Shown here: one piece after another, positions 1 through 64,000 of the stretch
Layout of the letters: the number at the start of each line of letters is the position of its first letter
How positions within the stretch are numbered: position 1 is the stretch's first letter
Origin: Sphingomonas anseongensis
Lineage (GTDB): Bacteria; Pseudomonadota; Alphaproteobacteria; Sphingomonadales; Sphingomonadaceae
DNA: 64,000 bases
Assembly (NCBI RefSeq): GCF_023516495.1
Contig: NZ_JAMGBC010000001.1
Coordinates: 806,001 to 870,000 of the forward strand
Direction of reading: 5' to 3'
The notes under the pieces: model-generated
Told to the model about the DNA's origin: nothing
The model's input: the letters and a program-made list of their open reading frames with translations, nothing else
The model's database searches: none
Program-made: the position numbers and the translations under genes

Positions 1-51
1 GCCCGCGTAACCCGCCGTGACGGCGACAGCCTGGTGGGCGTCTTCGGATGA
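1..51 (+). CDS. 3' end of a probable tRNA methylthiotransferase (MtaB-like), partial
   Basis: Only the last 16 codons are present, ending with VGVFG and a TGA whose first two bases lie inside the ftsY start codon (ATGA overlap). The tail resembles the end of a C-terminal TRAM-type domain. The MtaB call rests mainly on the known sphingomonad order mtaB-ftsY and not on the short peptide, so it is an inference. The gene begins outside the window. Confidence 0.45.
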
Positions 52-965
52 GCTGGCTCGACCGCCTGCGCGGCGGCTTTTCGAAAACCGCGGAGAAGGT
101 GGCCGACAACCTGACCGGCCTCACCAGCCGTGCAGCCCTCGACACCTCGACGCTCGACGACATCGAGGAGGCGCTCATTGCCTCCGATATCGGGCCGGAG
201 GCGTCGCACCGGATCCGCGAGGCGATCGCCCGCCAGAAGTTCGAGCGGCTGGACGAGCGAGGTCTCCGTTCGATTCTCGCCGAAGAGATAGAAAAGATCC
301 TCGCTCCGGTCGCCAAGCCTCTGGATGTATGGGGTTTTCCGCGTCCGCACGTCATCCTCGTCATCGGGGTGAACGGGTCCGGCAAGACCACCACCATCGG
401 CAAGCTGGGCCATTGGCTGATCGAGCAGGATTACGGTGTGCTGCTCTGCGCCGGCGACACGTTCCGCGCCGCAGCCATCGAGCAGCTGCAGATTTGGGGC
501 GAGCGGATCGGCGCGCCGGTCATTTCGGGCAAGGAAGGCGCTGATCCGGCGGGCCTGGTGTTCGATGGCGTCAAGCAGGCAACCGCTCAGGGCATCGACG
601 TCCTCGTCGTCGACACTGCCGGCCGAATGCAGAACAAGACCCACCTGATGGAGGAGCTTGCCAAGATCCGCCGGGTCCTCGGCCGACTCAACCCCGAAGC
701 CCCGCACGATGTCGTGCTCGTGCTCGACGCGACAACGGGCCAAAACGCTCTGTCCCAGGTCGAAGTATTCCGCGAGACCGCGAACGTGACCGGCCTCATC
801 ATGACCAAGCTCGATGGAACCGCGCGCGGAGGCGTTCTGGTCGCCGCGGCCGAGCGCTTCGGCCTTCCCATCCACGCGATCGGTGTCGGCGAGCGGGCCG
901 ACGACCTTCGTCCGTTCGATGCGCGCGCGGTCGCCCGCGCAATTGCAGGACTTCCCCCGGAATGA
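48..965 (+). CDS. ftsY: Signal recognition particle receptor FtsY
   Basis: SRP receptor GTPase that docks ribosome-nascent-chain-SRP complexes at the inner membrane for co-translational insertion. At 305 aa it is short, with almost no acidic A domain. A helical N domain (about residues 1-85) is followed by the G domain: P-loop [14 protein letters not shown] near residue 107, DTAGRM (G3), [10 protein letters not shown] (G4 region) and a closing [12 protein letters not shown]. The start overlaps the upstream stop by 4 bases, and the stop overlaps yciB by 4 bases, so the three genes are probably co-transcribed. The identification is secure. Confidence 0.97.
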
Positions 966-1576
966 GCAGCAAGCCGGAACCCACGGGCGGAGCCAAGCTG
1001 CTGATCGACCTCGGTCCGCTGCTGGTCTTCTTCATCGCCAATTTCTTCGCCCCGGTGCCGGACGTGCTGAAGATCTTCGTCGCGACCGGCGCCTTCATGG
1101 TTGCGATGATCGCCGCGATGATCTTTTCCGCGCTCCGCTACGGCCGGATTTCGCCATTGCTCTGGTTTTCGGGCGTGATGGTGGTGATCCTCGGCGGCCT
1201 GACCATCTGGCTTCACGACCGCTCCTTCATCCAAATGAAGCCGACCATCTATTACGCGCTGGTCGCGGGCATTCTCGCCTTCGGTTACGCCACAGGCCGC
1301 CCGCTCCTCCAGCAGGTGCTGGGAAGCACCTATCCAGGGCTCGATGCCGAGGGCTGGAAGAAGCTCACCCGCAACTGGGCCGTCTTCTTCGTCTGCATGG
1401 CGGTCCTCAACGAAGCGGTTTGGCGTAATACGTCCTGGGATTTCTGGATCGGCTTCAAGCTCTGGGGAGCGCTGCCCCTCACCTTCCTGTTCGCGGCCGC
1501 CAACATTCCGATGCTTCTCAAGCACGGGCTGATGAAGGAGGACGCCAAACCGGTCGAACCGGGCCCGATCGAATGA
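962..1576 (+). CDS. yciB: Inner-membrane septation protein A / YciB (IspZ family)
   Basis: A 204-aa integral membrane protein with about five to six hydrophobic segments. The family opening is seen at [17 protein letters not shown], and the family-typical [19 protein letters not shown] region lies in the C-terminal half. Family members are linked to cell-envelope integrity and division in enterobacteria, but the molecular activity is unknown. It overlaps ftsY and the ABC ATPase gene by 4 bases each, so it sits inside a four-gene run. Confidence 0.92.
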
Positions 1577-2514
1577 GCAGCGATCCGATCCTCTCCATCC
1601 GCGGGCTCCGCAAGAGCTACGCGAGCGGAACCGAAGCGCTGAAAAGCGTCGACCTCGACATCCGGCGCGGCGAGATCTTCGCCCTCCTGGGCCCCAACGG
1701 CGCAGGCAAGACCACGCTCATCAACATCGTCTGCGGAATTGTGACCCCGACAGCCGGCGAAGTCCTCATCGATGGCAGGAACTGGCAGCGCCACTATCGG
1801 GAAGCGCGCAAGCGGATCGGCCTGGTGCCGCAAGAGCTGACCATGGACGTCTTCGAGCCATTGATCAGCACCGTCAGCTTCAGCCGTGAGCTGTTCGGCA
1901 GGGCGCCCGACAAGGCGAAGGTAGAGAGGATCCTCCGCGACCTGTCGCTGTGGGACAAGCGCAAGGAAATCCTCAAGGAGCTGTCGGGGGGCATGAAGCG
2001 GCGCGTGATGATCGCCAAGGCGCTCGCTCATGAGCCGGACATCCTGTTCCTCGACGAACCGACCGCGGGCGTCGATGTCGAGCTTCGCAGAGACATGTGG
2101 GCGCTGGTCAGGCGCCTTCGCGACAACGGCACGACCATCATCCTCACCACCCATTATATCGAGGAAGCCGAAGAGATGGCGGACCGGGTGGGCGTGATCA
2201 CCAACGGCGAGCTGATCCTGGTCGAGGCGAAGGACGAGCTGATGAAGAAGCTCGGCCGCAAGATCCTTCACTTGCAGCTGACTGAACCGCTGCAATCGGT
2301 CCCGCCCGAGCTTGCCGAGTGGAACCCGCAGCTCAGCGAAAATGGCAACATCCTCACCTATGAATTTGATGCGAAAGCGGATCGGACCGGAATTCCGTCG
2401 TTGCTGACAGCAATGAGAGATGCCGGACTTGGCTTCAAGGACCTCGATACCAAGCAGTCGAGCCTTGAGGATATTTTCGTCAGCCTCGTTCACGAAAAGC
2501 GGAGCGCCGCATGA
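1573..2514 (+). CDS. ABC exporter ATP-binding protein (YadG/DrrA type)
   Basis: Nucleotide-binding subunit of an ABC-2 type exporter, 313 aa. Walker [10 protein letters not shown] lies near residue 40, the signature LSGGMKRR near 138, Walker [13 protein letters not shown] follows, and the switch His is in [14 protein letters not shown]-terminal extension after about residue 220 is usual for the DrrA/YadG group. The partner permease begins at 2511 with a 4-base overlap. The substrate cannot be read from sequence. Confidence 0.93.
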
Positions 2515-3272
2515 ACTGGCGCGGCGTCCTCGCGATCTACAAGTTCGAGATGCACCGTTTCCGGCGGACTTTGTGGACCGGTCTTGCGGTGCCAGTCATC
2601 ACCACCTCGCTCTATTTCATCGTGTTCGGGGCGGCGATCGGCAGCCGGATGACCGAGATCGGCGGAGTTCCCTACGGAAGCTTCATCGTCCCAGGCCTCA
2701 TGATGCTGTCGCTGTTTACCGAGAGCATCTTCAACGCGAGCTTCGGAATCCACATGCCGCGATTCACCGGCACGATCTACGAGATCCTGTCGGCGCCGCT
2801 TTCCGCATTCGAGACGGTGCTCGGCTATGTCGGTGCGGCGGCGAGCAAGGCCATGTCGGTCGCGCTGGTCATCTTCGTGACGGCGCACCTGTTCGTGCCG
2901 GTCACGGTCGCTCATCCGCTGCTGGCGTTCCTCTATCTCCTGCTTGTCGCGCTGACCTTTTGCCTGTTCGGATTCATGGTCGGCATCTGGGCGAAGGGGT
3001 TCGAGCAGCTGCAGGTCATCCCGCTACTCGTCGTCACCCCCCTCACCTTCCTGGGCGGCGCTTTCTATTCGATCGACATGCTCGCCGAGCCGTGGCGCTC
3101 GATCACCCTCTTCAACCCGGTTGTCTATCTGATCAACGGGTTCCGCTGGACCTTCTTCGGGACGGCCGACGTCAGCTTCGGACTCGCGCTGGGCGCGACC
3201 GTCGCTTTCTTCCTGATCTGCCTCACCGGCGTGTGGTGGATCTTCCGGACCGGCTATCGCCTGAAGAGCTGA
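2511..3272 (+). CDS. ABC-2 type exporter permease (YadH type)
   Basis: A 253-aa permease with about six hydrophobic helices, partner of the preceding ATPase. The ABC-2 motif region is visible at [17 protein letters not shown], followed by a helix with [12 protein letters not shown]. The stop abuts the convergent sodB stop (TGATCA, no intergenic base). Substrate unknown; the YadGH group includes exporters of lipid-like or drug substrates. Confidence 0.92.
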
Positions 3273-3896
3273 TCAGCCCTGCTGGTTGGCGCGCTCTGCT
3301 CCATTCCCGTCGAGGTTCTGGGCCACGAAATCCCAGTTGATGATGTTCTGCAGGACGCTCTTGAGGAACCTCGGCCGCTCGTTGCGGTAATCGATGTAAT
3401 AAGCGTGCTCCCACACATCGACCGTCAACAACGGGGTCATCCCATGGACGACCGGTGTGTCGGCGTCGTGGAGCGAAGTGACCTCCAGCTTGCCATTGTT
3501 CAGCACCAGCCAGCCCCAACCGCTCGCGAAATGGTTGGCGCTTTCGGTCTGGAGCGCCTCGAGCAGCGCGTCATGGCCGCCGAAATCGCTGTCGATCATT
3601 TCCTTCAGCTTGCCCGACGGTGACGTCGAGCCTTCGGGGGCCAGGCACTGCCAGAAGAAGCTGTGGTTCCAGATCTGGGCACTGTTGTTGAACAGGCCCT
3701 TGTCGCCCTTGTCCTTGCCGGCGCGGATCACCTCGATCAGCGAGGCGCCCTCGAGCCCCTTCTCCCCCAGCATCCCGTTGGTCTTGTCGACATAGGCCTT
3801 GTGGTGCTTGCCGTAGTGATAGTCGAACGTCTCGCTCGACATGTGGGGCTGCAGCGCGTCACGCGCATACGGCAGTTCGGGAAGCTCAAAGGCCAT
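3273..3896 (-). CDS. sodB: Superoxide dismutase, Fe type
   Basis: Converts superoxide to oxygen and hydrogen peroxide; 207 aa, no signal peptide, so cytoplasmic. Metal ligands are recognisable: the His in YHYGKHHKAY, the His in IWNHSFFW, and Asp/His in DVWEHAYYIDY. The Gln in SAQIWNH is the position typical of Fe enzymes. AAGGAG precedes the ATG at 3896 (bases 3905-3910). It runs convergently against the ABC permease and lies directly downstream of pspF on the same strand. Confidence 0.96.
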   Translation of the reverse strand: MAFELPELPYARDALQPHMSSETFDYHYGKHHKAYVDKTNGMLGEKGLEGASLIEVIRAGKDKGDKGLFNNSAQIWNHSFFWQCLAPEGSTSPSGKLKEMIDSDFGGHDALLEALQTESANHFASGWGWLVLNNGKLEVTSLHDADTPVVHGMTPLLTVDVWEHAYYIDYRNERPRFLKSVLQNIINWDFVAQNLDGNGAERANQQG

Positions 3897-3976
3897 CGCT
3901 CTCGCTCCTTCATATCTGGCGGCTATGGATTGCTAACGCGACTACGCCTGCAGCGTTGCAAGTCAACGACCGCGCT

Positions 3977-5026
3977 CTAACGCGAGCCGGCGTCCAGCAG
4001 CTTGTGGCGCTTCAGCGCGTGGCGCAGCTGGTCGTAGCTGAGCCCGATCGCGGCAGCGGTGGCGCGCTGGTTGTAGCGGTTCGCCCGCAGCGCCTCCTCG
4101 AGAAGCGCGCGCTCGTACGAATCGACGGAAGAGCGGAAATCTTCGGTCTCCAGCGACGGCTGAGGCGGCGCCGCTTCCTCAACATGCGCTTCCGCAGCCG
4201 AATCGACCGGTGCGGGAGTCGCCGCAGCTACAGCGGTCGCCGGCTTGGGAATCCACGGCGAATCGAACGGGTCAAACTGGATCGAATCCACGGGGCGTTC
4301 GGGGTCTTCCCAGCGATAAACCGCACGTTCGGCAACATTGCGCAATTCGCGCACATTGCCGGGCCAGGGATAGCGCTCCATCTCGGCCATCGCCTGCTCG
4401 CTGAAGCCCGGCCAGTTGGTCCAGTCGAGCTCCACGGCCATGCGGCGGCCGAAATGCTCGGCGAGAAGCGGGATGTCGCCGCCGCGGTTGCGCAGCGGCG
4501 GAAGGGTGATCACCTCGAAGCAGAGACGGTCGAGAAGGTCGGCGCGGAACCTCCCCTGCTCCACCAGGGTCGGCAGATGCTCGTTGGTCGCGGCAACGAT
4601 TCGGACGTCGACCGAAATGGGCTTGGAGGCGCCGATCCGGGTGACCTCGCCATATTCGGTGGCGCGGAGCAGACGGTCCTGCGCAGGCGCCGACAGGGTC
4701 GCAAGCTCGTCGAGGAACAGGGTCCCGCCGTCGGCTTCCTCAAAACGCCCGTGACGCGTCTTCGCCGCTCCGGTAAAGCTACCCGCTTCGTGCCCGAACA
4801 GCTCCGCCTCGATGAGATTCTCCGGAAGCGCCGCGCAGTTCATGACGACCAGCGGCCCGGACCAGCGCGGGCTCAGGTGGTGGAGGCGCTCGGCGACGAG
4901 CTCCTTGCCGGTCCCGCGCTCGCCAATGACCAGCACCGGCCGGTTGAGCGCGGCGGCACGGCTGGCGCGCTCGATCGCGTCGAGAACGGCGTTGCTTTGG
5001 CCGACGAAAGTTTCAGTACGTTCCAT
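3977..5026 (-). CDS. pspF: PspF, sigma-54 activator of the psp operon
   Basis: AAA+ enhancer-binding protein that activates sigma-54 RNA polymerase at the divergent psp promoter. From the ATG at 5026 it is 349 aa with no N-terminal receiver, as in other PspF proteins, which are controlled by binding PspA. Seen: Walker A GERGTGKE, a sigma-54 contact loop reading GSFTGA (canonical GAFTGA), Walker B GGTLFLDEL, arginine-finger region RFRADLLDRL, YPWPGNVREL, and a Fis-type helix-turn-helix at the end (ATAAAIGLSYDQLRHALKR). An Ala/Pro-rich linker joins the AAA+ and DNA-binding domains. The frame is open for 40 more codons upstream, but that stretch runs through the operator and has no family resemblance. 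Confidence 0.93.
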   Translation of the reverse strand: MERTETFVGQSNAVLDAIERASRAAALNRPVLVIGERGTGKELVAERLHHLSPRWSGPLVVMNCAALPENLIEAELFGHEAGSFTGAAKTRHGRFEEADGGTLFLDELATLSAPAQDRLLRATEYGEVTRIGASKPISVDVRIVAATNEHLPTLVEQGRFRADLLDRLCFEVITLPPLRNRGGDIPLLAEHFGRRMAVELDWTNWPGFSEQAMAEMERYPWPGNVRELRNVAERAVYRWEDPERPVDSIQFDPFDSPWIPKPATAVAAATPAPVDSAAEAHVEEAAPPQPSLETEDFRSSVDSYERALLEEALRANRYNQRATAAAIGLSYDQLRHALKRHKLLDAGSR

Positions 5027-5052
5027 GTCTCTCAAATCTGGCCGACTGTTGG

Positions 5053-5074
5053 TGCCAAATACCACGAATTGGCA
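5053..5074. promoter_or_regulatory. Candidate PspF upstream activating site (inverted repeat)
   Basis: Arms TGCCAA (5053-5058) and TTGGCA (5069-5074) form a perfect 6-bp inverted repeat. It lies about 67-88 bp upstream of the -24/-12 element and 27 bp upstream of the pspF start. This is the normal distance for an enhancer-binding-protein site and would also allow pspF self-control. The assignment to PspF is inferred from position. Confidence 0.5.
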
Positions 5075-5140
5075 AGATATTTCGCTCCGTTGAACGGCGG
5101 ATTTGAGCGATTTTTTGAGAAGTCCGGCATTTTCGGAAAG

Positions 5141-5156
5141 TGGCACGTCTCCTGCA
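5141..5156 (+). promoter_or_regulatory. Sigma-54 (-24/-12) promoter of the psp operon
   Basis: TGGCACGTCTCCTGCA matches the sigma-54 consensus TGGCACG-N4-TTGCW at all but one core base, with the required spacing between the GG and GC doublets. It lies 46 bp upstream of the pspA start, directly downstream of the divergent gene for a sigma-54 activator. Motif, position and neighbour agree. Confidence 0.88.
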
Positions 5157-5202
5157 TGGTGAAAGGCAGATAGGGCCCCTATATGGAATGCGGAGTGACT
5201 AG

Positions 5203-5874
5203 ATGAGTATCTTCTCCCGGACGCGGGACATCTTCGCCGCGAACATGACCGAGCTTCTCGACCGCGCGGAGGATCCGGCGCGGATGATCCGGATGATCAT
5301 CCTCGAGATGGAAGAGACCTTGGTCGAGGTTCGCGCAAGCGCCGCCAAGACGATTGCCGACGGCAAGGACATGCGGCGCACCCTCTCCCGCCTCGACGAG
5401 CTCCAGAGCAGCTGGACCGAGAAGGCCGAGCTGGCGCTCAGCAAGGGCCGCGAGGACCTAGCCAAGGCGGCGCTGCTTGAGCGGCAGAAGGCTGCCGACA
5501 TGGCGGAGGGGCTCAAGGAGGAGATCGCCGTCCTCGACGAGACCCTGAAAGCCTATGAGGCGGATATCGCCAAGCTTCAGGGCAAGCTCCGCGAAGCGCG
5601 GGTCCGGCAGAATGCGATCGCTCACCGAATCGAGAGCGCTGTCACGCGCGCCAAGGCCCGCGAGCTGGTCAACGGCAACCGCACCGAGGATGCGTTCAGC
5701 CGCTTCGAGGTCCTGGAGCGCCGCGCGGACTTCGCCGAAGGCCGTGCCGAGGCGCTCGGGATGACCGGTCCCAAGAGCCTCGAGGAAGAGATCGCCGACC
5801 TGCAGTCTTCCGACAAGGTAGATGCGGAACTGGAAGCCATGAAGGCCGCGCTGGCGGCTAAGGGGACTAAATAA
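5203..5874 (+). CDS. pspA: Phage shock protein A
   Basis: Peripheral membrane ESCRT-III-like protein that binds damaged inner membrane and, when free, inhibits PspF. It is 223 aa, almost wholly helical and charged, with the amphipathic opening FSRTRDIFAANMTELLDRAEDP followed by long coiled coils (RASAAKTIADGKDMRR onward) and an acidic end. It is the first gene after the sigma-54 promoter. The pspB start shares one base with its stop. Confidence 0.96.
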   Translation: MSIFSRTRDIFAANMTELLDRAEDPARMIRMIILEMEETLVEVRASAAKTIADGKDMRRTLSRLDELQSSWTEKAELALSKGREDLAKAALLERQKAADMAEGLKEEIAVLDETLKAYEADIAKLQGKLREARVRQNAIAHRIESAVTRAKARELVNGNRTEDAFSRFEVLERRADFAEGRAEALGMTGPKSLEEEIADLQSSDKVDAELEAMKAALAAKGTK

Positions 5875-6173
5875 TGGAAGAGGCAGTCATTCCGCTGTTC
5901 GCGGTCGCGATCCTGTTTATCGGGCTTCCGTGGCTGATCTTCCACTATGTGACCAAATGGAAATCGGCGGCTACCCTGACCGGCGCCGATGAGAAGCTCC
6001 TGGACGAGCTTCACGACATGGCTCGCCGGCTCGACGATCGGCTGTGCACGATCGAGCGGATCATGAACGCGGAAAACCCCAACTGGCAGCAGGCCTGCCT
6101 GCCTGACGCCGGAACGCCCCTGGTGGACGATGTGCTGACCAGCACGCGTTCGAGGCGCGGAGAGAAGGCATGA
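5874..6173 (+). CDS. pspB: Phage shock protein B
   Basis: A 99-aa membrane protein with one N-terminal helix (IPLFAVAILFIGLPWLIFHY) followed by a cytoplasmic coiled coil reaching RLDDRLCTIERIM. In the enterobacterial system PspB and PspC relieve PspA inhibition of PspF. It carries about 25 residues beyond the usual PspB end (PNWQQACLPDAG onward). It shares one base with pspA and four with pspC. The LxxRLxxIERI stretch recurs in each of the five following products. Confidence 0.9.
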   Translation: MEEAVIPLFAVAILFIGLPWLIFHYVTKWKSAATLTGADEKLLDELHDMARRLDDRLCTIERIMNAENPNWQQACLPDAGTPLVDDVLTSTRSRRGEKA

Positions 6174-6559
6174 GCACGCAGCCTCCCAGCCGGACCAAAT
6201 TTTACCTCGACAAGCGCCATGGCAAGGTCATGGGCGTGTGCGCCGGACTGGCCGATTACACCGGCTTCGACGTCACTCTGGTCCGGATCCTTCTGATCCT
6301 GGGCGTTTTCATGGGCGGCGGCGCTCTGATCCCGGTCTATTTCATCACCGGATGGGTGGCGCAGGACCGGCCCCGCGAGCTGGCGGACAGCGACCCTGAA
6401 GAAACCAAGTTCTGGCAGGGAGTCCGCCAGTCACCTTCCCGCAGCGCCCGCGACATCAAGTCACGGTTCCGCGACATCGATCGCCGGCTCGCCCAGATCG
6501 AGCATTATGTAACCATCGAAAACCGGTCGCTCGCCCGCGAGATCGAGCAGCTTCGCTAG
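6170..6559 (+). CDS. pspC: Phage shock protein C
   Basis: A 129-aa PspC-domain membrane protein. The family opening FYLDKRHGKVMGVCAGLADY is followed by a hydrophobic helix (VRILLILGVFMGGGALIPVY) and GWVAQDRP. The C-terminal half is a charged helix ending LAQIEHYVTIENRSLAREIE, which matches the tails of the four small proteins encoded next. A 35-base gap separates it from the next gene, the largest gap within this operon. Confidence 0.94.
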   Translation: MSTQPPSRTKFYLDKRHGKVMGVCAGLADYTGFDVTLVRILLILGVFMGGGALIPVYFITGWVAQDRPRELADSDPEETKFWQGVRQSPSRSARDIKSRFRDIDRRLAQIEHYVTIENRSLAREIEQLR

Positions 6560-6594
6560 TTTCGACATCGCCAACAGAAGGGTGAATTAGGCAT

Positions 6595-6939
6595 ATGGAT
6601 CCCCAACTCGGCCAGATCTTCAATTTCATCATGGCTATCATGCCATTCCTTGCGATCATCGTCGTTGCCGGGGTGGGAGGAACCGCTTTCAGCACATGGC
6701 TGAAGATCAGGAACGGCTATCCGCTCTCAACGTCCTGGGGAATCCCGCTCCACCCCAAGACGGACCAGGAGGCAGTCGAGAGAATCAAGCTTCTCACAAC
6801 CGAGAATGCGCAGCTTCGCGCCGAGGTCGGATCGCTGAAGGACCGGCTCGAGACCGTAGAGCGGATCATCACGGATGAGCCGCACCGGCTTGCCCGGGAG
6901 ATAGACTCCTTGTCGCTCGACAAAGGCGGCCGCGCATGA
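6595..6939 (+). CDS. PspB-like small membrane protein, copy 1 of 4
   Basis: A 114-aa protein of unknown function. One N-terminal transmembrane segment (IMPFLAIIVVAGVGGTAF) is followed by a coiled coil and the tail LETVERIITDEPHRLAREID. That tail aligns with PspC (IEHYVTIENRSLAREIEQL) and with PspB (IERIM). A short insert (LSTSWGIPLHPK) follows the helix and is absent from the other copies. The next gene overlaps by four bases. It is probably part of the psp operon and would insert with a cytoplasmic coiled coil. Confidence 0.8.
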   Translation: MDPQLGQIFNFIMAIMPFLAIIVVAGVGGTAFSTWLKIRNGYPLSTSWGIPLHPKTDQEAVERIKLLTTENAQLRAEVGSLKDRLETVERIITDEPHRLAREIDSLSLDKGGRA

Positions 6940-7223
6940 TGGGGCCGGGAGAAGTTTTCGTCGCGCTAATCGTCGTCGGCCTGCCCATCATGTTCCTGAT
7001 GTTGCTGGGCCACCGCTTCTTCAAATATCGCGAGAAGCAGCTCGACGTCGAAGCGCGGCTGGCAGCCGAGAAAGCGGCGCAATATGCGTCGCGTTCGATG
7101 GAGCTCGAGCAGCGCGTCCGGGTACTGGAGCAGATCGTTACCGACACGGGGGCGCAGACCGCCGGCCAAATCGAGGCGCTCCGCGACTTCCAGCGGCTCC
7201 CGGACGGAGAAAAGACGAAGTGA
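6936..7223 (+). CDS. PspB-like small membrane protein, copy 2 of 4
   Basis: A 95-aa protein with an N-terminal helix (VALIVVGLPIMFLMLLGHRF), a charged Ala/Glu coiled coil, and the shared tail motif VRVLEQIVTDTGAQTAGQIE followed by ALRD. It is closest to copy 3 in its tail (IVTDxGAxTAxQIEALR). It is overlapped by four bases at both ends. Function unknown; the association with pspABC suggests membrane-stress sensing or scaffolding. Confidence 0.8.
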   Translation: MMGPGEVFVALIVVGLPIMFLMLLGHRFFKYREKQLDVEARLAAEKAAQYASRSMELEQRVRVLEQIVTDTGAQTAGQIEALRDFQRLPDGEKTK

Positions 7224-7495
7224 ACGCCTTCGAATTCGTCCTTGCGCTCGCGATCATCGTGTTCGCTTTCACCGTCATCAGGCACAAGATGGGCATTCCC
7301 GCGCGGTCGATGAAAGAGATGCGCGAAGGGACGAGCGACGACGCGGAGACCCAGCGGTTGCGGAGCCAGGTCAAGCAGCTTCAGGAGCGGATCAACATCC
7401 TCGAACGGATCGTCACGGACCGCGGTGCGGACACTGCCGCCCAGATCGAGGCGCTCCGCGAACGCGACCGGATGGCCGAAGGAGACGAAGGGTGA
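7220..7495 (+). CDS. PspB-like small membrane protein, copy 3 of 4
   Basis: A 91-aa protein starting at GTG, which overlaps the previous stop as GTGA. An N-terminal helix (FVLALAIIVFAFTVIRHKM) is followed by a coiled coil and the tail INILERIVTDRGADTAAQIE, then ALRERDR. The tail is nearly identical in pattern to copy 2, suggesting that these two are the most recent duplicates. Function unknown. Confidence 0.8.
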   Translation: MNAFEFVLALAIIVFAFTVIRHKMGIPARSMKEMREGTSDDAETQRLRSQVKQLQERINILERIVTDRGADTAAQIEALRERDRMAEGDEG

Positions 7496-7746
7496 TGGAA
7501 GGCGGGCAGTTGATGGTAGTCCTGATCGTTGCGATCGTCATGGTCGCGTCGATCATCAGGGCGAAATACGGCTACTCCCGCCGTGGCCGTTCGAACGAGG
7601 GCATTTCACCTGAAGAGCGCGCCGAAAACCTGCGCCTGCGCGACGAGGTGAAGGAGCTCAAGGAGCGCCTGAAGGTGCTGGAACGCATCACCGTCGAGAA
7701 GGAAAACAGCCTCTCACGGGAAATCGACGGTCTTCGCGACCGCTGA
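7495..7746 (+). CDS. PspB-like small membrane protein, copy 4 of 4
   Basis: An 83-aa protein, start ATG sharing one base with the previous stop (TGATG). The N-terminal helix is LMVVLIVAIVMVASIIRAKY. The coiled coil ends in LKVLERITVEKENSLSREID and GLRDR, with the EN-SL-REI pattern closest to the PspC tail (ENRSLAREI). It is the last gene of the run; sufE follows after about 40 bases. Confidence 0.78.
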   Translation: MEGGQLMVVLIVAIVMVASIIRAKYGYSRRGRSNEGISPEERAENLRLRDEVKELKERLKVLERITVEKENSLSREIDGLRDR

Positions 7747-7786
7747 GGCGCTGGCAGAGACTCGAAGCGCTGCCTATGTGGAGCGC

Positions 7787-8200
7787 ATGCCTCTTCCGCC
7801 CATCAGCGAGATCCTCGACGACTATCAGTTCCTCGACGGCGAGGACCGCTACCGGCTGCTGATCGAGCTTGGCCGCAAGCTCGAGCCGATGCCCGAGGCG
7901 CTCAAGACCGACGCGACCAAGGTCAGGGGCTGCTCGGCGTCGGTGTGGGTCTATCCGACACGAACAGACGATGGGCGGCTTCACTTTCTCGCCGACAGCA
8001 ACGCGGCGATCACCAAGGGCATCGTCGCGCTCGTTCTTTCGGCTGTCCAGGACAAGCCGGCGGCGGAGGTCGCGCGAACCGACGTCGCCGCCCAGCTGGC
8101 GCCGTTCGAGCTGTCGCGGCACCTGAGCGCGAACCGCACTCAGGGCGTGCCAAATATGATCCAGCTGATCCGGGAAACAGCGCAGCGGCTCGCAGCATGA
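7787..8200 (+). CDS. sufE: SufE-family sulfur acceptor protein
   Basis: Accepts sulfur from the cysteine desulfurase SufS for Fe-S cluster assembly. From the ATG at 7787 it is 137 aa; an in-frame GTG at 7778 would add three residues. The acceptor Cys is in KVRGCSASVWVY and the family end is SANRTQGVPNMI. It overlaps the thioesterase gene by four bases (ATGA). The rest of the suf operon is not in this window. Confidence 0.92.
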   Translation: MPLPPISEILDDYQFLDGEDRYRLLIELGRKLEPMPEALKTDATKVRGCSASVWVYPTRTDDGRLHFLADSNAAITKGIVALVLSAVQDKPAAEVARTDVAAQLAPFELSRHLSANRTQGVPNMIQLIRETAQRLAA

Positions 8201-8631
8201 ACGAGCAGCCGGCACCGGGCTTCGATCCCAAGGCGTTCTTCGAGCTTGCAAGGCGGATCGGCCACGGCCGCGCGCTAGGGCTGGAGTTCAAGGGCGCGGG
8301 CGACAACTGGGCAGAACTGGCGCTTCCCTGGCGGGAAGAGCTCGTCGGGGTCCCGGAGACCGGCGTGCTGGCGTCTGGAGCGATCGTCAGCCTTGTCGAC
8401 ACCGCGAGCGGCACCTCGGTCTGGGTCACGCTCGACCGCTTCACGCCAATTGTGACGGTCGACCTGAGGCTCGATTACCTGCGGCCCGCGCTCAAGGGCG
8501 AGACGATCGTCGCCCGCTGCGAGTGCGTGAAGGTGACACGGCGGATCGCGTTCGTCCGCGGAGTCGCCCACGGCGGCGATGAATCACGGCCGATCGCGCT
8601 CAGCGCGGCGACCTTCATGATCAATCGGTAG
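8197..8631 (+). CDS. PaaI-family thioesterase (hotdog fold)
   Basis: A 144-aa single hotdog domain. The helix with the catalytic region is TGVLASGAIVSLVDTASG, and the strand region TVDLRLDYLRPALKGE is typical of PaaI/YdiI acyl-CoA thioesterases. The ATG overlaps the sufE stop. Its last 11 bases overlap the convergent J-domain gene. The acyl substrate is not predictable. Confidence 0.85.
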   Translation: MNEQPAPGFDPKAFFELARRIGHGRALGLEFKGAGDNWAELALPWREELVGVPETGVLASGAIVSLVDTASGTSVWVTLDRFTPIVTVDLRLDYLRPALKGETIVARCECVKVTRRIAFVRGVAHGGDESRPIALSAATFMINR

Positions 8632-9166
8632 AGCCGAGCGCCAACCGCCTGTCTTCGGCTGCTTTCAGGACGTCATAGGCCGCCTGGATCTCGCGAAAGC
8701 GCGCCTCAGCTTCCTTGTCACCCTGCTTCAGGTCCGGATGGTGCTGCTTTGCCAGCTGGCGATAGGCGGCCCGAATGGTCTTGAAGTCGGCATCCGGTTC
8801 AAGCTCCAGGACCGACAGCGCCCGCATCTCGTCGCGGCTGCGGGTCTCGTCGCCGGGACCCGCCCAGCCCCAGTGTGCCGAGCTTCGGAACCCGTTCGCG
8901 CCGTTCGCTTCTTCGGCCGCACGCCTGGCCGCTTCTTCGGGGCTCAGGCCGGCGAAGTAATTCCAGTTCTTGTTATATTCGCCGGCGTGGCGTTCACAAA
9001 AGTACCAGCGCTCCGGGCTGTTCGGAGCCTTTGGAGCCGGGCGATCGCCGACCTCGTTGCAGCCCTCACGGTCGCACAGGCGAATGCGCGCGGCGTTGCG
9101 CCCGGTCTTGCCGTAGGAACGCCAGCGCGGGAATCCCCAGTCGTCCGATCTTGTCTGCTTCGCCAT
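8621..9166 (-). CDS. J-domain protein with N-terminal Cys/His-rich region
   Basis: A 181-aa cytoplasmic DnaJ-class co-chaperone. The J domain is at the C-terminal end (about residues 115-178): LSVLELEPDADFKTIRAAYR, then KQHHPDLK with the essential HPD. The N-terminal 70 residues contain CDREGC and YFCERHAGEY, a possible metal-binding CX4C...CX2H pair, followed by NKNWNYF. The inverted layout with no G/F or zinc-finger repeats makes it a type III J protein. It presumably works with DnaK; client unknown. Confidence 0.85.
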   Translation of the reverse strand: MAKQTRSDDWGFPRWRSYGKTGRNAARIRLCDREGCNEVGDRPAPKAPNSPERWYFCERHAGEYNKNWNYFAGLSPEEAARRAAEEANGANGFRSSAHWGWAGPGDETRSRDEMRALSVLELEPDADFKTIRAAYRQLAKQHHPDLKQGDKEAEARFREIQAAYDVLKAAEDRRLALGSTD

Positions 9167-9210
9167 TACCCACCCAACTAGTGGCGCCCCGCACGCCTGT
9201 CACAAGGAAT

Positions 9211-9590
9211 TCGCCAGAGGGCCTGTAAGCCGGGTTCTGTCCATCCGCCGAAGCGGAATGGGCGGCCATTCGTCTAGCCCTGCACTTGCGCGCAGGATCA
9301 AGCGACCAACCCGGGCGGCGAGCCGGAACGCGCTCATATGCCGCCCCTATTCGGTCTTGCACCCGATGGGGTTTACCGTGCCGCCTTTGTTGCCAAAGAC
9401 GCGGTGCGCTCTTGCCGCACCCTTTCGACCTTGCCCGTCCGAAGGCGGGCGGAATGCTTTCTGTGGCACTGTCCCTCGCCCCCGCTTGCGCGGGAACGGC
9501 CGGGCGTTACCCGGCATCGTTGTTCCGTGGAGCCCGGACTTTCCTCGCCGGGGACAAGTCCCCGCCGCGGCCGCCCGGCCCTCTGGCGAG
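9211..9590 (-). ncRNA. rnpB: RNase P RNA component, bacterial type A
   Basis: The minus strand carries GAGGAAAGTCCGGGCTCC (9529-9546), GGTAAACCCCATCGGGTGCA in the middle, and ACAGAACCCGGCTTAC (9225-9240), the conserved core of RNase P RNA that matures tRNA 5' ends. The ends pair over 13 bp as helix P1 (9211-9223 with 9578-9590), which sets the boundaries at about 380 nt. A TATATC hexamer (plus 9592-9602 region) sits where a -10 box is expected, without a clear -35. No T-run terminator is seen downstream. Confidence 0.96.
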
Positions 9591-9674
9591 AACGATATAG
9601 GGGAACGGCTGCGCTGTTACGAGTCGGCCGAAAGTGTCCGGACTACGCGGAAACGGCGGCGAGCCGCTTCTGAG

Positions 9675-10043
9675 TCAGCGTGGCGAAGCCGCGTTCCTCT
9701 GGATGGTTTCGACCGCTTCGCGCGCCTCGGCTTTGCGCGCCTCCCACGCGGACTGCGTTCCACACATCTTATGGCCTTTGGTCCGGGTCCCGGGGATTTC
9801 TTCGTACCGACAAACCATCCGGTTCGCGTCCTTTGCCGAGGCTGCCTCCAACGCCGCCCATTCCGCCTTGGTTTGGCACAGCTGGTAGGGCAGCGCGCCC
9901 GGGTCAGATGCCAGCACATATTGGCACACCCGCTTTTGCTGATCCTGCACCGGAATCTCGGAGCCCGAGGGTTGATATGCGGGGGCAACGGGGCTGGAAG
10001 CCAGGAAAAGCATCGAGAGCACGGAGGAGGTCAACTGGAGCAT
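9675..10043 (-). CDS. Small exported protein with a duplicated Cys motif
   Basis: A 122-aa protein of unknown function. The ATG at 10043 has GGGAG just upstream and begins a signal peptide (LTSSVLSMLFLASSPVAPAY), so the product is probably periplasmic. The mature part holds two copies of one unit: RVCQYVLASDPG...LCQTKAEWAALEA and MVCRYEEIPGTR...MCGTQSAWEARKA. Each has two cysteines about 15-20 residues apart and a Trp. This suggests an internal duplication with one disulfide per unit. Confidence 0.75.
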   Translation of the reverse strand: MLQLTSSVLSMLFLASSPVAPAYQPSGSEIPVQDQQKRVCQYVLASDPGALPYQLCQTKAEWAALEAASAKDANRMVCRYEEIPGTRTKGHKMCGTQSAWEARKAEAREAVETIQRNAASPR

Positions 10044-10068
10044 GGTAATCTCCCTACCAGACAGCCGG

Positions 10069-10097
10069 AGTGTCACCCTCGGCCGTCAGCAAGTCAA
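10069..10097 (-). promoter_or_regulatory. Candidate promoter for the small exported protein
   Basis: On the minus strand TTGACT (10097-10092) is followed after 17 bases by GACACT (10074-10069). Expected transcription start is near 10062, about 19 bases before the ATG and just upstream of the GGGAG ribosome site. The -35 is good and the -10 weak, so this is tentative. Confidence 0.35.
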
Positions 10098-10127
10098 TGC
10101 GTTGCGATGAAACCCGAAATAGGGCGT

Positions 10128-10808
10128 TCACTGCGGCCGGGGCAGCAGCAGTGACAGCAGCTTCGCGCGGCACTCGCCGTCGATGATCCCGTCTATCCGA
10201 TCGGGACGAAAACGCCTCTGGAAGGCGATCACAGCCTTATCCTGATCGGTGACGTCATAACCGAAGCGCTCGAGCGCCAAGAGGAACCCCGCATCGGTCC
10301 AGAACGGGTCCACCAGCTCCCGCGTCGGGCTCGGCAGGGCCAGCCGGCGCTTGGCGAGCGCGTCCCAGGGGAACAGCTCGCCGGGGTCCTCCTTGCGCCC
10401 GGGGGCGATGTCGGAATGGCCGACCACATTGCCGCGGCTGATCCCGTGCCTTTCCTTGATCGACGCGACCAGCGGAATGACCGAAGCGATCTGCTCGTCG
10501 GGAAACGGCCGGTAGCCGAACTCGTGGCCCGGGTTGACGATCTCGATCCCGACGCTTGCCGAATTGACGTCGGTAACACCGCGCCAGCGCGACTTGCCGG
10601 CGTGCCACGCGCGCTTGGATTCATCGACGAGCTGGTAGGTCGTGCCGTCCTCGTCGACGAGGTAATGGGCCGAGACCTTGGCGTCCGGCGAAGTCAGCCG
10701 GTCGAGCGCCCCCTGCGCGTCGGGCATCCCGGTATAATGAAGGACGATCATTGAGACCGGCAGCGCTCGCTCGTCGAAATTGGGCGAGGGGCGCTCGATC
10801 AGGTCCAT
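10128..10808 (-). CDS. N-acetylmuramoyl-L-alanine amidase, AmpD/Amidase_2 type
   Basis: Cleaves the amide bond between N-acetylmuramic acid and the stem peptide. It is 226 aa from the ATG at 10808, without signal peptide, pointing to cytoplasmic recycling of anhydro-muropeptides. Zinc-site pieces are visible: VLHYTGMPD, VSAHYLVDEDG, and GHSDIAPGRKEDPGELF. The last 60 residues (YDVTDQDKAVIAFQRRFRPD) look like a peptidoglycan-binding domain, as in AmiD-like proteins. It lies 31 bases downstream of cheR on the same strand. Confidence 0.9.
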   Translation of the reverse strand: MDLIERPSPNFDERALPVSMIVLHYTGMPDAQGALDRLTSPDAKVSAHYLVDEDGTTYQLVDESKRAWHAGKSRWRGVTDVNSASVGIEIVNPGHEFGYRPFPDEQIASVIPLVASIKERHGISRGNVVGHSDIAPGRKEDPGELFPWDALAKRRLALPSPTRELVDPFWTDAGFLLALERFGYDVTDQDKAVIAFQRRFRPDRIDGIIDGECRAKLLSLLLPRPQ

Positions 10809-10839
10809 CGGCGAAATGGCGCAGTTTTGCGCCAGCGGG

Positions 10840-11712
10840 TCAAGCCTTCGCGGCTGCCCTGCGGTCGGCGACCCGCTTCTCGACCACCGCATCGCCATCG
10901 AGGCGGCGATAGAGGCCGCGAGCGTTGACGTCGGCGCCGAAGCGGTTGGTCTGCCCGATCACCGTCTCTCCCGCGCCGAGCATCAGCCAGCCATCCGGAG
11001 CCATCGCGGAGGCGAGGCGCTCGAAGGCGAGCGTGCGCTTGTCGCCGGTCAGGTAGAGGAGGACGTTTCGGCAAAGCACGATGTCGAAGTCGCCGGGATG
11101 CGGCGGCGGCTCCAGGATGTTGTGGACCTGGAAGCGGACCGACTTGCGCAGGTCCTCGACCGCGCGCCAGCCGTCCGGGCATTCCTCGAACCAGCGGATC
11201 GTCTGGTTGATTCCGAGCCCGCGCTGCACCTCGAACTGGGTGTAGAGGCCGCGGCGGGCGCGATCGACGACGGTTTCGGAGACGTCGCTGCCAAGGATGT
11301 CCACGGTCCACCCGCGCCATTGCGCCGGATCCTCGGCGAACAGCATGGCGATCGAATAGACTTCCTGGCCCGTCGAGCAGCCCGCCGACCAGATACGGAT
11401 CTTGCGCGTCGAGTGGCGCTTCTTGGCGAGCTCCGGAAGCGCGTGCCGGGAGAGAAGATCGAAGGGCGAGCGGTCGCGGAAGAAATAGGTTTCGTTGTTC
11501 AACAGTGCCTCGACGACCTGGTTTGAGAGTCCCGGCTCCTTGCCCATCACGAGGATCGTGATCAGCTCGTCCAGGGTGGAGATTCCCCGCTCGCGGAGCA
11601 GGACTGAAAGCGCGGTTTCGATCCGCCAGCGGCGGTTCATCGTCAGCTGCTGGCCGGTGCGCGCTTCAAGCAGCCCGGCGAGGATCCGGCTGGAGCTGTC
11701 GCTTACTTGCAC
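10840..11712 (-). CDS. cheR: Chemotaxis protein methyltransferase CheR
   Basis: Methylates glutamates of chemoreceptors using SAM; 290 aa. An N-terminal helical CheR_N domain (SRILAGLLEARTGQQLTMNR) precedes the SAM domain with RIWSAGCSTGQEVYSIAM, ILGSDVSE and FDIVLCRNVLLYL. The chosen start is GTG at 11712, overlapping the cheB end by 10 bases, with GGAG 8 bases before it. Last gene of the che run. Confidence 0.94.
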   Translation of the reverse strand: MQVSDSSSRILAGLLEARTGQQLTMNRRWRIETALSVLLRERGISTLDELITILVMGKEPGLSNQVVEALLNNETYFFRDRSPFDLLSRHALPELAKKRHSTRKIRIWSAGCSTGQEVYSIAMLFAEDPAQWRGWTVDILGSDVSETVVDRARRGLYTQFEVQRGLGINQTIRWFEECPDGWRAVEDLRKSVRFQVHNILEPPPHPGDFDIVLCRNVLLYLTGDKRTLAFERLASAMAPDGWLMLGAGETVIGQTNRFGADVNARGLYRRLDGDAVVEKRVADRRAAAKA

Positions 11713-12809
11713 GACATGTCTCCGCTTCTCGACGCGATCCTTCGGCCCATTTTCTCGGGCGGCATGACGGCGCAGGCGAGGCCGGCCTCGACAACCGCGC
11801 GCGGCATTCCCCACACGGCGGAGCTCGTTTCGTCCTGGGCGAGGACCGAACCTCCGCGGGCGACGAGCTGTCGGGCGCCCTCGACTCCGTCCTTGCCCAT
11901 GCCGGTGAGGATCACTCCGACCGCGGCGGGGCCGAATTCCGCTCCCGCCGATGCGAACATCGGGTCGACGGAGGGCAGACAACCGCTCGGGGCGGCATCT
12001 CGCAGGAGTCTCACGACATGGCCGCCGGAGCCTTCCTCGATGGACAGATGTGCGTCGCCGGGCGCGATGATGATCCGGTCGGGAAGAAGCCTCATCCCGT
12101 CCTCGGCGACAAGCGCCTCGCGGCGAGCGGCAATTCCGAGTTGCCGCGCAAATACCGACATGAACGGCGGCGGCAAATGCTGGGTAACGAGGATCGGAAC
12201 GCCGAGCCGCGCCGGAAGCGCCTGGAACAGTGACGCGATCGCGTGGATCCCGCCGGTGGACGCGCCGATCGCCAAGAGGCCGATCGGATCTGCTGCCATT
12301 GCCCGAAGCGGTCCGTAACCCTGGAGCTTGATCGGCTCGGGAAGCGGGCGCGTCGGCTCGGCAAAGCCGATCGACTTGAGCTTGCCCAACAGGACTTCGG
12401 CGAAGCGACCGTTGAAGCGGCCGGTGCCAGGCTTGGGCATTGCGTCCGTCGCGCCGAGAGCAAGGGCAGCAACGCTCTGCTCCGCGCCATCGTCCGCGAG
12501 CGAGGAGACGATCATCACCCGCGCGCCGTCGGCGGCCTTCAGCAGCTCGGGGATCATCTTGAGACCGCCCGCGCCGGGCATTTCGAGGTCTAGAACGATG
12601 ATGTCGACCTTCACCGTTCCGAGCGCCTCGATGGCATCCTCGGCGGTGGCGGCGACTGCCGCAATCTCGAACATCCTGTCGCTTTCCACGATTCGCGAGA
12701 GGACCGCGCGGGCGACCATCGAATCATCGACGATCATCAACCGGATACAGCGCCGTGCCGGCGCTTGGGTCGCCTGGCGATCGCGCGATTTTGCGAGCGC
12801 CCGCTCCAC
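11703..12809 (-). CDS. cheB: Chemotaxis methylesterase / response regulator CheB
   Basis: Removes receptor methyl groups and is activated by phosphorylation from CheA. 368 aa with an N-terminal receiver (LMIVDDSMVARA; phospho-acceptor Asp in IIVLDLEMPGAGG) and a C-terminal esterase domain with the triad Ser in IGASTGGI, His in VTQHLPPPF and Asp in GMGKDGVEGA. The likely start is a GTG 9 bases after the cheY stop; an in-frame ATG at 12737 would cut into the receiver and is rejected. Confidence 0.95.
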   Translation of the reverse strand: MERALAKSRDRQATQAPARRCIRLMIVDDSMVARAVLSRIVESDRMFEIAAVAATAEDAIEALGTVKVDIIVLDLEMPGAGGLKMIPELLKAADGARVMIVSSLADDGAEQSVAALALGATDAMPKPGTGRFNGRFAEVLLGKLKSIGFAEPTRPLPEPIKLQGYGPLRAMAADPIGLLAIGASTGGIHAIASLFQALPARLGVPILVTQHLPPPFMSVFARQLGIAARREALVAEDGMRLLPDRIIIAPGDAHLSIEEGSGGHVVRLLRDAAPSGCLPSVDPMFASAGAEFGPAAVGVILTGMGKDGVEGARQLVARGGSVLAQDETSSAVWGMPRAVVEAGLACAVMPPEKMGRRIASRSGDMSCK

Positions 12810-12818
12810 GACGGGGGC

Positions 12819-13184
12819 TTACGCTACGCCGACGAGCTGAAGCTTGACGTGCAGCGTCTCTCGATCGAACGGCTTCATCACATATTCGTCGGCGCCGGCT
12901 TCAAGCGCGGCGCGAATGTGGGCCATGTCGTTCTCGGTGGTGCAGAAGACGACCTTTGGCTGGTCGCTGTGCCCCCGCTGGCGGAGCAGCCGAAGGAACT
13001 CCATCCCGCTCATCACCGGCATGTTCCAGTCGAGCAGAACCACGTCGGGCATCTTCTGCTCGCAACGGGTCAGGGCTTCCTGACCGTCGCCAGCTTCATC
13101 AACCTCGAACTGCAAAGTCTCGAGGATGTGACGGGCGACCTTTCGGATCACCTTGGAATCGTCGACGATCAAACAGCTTTTCAT
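12819..13184 (-). CDS. cheY: Chemotaxis response regulator CheY
   Basis: A 121-aa single receiver domain. Acidic pocket SCLIVDDSKVIRKV, phospho-acceptor Asp in VVLLDWNMPVMSG, Thr in FCTTENDM and Lys in YVMKPFDRETL are all present. Phosphorylated by CheA; normally binds a flagellar motor or acts as a phosphate sink. A 58-base gap separates it from cheW, the only such gap in the che run. Confidence 0.95.
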   Translation of the reverse strand: MKSCLIVDDSKVIRKVARHILETLQFEVDEAGDGQEALTRCEQKMPDVVLLDWNMPVMSGMEFLRLLRQRGHSDQPKVVFCTTENDMAHIRAALEAGADEYVMKPFDRETLHVKLQLVGVA

Positions 13185-13242
13185 TCTTCAAGCTTTCCCC
13201 GCGCAATCGAACGGTCTGTACTCACTAACGGTAACCAAGGCA

Positions 13243-13680
13243 TTAAGCTGCCCGCGCTTCCGATCCCGAAATCAGAGCGGCGACATCCACCAAGAGCAAA
13301 GGCCCCGCTTCGGTTTCCACCATCCCGTGCGACGCGCGCTCCCAACCGGTGCCCATCGCAGCGCGAACCGGCGAGGGATCCGACAAGGCTTCGACCACGT
13401 CTTCGACCACGTCGACGAGCAGCGCATAATGATGGCCGTCGAGCTCGACGACAGCAGCTTCGCGGATTCCGTCGGAGCAGTCGGTTGTGCCGAGGTCCAG
13501 CGAGCGCATGCAGTCGATAACCGTCAGAACTCGGCTCCGGAGCGCCGAAAGTCCGGCGACATGCGGAGCGGCGCGCGGAACCGCGACCAGGGTGTCCAGC
13601 TCGACGACGGACTCGACTGCTGCGGCGGGCAGAGCAACACGCTCGCCGGCGATGCTGACGATCAACAGGAGCTCATTCAT
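13243..13680 (-). CDS. cheW: Chemotaxis coupling protein CheW
   Basis: A 145-aa CheW fold that couples chemoreceptors to CheA. Family features: LLIVSIAGERVALPAAAVES at the start, AGLSALRSRVLTVIDCMRSL in the middle, and LLVDVVEDVVEAL. Its ATG overlaps the cheA stop (ATGA), so translational coupling is likely. Confidence 0.93.
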   Translation of the reverse strand: MNELLLIVSIAGERVALPAAAVESVVELDTLVAVPRAAPHVAGLSALRSRVLTVIDCMRSLDLGTTDCSDGIREAAVVELDGHHYALLVDVVEDVVEALSDPSPVRAAMGTGWERASHGMVETEAGPLLLVDVAALISGSEARAA

Positions 13681-16010
13681 TTGCGCCTCCCCGAGCCGGC
13701 GGACTTGAGCGCCATGAGCAGCCCCGCGCGGTCGTAGCGATAGATGCTGTCGTCCTTGGCGCCGGCCGCTTCTGGCTCGGCCCGAAGGACGATCGTCCGG
13801 CCCGCCTTGGCAGCGGCCTTGCGTTCCGACGTGATGACCAGGTCGGCCTCGCCGTCATGCTCGTCGCCGACGACCCTGTAGCCGACGGATTCGACGATGG
13901 GCCGGAGCAGGTTCTGCATCCACGGGTCGCCGCTGGGCAGCCTGCAAAGCGGCTGCTCGCTGGGTTTCCCGGCCGCAGTCCCCAGGTGGTTGGAGAACAG
14001 CCAATGAGCGTCCACGAGCTCCGCCGGTTCTCCGGCGATCAGCGTCACTGCGCTGATCTCGCCCGGGTTTTCGGCCGGAATGACGTCGCTTTCGATCGTC
14101 GACAGATCGATGACTTCGCGGAAGGCATAGCCGATCTCGTGGACCCCGTCGTTCAGACGGAAGACCCGCACCTTCTCGTCCCCCAGATCGGCGTTGACGC
14201 CCGCGAGAGGAAGAATCGCCTCGCCGAGCTGCACGCGAAGCTGGCCTGCGCCCGGCTTGATGGCACTGACCGGCACTTCCTCGATCCGATCGACGACGCC
14301 AAGGCGAAGAGCGCGGCGGCCGCCGTCCAGGCCGCGGAAGAGGAGGACGGAAACCGCCTGAGCGGCCATTGTCGAAGGACCGTCGGCAACCCGCGCCGTG
14401 CGGTCCTGCGTCTCCAGCTTCACTCCGCCGACTTCGGCGAGACCGGCCGGATCGAAGAGCAGGATCGGGCTGCCATCGTCGGCAAGGGTGGTGCCGGCGT
14501 AAAGGCCGGTCGCCATCACCTGCGGAGCGGCCGGCTTGACCACCAGTTCTTCGTGATCGTGGATTCGCTCCACGGCGAGCGCATAGACGTCGCCTCCGGC
14601 CGGACGAAGGACGACCAGGTTCCGCTCGTTTTCGGGCATTTCGCTCTTGAGGCCGAGAATGTCGGCAAGCGCAACTTCCGGCACGCGCTTGCCTCGGATG
14701 GTCGCCACTCCGGATCCGCCCAGCGTGTCGAGCGTGACCGATTCGCCGTTGGCGCGGACGATTTCGACGATTGCCGAGCGCGGGATTGCGAAATGGTGCG
14801 AGCCGATCGAGACCGTGAGCGCCGGAATGATCGTCAGGGTCAGCGGCACCCTCAGCGTCATCCGAGTTCCCTCACCCGGAACGCTGTCCACCTCGACGAT
14901 CCCGCCGATCCGCTCGACGTTGGAGCGGACGACGTCCATTCCGACGCCGCGGCCGGAAATCGCGGTGACTTCCTTGGCGGTCGACAGGCCGGCTTCGAAG
15001 ATGAGCGCGAGCTGTTCGCGGGGAGTCAGCTTCGCCGCATCGTCGCGTTCGAGAAGGCCGACGTCGAGCGCCTTGGCGACAAGCTTCTTGCCGTCGATTC
15101 CGCGGCCATCGTCCTGGATGTCGATCAGGATCTGGTTGCCCGACTGGCGCGCCGAGACGGACAGGATGCCGATCTCGCGCTTGCCGGCCTTGAGCCGTTC
15201 GGCCGGGCCTTCGATCCCGTGGTCCACCGCGTTGCGGATGATGTGCGTAAGAGGGTCGCGGATCATCTCGATCATCTCGCGATCGAGCTCGACGTCGCCG
15301 CCCTCGATATCGACTAGGACCTGCTTGCCGAGCTCCGCCGAAAGGTCGCGGACCATTCGCGGAAGAGCAACGAAGAGATTCTCGATGCGCTGCATCCGGG
15401 TACGGGTAATCGCGTCGCGCATCTCGGCGATGATCGACGACAGGCGCTCGAAGGCGCCGTCGACCGAAACATCCGTGGAGGTTTCGCGAAGCCTGCGGGC
15501 CAGCTCGTTCCTTGCCAGGACCATGTCGGAAACCGTGCTCATCACCCGGTCGAGCAGCCCGACGGACAGGCGGATCGTCCGCGGCGCGGCACCGCGCGCC
15601 AGCTCCGCCACGGCTGCTGCGGCGGGCGCGGCGGCCCCTTCCGCTCCGGGCTCAAGGGCCTCGATGAGGCCGCTGTCGTCGCCCTCGGGGAGCTTTTCTC
15701 CCCGCTCGATGATCGCGATCATTTCGCCGATGCGATCGATAATGGCGAGGACGGCACTGACCAGGGGTACGTCAGGCTGGCGGCGTCCGGCACGCACGTC
15801 GGCCAGAGCATCCTCGGCGGCGTGGCTGAGCGCCTCGAGCCGCGGGAATTCGAAGAAGCCGCAATTGCCTTTGACGGTGTGAACGAAGCGGAAGATGGAA
15901 TCGAGGCGTGCGCGGTCGTCGGGATTGGCTTCCCACGCGACGATTTCCCCGCCGAGAGCCTCGAGCATCTCCCGCGACTCTGCAACGAAATCGGCAATCA
16001 GATCGTCCAT
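13677..16010 (-). CDS. cheA: Chemotaxis histidine kinase CheA with C-terminal extension
   Basis: Receptor-coupled kinase for CheY and CheB, 777 aa from the ATG at 16010 (a GTG at 16019 is also possible). Order: Hpt domain with phospho-acceptor His44 in RFVHTVKGNCGF; an Ala-rich linker without a recognisable P2 domain; P3 dimerisation helices (LLDRVMSTVSDMVLARNEL); kinase domain with RNAVDHGIEGP, DDGRGID and GRGVGMDVV; a CheW-like P5 domain. About 230 further residues follow: a second CheW-like stretch (VSVLLFRGLDGGRRALRL) and an end resembling a receiver (DPWMQNLLRPIVESVGYRVV) that lacks a phospho-acceptor Asp motif. Confidence 0.93.
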   Translation of the reverse strand: MDDLIADFVAESREMLEALGGEIVAWEANPDDRARLDSIFRFVHTVKGNCGFFEFPRLEALSHAAEDALADVRAGRRQPDVPLVSAVLAIIDRIGEMIAIIERGEKLPEGDDSGLIEALEPGAEGAAAPAAAAVAELARGAAPRTIRLSVGLLDRVMSTVSDMVLARNELARRLRETSTDVSVDGAFERLSSIIAEMRDAITRTRMQRIENLFVALPRMVRDLSAELGKQVLVDIEGGDVELDREMIEMIRDPLTHIIRNAVDHGIEGPAERLKAGKREIGILSVSARQSGNQILIDIQDDGRGIDGKKLVAKALDVGLLERDDAAKLTPREQLALIFEAGLSTAKEVTAISGRGVGMDVVRSNVERIGGIVEVDSVPGEGTRMTLRVPLTLTIIPALTVSIGSHHFAIPRSAIVEIVRANGESVTLDTLGGSGVATIRGKRVPEVALADILGLKSEMPENERNLVVLRPAGGDVYALAVERIHDHEELVVKPAAPQVMATGLYAGTTLADDGSPILLFDPAGLAEVGGVKLETQDRTARVADGPSTMAAQAVSVLLFRGLDGGRRALRLGVVDRIEEVPVSAIKPGAGQLRVQLGEAILPLAGVNADLGDEKVRVFRLNDGVHEIGYAFREVIDLSTIESDVIPAENPGEISAVTLIAGEPAELVDAHWLFSNHLGTAAGKPSEQPLCRLPSGDPWMQNLLRPIVESVGYRVVGDEHDGEADLVITSERKAAAKAGRTIVLRAEPEAAGAKDDSIYRYDRAGLLMALKSAGSGRRK

Positions 16011-16066
16011 CGGCCTCACGCGTCCTTGCTGCCAGGAGCGTCTAGCCGTCAGAAGTTAAAGGCCCG

Positions 16067-17029
16067 TTAGCCTTGCGGAGCGAGCCCGGGCGCCTCGAGA
16101 CCAACGGTCTCCGGCTGGCGCGAGCGCCTTCGCCGGGCGACCCAGTCGCCGAGCGGTCGTTCCAGCAGGCGGTGAACGGCGAGCCCGATCGCGACGGCCG
16201 CGAGGAACCTCACAATCGGCATCTCCGCCGACGAGCCCGTCAGCGCGTTTATCGGGAACAGGTGCATCAGGTAGATCGAATAAGAAGCGTCGCCGATCCC
16301 CACCAGCGGATTGGCCCAACGCGCCGCGAACAGCCACTCCAGGCCCAGCGCGCCGTAGACGATCATCACCGCGGGCAAGCCGAAATCCAACGCCCGCAGG
16401 GAGGCCACCGCCGGGTCGAGCATCGTCGCATTGTCGAACGAGCGGGTCGAACCGAACAGCAGCACCAGCCCAATCACGAGAGCAAGTCCAGGCAGCCGAA
16501 AGCTGCGAAGTCGTGCCAGTGCGAATCCGGCGGCGAATTCCAGGATGATCGGGCTAAGCAGGAATGCGGTTGCGGGTCCCGGCCGATCGAGCGCGGCAAC
16601 CAGCACCGCGGCGGCCGCGACGAGCGCCGCCCGCCGGCTGAAGAGCCAAACTGTCATCGCCACGTAGAAGAGCACTTCGAAATAGAGCGACCAGGCCACC
16701 GGCAGCAGCGGTTGCTGATAGTGGCCGCCCCAGATGGGCCACAGGGTCAAGGTCGCGCCCACCCTCGGGGTAAGGCCGGATCCGAAGGCGATTTCCCACA
16801 GGAGAGGCGCCGCCGCGGCCCACAAATAGATTGGGTAGATGCGCCAGAACCGCGCCTTCGCGAACGCGGCGGCCGGGCGATCCTTCGACACGCGGGCGAT
16901 GATGAAGCCGGAAATGACGAAGAAAAGATCGACCCCCGCCGACCCGCGGCCGGTGGCGAAGGCATGGCAATAGACGACCGCAAGCGCCGCCACTGCCCGC
17001 AAGACCTGGATCGAGCACAGCTTCTTCAC
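16067..17029 (-). CDS. Acyltransferase 3 family membrane protein (OafA-like)
   Basis: A 320-aa polytopic membrane protein that would transfer acyl groups to a surface carbohydrate. The family signature is seen: IQVLRAVAALAVVYCHAFA with the catalytic His, DLFFVISGFIIARV, and RFWRIYPIYL. About nine to ten hydrophobic helices follow, with a cytoplasmic Arg-rich end. GTG start at 17029. No obvious partner is adjacent; the Kdo/flippase region is about 6 kb away. Acceptor unknown. Confidence 0.88.
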   Translation of the reverse strand: MKKLCSIQVLRAVAALAVVYCHAFATGRGSAGVDLFFVISGFIIARVSKDRPAAAFAKARFWRIYPIYLWAAAAPLLWEIAFGSGLTPRVGATLTLWPIWGGHYQQPLLPVAWSLYFEVLFYVAMTVWLFSRRAALVAAAAVLVAALDRPGPATAFLLSPIILEFAAGFALARLRSFRLPGLALVIGLVLLFGSTRSFDNATMLDPAVASLRALDFGLPAVMIVYGALGLEWLFAARWANPLVGIGDASYSIYLMHLFPINALTGSSAEMPIVRFLAAVAIGLAVHRLLERPLGDWVARRRRSRQPETVGLEAPGLAPQG

Positions 17030-17082
17030 GCTCGCACGGGTAACGGCGACTGTTTAAAATTTTGCGCCTGGACGCGTGAAAG

Positions 17083-17769
17083 CTAGCGTCCGGTGCTTTC
17101 CGGAAGCGCTGCGCCTATGACGAGCACCTCGTCGGACGGCTGCGAAATCTGGATCGCGCCGCCGGCTTCGGAGGCCAGGCTGTGGGCCAGCCACGCGCCT
17201 GCGGTCCGTGCCTCCACGCCCCCTTCCGCGCCATTCAGAAGGGTGTCGCGGATCGACGCATCGAGCAGGATCCGCGGCCCTTCCGCGCGGATCGCGATTT
17301 CGGTTGCTCCATTGCTTTCCACGCCGACGTCCAGCCGGCCCCCGCGAACCAGCGCATCCCCGGCGATCAGCGCGAGGTTGAGAAGGAGCTTCGCTCCGCT
17401 TTTCGACAGCTTGCTGTCGCCTGCCATCCAGCCGAGCTCGATCTTGCCCTGGCTGAGCAGGCCCTGGAGCACGGCTTGCGCTTCACTGCTGTCCACCGCG
17501 TCGCCGAAGCCGCCGGCGGCACCGAACGCCAGACGGAAGAACTTCAGCTTGTTGGCGGTGACCCGGGCGCTGTCCGCGAGCAGATCCAGGCAGCGGTCGC
17601 GCATGTCGGGGTCCTGCTCGTCGGCGAGCAATTCGATGCCGTTGTTCAACGCTCCCACCGGCGACATCAGGTCGTGGCACAGGCGCGAACAGAGCAGGCT
17701 TGCGAGGTCTACGGCGTTCATGCCGCGGCTGAATGGGCCAGTCGCGGAAATCGTGCAAGGCGCGGACAT
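17083..17769 (-). CDS. chpT: Histidine phosphotransferase ChpT
   Basis: Passes phosphate from CckA to the master cell-cycle regulator CtrA and to CpdR. 228 aa from the ATG at 17769; ATG at 17721 is an alternative that still keeps the domain. The family hallmark is LLCSRLCHDLMSPVGALNNG with the phospho-His in CHDL, followed by a degenerate HATPase-like fold. cckA is present in this window at 36215-38605, so two steps of the relay are here; ctrA is not. Divergent from rluD with only 36 bases between starts. Confidence 0.88.
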   Translation of the reverse strand: MSAPCTISATGPFSRGMNAVDLASLLCSRLCHDLMSPVGALNNGIELLADEQDPDMRDRCLDLLADSARVTANKLKFFRLAFGAAGGFGDAVDSSEAQAVLQGLLSQGKIELGWMAGDSKLSKSGAKLLLNLALIAGDALVRGGRLDVGVESNGATEIAIRAEGPRILLDASIRDTLLNGAEGGVEARTAGAWLAHSLASEAGGAIQISQPSDEVLVIGAALPESTGR

Positions 17770-17805
17770 CTTGAACGGCTGTTTGACACTCACAATATCT
17801 CGATT

Positions 17806-18753
17806 GTGGGGGGCTTGCAGACAATCGAGGTGAAGCTCGAGCCGGCACATTCCGGCTGGCGGCTGGACCGTGCGCTTGCCGCTGCCGTCCCCACCCTGTC
17901 GCGCGAGCGGCTGAAAGCGCTCATCCGAACCGGCGCGGTCGAAGCGGCCGGCACAGCGGTCCGCGACCCTGCGACGAAGGTCAAGGGAAGCGAGCACTTC
18001 CGCCTTCACGTCCCGGAGCCTGAGCCCGCGCACAACGAGCCGCAGGACATCCCGCTGCCAATCGTCTTCGAGGACCCGCATCTGCTGGTCGTCGACAAGC
18101 CTGCCGGACTTGTCGTCCATCCGGCCGCCGGAAACCGCGATGGCACTTTAGTGAACGCCTTGCTTCACCATTGCGGTACTTCCCTGTCGGGCATAGGTGG
18201 CGTTGCCCGTCCGGGGATCGTCCATCGGATCGACAAGGATACGTCCGGCCTGCTGGTCGTGGCGAAGACCGACGTCGCCCATGAAGGATTGGCCAGGCAA
18301 TTCGCCGCGCACAGCATCGACCGGCGCTACCTCGCGATCGTGTCGGGCGTCCCCAAGACGAGCGGCGGGACCATCGACGCTCCGCTCGCTCGCTCCAGCG
18401 CAAACCGCAAGAAGATCGCCATCGTCGAAGGATCGCGCGGAAAGCGCGCCGTGACCCACTGGAAGCGCCTTGAGCTGCTGTCGGATTCAGCGTTGGTCGA
18501 ATGTTCGCTGGAGACCGGTCGAACGCACCAGGTCAGGGTCCACATGGCCTCGATCGGCCATCCGCTGCTCGGCGATCCGGTTTACGGCCGGTCCCGGGCG
18601 CACCGCGAGCTATTGAAAAGCCTAGGTTTTCAGCGGCAGGCTTTACACGCCGCCGAGCTGGGCTTTACCCACCCCGTAACGAAGCACCGCCTGTCGTTCT
18701 CAAGCGGCATGCCAGCGGACATGCAGGAACTGTTCAATCAACTTCGTGTATAA
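17806..18753 (+). CDS. rluD: Ribosomal large-subunit pseudouridine synthase D
   Basis: Modifies uridines in helix 69 of 23S rRNA. 315 aa with an N-terminal S4 domain (GWRLDRALAAAVPTLSRERL) and the RluA-type catalytic domain: VDKPAGLVVHPAAGN, the catalytic Asp in GIVHRIDKDTSGLLVV, and ETGRTHQVRVH. No good ATG exists; GTG at 17806 or TTG at 17815 are the candidates. A TTGAAC-N17-AATATC pair (17771-17799) would place transcription initiation at the GTG itself, hinting at a leaderless message. Confidence 0.93.
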   Translation: MGGLQTIEVKLEPAHSGWRLDRALAAAVPTLSRERLKALIRTGAVEAAGTAVRDPATKVKGSEHFRLHVPEPEPAHNEPQDIPLPIVFEDPHLLVVDKPAGLVVHPAAGNRDGTLVNALLHHCGTSLSGIGGVARPGIVHRIDKDTSGLLVVAKTDVAHEGLARQFAAHSIDRRYLAIVSGVPKTSGGTIDAPLARSSANRKKIAIVEGSRGKRAVTHWKRLELLSDSALVECSLETGRTHQVRVHMASIGHPLLGDPVYGRSRAHRELLKSLGFQRQALHAAELGFTHPVTKHRLSFSSGMPADMQELFNQLRV

Positions 18754-18808
18754 GAATTAGAGTGGCCAGCCGCTCGATTAGCAGCGGCGGCCCAGGGAGA
18801 AGGATCGA

Positions 18809-19720
18809 ATGGCAGCACGTTCTGGCGGAATCGTCTCGCTACCCGCTTCTGGCGGGGAGGCAGGACTCAACCGCTACCTTGCCGAAATCAAGAAGTTCCC
18901 GATCCTCGCTCCAGAGGAAGAGTTCATGCTCGCCAAGCGCTGGCGTGAGCAGGGAGACACGGAGGCGGCGGCCAAGCTCGTCAACTCGCACCTTCGCCTC
19001 GTTGCGAAGATCGCGATGGGCTATCGCGGCTACGGGCTTCCGGTCAGCGAGCTGATCAGCGAAGGCAATATCGGCCTGATGCAGGGCGTGAAGAAGTTCG
19101 AGCCCGATCGCGGCTTCCGCCTCGCCACTTACGCGATGTGGTGGATTCGCGCCTCGATCCAGGAATTCATCCTGCGCAGCTGGAGCCTGGTGAAGATGGG
19201 CACCACCGCTGCCCAGAAGAAATTGTTCTTCAACCTTCGCCGGATGAAGAACCAGATCGACGCGTTCGAGGAAGGCGACCTCAAGCCCGCCGACGTCACC
19301 AAGATCGCGACCGACCTCGGGGTGACCGAGGAGGAAGTGGTGTCGATGAACCGCCGCATGGCGATGGGCGGCGACACCTCGCTCAACGTCACGCTTCGCG
19401 AAAGCGAGGGCGGCGAGAGCCAGTGGCAGGACTTCCTGGTCGACACCGGCCCGCTTCAGGACGAGCTGATCGCCGAGGACGAGGAAAGCCGCGTCCGCCA
19501 CGACCTGCTGGTCGACGCGATGGACAGCCTCAACGAGCGCGAGAAGCATATCCTCACCGAGCGGCGGCTCACCGACGATCCGAAGACGCTGGAGGAGCTG
19601 AGCCAGGTCTATGGCGTCAGCCGCGAGCGGATCCGCCAGATCGAGGTGCGCGCGTTCGAGAAGCTGCAGTCGGCGCTGATCAAGCTGGCGGGCGAAAAGA
19701 AACTGCTCCCGGCCGCCTAG
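18809..19720 (+). CDS. rpoH: RNA polymerase heat-shock sigma factor RpoH (sigma-32)
   Basis: Directs transcription of chaperone and protease genes. 303 aa: region 2 with LVNSHLRLVAKIA, YGLPVSELISEGNIGLM and YAMWWIRASIQEFILRSWSL; the RpoH box QKKLFFNLRR, specific to this sigma group; region 4.2 with LEELSQVYGVSRERIRQIEV. GGGAGAAGG lies 6 bases before the ATG. 55 bases separate it from rluD. Its TAG and the convergent yihY stop share CTAG. Confidence 0.96.
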   Translation: MAARSGGIVSLPASGGEAGLNRYLAEIKKFPILAPEEEFMLAKRWREQGDTEAAAKLVNSHLRLVAKIAMGYRGYGLPVSELISEGNIGLMQGVKKFEPDRGFRLATYAMWWIRASIQEFILRSWSLVKMGTTAAQKKLFFNLRRMKNQIDAFEEGDLKPADVTKIATDLGVTEEEVVSMNRRMAMGGDTSLNVTLRESEGGESQWQDFLVDTGPLQDELIAEDEESRVRHDLLVDAMDSLNEREKHILTERRLTDDPKTLEELSQVYGVSRERIRQIEVRAFEKLQSALIKLAGEKKLLPAA

Positions 19721-20775
19721 GCCTTCTTCCGGCCCTTTGAGTCCTTCACCGTCGGCGCCTCCGGCGTGGCCTCGGCCATCGACGGCGCATCCTTGCGGTC
19801 GGGCTTGTCGTCGCCGGCGACGTGATCGGCGGCCCAGGCGCCGCGCTTGCCCAAAGGCTGCGGCTTGCCGGTCGTGCTGTCCTTCGCCGTCTGGTGCTCG
19901 ATCTCGCTATTGAGCTCGGCGCCGAAGATCAGCGCGTAGGCCGACAGGTAGATCCAGCTCAGAAGTACGATCATCGTGCCCAATGAGCCGTAGGTGACAT
20001 TATAGTCGGTGACGCTGGTCACGTAGAAGGTGAACGCGAGAGTCAGCAGAAGCCAGGTAATCGCGGCGAACAGCGAGCCCGGCGTGATCCACCGCCACTG
20101 CGCATCCTCCCGTGACGGGGCGAAACGGTAGAGCGTCGCGGCGACCGCCGACGCGGCTAGCGTAAGCGTCAGGTAACCGGCCAGCCTCGCAGCGAAGACC
20201 AGAGGAGGCGAAGCTCCGGGAGCGAAGTTGCCGAAGAACGCAAGCGTGGTCGCTCCGACGAGGGCAAGGACCGCCAGCACGACCGCGCCAACGGTCATGA
20301 TCGCCGCGATCAGGTAGAAGCGGCCGAGCGACCTCTTCTCCTTTTCCTCGTATGCAATGTTCATCGACGTGATGATCGCGCTGGCGCCGTTGGTGCCGCC
20401 GTAGAGCGCGACCAGCAGAGCGACGAGAACCCCGGCGCCGCGGGTTTCCTTCGTCGTTTTCACGGCCGCGATAAGCTGGTCGGCGATCAGCTGGGCAACG
20501 TCGGGGGGAAGGATGGCCGTTAGCGCCTGGACGTTGCGGACGACCGTCTGCGGGTCGGCGAACAGTCCATAGAGCAAGACGATGATCCCGAGCAGCGGGA
20601 CCAGGGCGAGGAAGCCGTAATAAGCGACCCCGGCGGCGACGAGGCCGACATTATCCTGCCACGTGCGGGTCCATGTCCGCTTGGCGATGTCCTTCCACGC
20701 GCGCGCCGGCATTTGCCAGGGAGAGGTGGCGCGGCGGCCGCGGTCGCGCGACCGGTTTTTGCTTCGCTTGGCCAT
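19717..20775 (-). CDS. YihY/BrkB-family membrane protein
   Basis: A 352-aa inner-membrane protein of the YihY (formerly ribonuclease BN) family. Family markers: TRTWQDNVGLVAAGVAYYGF, a following helix (PLLGIIVLLYGLF), ALYGGTNGASAIITSMNIAY, and the late stretch YGSLGTMIVLLSWIYLSAY with FGAELNSEIE. Six hydrophobic segments. The C-terminal tail (about 60 residues) is hydrophilic, rich in Lys, Asp and Pro. Function is not established for the family. Divergent from the EF-G-like gene across 150 bases. Confidence 0.9.
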   Translation of the reverse strand: MAKRSKNRSRDRGRRATSPWQMPARAWKDIAKRTWTRTWQDNVGLVAAGVAYYGFLALVPLLGIIVLLYGLFADPQTVVRNVQALTAILPPDVAQLIADQLIAAVKTTKETRGAGVLVALLVALYGGTNGASAIITSMNIAYEEKEKRSLGRFYLIAAIMTVGAVVLAVLALVGATTLAFFGNFAPGASPPLVFAARLAGYLTLTLAASAVAATLYRFAPSREDAQWRWITPGSLFAAITWLLLTLAFTFYVTSVTDYNVTYGSLGTMIVLLSWIYLSAYALIFGAELNSEIEHQTAKDSTTGKPQPLGKRGAWAADHVAGDDKPDRKDAPSMAEATPEAPTVKDSKGRKKA

Positions 20776-20925
20776 GAGGGGAGTAAACCGCGAGCCCAAC
20801 TGCCGTTCCGGGGGGCTTGCCTTCGTTTCGATTCCGTCCGACGCTGTTTCTTTCCTGAAGAGCGCGTGAGCGCCTTCGTGAGAGGCGACTCCCGCGCCCG
20901 CAGAAACGGACGAGAGGAGAGTCGC

Positions 20926-22962
20926 ATGCCCCACGCAAACGGCGTCAATTCCAACGGCACTCGAGTCATCGCGCTGGTCGGACCGGCCGGCGCAGGAAAG
21001 ACCAGCGTTGCCGAAGCGATTCTCCATGCCGCCGGAGCGACCGACCGGCACGGCTCCGTAGGCAACGGAACGAGCATCGGCGATTCGAGCCCGGAATCGC
21101 GCGCCCGCGGCGGCTCGACCGAGCTCAACCTCTATAATTTCGATTATCTCGGCGATCATTTCGCCTTGATCGACTGCCCCGGCTCGGTCGGCTTCGCGGC
21201 CGACGGCGCCCGCGGGCTTGCAGTCGCAGACCTCGCAATCGTCATTGTCGACCCCGACCCGGCCCGGGCGCCCCTCGCCGCCCCAGCCCTTAGGGCACTC
21301 GACGAGCAAGGCATTCCGCATCTCATCTTCGTCAACCGAATCGACCAGGCGCACGGCCGGATCCGCGACCTCCTCTCCTCGCTCCAGCCGGTCAGCGTGT
21401 CGCCGCTCATCGCCCGCCAGATTCCGATCCGCGAAGGCGACCAGATCACCGGCTTCGTCGACTTGGCGCTCGAGCGGGCCTTTCACTACAACGGCAAGGA
21501 CAGCGAGCAGATCGACATTCCCGGAGAGATCCAGGACCGCGAGCACGAAGCGCGCAACCAGATGCTCGAGCAACTCGCCGATCATGACGACGAGCTTCTC
21601 GAACAGCTGCTGATGGACCAGACTCCGGACCAGCAGCGGATCCTCCAGGACCTGGCGCGCGAGACGGGCGAGAGCCTGGGAGTCCCGGTGCTGTTCGGAT
21701 CGGCCGAGAGCGGCTGGGGAATGGGCCGGCTGCTCAAGGCCCTTCGCCACGAAACGCCGGGTCCCGAGAGCACCGCGGCCCGCCTCGAAGTCAGCGACCC
21801 GTCGCTCTACATTTTCAAGATCCACAATGGCGGGACCATCGGGCGGCTGGCGCTTGCGCGTGCCCTCGGCGGGCGCATCGGCGAAGGCTCGGACCTCAGG
21901 ACACGCACCGGCGAGCACGCCCGCCTTGGGGCGATCTTCCGGGTGCAGGGAGACAAGACCCAGAAAGTCACCGAGGCGCAGAACGGCGATATCGTCGCGG
22001 TCGCGAAGATCGACAATGTGAAGGCCGGCGAGTGGCTGGGGAGCGCAACAGTGCCGCCGCCGCTCGATGTCCAATATCCCTCGCTCAACTGCGCGCTGGC
22101 CATCGAGCCCGCCGACCGGAAGGACGACGTCAAGCTTTCCGGCGCTCTCCATCGACTGCTGGAGGAGGACGCGGCCTTGATCCTTGAGCAGGACGAAGGC
22201 GCTCACGAGATGCGGCTTCGCGGAATCAACGACGAGCATCTCAAGACGGTGCTCGCGCGGCTCAAGCGCCGCTACGGAGTCGAGGTGAAATCGCGAGCGC
22301 CGACGATCGGCTATCGCGAATCCATCAGGAAGCCGGTCACCCAGAAAGGCCGGCACAAGAAGCAGTCCGGCGGTCACGGCCAGTTCGGCGACGTCATCAT
22401 CGAAGTGAAACCGCTGCCGCGCGGCTCGGGCTTCCAGTTCGGCGAGCGGATCACTGGCGGCGCAATTCCCAAGCAGTGGATTCCCGCGGTCGAGGAAGGC
22501 GTTCGCCAGGCGATGCAAAAGGGTCCGCTCGGCTTCGAGGTCGTCGATGTCGCCGTCACGCTGGTCGACGGAAGCTACCACAGCGTCGACAGCTCGGAGC
22601 TTGCCTTCCGGCTCGCCGGACGGCTGGCGATGTCCGAAGCGCTCTCCGCCGCTACTCCCCATCTTCTGGAGCCCATGCACAAGGTGAGCGTCGTTTGCCC
22701 GTCGAGCGCGACCAGCAGGGTCAGCTCGGCGGTTGCAAGCAGGCGCGGCCAGATGCTGGGGATGGCGCCTCGCGACGGCTGGACGGGATGGGATCGGATC
22801 GACGCAATCATCCCCGAGGCCGAGCTGAGCGGAATGGAGGCGGAGCTGCGCTCGCAGAGCCAGGGCCTGGCGACTTACGAAGCGGAGTTCGACCACCTCG
22901 CCGAGCTCAACGGACCGCTTGCCGACAAGGTCGTCCAGCAACGGGTTCCCGAACCCGCTTAG
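20926..22962 (+). CDS. EF-G-like translational GTPase with altered G motifs
   Basis: A 678-aa protein with EF-G domain order: G domain with P-loop GPAGAGKTS, domain II (IFRVQGDKTQKVTEAQNGDI), domain III, domain IV (GGHGQFGDVIIEV, GSYHSVDSSELAFRL) and domain V (LEPMHKVSVV). It is not the housekeeping fusA: G3 reads DCPGSVGF where EF-G has DTPGHVDF, G4 reads NRID in place of NKxD, and the RGITI switch I segment is replaced by RGGSTELNLYNF. Loss of the catalytic His predicts slow or absent GTP hydrolysis. ATG at 20926 is preceded by GAGAGGAGA. Confidence 0.87.
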   Translation: MPHANGVNSNGTRVIALVGPAGAGKTSVAEAILHAAGATDRHGSVGNGTSIGDSSPESRARGGSTELNLYNFDYLGDHFALIDCPGSVGFAADGARGLAVADLAIVIVDPDPARAPLAAPALRALDEQGIPHLIFVNRIDQAHGRIRDLLSSLQPVSVSPLIARQIPIREGDQITGFVDLALERAFHYNGKDSEQIDIPGEIQDREHEARNQMLEQLADHDDELLEQLLMDQTPDQQRILQDLARETGESLGVPVLFGSAESGWGMGRLLKALRHETPGPESTAARLEVSDPSLYIFKIHNGGTIGRLALARALGGRIGEGSDLRTRTGEHARLGAIFRVQGDKTQKVTEAQNGDIVAVAKIDNVKAGEWLGSATVPPPLDVQYPSLNCALAIEPADRKDDVKLSGALHRLLEEDAALILEQDEGAHEMRLRGINDEHLKTVLARLKRRYGVEVKSRAPTIGYRESIRKPVTQKGRHKKQSGGHGQFGDVIIEVKPLPRGSGFQFGERITGGAIPKQWIPAVEEGVRQAMQKGPLGFEVVDVAVTLVDGSYHSVDSSELAFRLAGRLAMSEALSAATPHLLEPMHKVSVVCPSSATSRVSSAVASRRGQMLGMAPRDGWTGWDRIDAIIPEAELSGMEAELRSQSQGLATYEAEFDHLAELNGPLADKVVQQRVPEPA

Positions 22963-23004
22963 GGGCTAGCGACAGCAACTTGAGTTTCGCCTAAGCGCGA
23001 GCGC

Positions 23005-24306
23005 ATGCGGCATTGGTTCAAAGACCAGCACATGCGCTCGCTGCTCAAGAACAGCAGCTACCTTGGCGCGTCCAAGCTCGTCGCAGCGATTGCGTCCATC
23101 GTGACCCTCGCAATGACCGGCCGCGCGCTTGGCGTGATCATGTTCGGCGTCCTCATCCTCATCCACAGCTACGCGCAGGCCGCGAGCAGCCTAAGCAAGT
23201 TCCAGACCTGGCAGATCGTCATCCGTTACGGCGGCCAGGGCCTTGCCGCGGGCCGGCCGGAAGACTTCAAGGTCGCGACCGGCTTCTCTTTCGGGCTAGA
23301 CCTTCTGAGCGGCGTGGTTGGAATGGCGATCGCGATGGCGCTCCTGCCCTTCATCGCCGCATCGTTCGGGCTCCCGCACGAATATGTCGCGATGACGGCG
23401 CTGTACTGCCTTGTCATTCCGACCATGCAGGCGATGACTCCCGGCGGCGTCCTTCGGACGCTCGACCGCTTCGACCTGCTGAGCTGGGGCGAGGTCGTCG
23501 ACCCGCTCCTTCGGGTCGTCCTGACCGCCATCGCCTGGGCGATGGATGCCCCTTTCGTCGCCTATGTTGCGATCTGGTTCGCGACCGACCTAGTCGGCGA
23601 TCTCTACCAATGGTGGCTGACGTGGCGCGAGTTGCGGCGGCGCGGCATGACCGACGCCCTCCGCCCGACGCTCAATCCGCGTCCCTTGAAAGGTGCGTGG
23701 AGGTTCGCGATCCGGGTGAACCTAACGTCGAGCCTGGCAGCCGCCTGGGGACCGGTGGCCCGGCTGATCGTCGGCGGCCTCCTCGGCCCCGCGAGCGCCG
23801 CATTCTATCGCGTGGCTGCGACTCTCGCGGACAGCGCCCAGCGGCCGACCGACATGCTGTCGCGCGCCTTCTATCCCGAAGTCATGCGGATGGACCCGAA
23901 GACCAAGCGCCCGTGGAACCTGATGCTTCGAGGCGCTGCGATCGCGGGCATGTTCGCTTCATTCGCGGTGCTTCTGGTCGCCGTCGCCGGCGAGGATCTG
24001 ATCAGGTTTATCTTCGGCCGAGAGTTCATCGGCGCCTACCCGGCCCTGATCGTGCTCATCATAGCGCCGCTGCTGGCGATGATCGCCTTCCCGATGCCGG
24101 CGATGCTCTACGCTTTGCACCGTGATCGCGATCCGCTGGTCGCGCGCCTCGTCGGCACAGTCCTTTACCTCATCATCGTCGCTCCGATGGCGTGGCGGTT
24201 CGGCCTCGCCGGCGCGGCCGGAGCCTTCGTCATAGCCAATGCTGCAATGGTGCTGGTGTTGTTGGTGGCACTGGCCCGCCAGTACCGCCGGGTGAGAGTG
24301 AAGTGA
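23005..24306 (+). CDS. MOP-superfamily polysaccharide flippase (Wzx-like)
   Basis: A 433-aa membrane protein with about 12 hydrophobic segments, beginning LLKNSSYLGASKLVAAIASI and containing LGPASAAFYRVAATLADSAQ, typical of lipopolysaccharide/polysaccharide exporters of the MATE/MOP superfamily. It would flip lipid-linked glycans across the inner membrane. It overlaps the following ELM1-family gene by four bases, and the Kdo genes converge nearby, so a role in assembling a surface glycan is inferred. Confidence 0.85.
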   Translation: MRHWFKDQHMRSLLKNSSYLGASKLVAAIASIVTLAMTGRALGVIMFGVLILIHSYAQAASSLSKFQTWQIVIRYGGQGLAAGRPEDFKVATGFSFGLDLLSGVVGMAIAMALLPFIAASFGLPHEYVAMTALYCLVIPTMQAMTPGGVLRTLDRFDLLSWGEVVDPLLRVVLTAIAWAMDAPFVAYVAIWFATDLVGDLYQWWLTWRELRRRGMTDALRPTLNPRPLKGAWRFAIRVNLTSSLAAAWGPVARLIVGGLLGPASAAFYRVAATLADSAQRPTDMLSRAFYPEVMRMDPKTKRPWNLMLRGAAIAGMFASFAVLLVAVAGEDLIRFIFGREFIGAYPALIVLIIAPLLAMIAFPMPAMLYALHRDRDPLVARLVGTVLYLIIVAPMAWRFGLAGAAGAFVIANAAMVLVLLVALARQYRRVRVK

Positions 24307-25319
24307 GCTTCCCGCGCATCTGGGTGATACCTGGCAATCGGCCCGGCGATGACGCGCAGGTTTTCGCGCTCGCCGAGGAGCTCGGGCTGCCGTTCGAGAC
24401 CCGCAAGCTCGTCTTCAACTGGCGCTGGTGGCTCAACGGCAAATTTATGGGAGCGAGCGCGATTTCCGTCCAAAAGGACCTGCGCGAGCGAACCCTCGTG
24501 CCGCCGTGGCCGGACCTGATCATCCTGGTCGGGCGGCGGGTCGTCCCAATCGCCTGCTGGATCCAGAAACAGAGCGGCGGCAGGACACGGCTGGTCCATG
24601 TCGGCCATCCGCGGGTGGCACCGGACACGTTCGACCTGGTGTTCACGACCCGGCAGTACCGCACACCGACCGGGCCATCGATGCGGCTTCAACCGCTGGC
24701 GATGAGCCGATACCGTGAGCCAACCAGGCCGACCGCGGAAGAGGATGCCTGGCTGAAGTCGCTGCCGCGCCCCCACCTGCTTCTGATGCTTGGCGGTGAG
24801 ACCAGGCATTGGCAGCTCCGGCCAAGCTACGCCGCCGACGTCGCGCTCCGCCTCGCTCGCAGGGCCGAAATCGAGGGCGGCTCGCTGATCGTCGCCGGGA
24901 GCGCCCGCACGCCCGAGGATGTGGTCGACGAAATCGAGCACCGCCTCGACGAGGCCCGGTCCGAGTGGCGCGTCGTCCGCAACGACTTTCCCCGCTTTCC
25001 GGTCCTGCTTCAGGACGCCGACCTGCTGTTCCCGACCGCGGACAGCATCTCGATGATCTCCGAATGCGTGATCGTTCAAAAACCGGTCGGGCTCGTGCCT
25101 GTGGAAATGAAATGGGTGGGCAAGCTGGCGCTCGGCCGCAAGGTGGACGAGACCAGCCCGAAGCGCGACCTTCGCCGCTTTTGGGAATTCGTTCTGGGGG
25201 AGAAGCTGGCAGGCACGATGGAGGAGCCGATCGTCGGCAAGGCGGCGAATCCGGTCGTCGCCGCCGCACAGGAGGTCCGCCGCCTGCTCGAATCCAGCTT
25301 CGGGAGGCTTCCGGCTTGA
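24303..25319 (+). CDS. ELM1-family protein (DUF1022), copy 1
   Basis: A 338-aa soluble protein starting at GTG, overlapping the flippase stop. It belongs to the family named after plant mitochondrial fission protein ELM1; in bacteria these are usually found among surface-glycan genes and have a GT-B-like layout. Seen: WVIPGNRPGDDAQVFALAEE, PPWPDLIILVGRR, VHVGHPRVAPDTFDLVFTT, LLLMLGGETRHWQL, PTADSISMISECV. The usual GDNNQ motif reads GDDAQ here. It is a paralogue of the next gene and of identical length. Confidence 0.8.
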   Translation: MSFPRIWVIPGNRPGDDAQVFALAEELGLPFETRKLVFNWRWWLNGKFMGASAISVQKDLRERTLVPPWPDLIILVGRRVVPIACWIQKQSGGRTRLVHVGHPRVAPDTFDLVFTTRQYRTPTGPSMRLQPLAMSRYREPTRPTAEEDAWLKSLPRPHLLLMLGGETRHWQLRPSYAADVALRLARRAEIEGGSLIVAGSARTPEDVVDEIEHRLDEARSEWRVVRNDFPRFPVLLQDADLLFPTADSISMISECVIVQKPVGLVPVEMKWVGKLALGRKVDETSPKRDLRRFWEFVLGEKLAGTMEEPIVGKAANPVVAAAQEVRRLLESSFGRLPA

Positions 25320-26332
25320 GCGAGGGCGCCGCCGTCTGGGTGCTTTTGGGGCAGCGCACCGGCGACAATAACCAGCTGCTTCGCCTCGCGAACGAGCTTG
25401 GGCTTCCGTTTCGCACGATCGGGCTTCGCTACAACCGACTTCATCTGCTCCCGCCACGCGTGCTTGGAGCAAGTCTTGCCAGTCTCAGCCCTGCATCCAG
25501 GCGCGAGATTGCCCCACCCTGGCCGAAGCTGGTTCTGGGAATCGGCCACCGGAGCGTGCCGGTGGCGCTCGCCATTCGAGCCATGTCCGGCGGCACGGCC
25601 AAGCTTGTTCGGCTCGGCAACCCACGGGTCGCACCCTCGAACTTCGATCTGGTGGTCACCACGCCGCAATATTCGGTACCGGACGCTCCAAACGTCTTGC
25701 AGCTTCCGCTCGGCGTCAGCACCGCAGCCCGGATCGCCCCCACGCGCGAGGAGGCGGAGGTGCTGGGAAAGCTGCCGCGGCCGCACAGGCTCGTGCTGAT
25801 CGGCGGTGACACCTTCATGTGGAGCCTTCGGCCAAGGCGCGTCGCAAAGGCAACCGCAATGCTGAGGGAGCGCGGTGGAACCGTCATCGCCGTCACCAGC
25901 GGACGGACGAGCAAGCGGGTGACCGAAGCGGTCGCGAGCGCCCTTCACGGGAGCGAGCACGCGCTCGTTAGGCGCGGCTTTCCCCGCTATGCCGTCCTCG
26001 TCGGCGATGCGGATGAGATCTTCGTCACTGCCGACAGCGCCGCAATGGTTTCCGACGCGATTGCCTCAGGGAAGCCGGTTGGGCTGATCGAGCCGCACAA
26101 GACGTTCCCTGGCCGCTTCTTCTACGCGCTTAACAAGCTGGGGATTGGCCTGCCGGTGCGTGACATCAGGCGTTTCTGGAAGGGCGCTCAGCAACTCGGG
26201 CTCGCGGGGACCTTGGACCATGCGACGGCGGGCACCGTAGCGGAGGATTCCGTCGCCCGTGCGGTCAGTGCCGTCCGAGCCCTGCTCGATGGTCAGGCGG
26301 CGAGCGCCAGTCGGGCATCCCAGCCGCGATAG
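25316..26332 (+). CDS. ELM1-family protein (DUF1022), copy 2
   Basis: A 338-aa paralogue of the preceding protein with the intact family motif LGQRTGDNNQLLRLANELGL, then PPWPKLVLGIGHRSVP, RLGNPRVAPSNFDLVVTT, LVLIGGDTFMWSLRP, VTADSAAMVSDAIASGKPVG. Translation should begin at TTG 25316, which overlaps the previous TGA and has GGGAGG seven bases upstream; no ATG or GTG fits. The last 40 bases overlap the convergent glycosyltransferase gene. It probably acts on sugars in the same pathway as copy 1; activity unproven. Confidence 0.8.
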   Translation: MSEGAAVWVLLGQRTGDNNQLLRLANELGLPFRTIGLRYNRLHLLPPRVLGASLASLSPASRREIAPPWPKLVLGIGHRSVPVALAIRAMSGGTAKLVRLGNPRVAPSNFDLVVTTPQYSVPDAPNVLQLPLGVSTAARIAPTREEAEVLGKLPRPHRLVLIGGDTFMWSLRPRRVAKATAMLRERGGTVIAVTSGRTSKRVTEAVASALHGSEHALVRRGFPRYAVLVGDADEIFVTADSAAMVSDAIASGKPVGLIEPHKTFPGRFFYALNKLGIGLPVRDIRRFWKGAQQLGLAGTLDHATAGTVAEDSVARAVSAVRALLDGQAASASRASQPR

Positions 26333-27165
26333 CGGTCGATCAGCTGGAGGCTGTCGTGGCGAATATGGTTGGCGGCCATTTCCGCTCGCAGCTCGTCTTC
26401 CGTCACCTCGCCCGTATCGAACAGCTCGGCCAGCAGCGAATAGACGAATGCCTCCTGGTTAGGGTCGGGGTGAGGCATGTAGCGGAGCATCCGGTTGAAC
26501 AGGTTCACCGGCCAGATCCGCTGAAGCGTGAAATCGACGGGGAGGCCCGTCTTCCACGGCTGGGTCCGCCGCTTCGTGGTGTGAAGAAGCTTCGTTCGCG
26601 GAGTGAGGCGGTCGAAGTCGTTCCACTCCCGCTCGAGGAAGCCGATCGTGCTGCGGTCCTCCCGGTTAAGGTCGATCCAGTCGAAATAGTCGAATTCGTG
26701 CCCGAATAAGCCGTCGAGGTAGCAGTCGAACTGCCAATGCTTCAGCCTAGAGCAGTCCAGAAGCATCACCGACGTCGCGATATAGTCCCGGCGGTTGTTG
26801 TGCCCCGGCCTGGGAACCGCCCAGATGGCTTTCCCTTCCAGGTCTCGATTGAACAGCTCGCCGATATCGCCGAGCGCAAAGACGTCGGGATCGGTCACGA
26901 CCGCGACGCCTTCGAAGCCCATCGCCTGGGGCGGATAGAAGCGCAGCGGAGTGAAGCTTTGCAGGTCGTTCGGGTCCCACTCCCGAACCTGCCCGCCGCG
27001 AATGACGCTCTGGTTGGGGTCCATCAGCCGCGGAAAATCGCGGACGTGCAGGATCCGGACGTCGAAGCTACCGGGATCGGTCGCGTTTCGCTTGTAGCTG
27101 TGAGCGGAAATCTTAGCCCCGAGATGCTGGCGGTCATTCGCCTGAATGAACACCGTCCGCTTCAC
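26293..27165 (-). CDS. Putative glycosyltransferase (GT8-like)
   Basis: A 290-aa soluble protein. [18 protein letters not shown] contains a DxD-like motif in the setting seen in GT-A enzymes of the GT8 group, with [13 protein letters not shown] further on resembling the acceptor-side H-T-x-x-x-x-P-W-K-x-G of such families. GTG start at 27165 overlaps the kdsA stop (GTGA) and has AGGAGAT upstream, so it is translationally coupled to kdsA. Donor and acceptor are unknown; a role in a Kdo-containing glycan is inferred from neighbours. Confidence 0.65.
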
Positions 27166-28013
27166 AGGTTCATCTCCTCAAAGCCCGTTTGTTTCACGGT
27201 CTTGTCCAGCTCGACCAACGTCTGAAGCAGGGGTTCCATCCGGTCGAGCGGCCAGGCGTTGGGGCCATCGGACAAGGCGTTGGCAGGGTCCGGATGGGTT
27301 TCCATGAACAGCCCGCTTATGCCCGCAGCGACCGCTGCCCTTGCAAGGACGGGCACATGTTCGCGCTGGCCGCCGGAACTCGTGCCCTGCCCGCCGGGCA
27401 GCTGCACGGAGTGGGTTGCGTCGAAGACGACCGGGCAGCCCGTTTCGCGCATGATCGCAAGGCTTCGCATGTCGGAGACGAGGTTGTTGTAACCGAACGA
27501 TGCGCCCCGTTCGCAGACCATGATCGTGTCGTCGGTGACGCCGGCGGCCCGTGCGGCGTTGCGCGCCTTGTCGACCACGTTGACCATGTCGTGCGGCGCC
27601 ATGAACTGCGCCTTTTTGATGTTCACCGGTCGGCCAGACGCGGCGACCGCGTGGATGAAGTCCGTCTGCCGGGCGAGGAACGCGGGCGTCTGCAGGACGT
27701 CGACCACTTCGGCCACGGGAGCGATCTGCGGGATGTCGTGGACGTCGGTGAGGATCGGCACCCCTAGCGCCTCGCGCACTCGCTGAAGGATCCTGAGACC
27801 CTCGTCCATGCCGGGGCCGCGAAAGCTCTTGTCGGAGGAGCGGTTCGCCTTGTCGTAGCTCGACTTGAAGATGAAGAGGATGCCGAGCCGATCGGTGATC
27901 GCCTTCAGCCGCTCGGCCGTGCGAAGCTGAAGCTCCTCGCTCTCGACCACGCACGGGCCGGCGATGAGGAAGAATGGCTGATCGAGCCCGATCCTGGTTC
28001 CGAGAAGCTCCAT
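27162..28013 (-). CDS. kdsA: 3-deoxy-8-phosphooctulonate synthase KdsA
   Basis: Condenses arabinose-5-phosphate with phosphoenolpyruvate to Kdo-8-phosphate. 283 aa, with [55 protein letters not shown], and [19 protein letters not shown]. It is followed by the glycosyltransferase gene and preceded by the HAD gene after 9 bases, within the run kdsD-kdsB-HAD-kdsA. Confidence 0.96.
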
Positions 28014-28022
28014 TCGGCCTAT

Positions 28023-28823
28023 CTAGTGTAGGCCTTCGACAACCGCCACCGGTTGCCAGTCACCTAGGTCATGCGTGGCCGTGAAGTCGTCGGGAATTCC
28101 GTCGCCCTGGCTGATTCCGCCGGTGACGTACACGCAGTCGAACCCCATCCGGGCCGCGCCGAGGATGTCGGTGTTCAGCCCGTCGCCGATCGCAAGCACG
28201 TCCTCAGGCGGCGGGTTGCCCGCAAGCTCCATCGCGTGGCGGTAGATGGCTGGATAAGGCTTGCCATAATATTCGACGCGGCCACCCAGCTCGACATAGC
28301 GATCGGCGATTGCTCCTGCGCAAGGCTCCGGAACGCCGCCGCGAATCACGACCCGGTCGGGGTTCAGGCAATGCATGAGCACGTCGCGCTGGGCGAGCGG
28401 ACGGATTTCGTCTTCATAGTCGGAAACCTGACGCCGTCTTCCGTCGAGCCCGGCGCAAGCCAACTCGTCGAAGTCCTCGCCGTCGGCGATCCGCACGCCC
28501 CGGCTTTCCAGGGTTTCGCAGTCGCCGCTCGTCCCGATGAACCCGACCGGGCGCTTAGCCTGCTTTAGCCGTGCGATGCCCGCATCTCCGCTGGTGGCGA
28601 TGCCGTCCCAAAGGGAGGAATCGACGCCGAGCCGCTCCAACTGCCCAGCCACGACTTGCGCCGTGCGCGGAGCATTGGTGATAAGGATGATCCTCCGCCC
28701 GTCGCTTCGCCAGCGGCGAAGGCGGTCGAGCGCCCCCGGATAGAGCTGCACGCCGTCGTGGATGCAGCCCCACAGGTCGCAGAGGATCACCCGGTAATCG
28801 CGTTCCACTTCGTCCAGAGTCAT
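28023..28823 (-). CDS. HAD-superfamily protein of the NagD-like TIGR01459 type
   Basis: A 266-aa HAD fold. Motif I is LCDLWGCIHDG: the nucleophile Asp is present, but Trp occupies the place of the usual second Asp, which is typical of this subfamily. Motif II is ILITNAPRTA and motif IV is LAIGDGLNTDILGAARMG. Lying between kdsA and kdsB, it occupies the slot where kdsC (Kdo-8-P phosphatase) might be expected, but it is not a KdsC homologue and the motif I change makes the chemistry uncertain. Overlaps kdsB by four bases. Confidence 0.82.
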   Translation of the reverse strand: MTLDEVERDYRVILCDLWGCIHDGVQLYPGALDRLRRWRSDGRRIILITNAPRTAQVVAGQLERLGVDSSLWDGIATSGDAGIARLKQAKRPVGFIGTSGDCETLESRGVRIADGEDFDELACAGLDGRRRQVSDYEDEIRPLAQRDVLMHCLNPDRVVIRGGVPEPCAGAIADRYVELGGRVEYYGKPYPAIYRHAMELAGNPPPEDVLAIGDGLNTDILGAARMGFDCVYVTGGISQGDGIPDDFTATHDLGDWQPVAVVEGLH

Positions 28824-29614
28824 TCGAGACCCGCGCTCGCCAGCGCCTCTTCGATGGGCGCGACATCTTCCGGGTTATTGAGTTCGCGCAGGGCGAAAGG
28901 CGGCGGCTCGACATCAACGACGGCAACTGGCATTCCTCGGTCGAGAAATCGCAGCTGCTCGAGCCCTTCCAGCCGCTCAAGCTCCGAAGGCGGCGTTTGG
29001 GCATACGCCGTGAGCGCGGACGGCCGATACGCATAGACTCCAACGTGAAGGCGCACCGGCGACATCTCGCCGTCGAGCGAGCCTGCAGGAAGATGCGGGA
29101 TCAATCGCTTCGAGAAATAGAGCGCCCGGCCTTCGCTGTCCGTGACGACGCTGGTTCCCCCTACCCGCCCGGCGGCTTCTTCGGCCTGCAGCGCGCGAAC
29201 TTCGGAGCTTCGCAAGCGGATTGCGGGAGTGGCTACGTCCACGTCGACACGCTGCATCCGCTCGATCAGCGCTTCCACAAAGTGCTTGGGCGTGAGGAGC
29301 GCATCACCCTGGAAATTGATCACCAGGTCCGCCTCGTGAAGCTGAGACTGGGCTTCGGCGCAACGCTCGGTGCCGTTGCGGCATTCGCTCGAGGTCATGA
29401 TCACCCCCACCCGTGCGGGCAGGCAGGCATCGGCGATGCGCTCGTCGTCGGTGACGACGAATACGCCGCTAACACCCGCTACGCGCCGTGCGGCCTCGAC
29501 ACTCCGGTGGATCAGCGGCTTGACGACGCCTGTCGACCCCTTGAGCCCGACCAGCGGCTTTCCGGGGTAGCGCGACGATTGGTACCGCGCCGGGATCAGG
29601 ATGACAGCGTTCAC
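28820..29614 (-). CDS. kdsB: 3-deoxy-manno-octulosonate cytidylyltransferase KdsB
   Basis: Activates Kdo to CMP-Kdo. 264 aa from GTG 29614 (AGG ten bases upstream); a TTG at 29620 is the alternative. Seen: ILIPARYQSSRYPGKPLVGL, VVTDDERIADAC, the nucleotide-binding NFQGDALL (usually NVQGDEP), and HVGVYAYRPSAL. The loop after the first motif (KGSTGVVKPLIHRSVEAARR) differs from enterobacterial KdsB, so it belongs to a divergent branch. Confidence 0.85.
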   Translation of the reverse strand: MNAVILIPARYQSSRYPGKPLVGLKGSTGVVKPLIHRSVEAARRVAGVSGVFVVTDDERIADACLPARVGVIMTSSECRNGTERCAEAQSQLHEADLVINFQGDALLTPKHFVEALIERMQRVDVDVATPAIRLRSSEVRALQAEEAAGRVGGTSVVTDSEGRALYFSKRLIPHLPAGSLDGEMSPVRLHVGVYAYRPSALTAYAQTPPSELERLEGLEQLRFLDRGMPVAVVDVEPPPFALRELNNPEDVAPIEEALASAGLE

Positions 29615-29621
29615 GCCCAAT

Positions 29622-30593
29622 CTACCTGCCGCTCGGGCAGTCGTGGATGTGGACGACGCCGATCGGCCGGACGTCCTCTTCCTCGCCCTCGACGACGAAC
29701 AGCGACGTTATCTTATATTCGTCGAACAGGGCGATAGCGTCGGCGACCAGCGCGTCCGGTCCGATCGTCTTTGGATCGCTGGTCATGAACTCGCGTGCTG
29801 TGCGGTCGAGTCCGCGTTCGATATTGCGCCTCAAGTCGCCGTCCGTGATCACGCCCAGCAGGCGCCCGCGCTCGTCCGTCACGCCGACAACCCCGAGCCT
29901 CTTCTCGCTCATCTCGACCACGGCCTCGTGCATCGAATTGTTCTCGCCGATGAGCGGGAGCTGGTCGCCGCTGTGCATCAGTCGCCGCACTGGCTTGAGG
30001 CGGGCACCGAGAGCACCGCCCGGATGGAGGCGGCCGAAATCCGTCCTGGTGAAGCCCTTTTGCCGCATCACCGTCATCGCCAGCGCATCGCCGAGCGCAA
30101 GGCTCATCGTGGTCGAAGTTGTCGGAGCGACCGATTCCGGCCCGACCTCCGGCCAATGCGGAAGAACCAGCGGCGCTTCGGCCGCCTGCCCTAGCGGCGA
30201 ATTGGAATTGCCTGTGATTGCGATGATCGGAATGCCGACCGCCTGCAGATGGTCGATCACGGGCTCGAGCTCGGCGGTCTTCCCCGAAAGCGAGATGAGG
30301 ATTGCAACATCGCCCTTGGCGGCGATTCCGAGATCGCCGTGGATCGCCTCGGCGAGGTGGAGGAAGGTCGCCGTCGTGCCGGTGGAGGCAAAGGTCGCCG
30401 CGATCTTGCGACCAACGTGACCCGACTTGCCGAGACCGCCGACGATCAGCTTGCCGCTTGCGCCAAGGATCAGCTCGACCGCGCGGGTGAAATCTGCGCC
30501 GAGACTGTCGGCGAGCGCATCGAGCGCTCGAGCCTCGTCGTGCAGGATTTCCCGCCCGAATTCGAGAACGTCTTTCGGTGAGCCGGCATCCAC
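29622..30593 (-). CDS. kdsD: Arabinose-5-phosphate isomerase KdsD
   Basis: Interconverts ribulose-5-phosphate and arabinose-5-phosphate, the first step of Kdo synthesis. 323 aa with an N-terminal SIS domain (VGGLGKSGHVGRKIAATFAS, FLHLAEAIHGDLG) and two C-terminal CBS domains (RLMHSGDQLPLI and EFMTSDPKTIGPDALV). GTG start at 30593. First gene of the minus-strand Kdo run; kdsB begins 8 bases after its stop. Confidence 0.94.
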   Translation of the reverse strand: MDAGSPKDVLEFGREILHDEARALDALADSLGADFTRAVELILGASGKLIVGGLGKSGHVGRKIAATFASTGTTATFLHLAEAIHGDLGIAAKGDVAILISLSGKTAELEPVIDHLQAVGIPIIAITGNSNSPLGQAAEAPLVLPHWPEVGPESVAPTTSTTMSLALGDALAMTVMRQKGFTRTDFGRLHPGGALGARLKPVRRLMHSGDQLPLIGENNSMHEAVVEMSEKRLGVVGVTDERGRLLGVITDGDLRRNIERGLDRTAREFMTSDPKTIGPDALVADAIALFDEYKITSLFVVEGEEEDVRPIGVVHIHDCPSGR

Positions 30594-30683
30594 AGTTGCG
30601 CCCTAGCCACCCCGCCCGCCGCTGTGAAGCTTGACGAAGGGCCAGCCGCCAGCTTCTGTCCGCCAAACCTCCCGGAGAACGAC

Positions 30684-32000
30684 GTGGCCAAAAGCCTGAC
30701 CCGCTACATCCTGATCGCACTCGTGCTCGGAATCATCGCGGGCTGGGTCACCAATTCGGTGATCGACGATGGCAGCCCGGAGAGCGCGGCGCGGCTGACG
30801 GCGATCGCGGAATATTTGAGCATCGTCACCGCTTTGTTCCTCCGGTTGATCAAGATGATCATCGCGCCGCTGGTCTTTTCCACTCTGGTCGCGGGCATCG
30901 CGCACATGGGCGACGTCGCCGCGCTAGGCCGCGTCGGCGTTCGCTCGCTGGTCTGGTTCATCGGCGCCAGCCTGCTTTCGCTGACCCTCGGACTGATCCT
31001 CGTGCATGTTTTCAGCCCCGGCGTTGGCCTCAACCTTCCGCTTCCGCCAGCGACTGCGGCGAGCGGCGTCGAAACCGGCGGTTTCAACCTCAACGATTTC
31101 GTCACCCACGTCGTCCCTGCCTCAATCTTCGAGGCGATGAGCAAGAACGAGATCCTGCCCATCGTCGTCTTCTCGGTCTTCTTCGGTGTCGCACTGACAG
31201 CCATCGGCGAGCGCGGAAAGCCGATCGTCGTCGGAGTGGAAGCGCTGGTGCGCGTGATGCTCCAGGTCACCGACTATGTGATGCGGTTCGCACCGTTCGC
31301 AGTGTTCACCGCAGTGGCAAGCGCGCTGGCCGAGCGGGGCCCGGAGATCATCTTCACGCTCGGCAAGTTCGTCGGAAGCTTCTACCTCGGCCTGCTGCTG
31401 CTTTGGGCATTCCTGATCGCCGCCGCCTTCGTCATTGTCGGCCCCAGGACCCGCCACCTCGTCCGCTATATCCGCGATCCGGTCGTGCTGGCTTTCTCGA
31501 CGGCGTCGAGCGAGGCCGCCTATCCGCGCACGCTCGAGGCGCTCGACCGGTTCGGCGTGCCGCCGAGGATCGCCAGCTTCGTCCTCCCGCTCGGCTATTC
31601 GTTCAACCTCGACGGGTCGATGATGTACATGACGTTCGCGTCGATCTTCATCGCCCAGGCCTACGGAATCCACCTCAGCCTCGGCGAGCAGGTGACGATG
31701 CTGCTGGTGCTGATGGTGACCTCGAAGGGAATGGCGGGCGTTCCGCGCGCGAGCCTGGTCGTCATCGCCGCCACCATGTCGATGTTCCACATCCCCGAGG
31801 CCGGCCTGCTGCTGATCCTCGCAGTCGACCATTTCCTCGACATGGGCCGGTCAGGGACCAACGTGGTCGGCAACGCCGTTGCGTCGGTGGTTGTCGCCAA
31901 GTGGGAAGGAACCCTGGACCCGCCCGAGCCTGCGGAGATCGAGCCCCTGCCCGCCCCGTCGCACCGCCCGCCGCCGCCACCCGGCGACGAGCCTTTCTAG
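30684..32000 (+). CDS. Dicarboxylate/amino acid:cation symporter (DAACS family)
   Basis: A 438-aa membrane carrier of the GltP/DctA family. The re-entrant loop and substrate site are seen at FSTASSEAAYPRTLEALDRF and LGYSFNLDGSMMYMTFASIF, followed by MVTSKGMAGVPRASLVV and DHFLDMGRSGTNVVGNA. GTG 30684 is the chosen start, with GGAG upstream; the frame stays open 20 codons further but without membrane-protein character. A Pro-rich tail ends the protein. Exact substrate (glutamate, aspartate or C4-acids) not determinable. Confidence 0.92.
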   Translation: MAKSLTRYILIALVLGIIAGWVTNSVIDDGSPESAARLTAIAEYLSIVTALFLRLIKMIIAPLVFSTLVAGIAHMGDVAALGRVGVRSLVWFIGASLLSLTLGLILVHVFSPGVGLNLPLPPATAASGVETGGFNLNDFVTHVVPASIFEAMSKNEILPIVVFSVFFGVALTAIGERGKPIVVGVEALVRVMLQVTDYVMRFAPFAVFTAVASALAERGPEIIFTLGKFVGSFYLGLLLLWAFLIAAAFVIVGPRTRHLVRYIRDPVVLAFSTASSEAAYPRTLEALDRFGVPPRIASFVLPLGYSFNLDGSMMYMTFASIFIAQAYGIHLSLGEQVTMLLVLMVTSKGMAGVPRASLVVIAATMSMFHIPEAGLLLILAVDHFLDMGRSGTNVVGNAVASVVVAKWEGTLDPPEPAEIEPLPAPSHRPPPPPGDEPF

Positions 32001-33259
32001 CCGAATGGCTTGTCGATCGAAGGCGGCGGCTGGGTGAAGAACTTCGGCCCTGCCTCCGTCATGTGCCAGCAATCCTCCAGCCGAACCCCAAACTTGCCGG
32101 GGATGTACAGGCCTGGCTCGTCCGAGAAGCACATGCCCGGCGCAAGCGGTGTCATCTCGCCGTGGACGAGGTTGATCGGCTCGTGGACTTCCATCCCGAT
32201 GCCGTGCCCCGTGCGATGCGACAGGCCGGGTAGCCGGTAGCCCGGCCCGAAGCCCCAGCTTTCATAAAGGCGCCGGACGGCATCATCGACCGCTCCGGCA
32301 GGCACGCCGGGCTTGGCGGTCTGGATCGCCAGCTGCTGGCCGCGGTGGACCTGGTCCCAAAGCTTTCGCTGCTCAGGCGTCGGGTCGCCGCCGAACACAT
32401 AGGTGCGGGTGATATCCGCCTGGTAGCCGTGGACCGAGCAGGTGCAGTCCATCAGGACCACTTCTCCGCGCTTCACCAGCTGCGGCTTGTGACTTCCGTG
32501 CGGATAGGCCGAGGCTTCGCCAAGAAGGATGAGGCCGTCGTCATAGCTTCCGCCGAGGGTCTTCTGGGCAGCCGCGATCAAAGCGTCGATCTCGGCCGGG
32601 GTCATGCCTTCGCGGGTGCGGGCTGCGGCGTAAGTCAGCGAAGCGAGCATGATGTCGTTGGCCGATTGCATCAGCGCGAGCTCGGCCGGCGATTTAATCA
32701 TCCGGCAACCGCGGACGACCGGATTGCCGCTTACGGCGTTTAGCGCGGGAAGCTGTTGCTTCAGCCGGTCGAGGATGAAGAAGCGGTCGGTTTCCTCGAA
32801 GCCGACTGCCTGCCCAGCGACTCCGCGTTCCTTGAGAAAGTCTGCGACCAGCTTCAGCGGTTCCTCATCCTCGTTCCAGGTGCGGATCTCCGCGGGAATC
32901 GAAAGCGATTCCGCGACGGACGGCCGCTCGAAGAATGGAGTGACGATGATCGGCTCGCCCGACGCGGGGATGATGGCCGCAGTCAGCCGTTCGGACCGCC
33001 ACCACTGAACGCCGGTGAAATAATCAAGACTGGGGCCTGCTTCGACCACGATCGCGCCGATGCCGTTCTTCTGCATCAACGCCCGGGCCTTGGCGATCCG
33101 CGCGAGCCGCTCCTCGCTGCTGATGGGCGGCGGAATTGGAATCTTCGGAAGCTCGGCGGCCGCCTGAGCCTGAAGGCGGGCGAACGGGATTGCCGCAATC
33201 GCCGCGGCAGCCCCTGCCGACCCAAGAAATGTCCGCCGTTGGATCCTGTGCGCCATCAT
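31997..33259 (-). CDS. Tat-exported M24-family metallopeptidase (Xaa-Pro aminopeptidase-like)
   Basis: A 420-aa peptidase. The N-terminus IQRRTFLGSAGAAAAIAAIP is a twin-arginine signal, so the folded enzyme would act in the periplasm. Creatinase/aminopeptidase P metal ligands are recognisable: MDCTCSVHGYQADITRTY (two Asp), SHRTGHGIGMEVHE (His), FSDEPGLYIPGKFGVRLED (two Glu). ATG 33259 is preceded by GGAGAGGGG. Its stop shares CTAG with the convergent symporter. Confidence 0.9.
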   Translation of the reverse strand: MMAHRIQRRTFLGSAGAAAAIAAIPFARLQAQAAAELPKIPIPPPISSEERLARIAKARALMQKNGIGAIVVEAGPSLDYFTGVQWWRSERLTAAIIPASGEPIIVTPFFERPSVAESLSIPAEIRTWNEDEEPLKLVADFLKERGVAGQAVGFEETDRFFILDRLKQQLPALNAVSGNPVVRGCRMIKSPAELALMQSANDIMLASLTYAAARTREGMTPAEIDALIAAAQKTLGGSYDDGLILLGEASAYPHGSHKPQLVKRGEVVLMDCTCSVHGYQADITRTYVFGGDPTPEQRKLWDQVHRGQQLAIQTAKPGVPAGAVDDAVRRLYESWGFGPGYRLPGLSHRTGHGIGMEVHEPINLVHGEMTPLAPGMCFSDEPGLYIPGKFGVRLEDCWHMTEAGPKFFTQPPPSIDKPFG

Positions 33260-33324
33260 TCGCCCCTCTCCTTCGACGCATTTGTTGCACGGTTGATGTT
33301 CCTGGGCCAGCAGCCACCGCTCCC

Positions 33325-34590
33325 ATGTTCGATTCGATGGCACAGGACGGCGTGAAGCGCCCCGGTACGCGTGAGATGACGGCGATGCTCGCCGGGCTGA
33401 TGGCGCTGAACGCGCTCGCGATCGACGCGATGATTCCGGCGCTTCCGAACATCGGCCGCTCGCTCGATGTGGCCGCGGAGAACGACCGCCAGCTCGTCGT
33501 CATCGCCTATTTCATTGGCTTCGCTTCGACCCAGCTTTTCTGGGGGCCGCTTGCCGACCGCTTCGGCCGGAAGCCGATCCTCGCCACGGGCGTCACCCTC
33601 TACGGTATCTTTGCCTTGCTCTGCGCCTTCGCCGGCAGCTTTCCTTTGCTGATCGCAGGGCGGGTAGCCATGGGCGCTTCGGCGGCTGTTACGAGGGTGC
33701 TCGTGGTCGCGATGGTCCGCGACCTGTTCGAAGCCGAGGCGATGGCGCGTGTGATGAGCCTCGTCTTCATGGTTTTCATGCTGGTCCCGGTGCTCGCTCC
33801 GAACATCGGGCAGCTCATCCTGCTGTTCGCCCCGTGGCGGGCGATCTTCGTCATGCTCGCGGCCTATGCGGTCGTCATGCTGACCTGGTCATGGATCCGG
33901 CTGCCGGAGACCCTCCACCCGGAGTTCCGCCGCTCGCTCAACTGGAAGCCCATTCTTGCAGCGGCGTGGGAGACGATGCGAGAGCCGCAGTCGCGCGGCT
34001 ATACGCTGGCGATGATGGTCAGCTTCTCAGCGCTGGTCGCTTACATCTCCTCCATCCAGCAGATCGTGTTCGACGCCTTCGACGAAGGCCGGTTCATCGG
34101 GTTCGTGTTCGCGTCCATCGCAGCGCCGATGGCGCTCGCCTCGTACCTGAACTCACGCTTCGTCGGGCGCTTTGGGTTGCGACGCGTCGGTCACACGGCA
34201 GCGCTTGCGTTCATGCTTGTCACTGCGGCCCATGCGGCCGTGGCACTGGCAGGCTTCGAAACCCTCGCCGTCTTCATGGCGCTCCAGGCACTGACCATGG
34301 CCTGCTTCGCCTTCACCTCGTCAAATCTCGGAACATTGGCGATGGAGCATATGGCGCCGATCGCCGGCACCGCTTCGTCGGTCCAGGGCGTCGTGGGCAC
34401 GATCGGCGCGGCAGCGATTGGATTCCTGATCGGCCAGCAGTTTGATGGTAGCGCGGTTCCGTTCCTCGTCGGCACTGCGCTGTGCGCGGCGGGCGGGTTC
34501 GCCCTCATCGTCGTGACGGAGCCGAGGCGACTCTTCGCTGCAATCCAAAAACGCGAAGAGCCGCCCTGCCTGCCGGAGGACCTGGGCTAA
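33325..34590 (+). CDS. MFS multidrug effflux transporter, Bcr/CflA family
   Basis: A 421-aa transporter with 12 hydrophobic segments. Bcr/CflA markers: MALNALAIDAMIPALPNIG near the start, GPLADRFGRKPILATGV between helices 2 and 3, and the LVPVLAPNIGQLI region of helix 5. This class exports drugs or small metabolites with proton antiport. It starts 65 bases from the divergent M24 peptidase gene and ends 3 bases before the convergent recA stop. Confidence 0.88.
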   Translation: MFDSMAQDGVKRPGTREMTAMLAGLMALNALAIDAMIPALPNIGRSLDVAAENDRQLVVIAYFIGFASTQLFWGPLADRFGRKPILATGVTLYGIFALLCAFAGSFPLLIAGRVAMGASAAVTRVLVVAMVRDLFEAEAMARVMSLVFMVFMLVPVLAPNIGQLILLFAPWRAIFVMLAAYAVVMLTWSWIRLPETLHPEFRRSLNWKPILAAAWETMREPQSRGYTLAMMVSFSALVAYISSIQQIVFDAFDEGRFIGFVFASIAAPMALASYLNSRFVGRFGLRRVGHTAALAFMLVTAAHAAVALAGFETLAVFMALQALTMACFAFTSSNLGTLAMEHMAPIAGTASSVQGVVGTIGAAAIGFLIGQQFDGSAVPFLVGTALCAAGGFALIVVTEPRRLFAAIQKREEPPCLPEDLG

Positions 34591-34593
34591 ACG

Positions 34594-35694
<1,101 letters not shown>

Positions 35695-35746
35695 GCTGTT
35701 CACCCCTTCGTCAACGGGCGGCCGAGCCCGACCCTGTGAAGACGTG

Positions 35747-35775
35747 TCTGTACCGCGTATGTTCTACGAGAACAA
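35747..35775 (-). promoter_or_regulatory. recA promoter
   Basis: On the minus strand TTGTTC (35775-35770) is followed after 17 bases by TACAGA (35752-35747). The initiation point would be near 35740, giving a leader of about 45 bases before the ATG. The -35 overlaps the LexA box, as expected for a repressed SOS promoter. Confidence 0.55.
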
Positions 35776-35784
35776 GAGGGGAAC
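35770..35784 (-). promoter_or_regulatory. LexA (SOS) box upstream of recA
   Basis: The minus strand reads GTTCCCCTCTTGTTC, a perfect GTTC-N7-GTTC direct repeat, the established alphaproteobacterial LexA operator. It lies about 75 bases upstream of the recA start and overlaps the -35 hexamer. Confidence 0.88.
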
Positions 35785-35816
35785 AGTGAATTGGTCAGCC
35801 GCGTGCTGGCCAAGTA

Positions 35817-36173
35817 CTACCCGTTAAGCGCAGCTTCCAACGCCGGGGTAACCCGATCGACCGTGTACGGCTTCTCGATCAGGGGCACATGCCTGAACTC
35901 GGGCGGCGGCGGTTCGACATGTCCGCCGGTGGCAAGCACGAACGGAATCTTCTTTTCGCGAAGCTTGTGAGCGACCGGCCAGACGGTCTCGCCGTTCAGG
36001 CTTACATCGAGGATGGCGACGTCGAAACCGCCCTTCTCCGCCTGAGCGACCGCGTCGCCGACGCTTTCACAGCTCGCGTGAACCGTGTGTCCGAGAGTTT
36101 CGAGAAAATCCTCGAGCATCATCGCGATCAGCGGCTCGTCTTCGACGACAAGGATGGAACGCGATACGGGCAT
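35817..36173 (-). CDS. Single-domain response regulator, FAT-GUY-like
   Basis: A 118-aa stand-alone receiver: acidic pocket ILVVEDEPLIAMML, phospho-acceptor Asp in VAILDVSLNGE, and Lys in LIEKPYTVDRV. After strand 4 it reads IPFVLATGGH, close to the PFxFATGxY motif of the FAT-GUY receivers (for example SdrG/MrrA types) that feed the alphaproteobacterial general stress response. ATG 36173 has AGGGG five bases upstream and is preferred over ATG 36188. It lies 41 bases downstream of cckA. Confidence 0.85.
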   Translation of the reverse strand: MPVSRSILVVEDEPLIAMMLEDFLETLGHTVHASCESVGDAVAQAEKGGFDVAILDVSLNGETVWPVAHKLREKKIPFVLATGGHVEPPPPEFRHVPLIEKPYTVDRVTPALEAALNG

Positions 36174-36214
36174 AAGCCCCTGTGGCATAAGCCGACATTT
36201 CGGACCCGCAAGTA

Positions 36215-38605
36215 TTATTTGGCGGCGATGGCGCGCCGGGCGGCCTCCGCAAGCTCCTGAACCGAGAAGGGTTTCGGGAGGAACGCGACATTGTCGAGGT
36301 CGATCGACTTGCGCAATTGTTCTTCCGCATAGCCAGACATGAACAGGATCGGCAGGTCGGGCCTCGATTTGCGCGCTTCGCGGACCATCGTCGGCCCATC
36401 CATCGCGGGCATCACGACATCGCTGATCAGCAGGGCGATCTCCTCGCCCTTGCCGAGGATGTCGAGCGCCTCTTCACCGTTGGTGGCGGTGAGAACCGAA
36501 TAACCGTGGCGGGTCAGGGCGCGCTCCGCGACCGCACGCACCATCGGCTCGTCTTCGACCAGCAGGACCGTGCCGGTGCCCCAAAGCTCGGCCTCCTTGA
36601 CCTTCGCCGTTACCCCGGCCTTTCCGACTTCCGGTTCGGCGCGGTGCACCGGCAGGTAGATGACGAAGCGGGTCCCTTCACCGACCTTCGAATCCGCGAA
36701 AATGAAGCCGCCCGATTGCTTGACGATACCGTAGACGGTGGAAAGGCCGAGACCGGTCCCCTTTCCCACCTCCTTGGTGGTGAAGAACGGCTCGAAGATC
36801 TTGCCGAGCACGCTCGGCGCTATGCCGCAGCCGGTGTCGGTGACCGAGATCGCGGCATAGTCGGCGATCGGAAGGATGTCGGAGCCGAGTTCGGCCACCT
36901 GGTCCGCCCTGACGGCATAGGTCTGGATCGTCAGTGTTCCCCCTCCCGTCGCGGCCATGGCATCGCGTGCGTTGACCGCCAGATTGACGATCACCTGCTC
37001 GAGCTGGCCCGGGTCGGCGCGGACGGAGCCCAAGTTGCGGCCGTGCTTGACGACCAGCTTCACGGTCTCGCCGAGCAGGCGCTTGAGCAGGTGCGAGACC
37101 TCGGCGACGACGTCGGTCAGCTGCAGCACCTGCGGCCGCAACGTCTGCTGGCGCGAGAATGCCAGAAGCTGGCGAGTAAGGCCTGCGGCGCGGTTGGAGT
37201 TCGACTTGATCTGCTGGATGTCGTCGTAATCGCTGTCGCCCGGCGTGTGCCGCATCAGCATCAGGTCGCAATGGCCGATGATCGCGGTGAGGATGTTGTT
37301 GAAGTCGTGCGCGACGCCGCCCGCCAGCTGGCCTACGGCCTGCATCTTGGTCGCCTGCGCGATCTGGCGCTTGAGCTTCGCCTCCTCGCTATTGTCCTTG
37401 AGCAGGAGCAGCACCGAGGCATCGCCGAGGCCGCGAAGGCCGGCGACCGTCAGCGCGACGGGCTCCTTGGGGTTGCGCGCGAGCCGGACGGCGAGATCGC
37501 CCGACATCGCCGGTCCCCGGGTGTGCCGGCGAACCGCGTCGGCGACTGCAGCCTTGTCTTCCTTGACCAGCAGGTCACCAGGGTAGACCGGCTTGGTGTT
37601 CTTGATCCCCGCAGCCTGCCTGAAGGCGTCGTTCATCGTCAGGAAGCGCCCGTCGCGGTCGACCAGCGCGAGGCCGATCGGAAGGATGTCGATCATCGCC
37701 TGCAGATATTGCGAGCTTGAAACCGGCAGCGTGTCGGGGCTGTCGAACAGGTAGAAATTGGCGAGATCGGCCGGAGCCGGCGGATCGAGCGGGATGTGCA
37801 CCGCACGGAGGGCTCGCGCTAGATCGCCTTCGGCAACGAGGCGGAACTGGCCCTCTTCCTCTTCACCCTGGACGAGGTCGGGCAGCCGCGGCGACCCCTG
37901 GCGATCAAACCCGGTAAGGGCACGCGCTTCGAACAAGGCGTTCCAAGAGAGAAGCTTCCCTTCGCCGTCGACCACAGCAGCAAGCACGCCTGCACGCCCC
38001 AGCAGCTCGCCGGCCTTTCCTCTGAGGCGGTTCACGGCCACTGCAACCGGATCGCTCGGAACGGGCTTGAGGAATCTCCACAGCAGAAGGTCGCTGCGCG
38101 CGCCCACCCGCTCGACTTCGAGCGCGAAGGCGCCCGCCTCGGTCTCGATTCCGGCCGCGCACCCTCCACCGTCACGCCACGCCATCGTCCGGGCAGTCGA
38201 AAGAGCCTGCGCCGAATCGCTGTCGGCGGGAAGCTTGTCCGGCGGCCGGGCATTGAAGCGGTCGCGATAGCTGCTGTTGGCCGACAGGAGCTTACCTTCC
38301 TGGTCGGTCAACGCCGCGGCGTCACCGGTCAGCGAGAGCATCGATCCGACAAGCGAATAGTCGGGTGCGGCGATGAGACTGTCGACGTCGATCGCCTCAC
38401 CCGCCGGCCGCCGCCTGAGCACTGCTGCAGCCGGAAGCGCGATCGCGCAAATCGCGAGGAACAGGATCGCCGCGGTATGAGCGCCGGCGATCCACAGAAG
38501 CCCCGCCCCGGTCAGCGCGGAGGCGACGGCAATCGCGGGCATCAGCCAGCGCGACGTGCCGTCAACCGGCCGCGAGTCCAGGAGCGGGAGCTCCTGCTGC
38601 AGCAT
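36215..38605 (-). CDS. cckA: Hybrid histidine kinase CckA
   Basis: Membrane-bound bifunctional kinase/phosphatase that drives the CckA-ChpT-CtrA cell-cycle relay. 796 aa: two N-terminal transmembrane helices (about 20-62), PAS-like segments (near 95-160 and 300-400), HisKA with phospho-His about residue 434 in GGVAHDFNNILTAIIGH, HATPase (NLAVNARDAM, DTGCGIAPSVLGKIFEPFFT, GTGLGLSTVYGIV), and a C-terminal receiver with Asp in LLISDVVMPAMDGP. The HDFNN motif and layout are CckA hallmarks. Starts 12 bases after the M13 peptidase gene. Confidence 0.93.
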   Translation of the reverse strand: MLQQELPLLDSRPVDGTSRWLMPAIAVASALTGAGLLWIAGAHTAAILFLAICAIALPAAAVLRRRPAGEAIDVDSLIAAPDYSLVGSMLSLTGDAAALTDQEGKLLSANSSYRDRFNARPPDKLPADSDSAQALSTARTMAWRDGGGCAAGIETEAGAFALEVERVGARSDLLLWRFLKPVPSDPVAVAVNRLRGKAGELLGRAGVLAAVVDGEGKLLSWNALFEARALTGFDRQGSPRLPDLVQGEEEEGQFRLVAEGDLARALRAVHIPLDPPAPADLANFYLFDSPDTLPVSSSQYLQAMIDILPIGLALVDRDGRFLTMNDAFRQAAGIKNTKPVYPGDLLVKEDKAAVADAVRRHTRGPAMSGDLAVRLARNPKEPVALTVAGLRGLGDASVLLLLKDNSEEAKLKRQIAQATKMQAVGQLAGGVAHDFNNILTAIIGHCDLMLMRHTPGDSDYDDIQQIKSNSNRAAGLTRQLLAFSRQQTLRPQVLQLTDVVAEVSHLLKRLLGETVKLVVKHGRNLGSVRADPGQLEQVIVNLAVNARDAMAATGGGTLTIQTYAVRADQVAELGSDILPIADYAAISVTDTGCGIAPSVLGKIFEPFFTTKEVGKGTGLGLSTVYGIVKQSGGFIFADSKVGEGTRFVIYLPVHRAEPEVGKAGVTAKVKEAELWGTGTVLLVEDEPMVRAVAERALTRHGYSVLTATNGEEALDILGKGEEIALLISDVVMPAMDGPTMVREARKSRPDLPILFMSGYAEEQLRKSIDLDNVAFLPKPFSVQELAEAARRAIAAK

Positions 38606-38617
38606 CAGGCTATGACC

Positions 38618-40684
38618 TTACCAGATGCGGACCCGGTCTGCGGGAGCGAGGTAGAGCGTCTGTCCGGGCTGCACATTGAACGCGTCGTACCACGGATCCA
38701 TGTTGCGGACGACGTCGGTGCGAACCGGGCACGGCGAATGGGGATCGGTCAGCAGCTGCTGGCGAAGCGCCTGCTCACGCGATTTGCAACGCCACACCTG
38801 GGCCCAGCCCAGGTAGAAGCGCTGATCGGCGGTCGTTCCGTCGATGACCGGCGGCGGCGCTCCGTTCAGCGACGCGATATAGGCGTCGTGAGCGACGGTC
38901 AGGCCCGCGAGGTCGGCGACGTTCTCGCCCATCGTCAGCTTGCCGTTGACGTGCATTCCCGGGAGCGGCTCGTAGGCGTTGATCTGCGCCTCATATTTGT
39001 CGAGGCGCGACGTGAAGGCCTTAGTGTCGCCCGGAGTCCACCAGTCGATCAGCTTGCCGGTCGAATCGTACTTGGCGCCCTGGTCGTCGAAGTGGTGGCT
39101 CAGCTCATGCCCGATGACCGCTCCGATGCCGCCGTAATTGATGGCCGGGTCGGCGTTCGGATCGAAGAACGGCGGCTGGAGGATCGCGGCCGGGAACACG
39201 ATCTCGACCATGGTCGGGTTGGCGTAGGCGTTGATCGTCATCGGGGTCATTCCCCATTCCCAGCGCTGGATCGGGCCGCCGAGCTTCGAAAGCTCGTACG
39301 CGTGCTCGAACCGGTTCGCCCGCATGGCATTGCCGAGCAGGTCGTTGGCGTCGATGGTCAACCCGGTCATGTCGCGCCACTGGCTCGGATAGCCGATCTT
39401 CGGCGTGAAGGCCGCGAGCTTCGCATGCGCCTTCGCCCGGGTCTCCGGAGTCATCCACTCAAGCTTGTCGATCCGGCGGTTCATTGCGCCGATGATGTTT
39501 TTGACCAGCTCGTCAGCGGCAGCCTTGGTTTCCGGCGGGAAATATTGGGCGACGTAGAGCTTGCTCACGTCATCGCCGAGCGCGCCAACCGTGAAGTTCA
39601 CTGCCCGCTTCCACCTAGGCTCCTGCTGGGGAACGCCTGACAGGACGGTGCCGTAGAAGCTGAACCGCTCATCATCGAACGCCTTCGGCAGGTAGGAGGC
39701 GTAACTGTCGATCGAACGGACAAGCAGCTGGTCCTTGAGAACCGACAGCGGCGCCTTACGGATCGCAGCAGCTTCGCCGGTGAAGGCCGTCGGCTGCGCG
39801 ACGAGGACGTCGTTCACGTTGGCTCCGACGCCGTGCACCAGCGCCGCGAAGTCGAACCCGGGGGCGCGCTTCGCAAGCTCGGCCAGAGTCATCTTGTTGT
39901 ACGTCTTGTTGGCGTCGCGGCTCTCGGTCCGCGTCCAGTGCGCCTTCGCGATGCTCGTCTCGAGGTCGAGGATCGCCTTGGCGCGCGCCGCCGCGTTCGC
40001 TTCGCCCGCAAGCGTCAGCACGTTCGTCAGGTGCTGGAGGTACTTGGCCTTGGTGTCGACCTGCTTGGGATCGGTGGACAAATAATAGTCACGATCCGGC
40101 ATCCCGATGCCGCCCTGGATCATCCCCAGGATGTACTGGTTCGGGTCCTTGTCGTCCTGGCCGACATACATGCGGAACGGAGACGACACGCCAATCTCGT
40201 CACCCTTGGCGTAAAGTTCGGCAAGACCGGCCTTGCTCTTCAGGCCGCGAACTTCGTCCAGCCATGGCTGGATCGGGGCGAGGCCCTTCGCCTCGACCGC
40301 GGCCTCGTTCATGAAGCTGGCATAGGCGGCGCCGATCTTGCTGTTCGGATCCTTCGCCTGCTCCTCGATGATCTTGCGAGTGCGCTCCTTCGACAGATCG
40401 TCGAGCACATTGAACATGCCGTAGCGCGACTTGTCCGCCGGGATCTCCGTCGTCTTGTCCCAGGTGCCGTTCGCATATCGGAAGAAGTCGTTTCCGGGCA
40501 CGGCGGTCGTGTCTGCCCCCGCGGTATCGAACCCGAAGGTTCCGTAGGTCGGCTTGGGTGCAGGTGGCGGAGGGGCTGCTTCAGGGACGGCAGCCGCCTC
40601 GGGCGGCGGCGGCATGTCGGCGGAATTGGTGGCGCAGCCCGCCAGGATCGTGGTGGCCGCAAGGATGACGAAAATCGAACGCAT
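38618..40684 (-). CDS. M13-family metallopeptidase lipoprotein (neprilysin/PepO-like)
   Basis: A 688-aa zinc peptidase. The N-terminus FVILAATTILAGC is a lipobox signal, so the enzyme is membrane-anchored and faces the periplasm. A Pro/Ala-rich linker follows, then the M13 N-domain (GNDFFRYANGTWDKTTEIPA) and the catalytic domain with VIGHELSHHFDDQG (zinc HExxH) and GENVADLAG (third ligand Glu). The C-terminus VRIW is typical of the family. A promoter is visible at 40715-40744. Confidence 0.94.
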   Translation of the reverse strand: MRSIFVILAATTILAGCATNSADMPPPPEAAAVPEAAPPPPAPKPTYGTFGFDTAGADTTAVPGNDFFRYANGTWDKTTEIPADKSRYGMFNVLDDLSKERTRKIIEEQAKDPNSKIGAAYASFMNEAAVEAKGLAPIQPWLDEVRGLKSKAGLAELYAKGDEIGVSSPFRMYVGQDDKDPNQYILGMIQGGIGMPDRDYYLSTDPKQVDTKAKYLQHLTNVLTLAGEANAAARAKAILDLETSIAKAHWTRTESRDANKTYNKMTLAELAKRAPGFDFAALVHGVGANVNDVLVAQPTAFTGEAAAIRKAPLSVLKDQLLVRSIDSYASYLPKAFDDERFSFYGTVLSGVPQQEPRWKRAVNFTVGALGDDVSKLYVAQYFPPETKAAADELVKNIIGAMNRRIDKLEWMTPETRAKAHAKLAAFTPKIGYPSQWRDMTGLTIDANDLLGNAMRANRFEHAYELSKLGGPIQRWEWGMTPMTINAYANPTMVEIVFPAAILQPPFFDPNADPAINYGGIGAVIGHELSHHFDDQGAKYDSTGKLIDWWTPGDTKAFTSRLDKYEAQINAYEPLPGMHVNGKLTMGENVADLAGLTVAHDAYIASLNGAPPPVIDGTTADQRFYLGWAQVWRCKSREQALRQQLLTDPHSPCPVRTDVVRNMDPWYDAFNVQPGQTLYLAPADRVRIW

Positions 40685-40714
40685 GGTTGGTACCTCTCCC
40701 CACAAGATTCACTT

Positions 40715-40744
40715 TCTATAGGATTGGCGCACGAATGCCGTCAA
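40715..40744 (-). promoter_or_regulatory. Promoter of the M13 peptidase gene (possibly also cckA)
   Basis: Minus strand TTGACG (40744-40739), 18-base spacer, TATAGA (40720-40715). Both hexamers are near consensus, and the predicted start lies about 25 bases upstream of the ATG at 40684. cckA follows the peptidase gene by 12 bases and may share this transcript. Confidence 0.6.
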
Positions 40745-40786
40745 AGCCGCTTGTAGAAACCAGACGCCCGCCGACAGAAGGACCTT

Positions 40787-41809
40787 ATGGCCGAGCCCTC
40801 CCTACAGGATGTCCTATCCAGCCCTGAGTGGATCCCGCACACGTTCGATGCGCAGGGCGCGAACCTGACCTTCGTCCACGTTCCGCGCGAGGCGCGTTCT
40901 GACCTGATGTTCCTGTCGGACGAGCATTTTGCGGGCAATTATCCGAGGGTCGCTTTCCCCGCCGATAAGGTGGCGGCGCAGGTGGCGGCAGTGGATCGCG
41001 CCCCCATCCATTTCATCTTCCACACGTCCTATTGCTGCTCGACGCTCCTGGCGAAGGCGCTGGACGTGCCGGGCACAGCGACCATCCTCAAGGAGCCGGA
41101 CGTTCTCATCAACCTCGCGAACCGGGTGATCCGAAGCTACGATCCCGGCAACAGGCAACGAGTAGAGCTCGTGCTCAAGCTCCTTGAGCGGCCGTTCGCG
41201 CCAGGCGAGGCGGTGATCGTCAAGCCGACCAACTTCGCCAACCGGCTCGTGGACGTCGTCCTCGCGCAGCGCCCTGCCTCACGCGCCGTCCTGCTCTATT
41301 CCGACGTCGAGACCTTCCTTCGCTCGCTTCTCAAGCGTGGCATGTTCGGGCGTATCTTCGGGCGGCGGCTGTTCACGCAGCTGAGCGGCTGGAGCCCGAT
41401 CGAGTTCGGATACGGTCCGGACGAGCTTCTCCAGCAGACCGACGTCCAGATCGCCGCGCTCGCCTGGCTGATGCAGATTGCGCATTTCGACGCGATCGCT
41501 CGAGCCTTCGGGCCGGATCGGGTGACGGTGATCGATTCCGTCGAGCTTCTCGCCCGGTCGGAAGCGGTGCTGGGCAAGGTGCAGTCGTTCTTCGGCCTTG
41601 GCCTGGGCGGCGACGCAGTTGCCGCGATCGCCTCCGGCCCCGTCTTCTCCAGGCACAGCAAGTTTGCCGACCGCGATTATGACGCCGCTTCACGGGCCGA
41701 GGAGCATGAGGCTGCAAGCAAGGTCCACTCGGAGGAGCTGGGAATGGTCGCTCAGTGGATCGAAGCGGTGGCAGCCCAGATCGGGGCTCCGCTGCGGCCG
41801 GGCCTATGA
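40787..41809 (+). CDS. Sulfotransferase-like P-loop protein of unknown function
   Basis: A 340-aa soluble protein. FIFHTSYCCSTLLAKALD near residue 75 resembles the PAPS-binding 5' loop of sulfotransferases (R/T-S-G-S/C-T-L-L), with GPVFSRHSK later on at a position that could serve the 3' phosphate site. KEPDVLINLANR and VIVKPTNFANRL are further conserved-looking stretches. The double Cys in the loop is unusual. No other sulfation gene is nearby, so the activity is uncertain. Confidence 0.6.
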   Translation: MAEPSLQDVLSSPEWIPHTFDAQGANLTFVHVPREARSDLMFLSDEHFAGNYPRVAFPADKVAAQVAAVDRAPIHFIFHTSYCCSTLLAKALDVPGTATILKEPDVLINLANRVIRSYDPGNRQRVELVLKLLERPFAPGEAVIVKPTNFANRLVDVVLAQRPASRAVLLYSDVETFLRSLLKRGMFGRIFGRRLFTQLSGWSPIEFGYGPDELLQQTDVQIAALAWLMQIAHFDAIARAFGPDRVTVIDSVELLARSEAVLGKVQSFFGLGLGGDAVAAIASGPVFSRHSKFADRDYDAASRAEEHEAASKVHSEELGMVAQWIEAVAAQIGAPLRPGL

Positions 41810-42364
41810 CCGGCTAAGACGCGCTTTGCGGCGGCGACGAATCTTGTTCGCAAGCCAAAAGCGCCAGCCGATCGCCGTCAACCCATAGCCGACCAGCGCC
41901 GCGGTAATGGCCAGCGTGAGGATTCCGAGCGCGATCGGCCCGGACGCTTCGTGGATCCAGAACAGAAACTTGCTGAACTCGCCCGACACATGCGCCGCGG
42001 CAGCAGGGTTGGTGACCGCCGCGTCTGCGCGCAGCTCCCACATCCCGGTACGATAGGCGACGTAATATACGGCCGGGATCGTCAGCGGATTTACCAGCAA
42101 GGTGAAGGCTGCCGCGACCGCGACGTTGGCCCGGAGCGGGATAGCGAGGAGCGCCGCTAGCGCGGTGTGCATGAACGGGATGATGATCCCGACCCCAAGG
42201 CCGAGCGCGACTCCACGTGGCACTGACCGCCGATGCATCCGCCACAGCTCGGACTTCGAAAGGTGATGGGCGAACGGGCGCAGCAGCCGGTTCTCGTGCA
42301 CCGTGTGACGAGTGGGAATGTGGCGCGTGATCCAGCCGAAGCGGTGAGCCACGACGTCAGGCAT
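41804..42364 (-). CDS. DUF2062 membrane protein
   Basis: A 186-aa protein with three hydrophobic segments. The DUF2062 pattern is seen: [39 protein letters not shown], and a last helix [20 protein letters not shown] before an Arg-rich end. Function unknown. ATG 42364 lies within the smpB end (8-base overlap), so it is translationally coupled to smpB. Confidence 0.85.
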
Positions 42365-42839
42365 TTCGGCGGAGCAGACGCTGCTGCTCCCTCTTCCAGT
42401 CACGCTCTTTCACGGTCTCGCGCTTGTCGTGCACTTTCTTGCCCCGGGCCAGCGCTAGCTCCACCTTTGCTCGCCCGCGGCCGTTAAAATAAATTGAAAG
42501 CGGCACGAGGGTTAGGCCCTGCCGGGTGATGGCGCCATTCAATTTCGCGATTTCGCGCCTGGCGAGCAAGAGCTTGCGCTGCCGCCGCGGCTGGTGGTTG
42601 AGCCGGTTGCCGTGGCTGTATTCCGGGATGTGGCTGTTGATCAGCCAGATCTCGTCGCCGTCGACGGTGGCGTAGCTCTCGGCAATCGAACCCTCCCCGT
42701 GGCGGAGAGACTTCACCTCGGTTCCGGTCAGCGCGATTCCCGCCTCGAACTTGTCCTCGATGAAATAATCGAAGCGCGCGCGCCTGTTCTCGGCGACGAC
42801 CTTCTGCTTGTCGAACGGTGGCGGGAGCGGCTTGGCCAT
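42357..42839 (-). CDS. smpB: SsrA-binding protein SmpB
   Basis: Partner of tmRNA in rescuing stalled ribosomes. 160 aa from ATG 42839: [56 protein letters not shown], and the basic C-terminal tail [20 protein letters not shown]. It begins 5 bases after the dapA stop, a common dapA-smpB order in alphaproteobacteria. Confidence 0.97.
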
Positions 42840-42844
42840 GAGGC

Positions 42845-43720
42845 TTAGATAAGGCCTGCATGCTCCAATGCAGCATCCACGGCCCGTTTTGATGCTTCTG
42901 AAGCCTCGACGAGGGGAAGCCTTAGCTCGACCGGAAAGCCCGGCCGGACACGGGACAGCGCATATTTGGTGGGTGCAGGGGAAGCGTCGGTGAAAAGGGC
43001 TGCGTGAAGCGGATATAGCCGGTCCTGAAGTTCCAGGGCAAGCAGCCACTGGTTATTCGTCATCGCCTTCTGGAACTCTGAACAGAGCTTCGGCGCAACA
43101 TTGGCAGTGACCGAGATGCAGCCACGACCTCCCATGGCATTGAATCCCAGAGCCATGTCGTCATTGCCCGATAGCTGACAGAAGTCTTTGCCGCAGGCGA
43201 TCCTCTGGGCGGACACGCGGGCCAGATTTCCGGTCGCGTCCTTCACCGCGACGATCTTCGGGTGTTTCGCGATTTCGCCCAGTGTCTCGACCGAAATGTC
43301 GGCCACGGTCCGCGACGGAACGTTGTAGACCACGACCGGAACTGGCGAGGCGTCTGCGATTGCGGTGAAATGCGCAGCCAACCCCGCCTGACTCGGCTTG
43401 TTGTAATAAGGAACTACGGCAAGAACGGCGTCGGCACCGAGGTCAGCGGCGGCGCGAGTGCGCTCGATCGACGCCTGCGTATTGTAGGTCCCCGTCCCCG
43501 CGATGACCGGAACGCGGCCGTTCGCCACGCGGACTACCGTCGCGATCACCTTGCGGTGCTCGTCGGCATTCAAGGTCGCGACTTCGCCAGTCGTTCCACA
43601 CGGAACGAGGCCGTTCGAACCCTGCTCGATCTGCCAGTCGACGAACGCGGAAAGTGAGTCTTCGTCGACACACTGGTCTGAAAACGGGGTGACCAGCGCT
43701 GGTATGGAGCCAAAAAACAT
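42845..43720 (-). CDS. dapA: 4-hydroxy-tetrahydrodipicolinate synthase DapA
   Basis: First committed step to lysine and diaminopimelate. 291 aa from ATG 43720 (AAGGA upstream; a GTG at 43735 overlaps that site). The catalytic Tyr is in [10 protein letters not shown], the Schiff-base Lys in [14 protein letters not shown], and the substrate loop is [12 protein letters not shown]. Followed closely by smpB. Confidence 0.96.
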
Positions 43721-43800
43721 GGCTTTTTCCTTCACTTGGGTAGCGGGCGGGGGCTAGAGTCCGTCGGTATTCAGGGTCTGATAAGGAGCGGGGGGACATA

Positions 43801-45768
43801 ATGTCCAGCATGGGCAGAGCGGCATTCATCCTTCCAATCCTGTTGGCGTGTTCGGCTTCGGCCTCCGCGCAAATTCCTTCCACGGTCCTGACCGACATCG
43901 CGTCGGCAGCCGCGGCGGTAGGCGGCAACGTCAACTCGTCGATCGGCGAGTGGCGGCGGCTCCGCCAGGGCGGCAACCTCAGCTTCGCCAATTATGCCCA
44001 CTTCTTGAACTATAACGACGGCTGGCCGGGCGAGGCGGCTATGCGGACGGCCGCGGAAAAGGCGATGCAGCCCGGCGAGAATGCGTCGCTGGTTCTCGGC
44101 TTCTACCGCCTCGACAAGCCCAAAAGCGGCAACGGCTGGGCCCGCTATTCCGATGCGCTCGCCGCATCGGGACGCGCGGCGGAAGCGCTCGATGCTGCGA
44201 GAAAAGCCTGGGCGTCCGACGATCTCACCACCGTGGACGAGGCGTCGATCCTCGCCCGCTACGGCGCGAGCCTGACTCCGCAGGACCATAATGCGCGGGT
44301 CGATGCCCTGCTGTTCGGCAAGGATCCGACCGATGCTGCCCGGCTTCTGGCGTGGACGTCGACCGATCGGCGCTCGGCCTTCGCTGCCCGGATTGCGATG
44401 CAGCAGCGCGCCGCCGACGCGGAAACGCTCTTCCGGGCCGCGTCCCACCGGATCGGCGCCGATGCCGGGCTGTTGATGGACCGGCTCCGTTATCTGCACG
44501 ACGGGGGCAACGACAATCTCGCCCGTCAGCTCGCGGCCCAGAAGCACCAGTTCACCGAGCGTCCGGCCGATCCCGAGCGCTGGTACGAGATGCTTTTGAT
44601 CCTCGCCAATGGAGCCGCCGACGATCGCCAATGGCATTATGCCTACAACATCGCTCGCCAGCTCGACGACGCCTTCGCTCCGGGAACCGCGATCGCCGAT
44701 CAATCCTATGGCGTCCGCGACGATTACACGAGCCTCGCCTGGCTGGCCGGGCGCGTTGCTCTCGACCGCATCGGCAACCCCGCCAACGCGATCGCGATGT
44801 TCTACCGCTATGCCTATGGCGGCAAGTCGCTGCAGGTCGCGTCGAAGGGCTTCTACTGGGCCGGTCGCGCGGCACTCGCCGCCGGACGGCCCACCGACGC
44901 AAGCGCCTACTTCCAGCGCGCGGCGCTCAATCCTGACCAGTTTTATGGCCAGCTCGCGCTTGAACGTTTGGGCCGCTCGGTGCCGGCCCCGGGCTATCCG
45001 ACAGCGGTTGCTGCAACCGATCCCACGCGCACCAGCTTCGCCCAGAACCGGCTCGTGCAGGCGACGCGTGCGATCACGTATTACGGCAATGCGATGGAGC
45101 AGATGCAGTTCATCCGGGCGCTGTCGGAATCGCTCAAGACCCCGACCGAGCGATCGCTCGCGCTTGAAATGGCGCGCCAGCTCGGCCGTCAGGACCTCGC
45201 GGTCTGGGTAGCCCGGTCCGCTCGAAACGCCGGCGAGTCTTTCTACGTACGCGACGCCTTCCCCACGATCCGCTCGACGCCGCGGTCCTCATGGTCCTTG
45301 GCGAACGGAATTACGCGGCAGGAAAGCTCGTTCGATCGGTTTGCGGTGAGCTATGCTGGAGCCCGCGGAATGATGCAGCTGATGCCGGGCACGGCCCGCG
45401 AGCAGGCAGCCAAGCTCGGCGTCGGCTATGATTCCCGCAGGCTCCAGGAGCAGGATTACAACGTCATGCTCGGCTCCGCCTATTTCCAGCGGATGATGAA
45501 CACCTGGGACGGGAGCGTTCCGCTCGCGGTGGCCAGCTACAACGCCGGGCCTGGCAACGTCCGCAAGTGGATCAACGCTTATGGCGACCCACGCAGCGGG
45601 CGCGTCGACGTGATCAGCTGGATCGAGGCGATCCCGTTCGGCGAAACCAAGGGCTACGTCCAGCGAGTGATCGAAAACAGCGTCGTCTACGACAGCCTCA
45701 ACCCGCAACCCTCCGCCCGCACGGCGCTCCACGTTTCCCGCTATCTCGGCAAGGGCTCTCCCGGCTAA
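43801..45768 (+). CDS. slt: Soluble lytic transglycosylase, Slt70 type
   Basis: A periplasmic enzyme cutting peptidoglycan glycan strands to 1,6-anhydro products. 655 aa with a signal peptide (AAFILPILLACSASASAQ), a long all-helical superhelical domain (about residues 40-490), and a C-terminal catalytic domain with the Glu in GITRQESSFDRFAVSYAGAR, then GMMQLMPGTA, and SYNAGPGNVRKWI. Strong GGGGGG before the ATG. Divergent from dapA by 80 bases; greB follows after 10 bases. Confidence 0.95.
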   Translation: MSSMGRAAFILPILLACSASASAQIPSTVLTDIASAAAAVGGNVNSSIGEWRRLRQGGNLSFANYAHFLNYNDGWPGEAAMRTAAEKAMQPGENASLVLGFYRLDKPKSGNGWARYSDALAASGRAAEALDAARKAWASDDLTTVDEASILARYGASLTPQDHNARVDALLFGKDPTDAARLLAWTSTDRRSAFAARIAMQQRAADAETLFRAASHRIGADAGLLMDRLRYLHDGGNDNLARQLAAQKHQFTERPADPERWYEMLLILANGAADDRQWHYAYNIARQLDDAFAPGTAIADQSYGVRDDYTSLAWLAGRVALDRIGNPANAIAMFYRYAYGGKSLQVASKGFYWAGRAALAAGRPTDASAYFQRAALNPDQFYGQLALERLGRSVPAPGYPTAVAATDPTRTSFAQNRLVQATRAITYYGNAMEQMQFIRALSESLKTPTERSLALEMARQLGRQDLAVWVARSARNAGESFYVRDAFPTIRSTPRSSWSLANGITRQESSFDRFAVSYAGARGMMQLMPGTAREQAAKLGVGYDSRRLQEQDYNVMLGSAYFQRMMNTWDGSVPLAVASYNAGPGNVRKWINAYGDPRSGRVDVISWIEAIPFGETKGYVQRVIENSVVYDSLNPQPSARTALHVSRYLGKGSPG

Positions 45769-45778
45769 GCGCTGGGGC

Positions 45779-46267
45779 ATGAGCGAAACCAAGCCCCGCT
45801 TCATCACGCCCGACGGGCTGAAGCGAATCCGGCAGGAGTATGAGGAGCTGTTCGGCATCGAACGGCCCAAGGTGGTGGAGGTCGTCTCCTGGGCGGCCTC
45901 GCTCGGCGACCGGTCCGAAAATGCCGATTACCTGTACGGGAAGAAACGCCTGCGCGAGATCGACCGGAGGCTTGCCAATCTCGCCAAGATCATGAAGGCG
46001 GCGAAGGTCGTCGATCCCACTGTGCAGACCGACCGCGACCAGGTGCGGTTCGGGGCCACGGTCGAACTCGCCGATGAAGACGACAACCGCCGCACTCTGA
46101 CGATCGTCGGCGATGATGAAACGGATGCGTCCGCGGGAATGATCGGCTGGAGCGCTCCCATTGCTCGGGCCCTCATCGGAGCGAAGGTCGGCGACGAGCG
46201 AATCGTCCGCCTCCCGGCTGGTGAAAAGAGCTACGAGATCATTTCGATCAGCTATCCCAGCGCTTAA
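45779..46267 (+). CDS. greB: Transcription elongation factor GreB
   Basis: Stimulates RNA cleavage in backtracked RNA polymerase. 162 aa: an N-terminal coiled coil with the acidic tip and the GreB-type stretch LGDRSENADYLYGKKRLREI, then an FKBP-like C-terminal domain (GATVELADEDDNRRTLTIVG, SPIARALIGAKVGDE). Its TAA and the convergent stop share TTAA. Confidence 0.94.
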   Translation: MSETKPRFITPDGLKRIRQEYEELFGIERPKVVEVVSWAASLGDRSENADYLYGKKRLREIDRRLANLAKIMKAAKVVDPTVQTDRDQVRFGATVELADEDDNRRTLTIVGDDETDASAGMIGWSAPIARALIGAKVGDERIVRLPAGEKSYEIISISYPSA

Positions 46268-46710
46268 GGGATCGACGCGATGTCGGGTCGGATGAAGTTG
46301 CGCCGGGCCTCGACCGAAAACAGCCGCTGTGGCGAATAGTAACGAAGCGGCCAGTCCCTCCGCCCCATCGGCGACATCAGCAACTCGTTGACCAATTCGT
46401 ACAGCGGTTCGCGACTGTCCGCCTCGGCGAGGAACAGCCGGACCCCGCGCAAGAACACGCGAGTGATCGTCTCATGATAGCCTTCAGTGTCGCTGTTCGC
46501 CCCGCCGACGCTCTCGTTGTAGCGGCGGATGATATCCGGAAGCTGGTTGTCGATGTCGATGTCCGGCCGCTTGAGAAGCAGCCAGGTCGTAGCGGCGAGA
46601 TGTGCTTCGTGAGTCCACTCCTCGCGCGGCAGCGTGCGCGCGAGCAATCCCTCGCCGATATGCTCTATCTCGGCGTCGGAGTGGAACAGGCGCGGTATAA
46701 GCTCAGTCAT
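46264..46710 (-). CDS. Unknown protein with conserved HxxHL and YHETIT motifs
   Basis: A 148-aa soluble protein, not assigned to a function. EEWTHEAHLAATTWLL, GYHETITRVFLRG and the late DWPLRYYSPQRLFS suggest a compact helical domain with clustered His residues that could bind metal or ligand. I recall similar HxxHL...YHETIT proteins as uncharacterised. It starts 37 bases after the pckA stop on the same strand. Confidence 0.7.
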   Translation of the reverse strand: MTELIPRLFHSDAEIEHIGEGLLARTLPREEWTHEAHLAATTWLLLKRPDIDIDNQLPDIIRRYNESVGGANSDTEGYHETITRVFLRGVRLFLAEADSREPLYELVNELLMSPMGRRDWPLRYYSPQRLFSVEARRNFIRPDIASIP

Positions 46711-46747
46711 CGATCGGGTCCTTGGGCGGGCCCGATAGGCGACCGGG

Positions 46748-48364
<1,617 letters not shown>

Positions 48365-48390
48365 TCGCTTCCCTTCCCGAAATAAGAAGA

Positions 48391-48420
48391 TGCGGCGGCG
48401 ACCCATCGGCAGCCGCCGCA
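48391..48420 (-). promoter_or_regulatory. Hairpin in the pckA leader
   Basis: Nine-base perfect inverted repeat: TGCGGCGGC (48391-48399) and GCCGCCGCA (48412-48420) around a 12-base loop. It lies between the pckA promoter and its GTG, so it would fold in the mRNA leader about 27 bases before the start codon. No T-run follows, so it is not a standard terminator. Confidence 0.5.
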
Positions 48421-48435
48421 CCACATTGCTAAGTG

Positions 48436-48465
48436 CCTATAGACCGGAAAAAGTTGCCGGGTCAA
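48436..48465 (-). promoter_or_regulatory. pckA promoter
   Basis: Minus strand TTGACC (48465-48460), 18-base spacer, TATAGG (48441-48436). It has the same architecture as the promoter at 40715-40744. Initiation near 48429 gives a leader of about 65 bases containing the hairpin. Confidence 0.55.
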
Positions 48466-48527
48466 AGCGAGAGCGCCAACTTGTCTCCCCGACAAGCGGC
48501 GCGTAAGCCCCGAGCCGGACCGCCCGA

Positions 48528-49247
48528 ATGAGCCATGTGATCGCGCTGGTCGACGACGACCGGAATATTCTGACCTCGGTGTCGATCGCCCTGCAAGCGG
48601 AGGGTTTCATCACCCGCGTCTACACGGACGCTGCGAGCGCGCTGAAGGCGTTCAGCGACAATATGCCTGACCTTGGCGTGTTCGACATCAAGATGCCGCA
48701 GATGGACGGAATGGAGCTGCTGCGCCGCCTGCGCGAGTTCAGCGCGATGCCGGTCATCTTCCTGACCTCGAAGGACGACGAGCTCGACGAGGCGCTCGGC
48801 CTGGCGATGGGCGCGGACGATTATATCTCCAAGCCCTTCTCGCAGCGGCTTTTGCTCGCGCGGATCAAGGCGATCCTCAGGCGTCAGGACCTGGCCAGGA
48901 GCGAGGCCGCTCCCAATGCTCAGGAGGAGCAGGAGCTGATCGTCCGCGGCCGGCTCAGCATGGATCCCGCACGACACAAGGTGGTGTGGGACGGCAAGGA
49001 CGTGACGCTCACGGTCACCGAGTTCCTCATCCTGCAGGCGCTGGCGCAGCGGCCGGGGGTCGTGAAGAACCGCAACCAGCTGCTCGACGCCGCCTATCAG
49101 GAGGACGTCTATGTCGATGACCGGACCATCGACAGTCACATCAAAAGGATCCGGCGCAAGTTCCGAGCCGTCGACCCCGACTTCGACGCGATCGAGACCC
49201 TGTACGGGGTCGGCTACAGGTTTGAAGAAGCGGGTGAGCGCGCGTGA
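48528..49247 (+). CDS. chvI: Response regulator ChvI
   Basis: OmpR-family regulator of envelope, acid and metabolic responses. 239 aa: receiver with [15 protein letters not shown], phospho-acceptor Asp53 in [12 protein letters not shown], Lys in [15 protein letters not shown]; winged-helix DNA-binding domain with [19 protein letters not shown] and [15 protein letters not shown]. Overlaps chvG by four bases. First gene of the run chvI-chvG-hprK-rapZ-EIIA-ptsH. Confidence 0.94.
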
Positions 49248-50791
49248 CCAGACGCCGCCATCCGGCGCGGCCGTGGACCGCAAGGTGGACGCTCACCTGG
49301 CGGATCCTTGCCGTCAACATCCTGACCGTGCTGATCCTCGCCCTAGGTGTCATCTACCTCGACACCTTTCGCAACAAGCTCAGCAAGGAGCGAATCCACC
49401 GCACGGAACGCGAAGCCCAGATCAGCGCCATCGTCACGCGGTCGATTGCCCCGTCGGCGCGGGCGGCGACCCTCGCCGAGATCGGCAAATCGACCGGAAG
49501 CAGGATTCGCCTCTACGCCGCTGACGGACACCTCGTTTCCGACAGCTGGCGGTCGACCGGGCCCACCTACCGGCTTCGCGATCCAAGGAAGGAAAGCTGG
49601 ATGAAGGATGCCGCGCGCGCTCTCGACCGCGGCTTCAACATGCTGGTGGGCGCCCAATATGCGCCCGACTTTGTCGAACCGGCGGCCGACCGGATCAGCG
49701 AATGGCCGGAGGCTTGGCAGGCCCAGCAGGCGAATGCCGTCACCAGCAAGATCCGCACCGCTCCCGACCTGACGCCTGTCCTCTCCGCAGCAGCTCCGAT
49801 CGACGGCGGGGCGCTTCTGGTCACCTCCAACGAGCGCAGCCTCACGCGCTCCATGCGCAGCCAGCGCGCCAAGCTCGCAGCGGTCATGGCGCTGTCGATC
49901 CTGCTCTCCGTACTACTTTCGCTGTTCCTTGCTCGCACGATCGTGCGGCCGCTTCGGCGTATCGCCCTTGCCGCTCACCGGGTCCGCCTCGGTCGGGCAC
50001 GAGAGGTTCGCGTGCCGAGACTTCCCTCCCGCCGGGACGAGATCGGGCTTCTTGCGCGCTCGGTGTCGGACATGAGCCAGTCGCTCCGCGAGCGGATCGA
50101 CAATATCGAGGCTTTCGCTGCCGACGTCACCCACGAGCTCAAGAACCCGATCGCGTCGCTCCGCTCCGCGCTCGACGGGCTCGGTAACATAAAAGATGCC
50201 AAGCTTCGCGAGCGGCTGATGGATGTCGCCCGCGAGGACGTGATGCGGCTCGACCGGCTGATCAGCGACATCAGCGAGGCGGCCCGGACGGATGCGGAGC
50301 TCGCCCGCGCCCGATTTGAACCCGTCGACCTTGGACCTCTGATCGAGCAGCTGGTGAAAAGTTGGGAATCGAGACGGGACAAGGGCGACGCCCGGATTGC
50401 CTTTGCCCGTCCCCGCAAGGCCAGCACCATCGTCATGGGCGATACGGGCCGGCTTGCCCGTGCGCTCGACAACATCCTCGACAATGCGGTCAGCTTTTCA
50501 CCACCGGGCGGCCTGGTGGAGATCGCCGCAAGCCACGTCGGGAACCAGGTGAGGATCCGCGTCGACGATGAAGGGCCTGGCGTTCCACCGGGCGCTCGAG
50601 AGGCCATCTTCAACCGCTTCCATTCGATTCGGCCGGAAGGGGAAAGTTTCGGCCGGCATTCCGGCTTGGGTCTCGCGATCGCCAAGGCTATCGTCGAGGG
50701 CCATGGCGGTGAAATCACTGTTCTCGACCGGGACGACGCTCCATCCGGCGCCCGGTTCATCATCTCCCTTCCAGCGGTAGAGATGCAGTGA
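49244..50791 (+). CDS. chvG: Sensor histidine kinase ChvG
   Basis: Partner kinase of ChvI, 515 aa. Two transmembrane helices ([20 protein letters not shown] and [20 protein letters not shown]) flank a periplasmic sensor of about 180 residues. HAMP follows, then HisKA with His in [12 protein letters not shown], and HATPase with [20 protein letters not shown] and [16 protein letters not shown] start overlapping the chvI stop. In relatives the periplasmic domain is inhibited by ExoR; no exoR is seen here. Confidence 0.93.
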
Positions 50792-51231
50792 ATGCCGCGC
50801 GCGCCCTTTCAACCGAGACACTTCACGCAAGCACCGTCGCTATCGATGGACGCGCGGTCCTGATCATGGGCCCGTCAGGGTCTGGCAAGTCGGATCTCGC
50901 ACTTCGGCTGCTCGACCGCGGCTTTTCACTGGTGAGCGACGACCAGACGATCGTCCGCCGCGACGGTGATCGATTGATCGCCTCAGCCCCTTCCCAGATC
51001 GCCGGGAAGTTGGAGGTTCGAGGAATCGGCATCGTCGAGATGCCGACGGAGCCCGAGGCCCCGGTCTCCCTGATCATCGAGCTTACGGGCGACATCCAGA
51101 GGCTTCCCGACGAGGACAGGGAGTTGCGGGTTCTCGGCGTGCCGGTTCCGCTCTTCACGGTCGACGCGATGACGGCTTCCGCCCCGGCCAAGGTCGCAGT
51201 TGCGCTCGATCGCTTCGGAATCAGGCCGTGA
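50788..51231 (+). CDS. hprK: Short-form HPr kinase/phosphorylase
   Basis: A 147-aa version containing only the catalytic domain; the N-terminal domain of Firmicute HprK is absent, as usual in alphaproteobacteria. Walker A GPSGSGKSDLAL, LVSDDQTIV, and the family signature KLEVRGIGIVEMP. Phosphorylates HPr on Ser. GTG start overlapping the chvG stop; overlaps rapZ by four bases. Its substrate HPr is encoded three genes downstream. Confidence 0.92.
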   Translation: MNAARALSTETLHASTVAIDGRAVLIMGPSGSGKSDLALRLLDRGFSLVSDDQTIVRRDGDRLIASAPSQIAGKLEVRGIGIVEMPTEPEAPVSLIIELTGDIQRLPDEDRELRVLGVPVPLFTVDAMTASAPAKVAVALDRFGIRP

Positions 51232-52157
51232 ACGGCCCGCCGCGCAAGCCGCGCCTCCTGCTCGTCACCGGCATGTCCGGGGCGGGGAAATCGACCGTGC
51301 TCGATGCTCTCGAGGACATGGGCTGGGACATCGTCGACAATCTGCCCGCCGACCTGCTGGGCGACTTCGTCCATGGCAGCGACCAGTGCCGGACTGTGCC
51401 CGTCGCCATCGGCATGGACGTGCGCAGCCGCGGTTTCGATCCCTCGCACCTTCGCGAGCTCATCGAGTCAATCGAAGGCGTCGAGCCCGAAATCCTGTTC
51501 CTCGACTGTTCGAGCGCGGACCTGATGCGCCGCTTCGACAAGACCCGCCGCCGCCATCCCCTGGCCCCCGATCGGCCGGCGGAGGACGGAATTGCCCGGG
51601 AGCGGGCGGCGCTGGCGCCGCTCCGCCTCGCCGCCGACAGCGTCATCGACACCACCGACCTCACGCCCGCCGAGCTTGGGGAAGAGCTTCGCCGCCGCTT
51701 CCGCACGGACCGCGAGCCAGTACTGACCGTCGTCTCCTTCGGCTTCGGCCACGGCATCTCGCGCACTGCGGACCTGGTGTTCGACATGCGCTTCCTGGCG
51801 AACCCGCACTGGATCGATGAGCTTCGGCCGCTCACTGGAAACGATCGCCAGGTTCGCGATTACATAGCCAACGATCCGGCATGGGCGGGAGCGATGGACC
51901 GGATCGAAGCGCTTCTCACCGACTGGATTCCCCGCTACTGGACCGCGGGCAAAAGCTATTTGACGATCGCCTTCGGCTGCACGGGCGGACGCCACCGTTC
52001 AGTCACCGCGGCTGTGGAAATGGCGGAAAGGTTGCGGTCGGCCGGATTCACACCGAATGTCCGGCACCGGGACCTGGGCTCGGCACCGAACGACAGGATC
52101 GAGGACAGGGGCGGCGATGCCGCTGTTGCTGGGAGTAGAAGCGAGTTGAATCGATGA
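51228..52157 (+). CDS. rapZ: RapZ/YvcJ-family nucleotide-binding protein
   Basis: A 309-aa P-loop protein. N-terminal kinase-like half with LLVTGMSGAGKSTVLDALED and GWDIVDNLPADLL; C-terminal half with SFGFGHGISRTADLVFDMRF, LANPHWIDELRPLTG and IAFGCTGGRHRSV, the hallmark of RapZ. In enterobacteria RapZ is an RNase E adaptor sensing glucosamine-6-phosphate; the alphaproteobacterial role is not established. GTG start. Confidence 0.94.
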   Translation: MNGPPRKPRLLLVTGMSGAGKSTVLDALEDMGWDIVDNLPADLLGDFVHGSDQCRTVPVAIGMDVRSRGFDPSHLRELIESIEGVEPEILFLDCSSADLMRRFDKTRRRHPLAPDRPAEDGIARERAALAPLRLAADSVIDTTDLTPAELGEELRRRFRTDREPVLTVVSFGFGHGISRTADLVFDMRFLANPHWIDELRPLTGNDRQVRDYIANDPAWAGAMDRIEALLTDWIPRYWTAGKSYLTIAFGCTGGRHRSVTAAVEMAERLRSAGFTPNVRHRDLGSAPNDRIEDRGGDAAVAGSRSELNR

Positions 52158-52561
52158 TTGGACTGGTGCTGGTGACCCACGGCCGTCTGGCGGCCGAGTT
52201 CATCACCGCGATGGAGCATGTGGTCGGGCCGCAGGAAGCCATAGAGGCTGTCTGCATCGGTCCCGACGACGACATGGAGGCACGCCGGAAGGACATCGCG
52301 AAAGCGATCGGCCGGGTCGATGGCGGCAAGGGTGTCATCATCCTCACCGACCTGTTCGGCGGAACTCCGTCGAACCTGGCGATCAGCCTGATGAAGAGCG
52401 AGAACATCGAGGTCATCGCGGGCGTCAACCTGCCGATGCTCATCCGCCTCGAAGGCGCGCGCAAGGTGATGGGCGTTCACGCCGCGGTCGCCGCCGCCCG
52501 CGAAGCCGGCCGGAAATACATCTCCGTCGCATCGGAAATCCTAGGGGAAGCAGCGGCTTGA
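52154..52561 (+). CDS. PTS EIIA component, mannose family
   Basis: A 135-aa EIIA-Man type domain with phosphorylatable His9 in GLVLVTHGRLAAEF, and VIILTDLFGGTPSNLA, typical of the family. No membrane EIIB/C/D genes accompany it, so it probably acts as a regulatory output of a PTS phosphorelay and not in sugar uptake. Overlaps rapZ and ptsH by four bases. Confidence 0.9.
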   Translation: MIGLVLVTHGRLAAEFITAMEHVVGPQEAIEAVCIGPDDDMEARRKDIAKAIGRVDGGKGVIILTDLFGGTPSNLAISLMKSENIEVIAGVNLPMLIRLEGARKVMGVHAAVAAAREAGRKYISVASEILGEAAA

Positions 52562-52836
52562 GCTCAGCTTCCCGCGAAGTGCAGATCGTCAACCGGCGCG
52601 GGCTTCACGCGCGGGCAAGCGCCCAATTCGTCAATCTCGCGAGCGATCTCCCGGCGAAGATCGACGTCGAGAAGGACGGCAACAGGGTGTGCGGAACGTC
52701 GATCATGGGGCTCATGATGCTCGGCGCGGGGATGGGCGACAGCGTCGTCATCCACGTCGAAGGCGACGATGCCGAGCAAGTGCTCGAAAAGCTCGTCCAT
52801 CTCTTCGAGTGCGGCTTCGGCGAAGAGTGCGGCTAG
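52558..52836 (+). CDS. ptsH: Phosphocarrier protein HPr
   Basis: A 92-aa HPr. Active His in VNRRGLHARASAQFV and regulatory Ser in GTSIMGLMMLGAG, the residue expected to be modified by HprK. Translation starts at TTG 52558, overlapping the EIIA stop, with GGGGAAG upstream. Enzyme I is not encoded in this window. Confidence 0.93.
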   Translation: MSSASREVQIVNRRGLHARASAQFVNLASDLPAKIDVEKDGNRVCGTSIMGLMMLGAGMGDSVVIHVEGDDAEQVLEKLVHLFECGFGEECG

Positions 52837-52839
52837 GCC

Positions 52840-53640
52840 GTGCCCCGGCAGGTCAGCGCTTTTTCAAACTCGACCGTAAAGCGGCTCCGTTCGCTCCGCG
52901 ACAAGAAGCACCGGCGCTCCGAAGGCCTGTTCCTCGCCGAAGGGTTGAGAATTATCACCGAAGCCCGCGACAGCGGCCGGCTTCCCGAGATCATCGCCTT
53001 TTCGAGCGAGGGCGCAAAGCATCCGCTCGCCGCCGACATCATCGCCGCGACGGAAGCGGCGGGCGGCGAAGCGATCGAGACGACCGCCGATATCCTTTCC
53101 AAGATGAGCGGCAAGGACAATCCGCAGATGCTCCTCGCCGCCTACCGGCAGCCCGAGACCGCACTGGAGCGGATCGACCGCTCCTCGGCGCCGATCTGGA
53201 TCGCGGCCCAGGCGCTTCGCGATCCCGGCAACATCGGGACGATCTTGAGGACCGGCGACGCGGTCGGGGCCGGCGGGCTCATCCTGATCGACGATTGCGC
53301 CGATCCGTTTTCCGTTGAATCCGTGCGGGCGTCGATGGGCGCGCTTTTCACCCAGCAGGTCGCTTCGGCGCGCTGGCCCGAGTTCGTCACGTGGCTCAGA
53401 AGCGGAAGCGGACAGCTGGTGGGGACGAGCCTGAAAGCGACCAGCGACTATCTCGACGCCCGGTACGAGCAGCCCTGCTTCCTCCTGATCGGCAACGAAC
53501 AGCAGGGACTGCCCCAGTCCTACGAGGCGGAATGCGACCTACTCGTAAAAATTCCGATGGCTGGTCGCGCCGACAGCCTCAATGCCGCGGTTGCCGCTGC
53601 AGTTATGGCGTTCTGCGTCAAGGCGAGCTGGCGGAACTGA
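52840..53640 (+). CDS. TrmH-family (SpoU) RNA 2'-O-methyltransferase
   Basis: A 266-aa SPOUT methyltransferase. An N-terminal substrate-binding part (VKRLRSLRDKKHRRSEGLFL) precedes the knotted SAM domain with ALRDPGNIGTILRTGDAVGA, FLLIGNEQQGLP and IPMAGRADSLNAAVAAAV. Likely modifies rRNA or tRNA; the exact nucleotide is not predictable. GTG start 3 bases after ptsH. Confidence 0.9.
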   Translation: MPRQVSAFSNSTVKRLRSLRDKKHRRSEGLFLAEGLRIITEARDSGRLPEIIAFSSEGAKHPLAADIIAATEAAGGEAIETTADILSKMSGKDNPQMLLAAYRQPETALERIDRSSAPIWIAAQALRDPGNIGTILRTGDAVGAGGLILIDDCADPFSVESVRASMGALFTQQVASARWPEFVTWLRSGSGQLVGTSLKATSDYLDARYEQPCFLLIGNEQQGLPQSYEAECDLLVKIPMAGRADSLNAAVAAAVMAFCVKASWRN

Positions 53641-53667
53641 CGCGGCGCCGGAGCGGTTGATTCGCCC

Positions 53668-54006
53668 ATGAAACAGCTGACCCTCGTCGCGCTGCCGCTT
53701 CTCGCCGGCTGCATGTCCTATCCGCCGCCGCCGGCCGCGCCCTATCACGGGCTTGGAACGGAGCCCTTCTGGAACCTCGTCATCGACGACCGGAACGTGA
53801 CGGTGATCCGTCCCGACGAGCAGCCGGTTGTCCAGCCGAGGCCGCAAGCGATCATCGGGGTGGCCGGGGAAATCTATCAGACGCCGCGGATCAACGTGAA
53901 CATCGTCCACGCGCAGTGCAGCGACGGGATGAGCGACCGGGTCTATCCCGACAAGGTACAGGTCACGGTCGACGGCACCCAGTACAACGGCTGTGGCGGC
54001 CTTTAG
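53668..54006 (+). CDS. Small lipoprotein with GTEPFW motif
   Basis: A 112-aa envelope protein of unknown function. LTLVALPLLAGC is a lipobox signal; a Pro-rich linker follows, then GLGTEPFWNLVIDD, a motif known in COG3650-type and heat-shock-HslJ-associated envelope proteins. Four cysteines in the mature part counting the lipidated one. Overlaps the META-domain gene by 14 bases, suggesting joint expression. Confidence 0.78.
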   Translation: MKQLTLVALPLLAGCMSYPPPPAAPYHGLGTEPFWNLVIDDRNVTVIRPDEQPVVQPRPQAIIGVAGEIYQTPRINVNIVHAQCSDGMSDRVYPDKVQVTVDGTQYNGCGGL

Positions 54007-54430
54007 ACGCTCTCGAACCGTCTGCGTCCTCTTCGGCCTGATGCTTTCCGCGTGCGCAATTGCCGCGTCGCCCCCGTCGGCGACGTTGGCGGGAACGGCT
54101 TGGCAGGTTCACTCCGTCAACGGCCGCCAGGCACCGGCAAACAGCGACTATTCTGTCCGCTTTGAAGACGGCGGCAGCATAAGTGCGAGGTTCGGGTGCA
54201 ATTCGATCGGTGGGCACTACGCAATCGCGGGATCGACGCTCACCATCGGCGACTTGATGCAAACGCTTATGGGATGCCCTGAGCCTGCTACGACATTCGA
54301 AAGCCAGGGCTCGGCCGTATTCAATAGGCCGATGGCGATGAGCAGGAGCGAAAGCGACCGCGTGCCCTACGAATATCTGTCGCTGAAAAACCAGGCGGGC
54401 GAGATCATCCTGATGCGCAGGACCTTCTAG
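53993..54430 (+). CDS. META-domain (HslJ-like) envelope protein
   Basis: A 145-aa protein starting at GTG within the end of the preceding gene. N-terminal signal CVLFGLMLSACAIAAS, probably a lipoprotein. META domain: LAGTAWQVHSVNGRQAP, ARFGCNSIGGHYAI, LMQTLMGCPEP. Members such as HslJ are linked to stress tolerance of the envelope. The preceding GTEPFW lipoprotein is a natural partner. Its TAG shares CTAG with the rmuC stop. Confidence 0.87.
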   Translation: MAAFRRSRTVCVLFGLMLSACAIAASPPSATLAGTAWQVHSVNGRQAPANSDYSVRFEDGGSISARFGCNSIGGHYAIAGSTLTIGDLMQTLMGCPEPATTFESQGSAVFNRPMAMSRSESDRVPYEYLSLKNQAGEIILMRRTF

Positions 54431-55824
54431 GCCGTATCGTCTTCCTCTTCGGCCGGCTCGAGCCGCATCGATAGCGGGCCGTCGAGAGAAACCACGACCG
54501 GGTCGTCCTTCGTCGCAAGCTTGGTTAGCGGACGGGGCGAGGCTTCGACCATTGGTGGAGGCGGGATCTCCTTGGCGCTTCCGGCTCCCAGATCCTCGAA
54601 CCGCCGGGCCTGGGTAAACACCTGGCTCTCCAGGCTTCCGACCATCTTGTTATAGGCGTTGTTGGCGCGGCTGAGGTTGGTGCCCACCGACGAGACATGC
54701 TCCGCCATCGTCGCCAGCCGCGAATGGAGCTCGCGACCGAGCTCGGCGATCTTGCCGGCTTCGGCGGCCAGCTTCTCCTGGTTCCAGATGCTCGCAACCG
54801 TGCGTGCGATCGCCACGAGGTTGGTCGGCGTTGCCAGAAGCACCTTGCGCTCATTCGCCCAATCCCAAAGGCCGTGGTCGAGCTCAAGGGCGGCGGTCAG
54901 GAAATGCTCGCCGGGAATGTACATGACGACATAGTCGGCGGAATCGCCGAATTGCGCCCAATAGGCTTTCGACCCCAGCTGCTGCGCGTGGGTTCGGATC
55001 GAGGCGAGATGGGCCTGCAGGCACGCTTGCCTCTTGTCGTCGTCCACTTCGTCGCAGGCGTCGAGATAGGCGTTGAGCGAGCATTTCGCGTCGATCACCA
55101 GGGTCCGGCCGCCGGGCAGCTTCACGATGACGTCAGGGCGAAGCTTGCCATCCTCTCCATCGACGCTGACCTCGGTCTGGAAGTCGGCGTACGGGCTCAG
55201 CCCCGCCTGTTCGAGGACGTTGCGGAGCGACTGCTCACCCCAGCGCCCGCGCGCCTTCGGCGACGAGCGAAGCGCGTTGACGAGGTTGCGGGTCTCGTCG
55301 CGCACCTTCCCCTGCCCGTCGCGGACCTGCTCCACGACCGACTTCAGGCCGGCATAATGATCGATCCGCTCCTTCTCCACGCGCTGGAGCCCCTCTTCGT
55401 AGCGTTTGAGCGTAACCTCGACCGGCGCAAGCAACTCTTTGAGCTTGGTCTCGCTCGCCTTGTCGGCGGCGGTGAAGCGCTCGCCTGCTTTCTCGAGGAA
55501 ATCCTTGTGCGCCTTCTCCAGCAGCTGGTCGCCAATCTCGCGAAACTGGGCGATCAGCGCGTCCTTGGACTCCGCCAGGTCCTTGATCCGCTGCTCGAAG
55601 TTGCGCGCATCCGCCTGGAGCGCCGCAAGCTCCTTTGAAGCGGCTTCGTGGAAAGCGCGGACCTGGTCCCGCTCCTTCACCACTTCGTCGAGCTGGAGAC
55701 GGAGCGTCCCGACCGTCTGCTTGGCCGCGGCGCCGTCCCGGGTCGCGAAAAGCCAGCCGATGAGGCCGCCAAGCACCAGCGCGACCAAGGCGATCCCGAC
55801 GAAAATGCCCCAATCCATACTCAT
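54427..55824 (-). CDS. rmuC: DNA recombination protein RmuC
   Basis: A 465-aa protein: one N-terminal membrane helix (IFVGIALVALVLGGLIGWLF), a long coiled coil (residues about 30-190), then the RmuC nuclease-like domain with RGRWGEQSLRNVLEQAGL, LRPDVIVKLPGGRTLVIDAK and VVMYIPGEHFLTAAL. Family members limit DNA inversion and rearrangement. A LexA-type box lies 11 bases before the ATG, suggesting SOS control. Confidence 0.94.
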   Translation of the reverse strand: MSMDWGIFVGIALVALVLGGLIGWLFATRDGAAAKQTVGTLRLQLDEVVKERDQVRAFHEAASKELAALQADARNFEQRIKDLAESKDALIAQFREIGDQLLEKAHKDFLEKAGERFTAADKASETKLKELLAPVEVTLKRYEEGLQRVEKERIDHYAGLKSVVEQVRDGQGKVRDETRNLVNALRSSPKARGRWGEQSLRNVLEQAGLSPYADFQTEVSVDGEDGKLRPDVIVKLPGGRTLVIDAKCSLNAYLDACDEVDDDKRQACLQAHLASIRTHAQQLGSKAYWAQFGDSADYVVMYIPGEHFLTAALELDHGLWDWANERKVLLATPTNLVAIARTVASIWNQEKLAAEAGKIAELGRELHSRLATMAEHVSSVGTNLSRANNAYNKMVGSLESQVFTQARRFEDLGAGSAKEIPPPPMVEASPRPLTKLATKDDPVVVSLDGPLSMRLEPAEEEDDTA

Positions 55825-55834
55825 TCCCCCAGCG

Positions 55835-55849
55835 GAACAGAATGCGAAC
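55835..55849 (-). promoter_or_regulatory. Candidate LexA (SOS) box upstream of rmuC
   Basis: The plus strand reads GAACAGAATGCGAAC, that is GTTC-N7-GTTC on the rmuC strand, a perfect match to the alphaproteobacterial LexA operator and the same pattern found before recA. It lies between positions -11 and -25 of the rmuC start codon. Confidence 0.7.
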
Positions 55850-55878
55850 CTTAGTCTCCGACGGGCACGCGCTCAAGC

Positions 55879-55903
55879 GGAACCGCTGTGCTATCCACAG
55901 GTT
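55879..55903 (+). promoter_or_regulatory. Candidate EcfG-type general stress promoter
   Basis: GGAAC (55879-55883) is followed after 17 bases by GTT (55901-55903), close to the GGAAC-N16/17-cGTT pattern of the alphaproteobacterial general-stress sigma factor. It is suitably placed for a start about 20 bases before the copper-protein ATG. The C before GTT is missing, so it is tentative. Confidence 0.35.
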
Positions 55904-55929
55904 CGACCAAGCGAGAGCAGGAGAATTTC

Positions 55930-56328
55930 ATGTCCATTCGCAAGATGATCGCGCTTCACCCCGAGGTTCAGAGCCATGTGAACCAGCCGCTCGGGGATGC
56001 GGCTCACCACCTGATGTATTGTGCGCGGATGTGCCTGAGCTGTGCGGATGCCTGCGCCGCCGAGAAAATGGACATGCATCAGTGCATCCGCTCCTGCCTC
56101 GACTGCGCGGACGTGTGCGAAGCGGCTGGCAAGCTCTCGGTCCGCCGAACCGGCACCAACGAAGCCGTGCTCAAGGAGACTCTCGAGCTGTGCGCCCGGG
56201 TCTGCGACGCCTGCGCTGCCGAGTGCGAGAAGCACGACCACGAGCATTGCAAGCTGTGCGCGCAGATGTGCCGCGAATGCGCCGAGGATTGCCGCAACGC
56301 GGCTGCGAGCATCACTCCGGAGGGCTGA
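55930..56328 (+). CDS. Cysteine-rich four-helix-bundle copper-binding protein
   Basis: A 132-aa protein with 17 cysteines on amphipathic helices in CxxxC and CxxC spacings (CARMCLSCADAC, CIRSCLDCADVC, CARVCDACAAEC, CKLCAQMCRECAEDC). This is the DUF326 / Csp fold that stores or buffers Cu(I) inside a helical bundle. No Tat or Sec signal, so it is the cytosolic type. ATG 55930 has AGGAG upstream. A small lipoprotein gene follows after 3 bases. Confidence 0.88.
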   Translation: MSIRKMIALHPEVQSHVNQPLGDAAHHLMYCARMCLSCADACAAEKMDMHQCIRSCLDCADVCEAAGKLSVRRTGTNEAVLKETLELCARVCDACAAECEKHDHEHCKLCAQMCRECAEDCRNAAASITPEG

Positions 56329-56331
56329 GCC

Positions 56332-56793
56332 ATGCGGATCGCGATCGCTGTCCTGGCAGCGCTATTCGTCGTCTCCTGCAACAAGGCGCCGGCTGGGCAC
56401 GAGCCCAACGGCCCGATCCGCACCGACGATGCGATCTCAAACGCCCCGGCTGATCTACCGGCACAAGTCGAAGCGGGTGAAGCCGGGGACCTTCCGCCGC
56501 CGGGTACGGTTGCGCGGTTTGTCGGCAAATGGGCCGAGGACCAGAAATCCTGCAAGTCGGCCGCCTGGCAGTTCACCGCTACGACCCTTCGAACTCCCGG
56601 CGGCACCAGCTGCAGTTTCAATCGCGTGATCGAGGTGCCGGGCGGCTACGACATCCAGGCGGTCTGTACGGCCAAGGGCGACGCAGTTTCGGATTCGCTG
56701 ACGATCCGCTTCGCCGAATCGGCAAAGGCGATGCTGTTCACTTCAAAGACGATGGGAAGTCCCGGCCTGGTCTTCTGCGGCCGCGACGCCTGA
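56332..56793 (+). CDS. Small putative lipoprotein, unknown function
   Basis: A 153-aa protein with a lipobox signal (IAVLAALFVVSC). The mature part has a Pro/Ala/Asp-rich linker and a compact domain starting FVGKWAEDQKSCKSAAWQF with four cysteines, reminiscent of small beta-barrel lipid-binding-like envelope proteins. Not recognised. It follows the copper protein after 3 bases and is probably co-transcribed. Confidence 0.72.
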   Translation: MRIAIAVLAALFVVSCNKAPAGHEPNGPIRTDDAISNAPADLPAQVEAGEAGDLPPPGTVARFVGKWAEDQKSCKSAAWQFTATTLRTPGGTSCSFNRVIEVPGGYDIQAVCTAKGDAVSDSLTIRFAESAKAMLFTSKTMGSPGLVFCGRDA

Positions 56794-56799
56794 CGCCGC

Positions 56800-57339
56800 T
56801 CAGGCTGCGGCGAGCGTGCGTTCCTTGCGCTGCTTGGCGATCTTCTTGAGGATCATCTCGCGCTTCAGGCGCGACAGATGGTCGATGAACAACACGCCCT
56901 CCAAATGGTCCATCTCATGCTGGAGGCAGGTCGCGAGCAGTCCCTCGATCACTTCCTCGTGCGGCTTGCCTTTTTCGTCGAGCCAACGCGCGCGGATTCG
57001 GTCCGGCCGCTCGACCTCGGCATATTGGTCAGGGACCGACAGGCAGCCCTCGTTATAGGGAACGTCCTGGTCGGAATGCTCGAGGATTTCCGGGTTGATG
57101 AAGACCCGCGGGTCCCTCACCGGCTCGCCGCCCTCTTCCACCGGCTCCTGTAGGTCGATCACCAGGATTCGCTTCGGAACGCCGACCTGGATCGCGGCAA
57201 GCCCGATCCCAGGCGCGTCGTACATCGTCTCGAACATGTCGGCGATGAGCGCCCGCACCTCGTCGTCCACCTTTTCGACAGGTTTCGACTTCTGCCGGAG
57301 CAACGGGTCCGGGACCTCGATTATCGAGCGAATTGCCAT
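56800..57339 (-). CDS. def: Peptide deformylase
   Basis: Removes the N-formyl group from nascent proteins. 179 aa with the three family motifs: [28 protein letters not shown] (metal Cys) and [16 protein letters not shown] (metal His and catalytic Glu). It lies downstream of recR on the same strand; fmt, which adds the formyl group, is divergent from recR. Confidence 0.97.
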
Positions 57340-57370
57340 GGTGTAGATTTAAGCTTTCAGGCCCCCGGCT

Positions 57371-57967
57371 TCAAGCGACGGGACGCCGCGCACGCAAGGC
57401 TTGGGCGAGCGTGCCCTCGTCGAGGTAGTCGAGCTCGCCGCCGACGGGGAGGCCATGGGCCAGTTGGGTAAGCCGCACCGGGAAGCCCTCAAGGCGTTCG
57501 GCGAGGTAATGGGCGGTCGTTTGCCCTTCGAGTGTCGCGTTCATCGCGAGCACGACCTCGTCAATGCCGCCCTTCGAAACGCGGCTGATCAGCTGGTCGA
57601 TCGTCAAATCTTCCGGGCGAACGCCGTCGAGCGCGGAAAGACGTCCCCCGAGCACATGATAGCGGCCCGGGAACAGCCGTGAGCGGTCGAGCGCCCAAAG
57701 ATCGGCGACTTCCTCGACCACGCACAGAGACCTGTCGTCGCGCCGGGGATCACGGCAGATCCCGCACGGGTCCGACGTATCGACATTCCCGCAAGTGGAG
57801 CAGCTCGACAGAGTGTCGGCTACCGTCTTCAAAGCGGCAAGAAGCGGCTGAAGAGTGCTCTCCCGTTTCTTCATCAGATGGAGCACGGCACGGCGCGCGG
57901 ACCGCGGCCCAAGCCCCGGAAGCCGCGCCAATGCGTTGGCCAATGTCTCGATTTCCTGGCTTGCCAC
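57371..57967 (-). CDS. recR: Recombination mediator RecR
   Basis: Acts with RecF/RecO to load RecA at gaps. 198 aa, the standard length, from GTG 57967. Helix-hairpin-helix [20 protein letters not shown], a four-Cys zinc finger [16 protein letters not shown], and a Toprim domain beginning [19 protein letters not shown]. Followed by def after 31 bases. Confidence 0.96.
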
Positions 57968-58015
57968 TGCTGCCGAGATAGGAATTTCGCGGCTCTCGCG
58001 CCATAGGCACCAGCA

Positions 58016-58918
58016 ATGCGGATCGTCTTCATGGGATCGCCGGATTTCGCGGTGCCGAGTCTCGACGCTTTGGTCGAGGCAGGGCACGAGATCGCTTGCG
58101 TCTATACGCAGCCGCCAAGGCCGGCCGGACGCGGAAAAGCCGAGCAGAAGACTGCGGTCCACAAACGCGCCGAGGAGTTAGGTCTCGAGGTCCGCTGCCC
58201 GCGAACGCTCAATGACTCCGAGGAGCAGGCCCGCTTCGCCGAGATTGATGCCGATTTGGCTGTCGTCGCAGCTTACGGGCTAATTCTCCCCAGGCCGATT
58301 CTCGAGGCGCCGAAGGCCGGTTGCATCAACGTTCACGCGTCGCTCCTACCCAGGTGGCGAGGCGCCGCGCCAATCCAGCGCGCCATCCTTGCCGGCGACG
58401 AAGTAACCGGCGTGACGATCATGCGGATGGAGGAAGGGCTCGACACCGGCCCGATGCTGCTGAAGCGAGAGACAGAGGTGGATCGCAAGACTGCCGGCGA
58501 CCTTACGACCGAGCTTGCCGGCATGGGCGCTTCGGCGCTGGTCGAATGGCTCGACAATCCGGCGCCGGCTGAAGCGCAGCCCGAAGACGGCGCCACCTAC
58601 GCCTCGAAGATCGACAAGTCCGAAGCGCGAATCGACTGGTCGAGGAGTTCGGAAGAAATCGAGCGGCAGGTGCGCGCCTTCGCGCCCTCGCCCGGCGCCT
58701 GGTTCGAGGCCAATGGCGAGCGAGTGAAGCTTCTCGAAGCCTCCACGGCAGAAGAGAGTTCGGCTCCTCCCGGGAAGGTGTTGGACGATTGCCTCAGCAT
58801 CGCTTGCGGCTCGGGCTATCTCCGCCCGCTAAGAGTCCAGCGCTCCGGCCGGGGCGTCATGACGCCGGGCGAGCTGCTCCGCGGTTTCGCGATTCCCAAG
58901 GGCACGATCCTCACGTGA
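58016..58918 (+). CDS. fmt: Methionyl-tRNA formyltransferase
   Basis: Formylates initiator Met-tRNA. 300 aa: opening [20 protein letters not shown], folate/active-site region [20 protein letters not shown] with [19 protein letters not shown], and a C-terminal OB-like domain ([13 protein letters not shown]). Overlaps truA by four bases (GTGA). Confidence 0.97.
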
Positions 58919-59655
58919 CCCGCTGGCGGCTCACAATCGAATATGACGGCGGGCCGTTCATGGGCTGGCAGCGGCAGGAGCATGGGCCGTCGGTGCAGCA
59001 GGCGCTCGAGGAAGCGCTCGCTCGGATGACCGGCGAGCTTCCCGCCGTCCACGGCGCGGGGCGGACCGACGCCGGCGTGCACGCGCTGGCGATGAGCGCT
59101 CACGTCGAGATCGAAAAGAACCTGACCGAGCACCGGCTGCGCGAAGGCGTGAACGCGCTGGTCAGGCCGCAGCCGATCTCGGTGCTTGCAGCGGAGCACG
59201 CGCCCGACGACTGGCACGCGCGCTTCTCTTGCGTCGGGCGGCGGTACCTCTACCGCATCCTCAACCGGCGAGCGCCCCCCGCGCTCGATCGAGGGCGGGT
59301 ATGGCACGTTGCGATGCCGCTCGACGCCCAGGCCATGGCCGAAGGCGCGGCGATGCTCGTGGGCCGCCACGACTTCACCACGTTCCGATCCGCCCATTGC
59401 CAGTCGGACAGCCCGGTGAAGACGCTCGACCGGCTGGATGTCAGGCGCGAAGGCGACGAGATCCTCATTGAAGCCGCGGCTCGAAGCTTCCTTCACCACC
59501 AGGTGCGTTCGATGGTCGGCTGCCTCGCGCTTGTTGGCCGGGGCCAGTGGAAGCCCGAGGACATCAGGGCTGCGCTCGAAGCCAGGGACCGCTCCGCGCT
59601 CGGCTTCAACGCTCCGCCGCAGGGCCTCTATTTCGTCGAGGCCATCTACCCTTAA
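58915..59655 (+). CDS. truA: tRNA pseudouridine synthase A (TruA)
   Basis: Modifies U38-40 in the tRNA anticodon arm. 246 aa from GTG 58915: [20 protein letters not shown], catalytic Asp in [14 protein letters not shown], and [20 protein letters not shown]. Its TAA shares TTAA with the convergent HdeD-like gene. Confidence 0.97.
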
Positions 59656-60206
59656 TCGGTCTCGCTACCCTCCAGCGGTGCGGCTGCGATCAGAAGCCAG
59701 CCGGCGGCGATGAAGCTTGCCGCGAATACCCAGGCGAACGTCGCTACGATTTCGTCGGTCGTTCCGAACAGGCCGTAGATCAGCACCGCGACCGGAAGCC
59801 CGGCGAGGAGGAGAATGGCGAGGCCCAGATCCACGGCCGCCGCGAGATAGACCCAGGTGCACAAAGGCCGCGCCGAATGGCGAGCGGAGAAGAATAAGGC
59901 AGCGCTTCGAACCACCAGCCACAGGACGACGAAATTGAGAATCGTCAGGAAATTGATGTTCGGGTCGACCAGCAGCCGAAGCCCGGCAAGCACGCTCGCT
60001 AGGGCCGCTATACCCGCCGGAATGTGATGTCCGCGCCGAGCGAAGACCGCGACGAGCTCGATCGCGCCGGCCGCTGCGAGGAGCAGCCCGATGACCAAGT
60101 GCGCCGGTATATGCCGGGCGCTCGGAAGAAGCGCCGATCCGAAGGCGAGCAGGAAGATCAGTACCCCCGCAATTCGGATAATGAGCGTTCGTGTCGTGCT
60201 GGACAT
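59652..60206 (-). CDS. HdeD-like (DUF308) membrane protein
   Basis: A 184-aa protein with about six hydrophobic segments ([84 protein letters not shown]), the layout of HdeD/DUF308 proteins tied to acid resistance in E. coli. Match is by topology more than by motif. ATG 60206 has AAGG upstream. Confidence 0.68.
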
Positions 60207-60381
60207 CGGCCTTATCCTATCCCCTTCGCCGGCGCCTGTCAGTGACGGGCTGGGCTTCGTTGGAGCACACTCGCCGCCACGTCGGACCAAACAGCAACGA
60301 GATGGTAAGCCTTTGTGTCCCAATGTGACCGTTGTGGAGGGATGCCTGGCTGGCGCCCTCGGGTGGTTTTGGGGAGTGAAG
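60207..60381. other. Intergenic region between HdeD-like and tandem PilZ genes
   Basis: 175 bases between divergent starts. No clear promoter hexamers, operator or hairpin stood out on either strand. This is one of the longest non-coding stretches in the window, and it may hold promoters of a type that I do not recognise. Confidence 0.4.
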
Positions 60382-61011
60382 GTGGAGCAACTGCCGATCG
60401 AAACGACGGTTTATTCGATGTCGGGCGAACCCCCGGTCGATTCGAACCGCCGTGCCGACGAGCGCCTTCTGACGCTCTTCCGCGTCGGCACGATCGTCAT
60501 CGGCGATAAGCGCGAACTGTGCCTGGTGAAGAATATTTCGGCCGGCGGCACCCTGATCCGGGCCTATTGCACGCTAAAACCCGACATGGCCGTCCACATC
60601 GAGCTTAAGCAGGGGCAATCCGTCCCCGGCAAGGTCACGTGGATTCGCGGAACCGACGCGGGAATCACCTTCGCCGAGCGAATCGACGTCATCGAGCTTC
60701 TGAAGTCCGGCGGCGAAGGCCCGAGGCCGCGGATGCCGCGGATCGAGGCCAAGTGCGTCTGTTTCGTTCGTGAAGGCGCGACCGTTCACCGCTCGACCAT
60801 GCACAACATCTCGCAGGGCGGGCTCAGCGTCGAGACGGCCAATTCGCTGAGGATCGGCGCGGACGTCACGGTCAGCATTCCCGGAATGGAGCCGCAGGGT
60901 GCGGTCGTTCGGTGGAAGGACGGCGACCGCTACGGCGTGAGCTTCAACAGCGTCTTGCCGCTCGCCGGGCTTGTCGCCTGGCTTCACGAACGAAGCGGCC
61001 CAATCGCCTGA
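60382..61011 (+). CDS. Tandem PilZ-domain protein
   Basis: A 209-aa protein with two PilZ-type beta-barrels. The first starts NRRADERLLTLFRVG and has LVKNISAGGTLI; the second starts PRMPRIEAKCVCF and has MHNISQGGLSV. The R-rich start plus N/D-x-S-x-x-G are the c-di-GMP-binding elements, best preserved in domain one. GTG 60382 is preferred (GGGGAG upstream). No signal or membrane segment. A c-di-GMP-responsive effector is likely; its target is unknown. Confidence 0.8.
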   Translation: MEQLPIETTVYSMSGEPPVDSNRRADERLLTLFRVGTIVIGDKRELCLVKNISAGGTLIRAYCTLKPDMAVHIELKQGQSVPGKVTWIRGTDAGITFAERIDVIELLKSGGEGPRPRMPRIEAKCVCFVREGATVHRSTMHNISQGGLSVETANSLRIGADVTVSIPGMEPQGAVVRWKDGDRYGVSFNSVLPLAGLVAWLHERSGPIA

Positions 61012-61425
61012 TCAGTCGCCGAGAGTGGTGGAACCGCCGGTCGCCCACCGCTCGATCAGCGCCCGCTCACCGCGCGTAAGCGGCTTCGGCGACAGCCCCG
61101 GCCGGCGCTTGATCTGGACTGGGTTCACGGGCTCGGGCGGCGGCACGTGCCTAAGCATTTCGCGCGGGAACAGGGGGAAATCGAACTCCAGGCCCGCGGC
61201 ATCGCCCTCCGACCAGGCAACACGGCTCGGGACGCTGAGCCCCTGCCGATGAAAAAGAACGCGGGTTCCTTCCATCGGCATATGCTCGCCCTGCACCAGC
61301 GCGCCATCCTGCGACAGATTGCGCAACAGAACGGGTAGCGAGCCGCCGGGAGTTTCCAGCGTCGCGTTGAGGAAAACGTTCGACCGGCGGTGGCGCCGGT
61401 TCTGGATCGTCAGGCTTCGATGCAT
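61012..61425 (-). CDS. Single PilZ-domain protein
   Basis: A 137-aa protein with QNRRHRRSNVFLNATLETPG and VLLRNLSQDGALVQGEHMP, the PilZ R-rich and N-x-S-x-x-G elements, followed by a basic, Pro-rich C-terminal tail (VQIKRRPGLSPKPLTRGE). ATG 61425 chosen; a TTG at 61434 is possible. Its stop abuts that of the tandem PilZ gene (TGATCA). Confidence 0.8.
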   Translation of the reverse strand: MHRSLTIQNRRHRRSNVFLNATLETPGGSLPVLLRNLSQDGALVQGEHMPMEGTRVLFHRQGLSVPSRVAWSEGDAAGLEFDFPLFPREMLRHVPPPEPVNPVQIKRRPGLSPKPLTRGERALIERWATGGSTTLGD

Positions 61426-61459
61426 CTGGCGCAATCATAGCCGCGCCGCCCGCATTCGC

Positions 61460-62113
61460 TCAGGCCGTTGTTGCCGATGTCCCTTTTCGAAACAGCAGCA
61501 TGAGGTTGTTTGCGGGCATGGCCCGAGTCGCCTCGAGCGAAAGCCCTCGCGCCTCCGCAGCGGAGGCGAAATCCTCGACCTTTCGGAGCCCCCACTGCGC
61601 GTCGCGGCGCTTCAGGTCGGCGTCGAAAGCTAGGTTGCTCGGCGCGGTGTCGATCGCCTCGGACAGCCAAGGACCATAGAGGATCAGCGGTGCTCCGCGT
61701 TCGAGCAGCCGCTCGGCGCCGTCGAGCAGGCCAATCGCTGCCTTCCAGGGGCTGATGTGTACCATGTTGATGTTGAGCAGGGCGTCGGCCGCCTCGATAG
61801 GCCAGTCGGAGTTCGAGGCGTCGATCTGCAGGGGCTCGCGGAGGTTTGGAAGCGCGGCTTCGCGAACCAGCGCCGTCACCGACCCCAGCGCGTCGACATG
61901 CACGTCGCTCGGCTGCCACTCGAGATTCGGGAAGCGCCCTGCAAAAAAAGCGGCATGCTCGCCCGTGCCGCTGGCGACTTCGAGCACCAGGCCGCCGTTG
62001 GGAAGCCATTCGGCCAGCACGTCCGCGATCGGTTCGCGATTGCGAAGCGCGGCGGGAGCGGAGCGCCGCCCCGATGCTTCCGGCGCCTCGTAAAATCGCC
62101 GTACGTCCTTCAC
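61460..62113 (-). CDS. DUF938 family, methyltransferase-like protein
   Basis: A 217-aa protein with a SAM-binding-like motif GGLVLEVASGTGEHAAFFAG, then LEWQPSDVHVDALGSV and NINMVHISPWKAAIGLLDGA, the DUF938 signature. Function unknown in bacteria. GTG start at 62113 overlaps the gcvPB stop by four bases, so it is coupled to the glycine cleavage genes. Confidence 0.85.
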   Translation of the reverse strand: MKDVRRFYEAPEASGRRSAPAALRNREPIADVLAEWLPNGGLVLEVASGTGEHAAFFAGRFPNLEWQPSDVHVDALGSVTALVREAALPNLREPLQIDASNSDWPIEAADALLNINMVHISPWKAAIGLLDGAERLLERGAPLILYGPWLSEAIDTAPSNLAFDADLKRRDAQWGLRKVEDFASAAEARGLSLEATRAMPANNLMLLFRKGTSATTA

Positions 62114-63678
62114 TCAGCGGCCTCGGCCTGCGCGGGCTCTCGATAGACCAGCACGGGCTTTCTGGCCGCGAGCGTTTCGTCGAGGCGCCGCCTGGGCGCG
62201 TAAATGGGTGCTGCCTTGAGGCTTTGGTCGCCCGACTTCGCTCGCTCGGCGATCGAGCGCATCGCGGCAATGAACTGGTCCAGAGCGGCCTTGGATTCGG
62301 TCTCGGTCGGCTCGATGAGCATCGCCCCGTGCACCACCAGCGGGAAGTACATGGTCATCGGGTGGAAGCCTTCGTCAATCAGCGCCTTGGCGAGATCGAT
62401 CGTGCTTAGGCCCTCGCCAAATCCGCGGTCGGAGAAGATCGCCTCGTGCATGCACGGCCCGCTCTTCGCGAAGGGCGCATCGAGCACGTCCTCGAGCGAC
62501 CGAAGAACGTAATTGGCGTTGAGAACCGAATCCTCGGCGACCTGGCGAAGGCCGTCGGCGCCGTGGCTGAGAATGTAGGCGAGCGCCCGGGTGAACATTC
62601 CCATCTGCCCGTGAAAGGCGGTCATCCGCCCGAAGCTCTCCGGGTGCATTTCCGCCGCGCTTTCCTCCTCCACGAGCTTGTACGTGCCGTCGGGCATCTT
62701 CGCCGCGAAAGGCAGCGGGCCGTAAGGCGCGAGCGCTTCGGAAACGACCACCGGGCCGGACCCTGGCCCGCCGCCGCCGTGGGGGGTCGAGAAGGTTTTG
62801 TGCAGATTGATGTGCATCGCGTCGATGCCGAGGTCGCCTGGACGAACCTTGCCGACGATCGCGTTGAAGTTGGCTCCGTCGCAATAGACGAAAGCTCCGG
62901 CGGCGTGCACCGCGTCGGAGATTGCAATCATGTCCGGTTCGAACAGGCCGCAGGTGTTCGGGTTGGTGATCATCACCGCCGCCACGTCGGGGCCGAGACG
63001 CGCCTTCAACGCCTCGAGGTCGACCCGTCCCGCCTTGTTCGCGGGAATGCTCTCGACCCGGTAACCGGCGAAGGCGGCGGTCGCGGGATTGGTGCCGTGC
63101 GCGCTTTCGGGCACCAGGACGACCTCGCGCTTGTCGCCGCGAGCTTCGAGAGCCGCGCGGATGCACAGAAGGCCGCAAAGCTCGCCGTGAGCTCCCGCCT
63201 TGGGGCTCATCGCCACCCCATGCATCCCGGTGAGATCGAGCAGCCAGAAGGCGAGCTCGTTGATCACCTGGAGCGCGCCCTGCACCGTCTCCTGCGGCTG
63301 CATCGGGTGAACGTCGGCGAAGCCCGGCATCCGCGCCACCTTCTCGTTGAGGCGCGGGTTGTGCTTCATCGTGCAGGACCCGAGCGGGAACAGCCCGAGA
63401 TCGATCGCATAATTCTGCCGCGACAGCCGTGTGTAATGGCGAACCGCTTCTGGCTCGGACAGGCCAGGTAGGCCGATGTCGCGATTGCGCTCCAGCCCGC
63501 CGAGGCGGCCGCCGGAGACCTTCGTGTCGGGCAGGTCGACGCCGGTCTGGTCGAGCCGGCCGCGCTCGAACAGAAGTGGCTCCTCGAGCTGAAGGGCGCG
63601 ATTGCCGGTGACGGTGCCGGCCGAACCTTGCTCGTTGGCGGGCGTCGTCGGCCGCCAGCCTGACGGATTGACGGTCAC
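62110..63678 (-). CDS. gcvPB: Glycine dehydrogenase (decarboxylating) subunit 2
   Basis: PLP-binding half of the two-subunit P protein of the glycine cleavage system. 522 aa from GTG 63678, which has GGAGGT six bases upstream and overlaps the gcvPA stop. Seen: PLGSCTMKHNPRLNEKVA, YCDGANFNAIVG, PLP Lys in INLHKTFSTPHGGGGPGSGP, and HPMTMYFPLVVHGAMLIEPT. Confidence 0.96.
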   Translation of the reverse strand: MTVNPSGWRPTTPANEQGSAGTVTGNRALQLEEPLLFERGRLDQTGVDLPDTKVSGGRLGGLERNRDIGLPGLSEPEAVRHYTRLSRQNYAIDLGLFPLGSCTMKHNPRLNEKVARMPGFADVHPMQPQETVQGALQVINELAFWLLDLTGMHGVAMSPKAGAHGELCGLLCIRAALEARGDKREVVLVPESAHGTNPATAAFAGYRVESIPANKAGRVDLEALKARLGPDVAAVMITNPNTCGLFEPDMIAISDAVHAAGAFVYCDGANFNAIVGKVRPGDLGIDAMHINLHKTFSTPHGGGGPGSGPVVVSEALAPYGPLPFAAKMPDGTYKLVEEESAAEMHPESFGRMTAFHGQMGMFTRALAYILSHGADGLRQVAEDSVLNANYVLRSLEDVLDAPFAKSGPCMHEAIFSDRGFGEGLSTIDLAKALIDEGFHPMTMYFPLVVHGAMLIEPTETESKAALDQFIAAMRSIAERAKSGDQSLKAAPIYAPRRRLDETLAARKPVLVYREPAQAEAAE

Positions 63679-64000
63679 GCGCACACCTCCTTCAACGCGG
63701 CTTCCAGCGCGTCGATATCCTCATCTGTCACCGTCTCGGTAACTGCGAGCACCAACCCGTTCGCAAGGTCGGCCGAGTCCGGATAGAGCCGCCCAAGCGA
63801 CACGCCGCCGAGAACCCCCTTCTCCACCATCGCGTGAACGGCGGGCCGGGCCTCGACCGGAAGCCGAAGCGTGAATTCGTTGAAGAAGCTGTCGTTGACC
63901 AGGCTCACGCCGGGGATCGCCGAAAGCCGGTCCGCGACCTCGCACGCGCGCGCGTGATTCAGCGAAGCCAGCTGCCTTAAGCCTTTCTCGCCGAGCAGCG
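63675..64000 (-). CDS. gcvPA: Glycine dehydrogenase subunit 1, C-terminal part
   Basis: The last 108 codons of the partner subunit; the gene continues past the window edge. Seen: LLGEKGLRQLASLNHARA, FFNEFTLRLP, GGVSLGRLYPD and ALEAALKEVCA at the end, typical of the GcvPA C-terminal domain. The stop overlaps gcvPB (GTGA). Confidence 0.92.
   Translation of the reverse strand, partial: LLGEKGLRQLASLNHARACEVADRLSAIPGVSLVNDSFFNEFTLRLPVEARPAVHAMVEKGVLGGVSLGRLYPDSADLANGLVLAVTETVTDEDIDALEAALKEVCA

Follow-up and report, generated by a model that had tools for sequence, protein, structure and literature searches.

When the putative zipper (77–98) of E. coli PspC is mutated, the protein is reported to lose its interaction with PspA, and the zipper is reported to be necessary for induction (PMC3068692). 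Of three PspC fragments, only 40–119 interacted with PspA (PMC3068692). On which side of the membrane does this region lie? An earlier topology had placed the C-terminus of E. coli PspC in the periplasm and the authors argue for two topologies (PMC3068692), so that a cytoplasmic tail is unsettled even for PspC itself.

How many such proteins does one psp operon hold? An earlier note on this DNA had supposed that known psp systems have a single PspB. That is too narrow, since PspB duplicates within psp operons are already published (PMC11237479, 2024; example AOL22920.1). The sections consulted of PMC9239133 (2022) contain no such array as the one described below. Nor, supplements aside, did our searches on psp in Sphingomonas and Sphingomonadales and on PspB paralogues in Alphaproteobacteria turn up a multi-class array or a portable tail. 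Here we describe a psp operon that continues into a row of one-helix proteins with the end of PspC. Such a row suggests that one stress response is fed by several membrane receptors.

The psp locus

The window, that is the whole stretch of 64,000 nucleotides that was analysed, comes from a genome of 2.2 Mb. It contains a complete psp locus in which pspF is divergent from pspA, pspB and pspC, each of the four exceeding its NCBIfam cut-off.

3977..5146, minus strand: sigma-54 activator gene pspF, oriented divergently to the operon (TIGR02974 475.6 bits, cut-off 443.55)
5141..5156, plus strand: sigma-54-type promoter-like site TGGCACGTCTCCTGCA, one mismatch to consensus, preceding pspA
5203..5874, plus strand: pspA (TIGR02977 259.2 bits, cut-off 242.95)
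5874..6173, plus strand: pspB (TIGR02976 76.6 bits, cut-off 51.7; PF06667 82.6 bits)
6170..6559, plus strand: pspC (TIGR02978 124.4 bits, cut-off 104)
6452..6556, plus strand: C-terminal tail of PspC, homologous to the array tails (hhalign, alignment A5, tail-profile search)
6595..6939, plus strand: O1, class a, 114 aa, one-helix tail protein
6817..6918, plus strand: O1 tail (alignment A5)
6936..7223, plus strand: O2, class b, 95 aa
7086..7190, plus strand: O2 tail (alignment A5)
7220..7495, plus strand: O3, class g, 91 aa, GTG start, class-b-type tail
7358..7465, plus strand: O3 tail (alignment A5)
7495..7746, plus strand: O4, class g, 83 aa
7627..7734, plus strand: O4 tail (alignment A5)
7778..8200, plus strand: sufE, directly after the array (PF02657 123.2 bits)

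The earlier note had placed four genes after pspABC, and its coordinates, lengths and overlaps are all correct. O1 begins 35 bp after the stop of pspC; O1/O2 and O2/O3 overlap by 4 bp and O3/O4 by 1 bp. A SufE-like ORF is the usual right-hand neighbour of the array, being found in 71 of 80 loci (a sample of the 137 Sphingomonadaceae loci, mostly one per genus). On the minus strand of the window, 3273–3896 and 8621–9166 encode an Fe/Mn superoxide dismutase and a DnaJ-domain protein.

Are the seven genes expressed together? The gene overlaps and the single sigma-54-like site predict that they are likely to be. Scored against the sigma-54 consensus, TGGCACGTCTCCTGCA is the sole such site on either strand between 3900 and 9000 when up to two mismatches are allowed. 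A PspF-like frame is divergent from pspA in 75 of the 80 loci. The strict sigma-54 motif occurs upstream of pspA in only 8/80, and the relaxed motif in 13 of the 75 loci having PspF; on these counts a conserved site was dropped as proof of co-regulation. Zymomonas pspABC is reported to be up under ethanol (PMC3495753); ZMO1066, the next locus tag downstream and the sole downstream tag searched, was not found in the literature retrieved.

Relation of O1–O4 to PspB and PspC

What are the four proteins? Judged by sequence, each begins with a single membrane helix, continues through a juxtamembrane segment specific to its class and closes with a helix whose end is the PspC tail. O1–O4 are old, diverged paralogues of the PspB and PspC membrane components, situated in the psp operon. 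At 27.2 bits, O4 passes the gathering score of PF06667 (PspB; 25.6 bits), below which lie O3 (23.4), O2 (15.3) and O1 (12.0). All miss the TIGR02976 equivalog cut-off of 51.7 (O3 28.7, O4 23.4, O2 15.5, O1 10.6). The PspC domain PF04024 has no match in O1–O4 at E up to 1, and in O1 positions 83–121 of TIGR02978 are matched at 14.3 bits.

Profiles of 22–74 proteins per class were compared by hhalign with 80 PspB, 61 PspC and, as controls, 30 each of FtsB and AtpF, with the following results.

Class a: PspC 96.1%, PspB 85.1%, FtsB 5.8%, AtpF 0.5%
Class b: PspC 74.7%, PspB 92.6%, FtsB 57.8%, AtpF 1.1%
Class d: PspC 93.3%, PspB 71.6%, FtsB 45.6%, AtpF 8.7%
Class e: PspC 66.5%, PspB 2.6%, FtsB 6.7%, AtpF 7.8%
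Class g: PspC 87.8%, PspB 52.9%, FtsB 8.1%, AtpF 27.0%

The alignments to PspC cover its last 28–38 columns (the last 35 for class a, the O1 type). The margin of PspC over the controls is wide for a, g and e, less for d, and narrow for b, at 74.7% against 57.8% for FtsB. PspB and PspC themselves reach only 47.5% with one another, so the array proteins bridge the two. Class T, which is absent from the window, matches neither PspB (2.6%) nor PspC (0.4%), and stands at 92–96% against the other array classes. The earlier note had held that six successive products share the tail. This stands for O1–O4 and PspC; PspB has only the first half (LERI), as the note itself had said.

By sequence, no relative of PspB or PspC was found in the PDB (best E 0.19 and 0.81). 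The model of O1 (mean pLDDT 86, pTM 0.37) consists of a helix (3–40), a loop and one continuous helix (57–111). With pLDDT 71 and pTM 0.34 the model of PspC is too weak for a superposition.

Where would the tails lie? In each of O1–O4 a strong N-terminal hydrophobic stretch is followed by net positive charge. Of 283 proteins, counting T and those of the window, 242 have more positive charge after the helix than before it. By the positive-inside rule, the positively charged flank of a membrane helix faces inside. Because of this charge pattern, we infer that the array tails are cytoplasmic. The hydrophobicity and charge pattern of O1–O4 would be compatible with the arrangement of PspB, a single N-terminal membrane helix with a cytoplasmic C-terminus.

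Specificity of the tail

Is the tail simply generic coiled coil? The hhalign values alone are insufficient against this, because FtsB still reaches 58% with class b and 46% with class d. A tail-only profile of 16 rows and 36 positions was made from the five window tails and 11 from other loci (L034, L036, L045, L091, L177, L181, L182, L187, L192, L380 and L381). The 12 whole genomes searched with it were that of the window, ten more from its family and one further genome of its order; at E up to 0.001 the profile matched 64 times. Sorted by position, with doubtful ones read individually, these matches are 44 array proteins, 12 PspC, 3 second PspC, 3 zinc-ribbon-like proteins and 2 proteins in genome G551 (one in-operon member and one orphan). 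Training rows account for five of the six matches in G000 and for one each in G145, G042, G647 and G634. By position, all 44 one-helix matches lie at a psp operon, in 11 Sphingomonadaceae genomes. Among the 64 matches there are no unrelated coiled coils, no T proteins and no PspB.

Together, the FtsB and AtpF controls and the 12-genome search rule out a generic coiled coil. The earlier note had named that outcome as one that would overturn it; the profile and control comparisons did not produce it. Its family of parallel one-helix proteins sharing the PspC tail is borne out by hhalign and by the tail search, and its reading as a whole in part.

Classes, gene order and age

How old are the array genes? 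In a FastTree tree of 316 sequences, including a sample of 28 PspB, seven clades (hand-picked at support of at least 0.8; observed 0.81–1.0) take 304 of the sequences. They comprise five array classes, T and PspB. The class a clade, to which O1 belongs, has one copy in each of 54 loci, the window among them; that of class b (O2) has 74 proteins from 59 loci, again including the window. Distinct juxtamembrane motifs are conserved in the classes (NGYPLe..WG, AkHGYplEdeW, aekAAqya).

Where two classes occur together, d precedes a in 27/29 pairs, a precedes g in 36/37, b precedes g in 37/37 and b precedes e in 33/33; e and g never occur together. A fully fixed order is contradicted by d and b (d first in 25 of 38) and by a and b (a first 26 times, b first 27). 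From the clades and the partly fixed order it follows that the array genes are old and separately kept. The spread of the class clades over many loci and different genera rules out recent lineage-specific duplication. Some extra copies look recent, such as the two class-b genes of locus L075, whose tails are 94% identical and whose N-terminal parts are 27% identical. Between same-genus relatives dN is 0.23–0.46 and dS 0.95–1.43, a rough figure since dS is near saturation; purifying selection appears to act on the genes.

Distribution

The earlier note had it that known psp systems show no such array. Within the family, however, an array is the usual condition. PspB is matched in 137 of 149 Sphingomonadaceae genomes, and 1–7 extra genes follow psp in 78 of the 80 sampled loci, two being without a detected array gene. 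The number of extra genes is 0 in 2 loci, 1 in 6, 2 in 3, 3 in 29, 4 in 19, 5 in 15, 6 in 4 and 7 in 2. The counts come from a profile seeded from the sampled loci; they include T, which is undercounted, and a few entries (e.g. L109) are fragments or over-long frames. By its own profile T is found in 48/59 genomes, in 46 of them within about 3 kb of pspB (by eye). A second T-class protein was seen at L377:2182-2418 (G046), with no psp gene within the 6 kb fetched. In the genus, all of 41 genomes have 2–6 matches to the profile of the array family, a few of these being zinc-ribbon-like proteins. The closest relatives of O1 (best 80 of 529) are in records that bear the names Sphingomonas, Sphingomicrobium, Sphingopyxis or those of further sphingomonads; a few are given only as Alphaproteobacteria or Proteobacteria.

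How far beyond the family does it extend? In the class-wide sample 8 of 385 genomes have matches, five of them Sphingomonadaceae; G336 and G430 gave two weak matches in frames of more than 400 codons. Across the order, matches occur in 91 of 118 genomes; 35 of these belong to the family, and the remaining 56 have one or two matches apiece. Sixteen stretches from 13 genomes of the order (L176–L191) were looked at closely. In five (L178, L180, L184, L189 and L190) the psp operon runs pspA, pspB, pspC, a short PspC and then a member of the tail family; in the other 11 there is no psp gene within the 11–13 kb fetched. Among these, a single orphan tail protein is encoded directly after a primary sigma-70 gene in L177 and in L185; others lie next to dut and coaBC (L176) or to a GAF protein (L186, L187). 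At three loci pspC and the tail protein are separated by a second, short PspC, which has about 80 aa and is itself without the tail.

L178:5936-6190: short second PspC
L180:6224-6466: short second PspC
L184:6040-6276: short second PspC

The tail on other proteins

On C1 of the host genome, at about 1,539–1,541 kb on the minus strand (L336/L378), there is a second psp-like operon, pspA2-pspC2-T; no pspB was found in the stretch read around it. Its pspC2 ends in the same psp tail. Second PspC proteins with the tail are found in G000, G053 and G619, comparable loci being L376 (G053; pspA-pspC-T) and L443 (G619; pspC2). The tail also ends three zinc-ribbon-like proteins, two in G647 and one in G634, which lie far from psp in the same genomes (L379:2960-3346, L380:2430-2816 and L381:2587-3075). 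They have no obvious membrane helix by eye, and their match to DUF6487 is weak (E 0.0006 and 0.013, both below cut-off; none for the third).

Do tails move between proteins? In the window, and likewise in L387 (G657), the membrane module of O3, IRHKMGIPARSM, is joined to a tail of the class b type, but in L382 (G619) to one of the class g type; a g-type tail also follows a more distant module in L395. Full-length relatives of O3, with 66–73% identity including the tail, occur in G628, G658, G660 and G654. We read this as a swapping of tails between membrane modules, in few cases. One module with two tail types is what would be expected if the tail were an interchangeable docking part. In two genomes of a further family of the class (L192:3826-4314 and L193:3563-4052), pspC is followed by two one-helix genes that differ in their ending, which is of the PspC type in one and of the PspB type in the other; these mixed endings lend independent support to tails as modules. 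General homogenisation of tails within genomes is weak only, at an identity of 0.389 against 0.383 for shuffled labels (reached by 10 of 300 shuffles); the N-terminal parts have no within-genome excess (30/60 shuffles).

Possible function of the array

What might so many one-helix proteins do? We favour, at a probability of about 0.55, a set of parallel receptors or anchors that share one docking tail, most likely for PspA. The tail would dock PspA in the cytoplasm, as reported for the zipper region of E. coli PspC. Through their different membrane parts, several receptors or anchors could answer different membrane conditions, and all would draw on one PspA pool; that they do so is suggested because the array tails are homologous to the end of PspC. 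PspA drawn to the tails might in turn release PspF, as a signal, and be held at the damaged membrane, as an effector. If the numbering is in step, the match of O1 to positions 83–121 of TIGR02978 would overlap the E. coli zipper. Nothing in the data points to PspF, which the earlier note had offered as another docking partner. What the sequences show is homology, the membrane helix, conservation and the place in the operon; PspA binding, the tail inside, different stimuli and common induction are all points that we infer. Weighed against this reading are the poor match of classes e and T to PspB (2.6% each) and of T to PspC, the FtsB value of class b (57.8%), the loose order of a and b, the strict sigma-54 motif in 8/80 loci and the 2/80 loci without an array. 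The partner, moreover, need not be PspA, because relatives outside psp operons and zinc-ribbon-like proteins carry the tail.

Might the tails instead bind one another, together with PspC and PspB? They would then form a hetero-oligomeric scaffold of coiled coils within the membrane, and its make-up would tune PspC. The continuous tail helix of the O1 model and the retention of several classes within one operon are compatible with such a scaffold, as is the report that E. coli PspB self-associates and binds PspC via membrane regions (PMC3068692). We nevertheless think it rather unlikely, since the reported partner of the E. coli PspC zipper is PspA (PMC3068692) and the tail is also found on proteins without an obvious membrane helix. 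If PspA is the partner, the array could still consist of effectors and not of sensors, namely surplus anchors that distribute PspA across the membrane and have no signalling role. The proteins are short, with a few residues at most ahead of the membrane helix, and their genes follow the signalling genes within one operon; yet the distinct juxtamembrane motifs conserved in the classes exceed what a plain anchor would need, and we regard this as improbable. Very improbable, in our estimate, is that the operon captured a family which bears the tail, is independent of Psp and docks some other partner. The zinc-ribbon-like proteins would fit a capture, as would those members from the order's other families for which the fetched stretch contains no psp gene. 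Against it, PspC and the second PspC have the same tail, and 44/44 one-helix tail matches in the 11 Sphingomonadaceae genomes lie at a psp operon.

Returning to parallel receptors with a PspA-docking tail, a bolder version can be put forward only tentatively. Sphingomonads may possess a multi-receptor Psp system with up to about seven one-helix receptors, varied in their membrane parts and alike in the tail, which soluble zinc-ribbon-like proteins and the PspC of a second pspA-pspC operon would carry too. PspA would then act as a hub that is reached through one exchangeable peptide module.

It is an old and open question which signals PspB and PspC sense, and how a single system can respond to many membrane stresses. 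A set of paralogues with a common tail and varied membrane parts makes the question of sensing testable by part swaps. The conserved tail, common to proteins of quite different build, is in addition a candidate for the minimal PspA-binding peptide.

Comparison with known systems

Like PspB (PF06667/TIGR02976), O1–O4 have one N-terminal membrane helix, a basic juxtamembrane part and a coiled coil with the LERI motif. However, they lack the ending of PspB, which in the window's copy reads ENPNW, and run on into a second half of the PspC type. With the end of PspC (TIGR02978) they share the pattern RL..VE..VT..N..LA.EI..LR; in contrast to PspC, they are without the PF04024 domain and have just one membrane helix. 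The extra PspB-like genes of PMC11237479 also lie in the psp operon and are probably the same phenomenon, although the section consulted names neither their number nor any classes, tail or lineage. The same paper's divergent PspB, which is fused to PspC (PMC11237479), likewise indicates that a PspB-like segment can follow PspC, but in the locus described here the corresponding proteins are encoded by separate genes, several to an operon.
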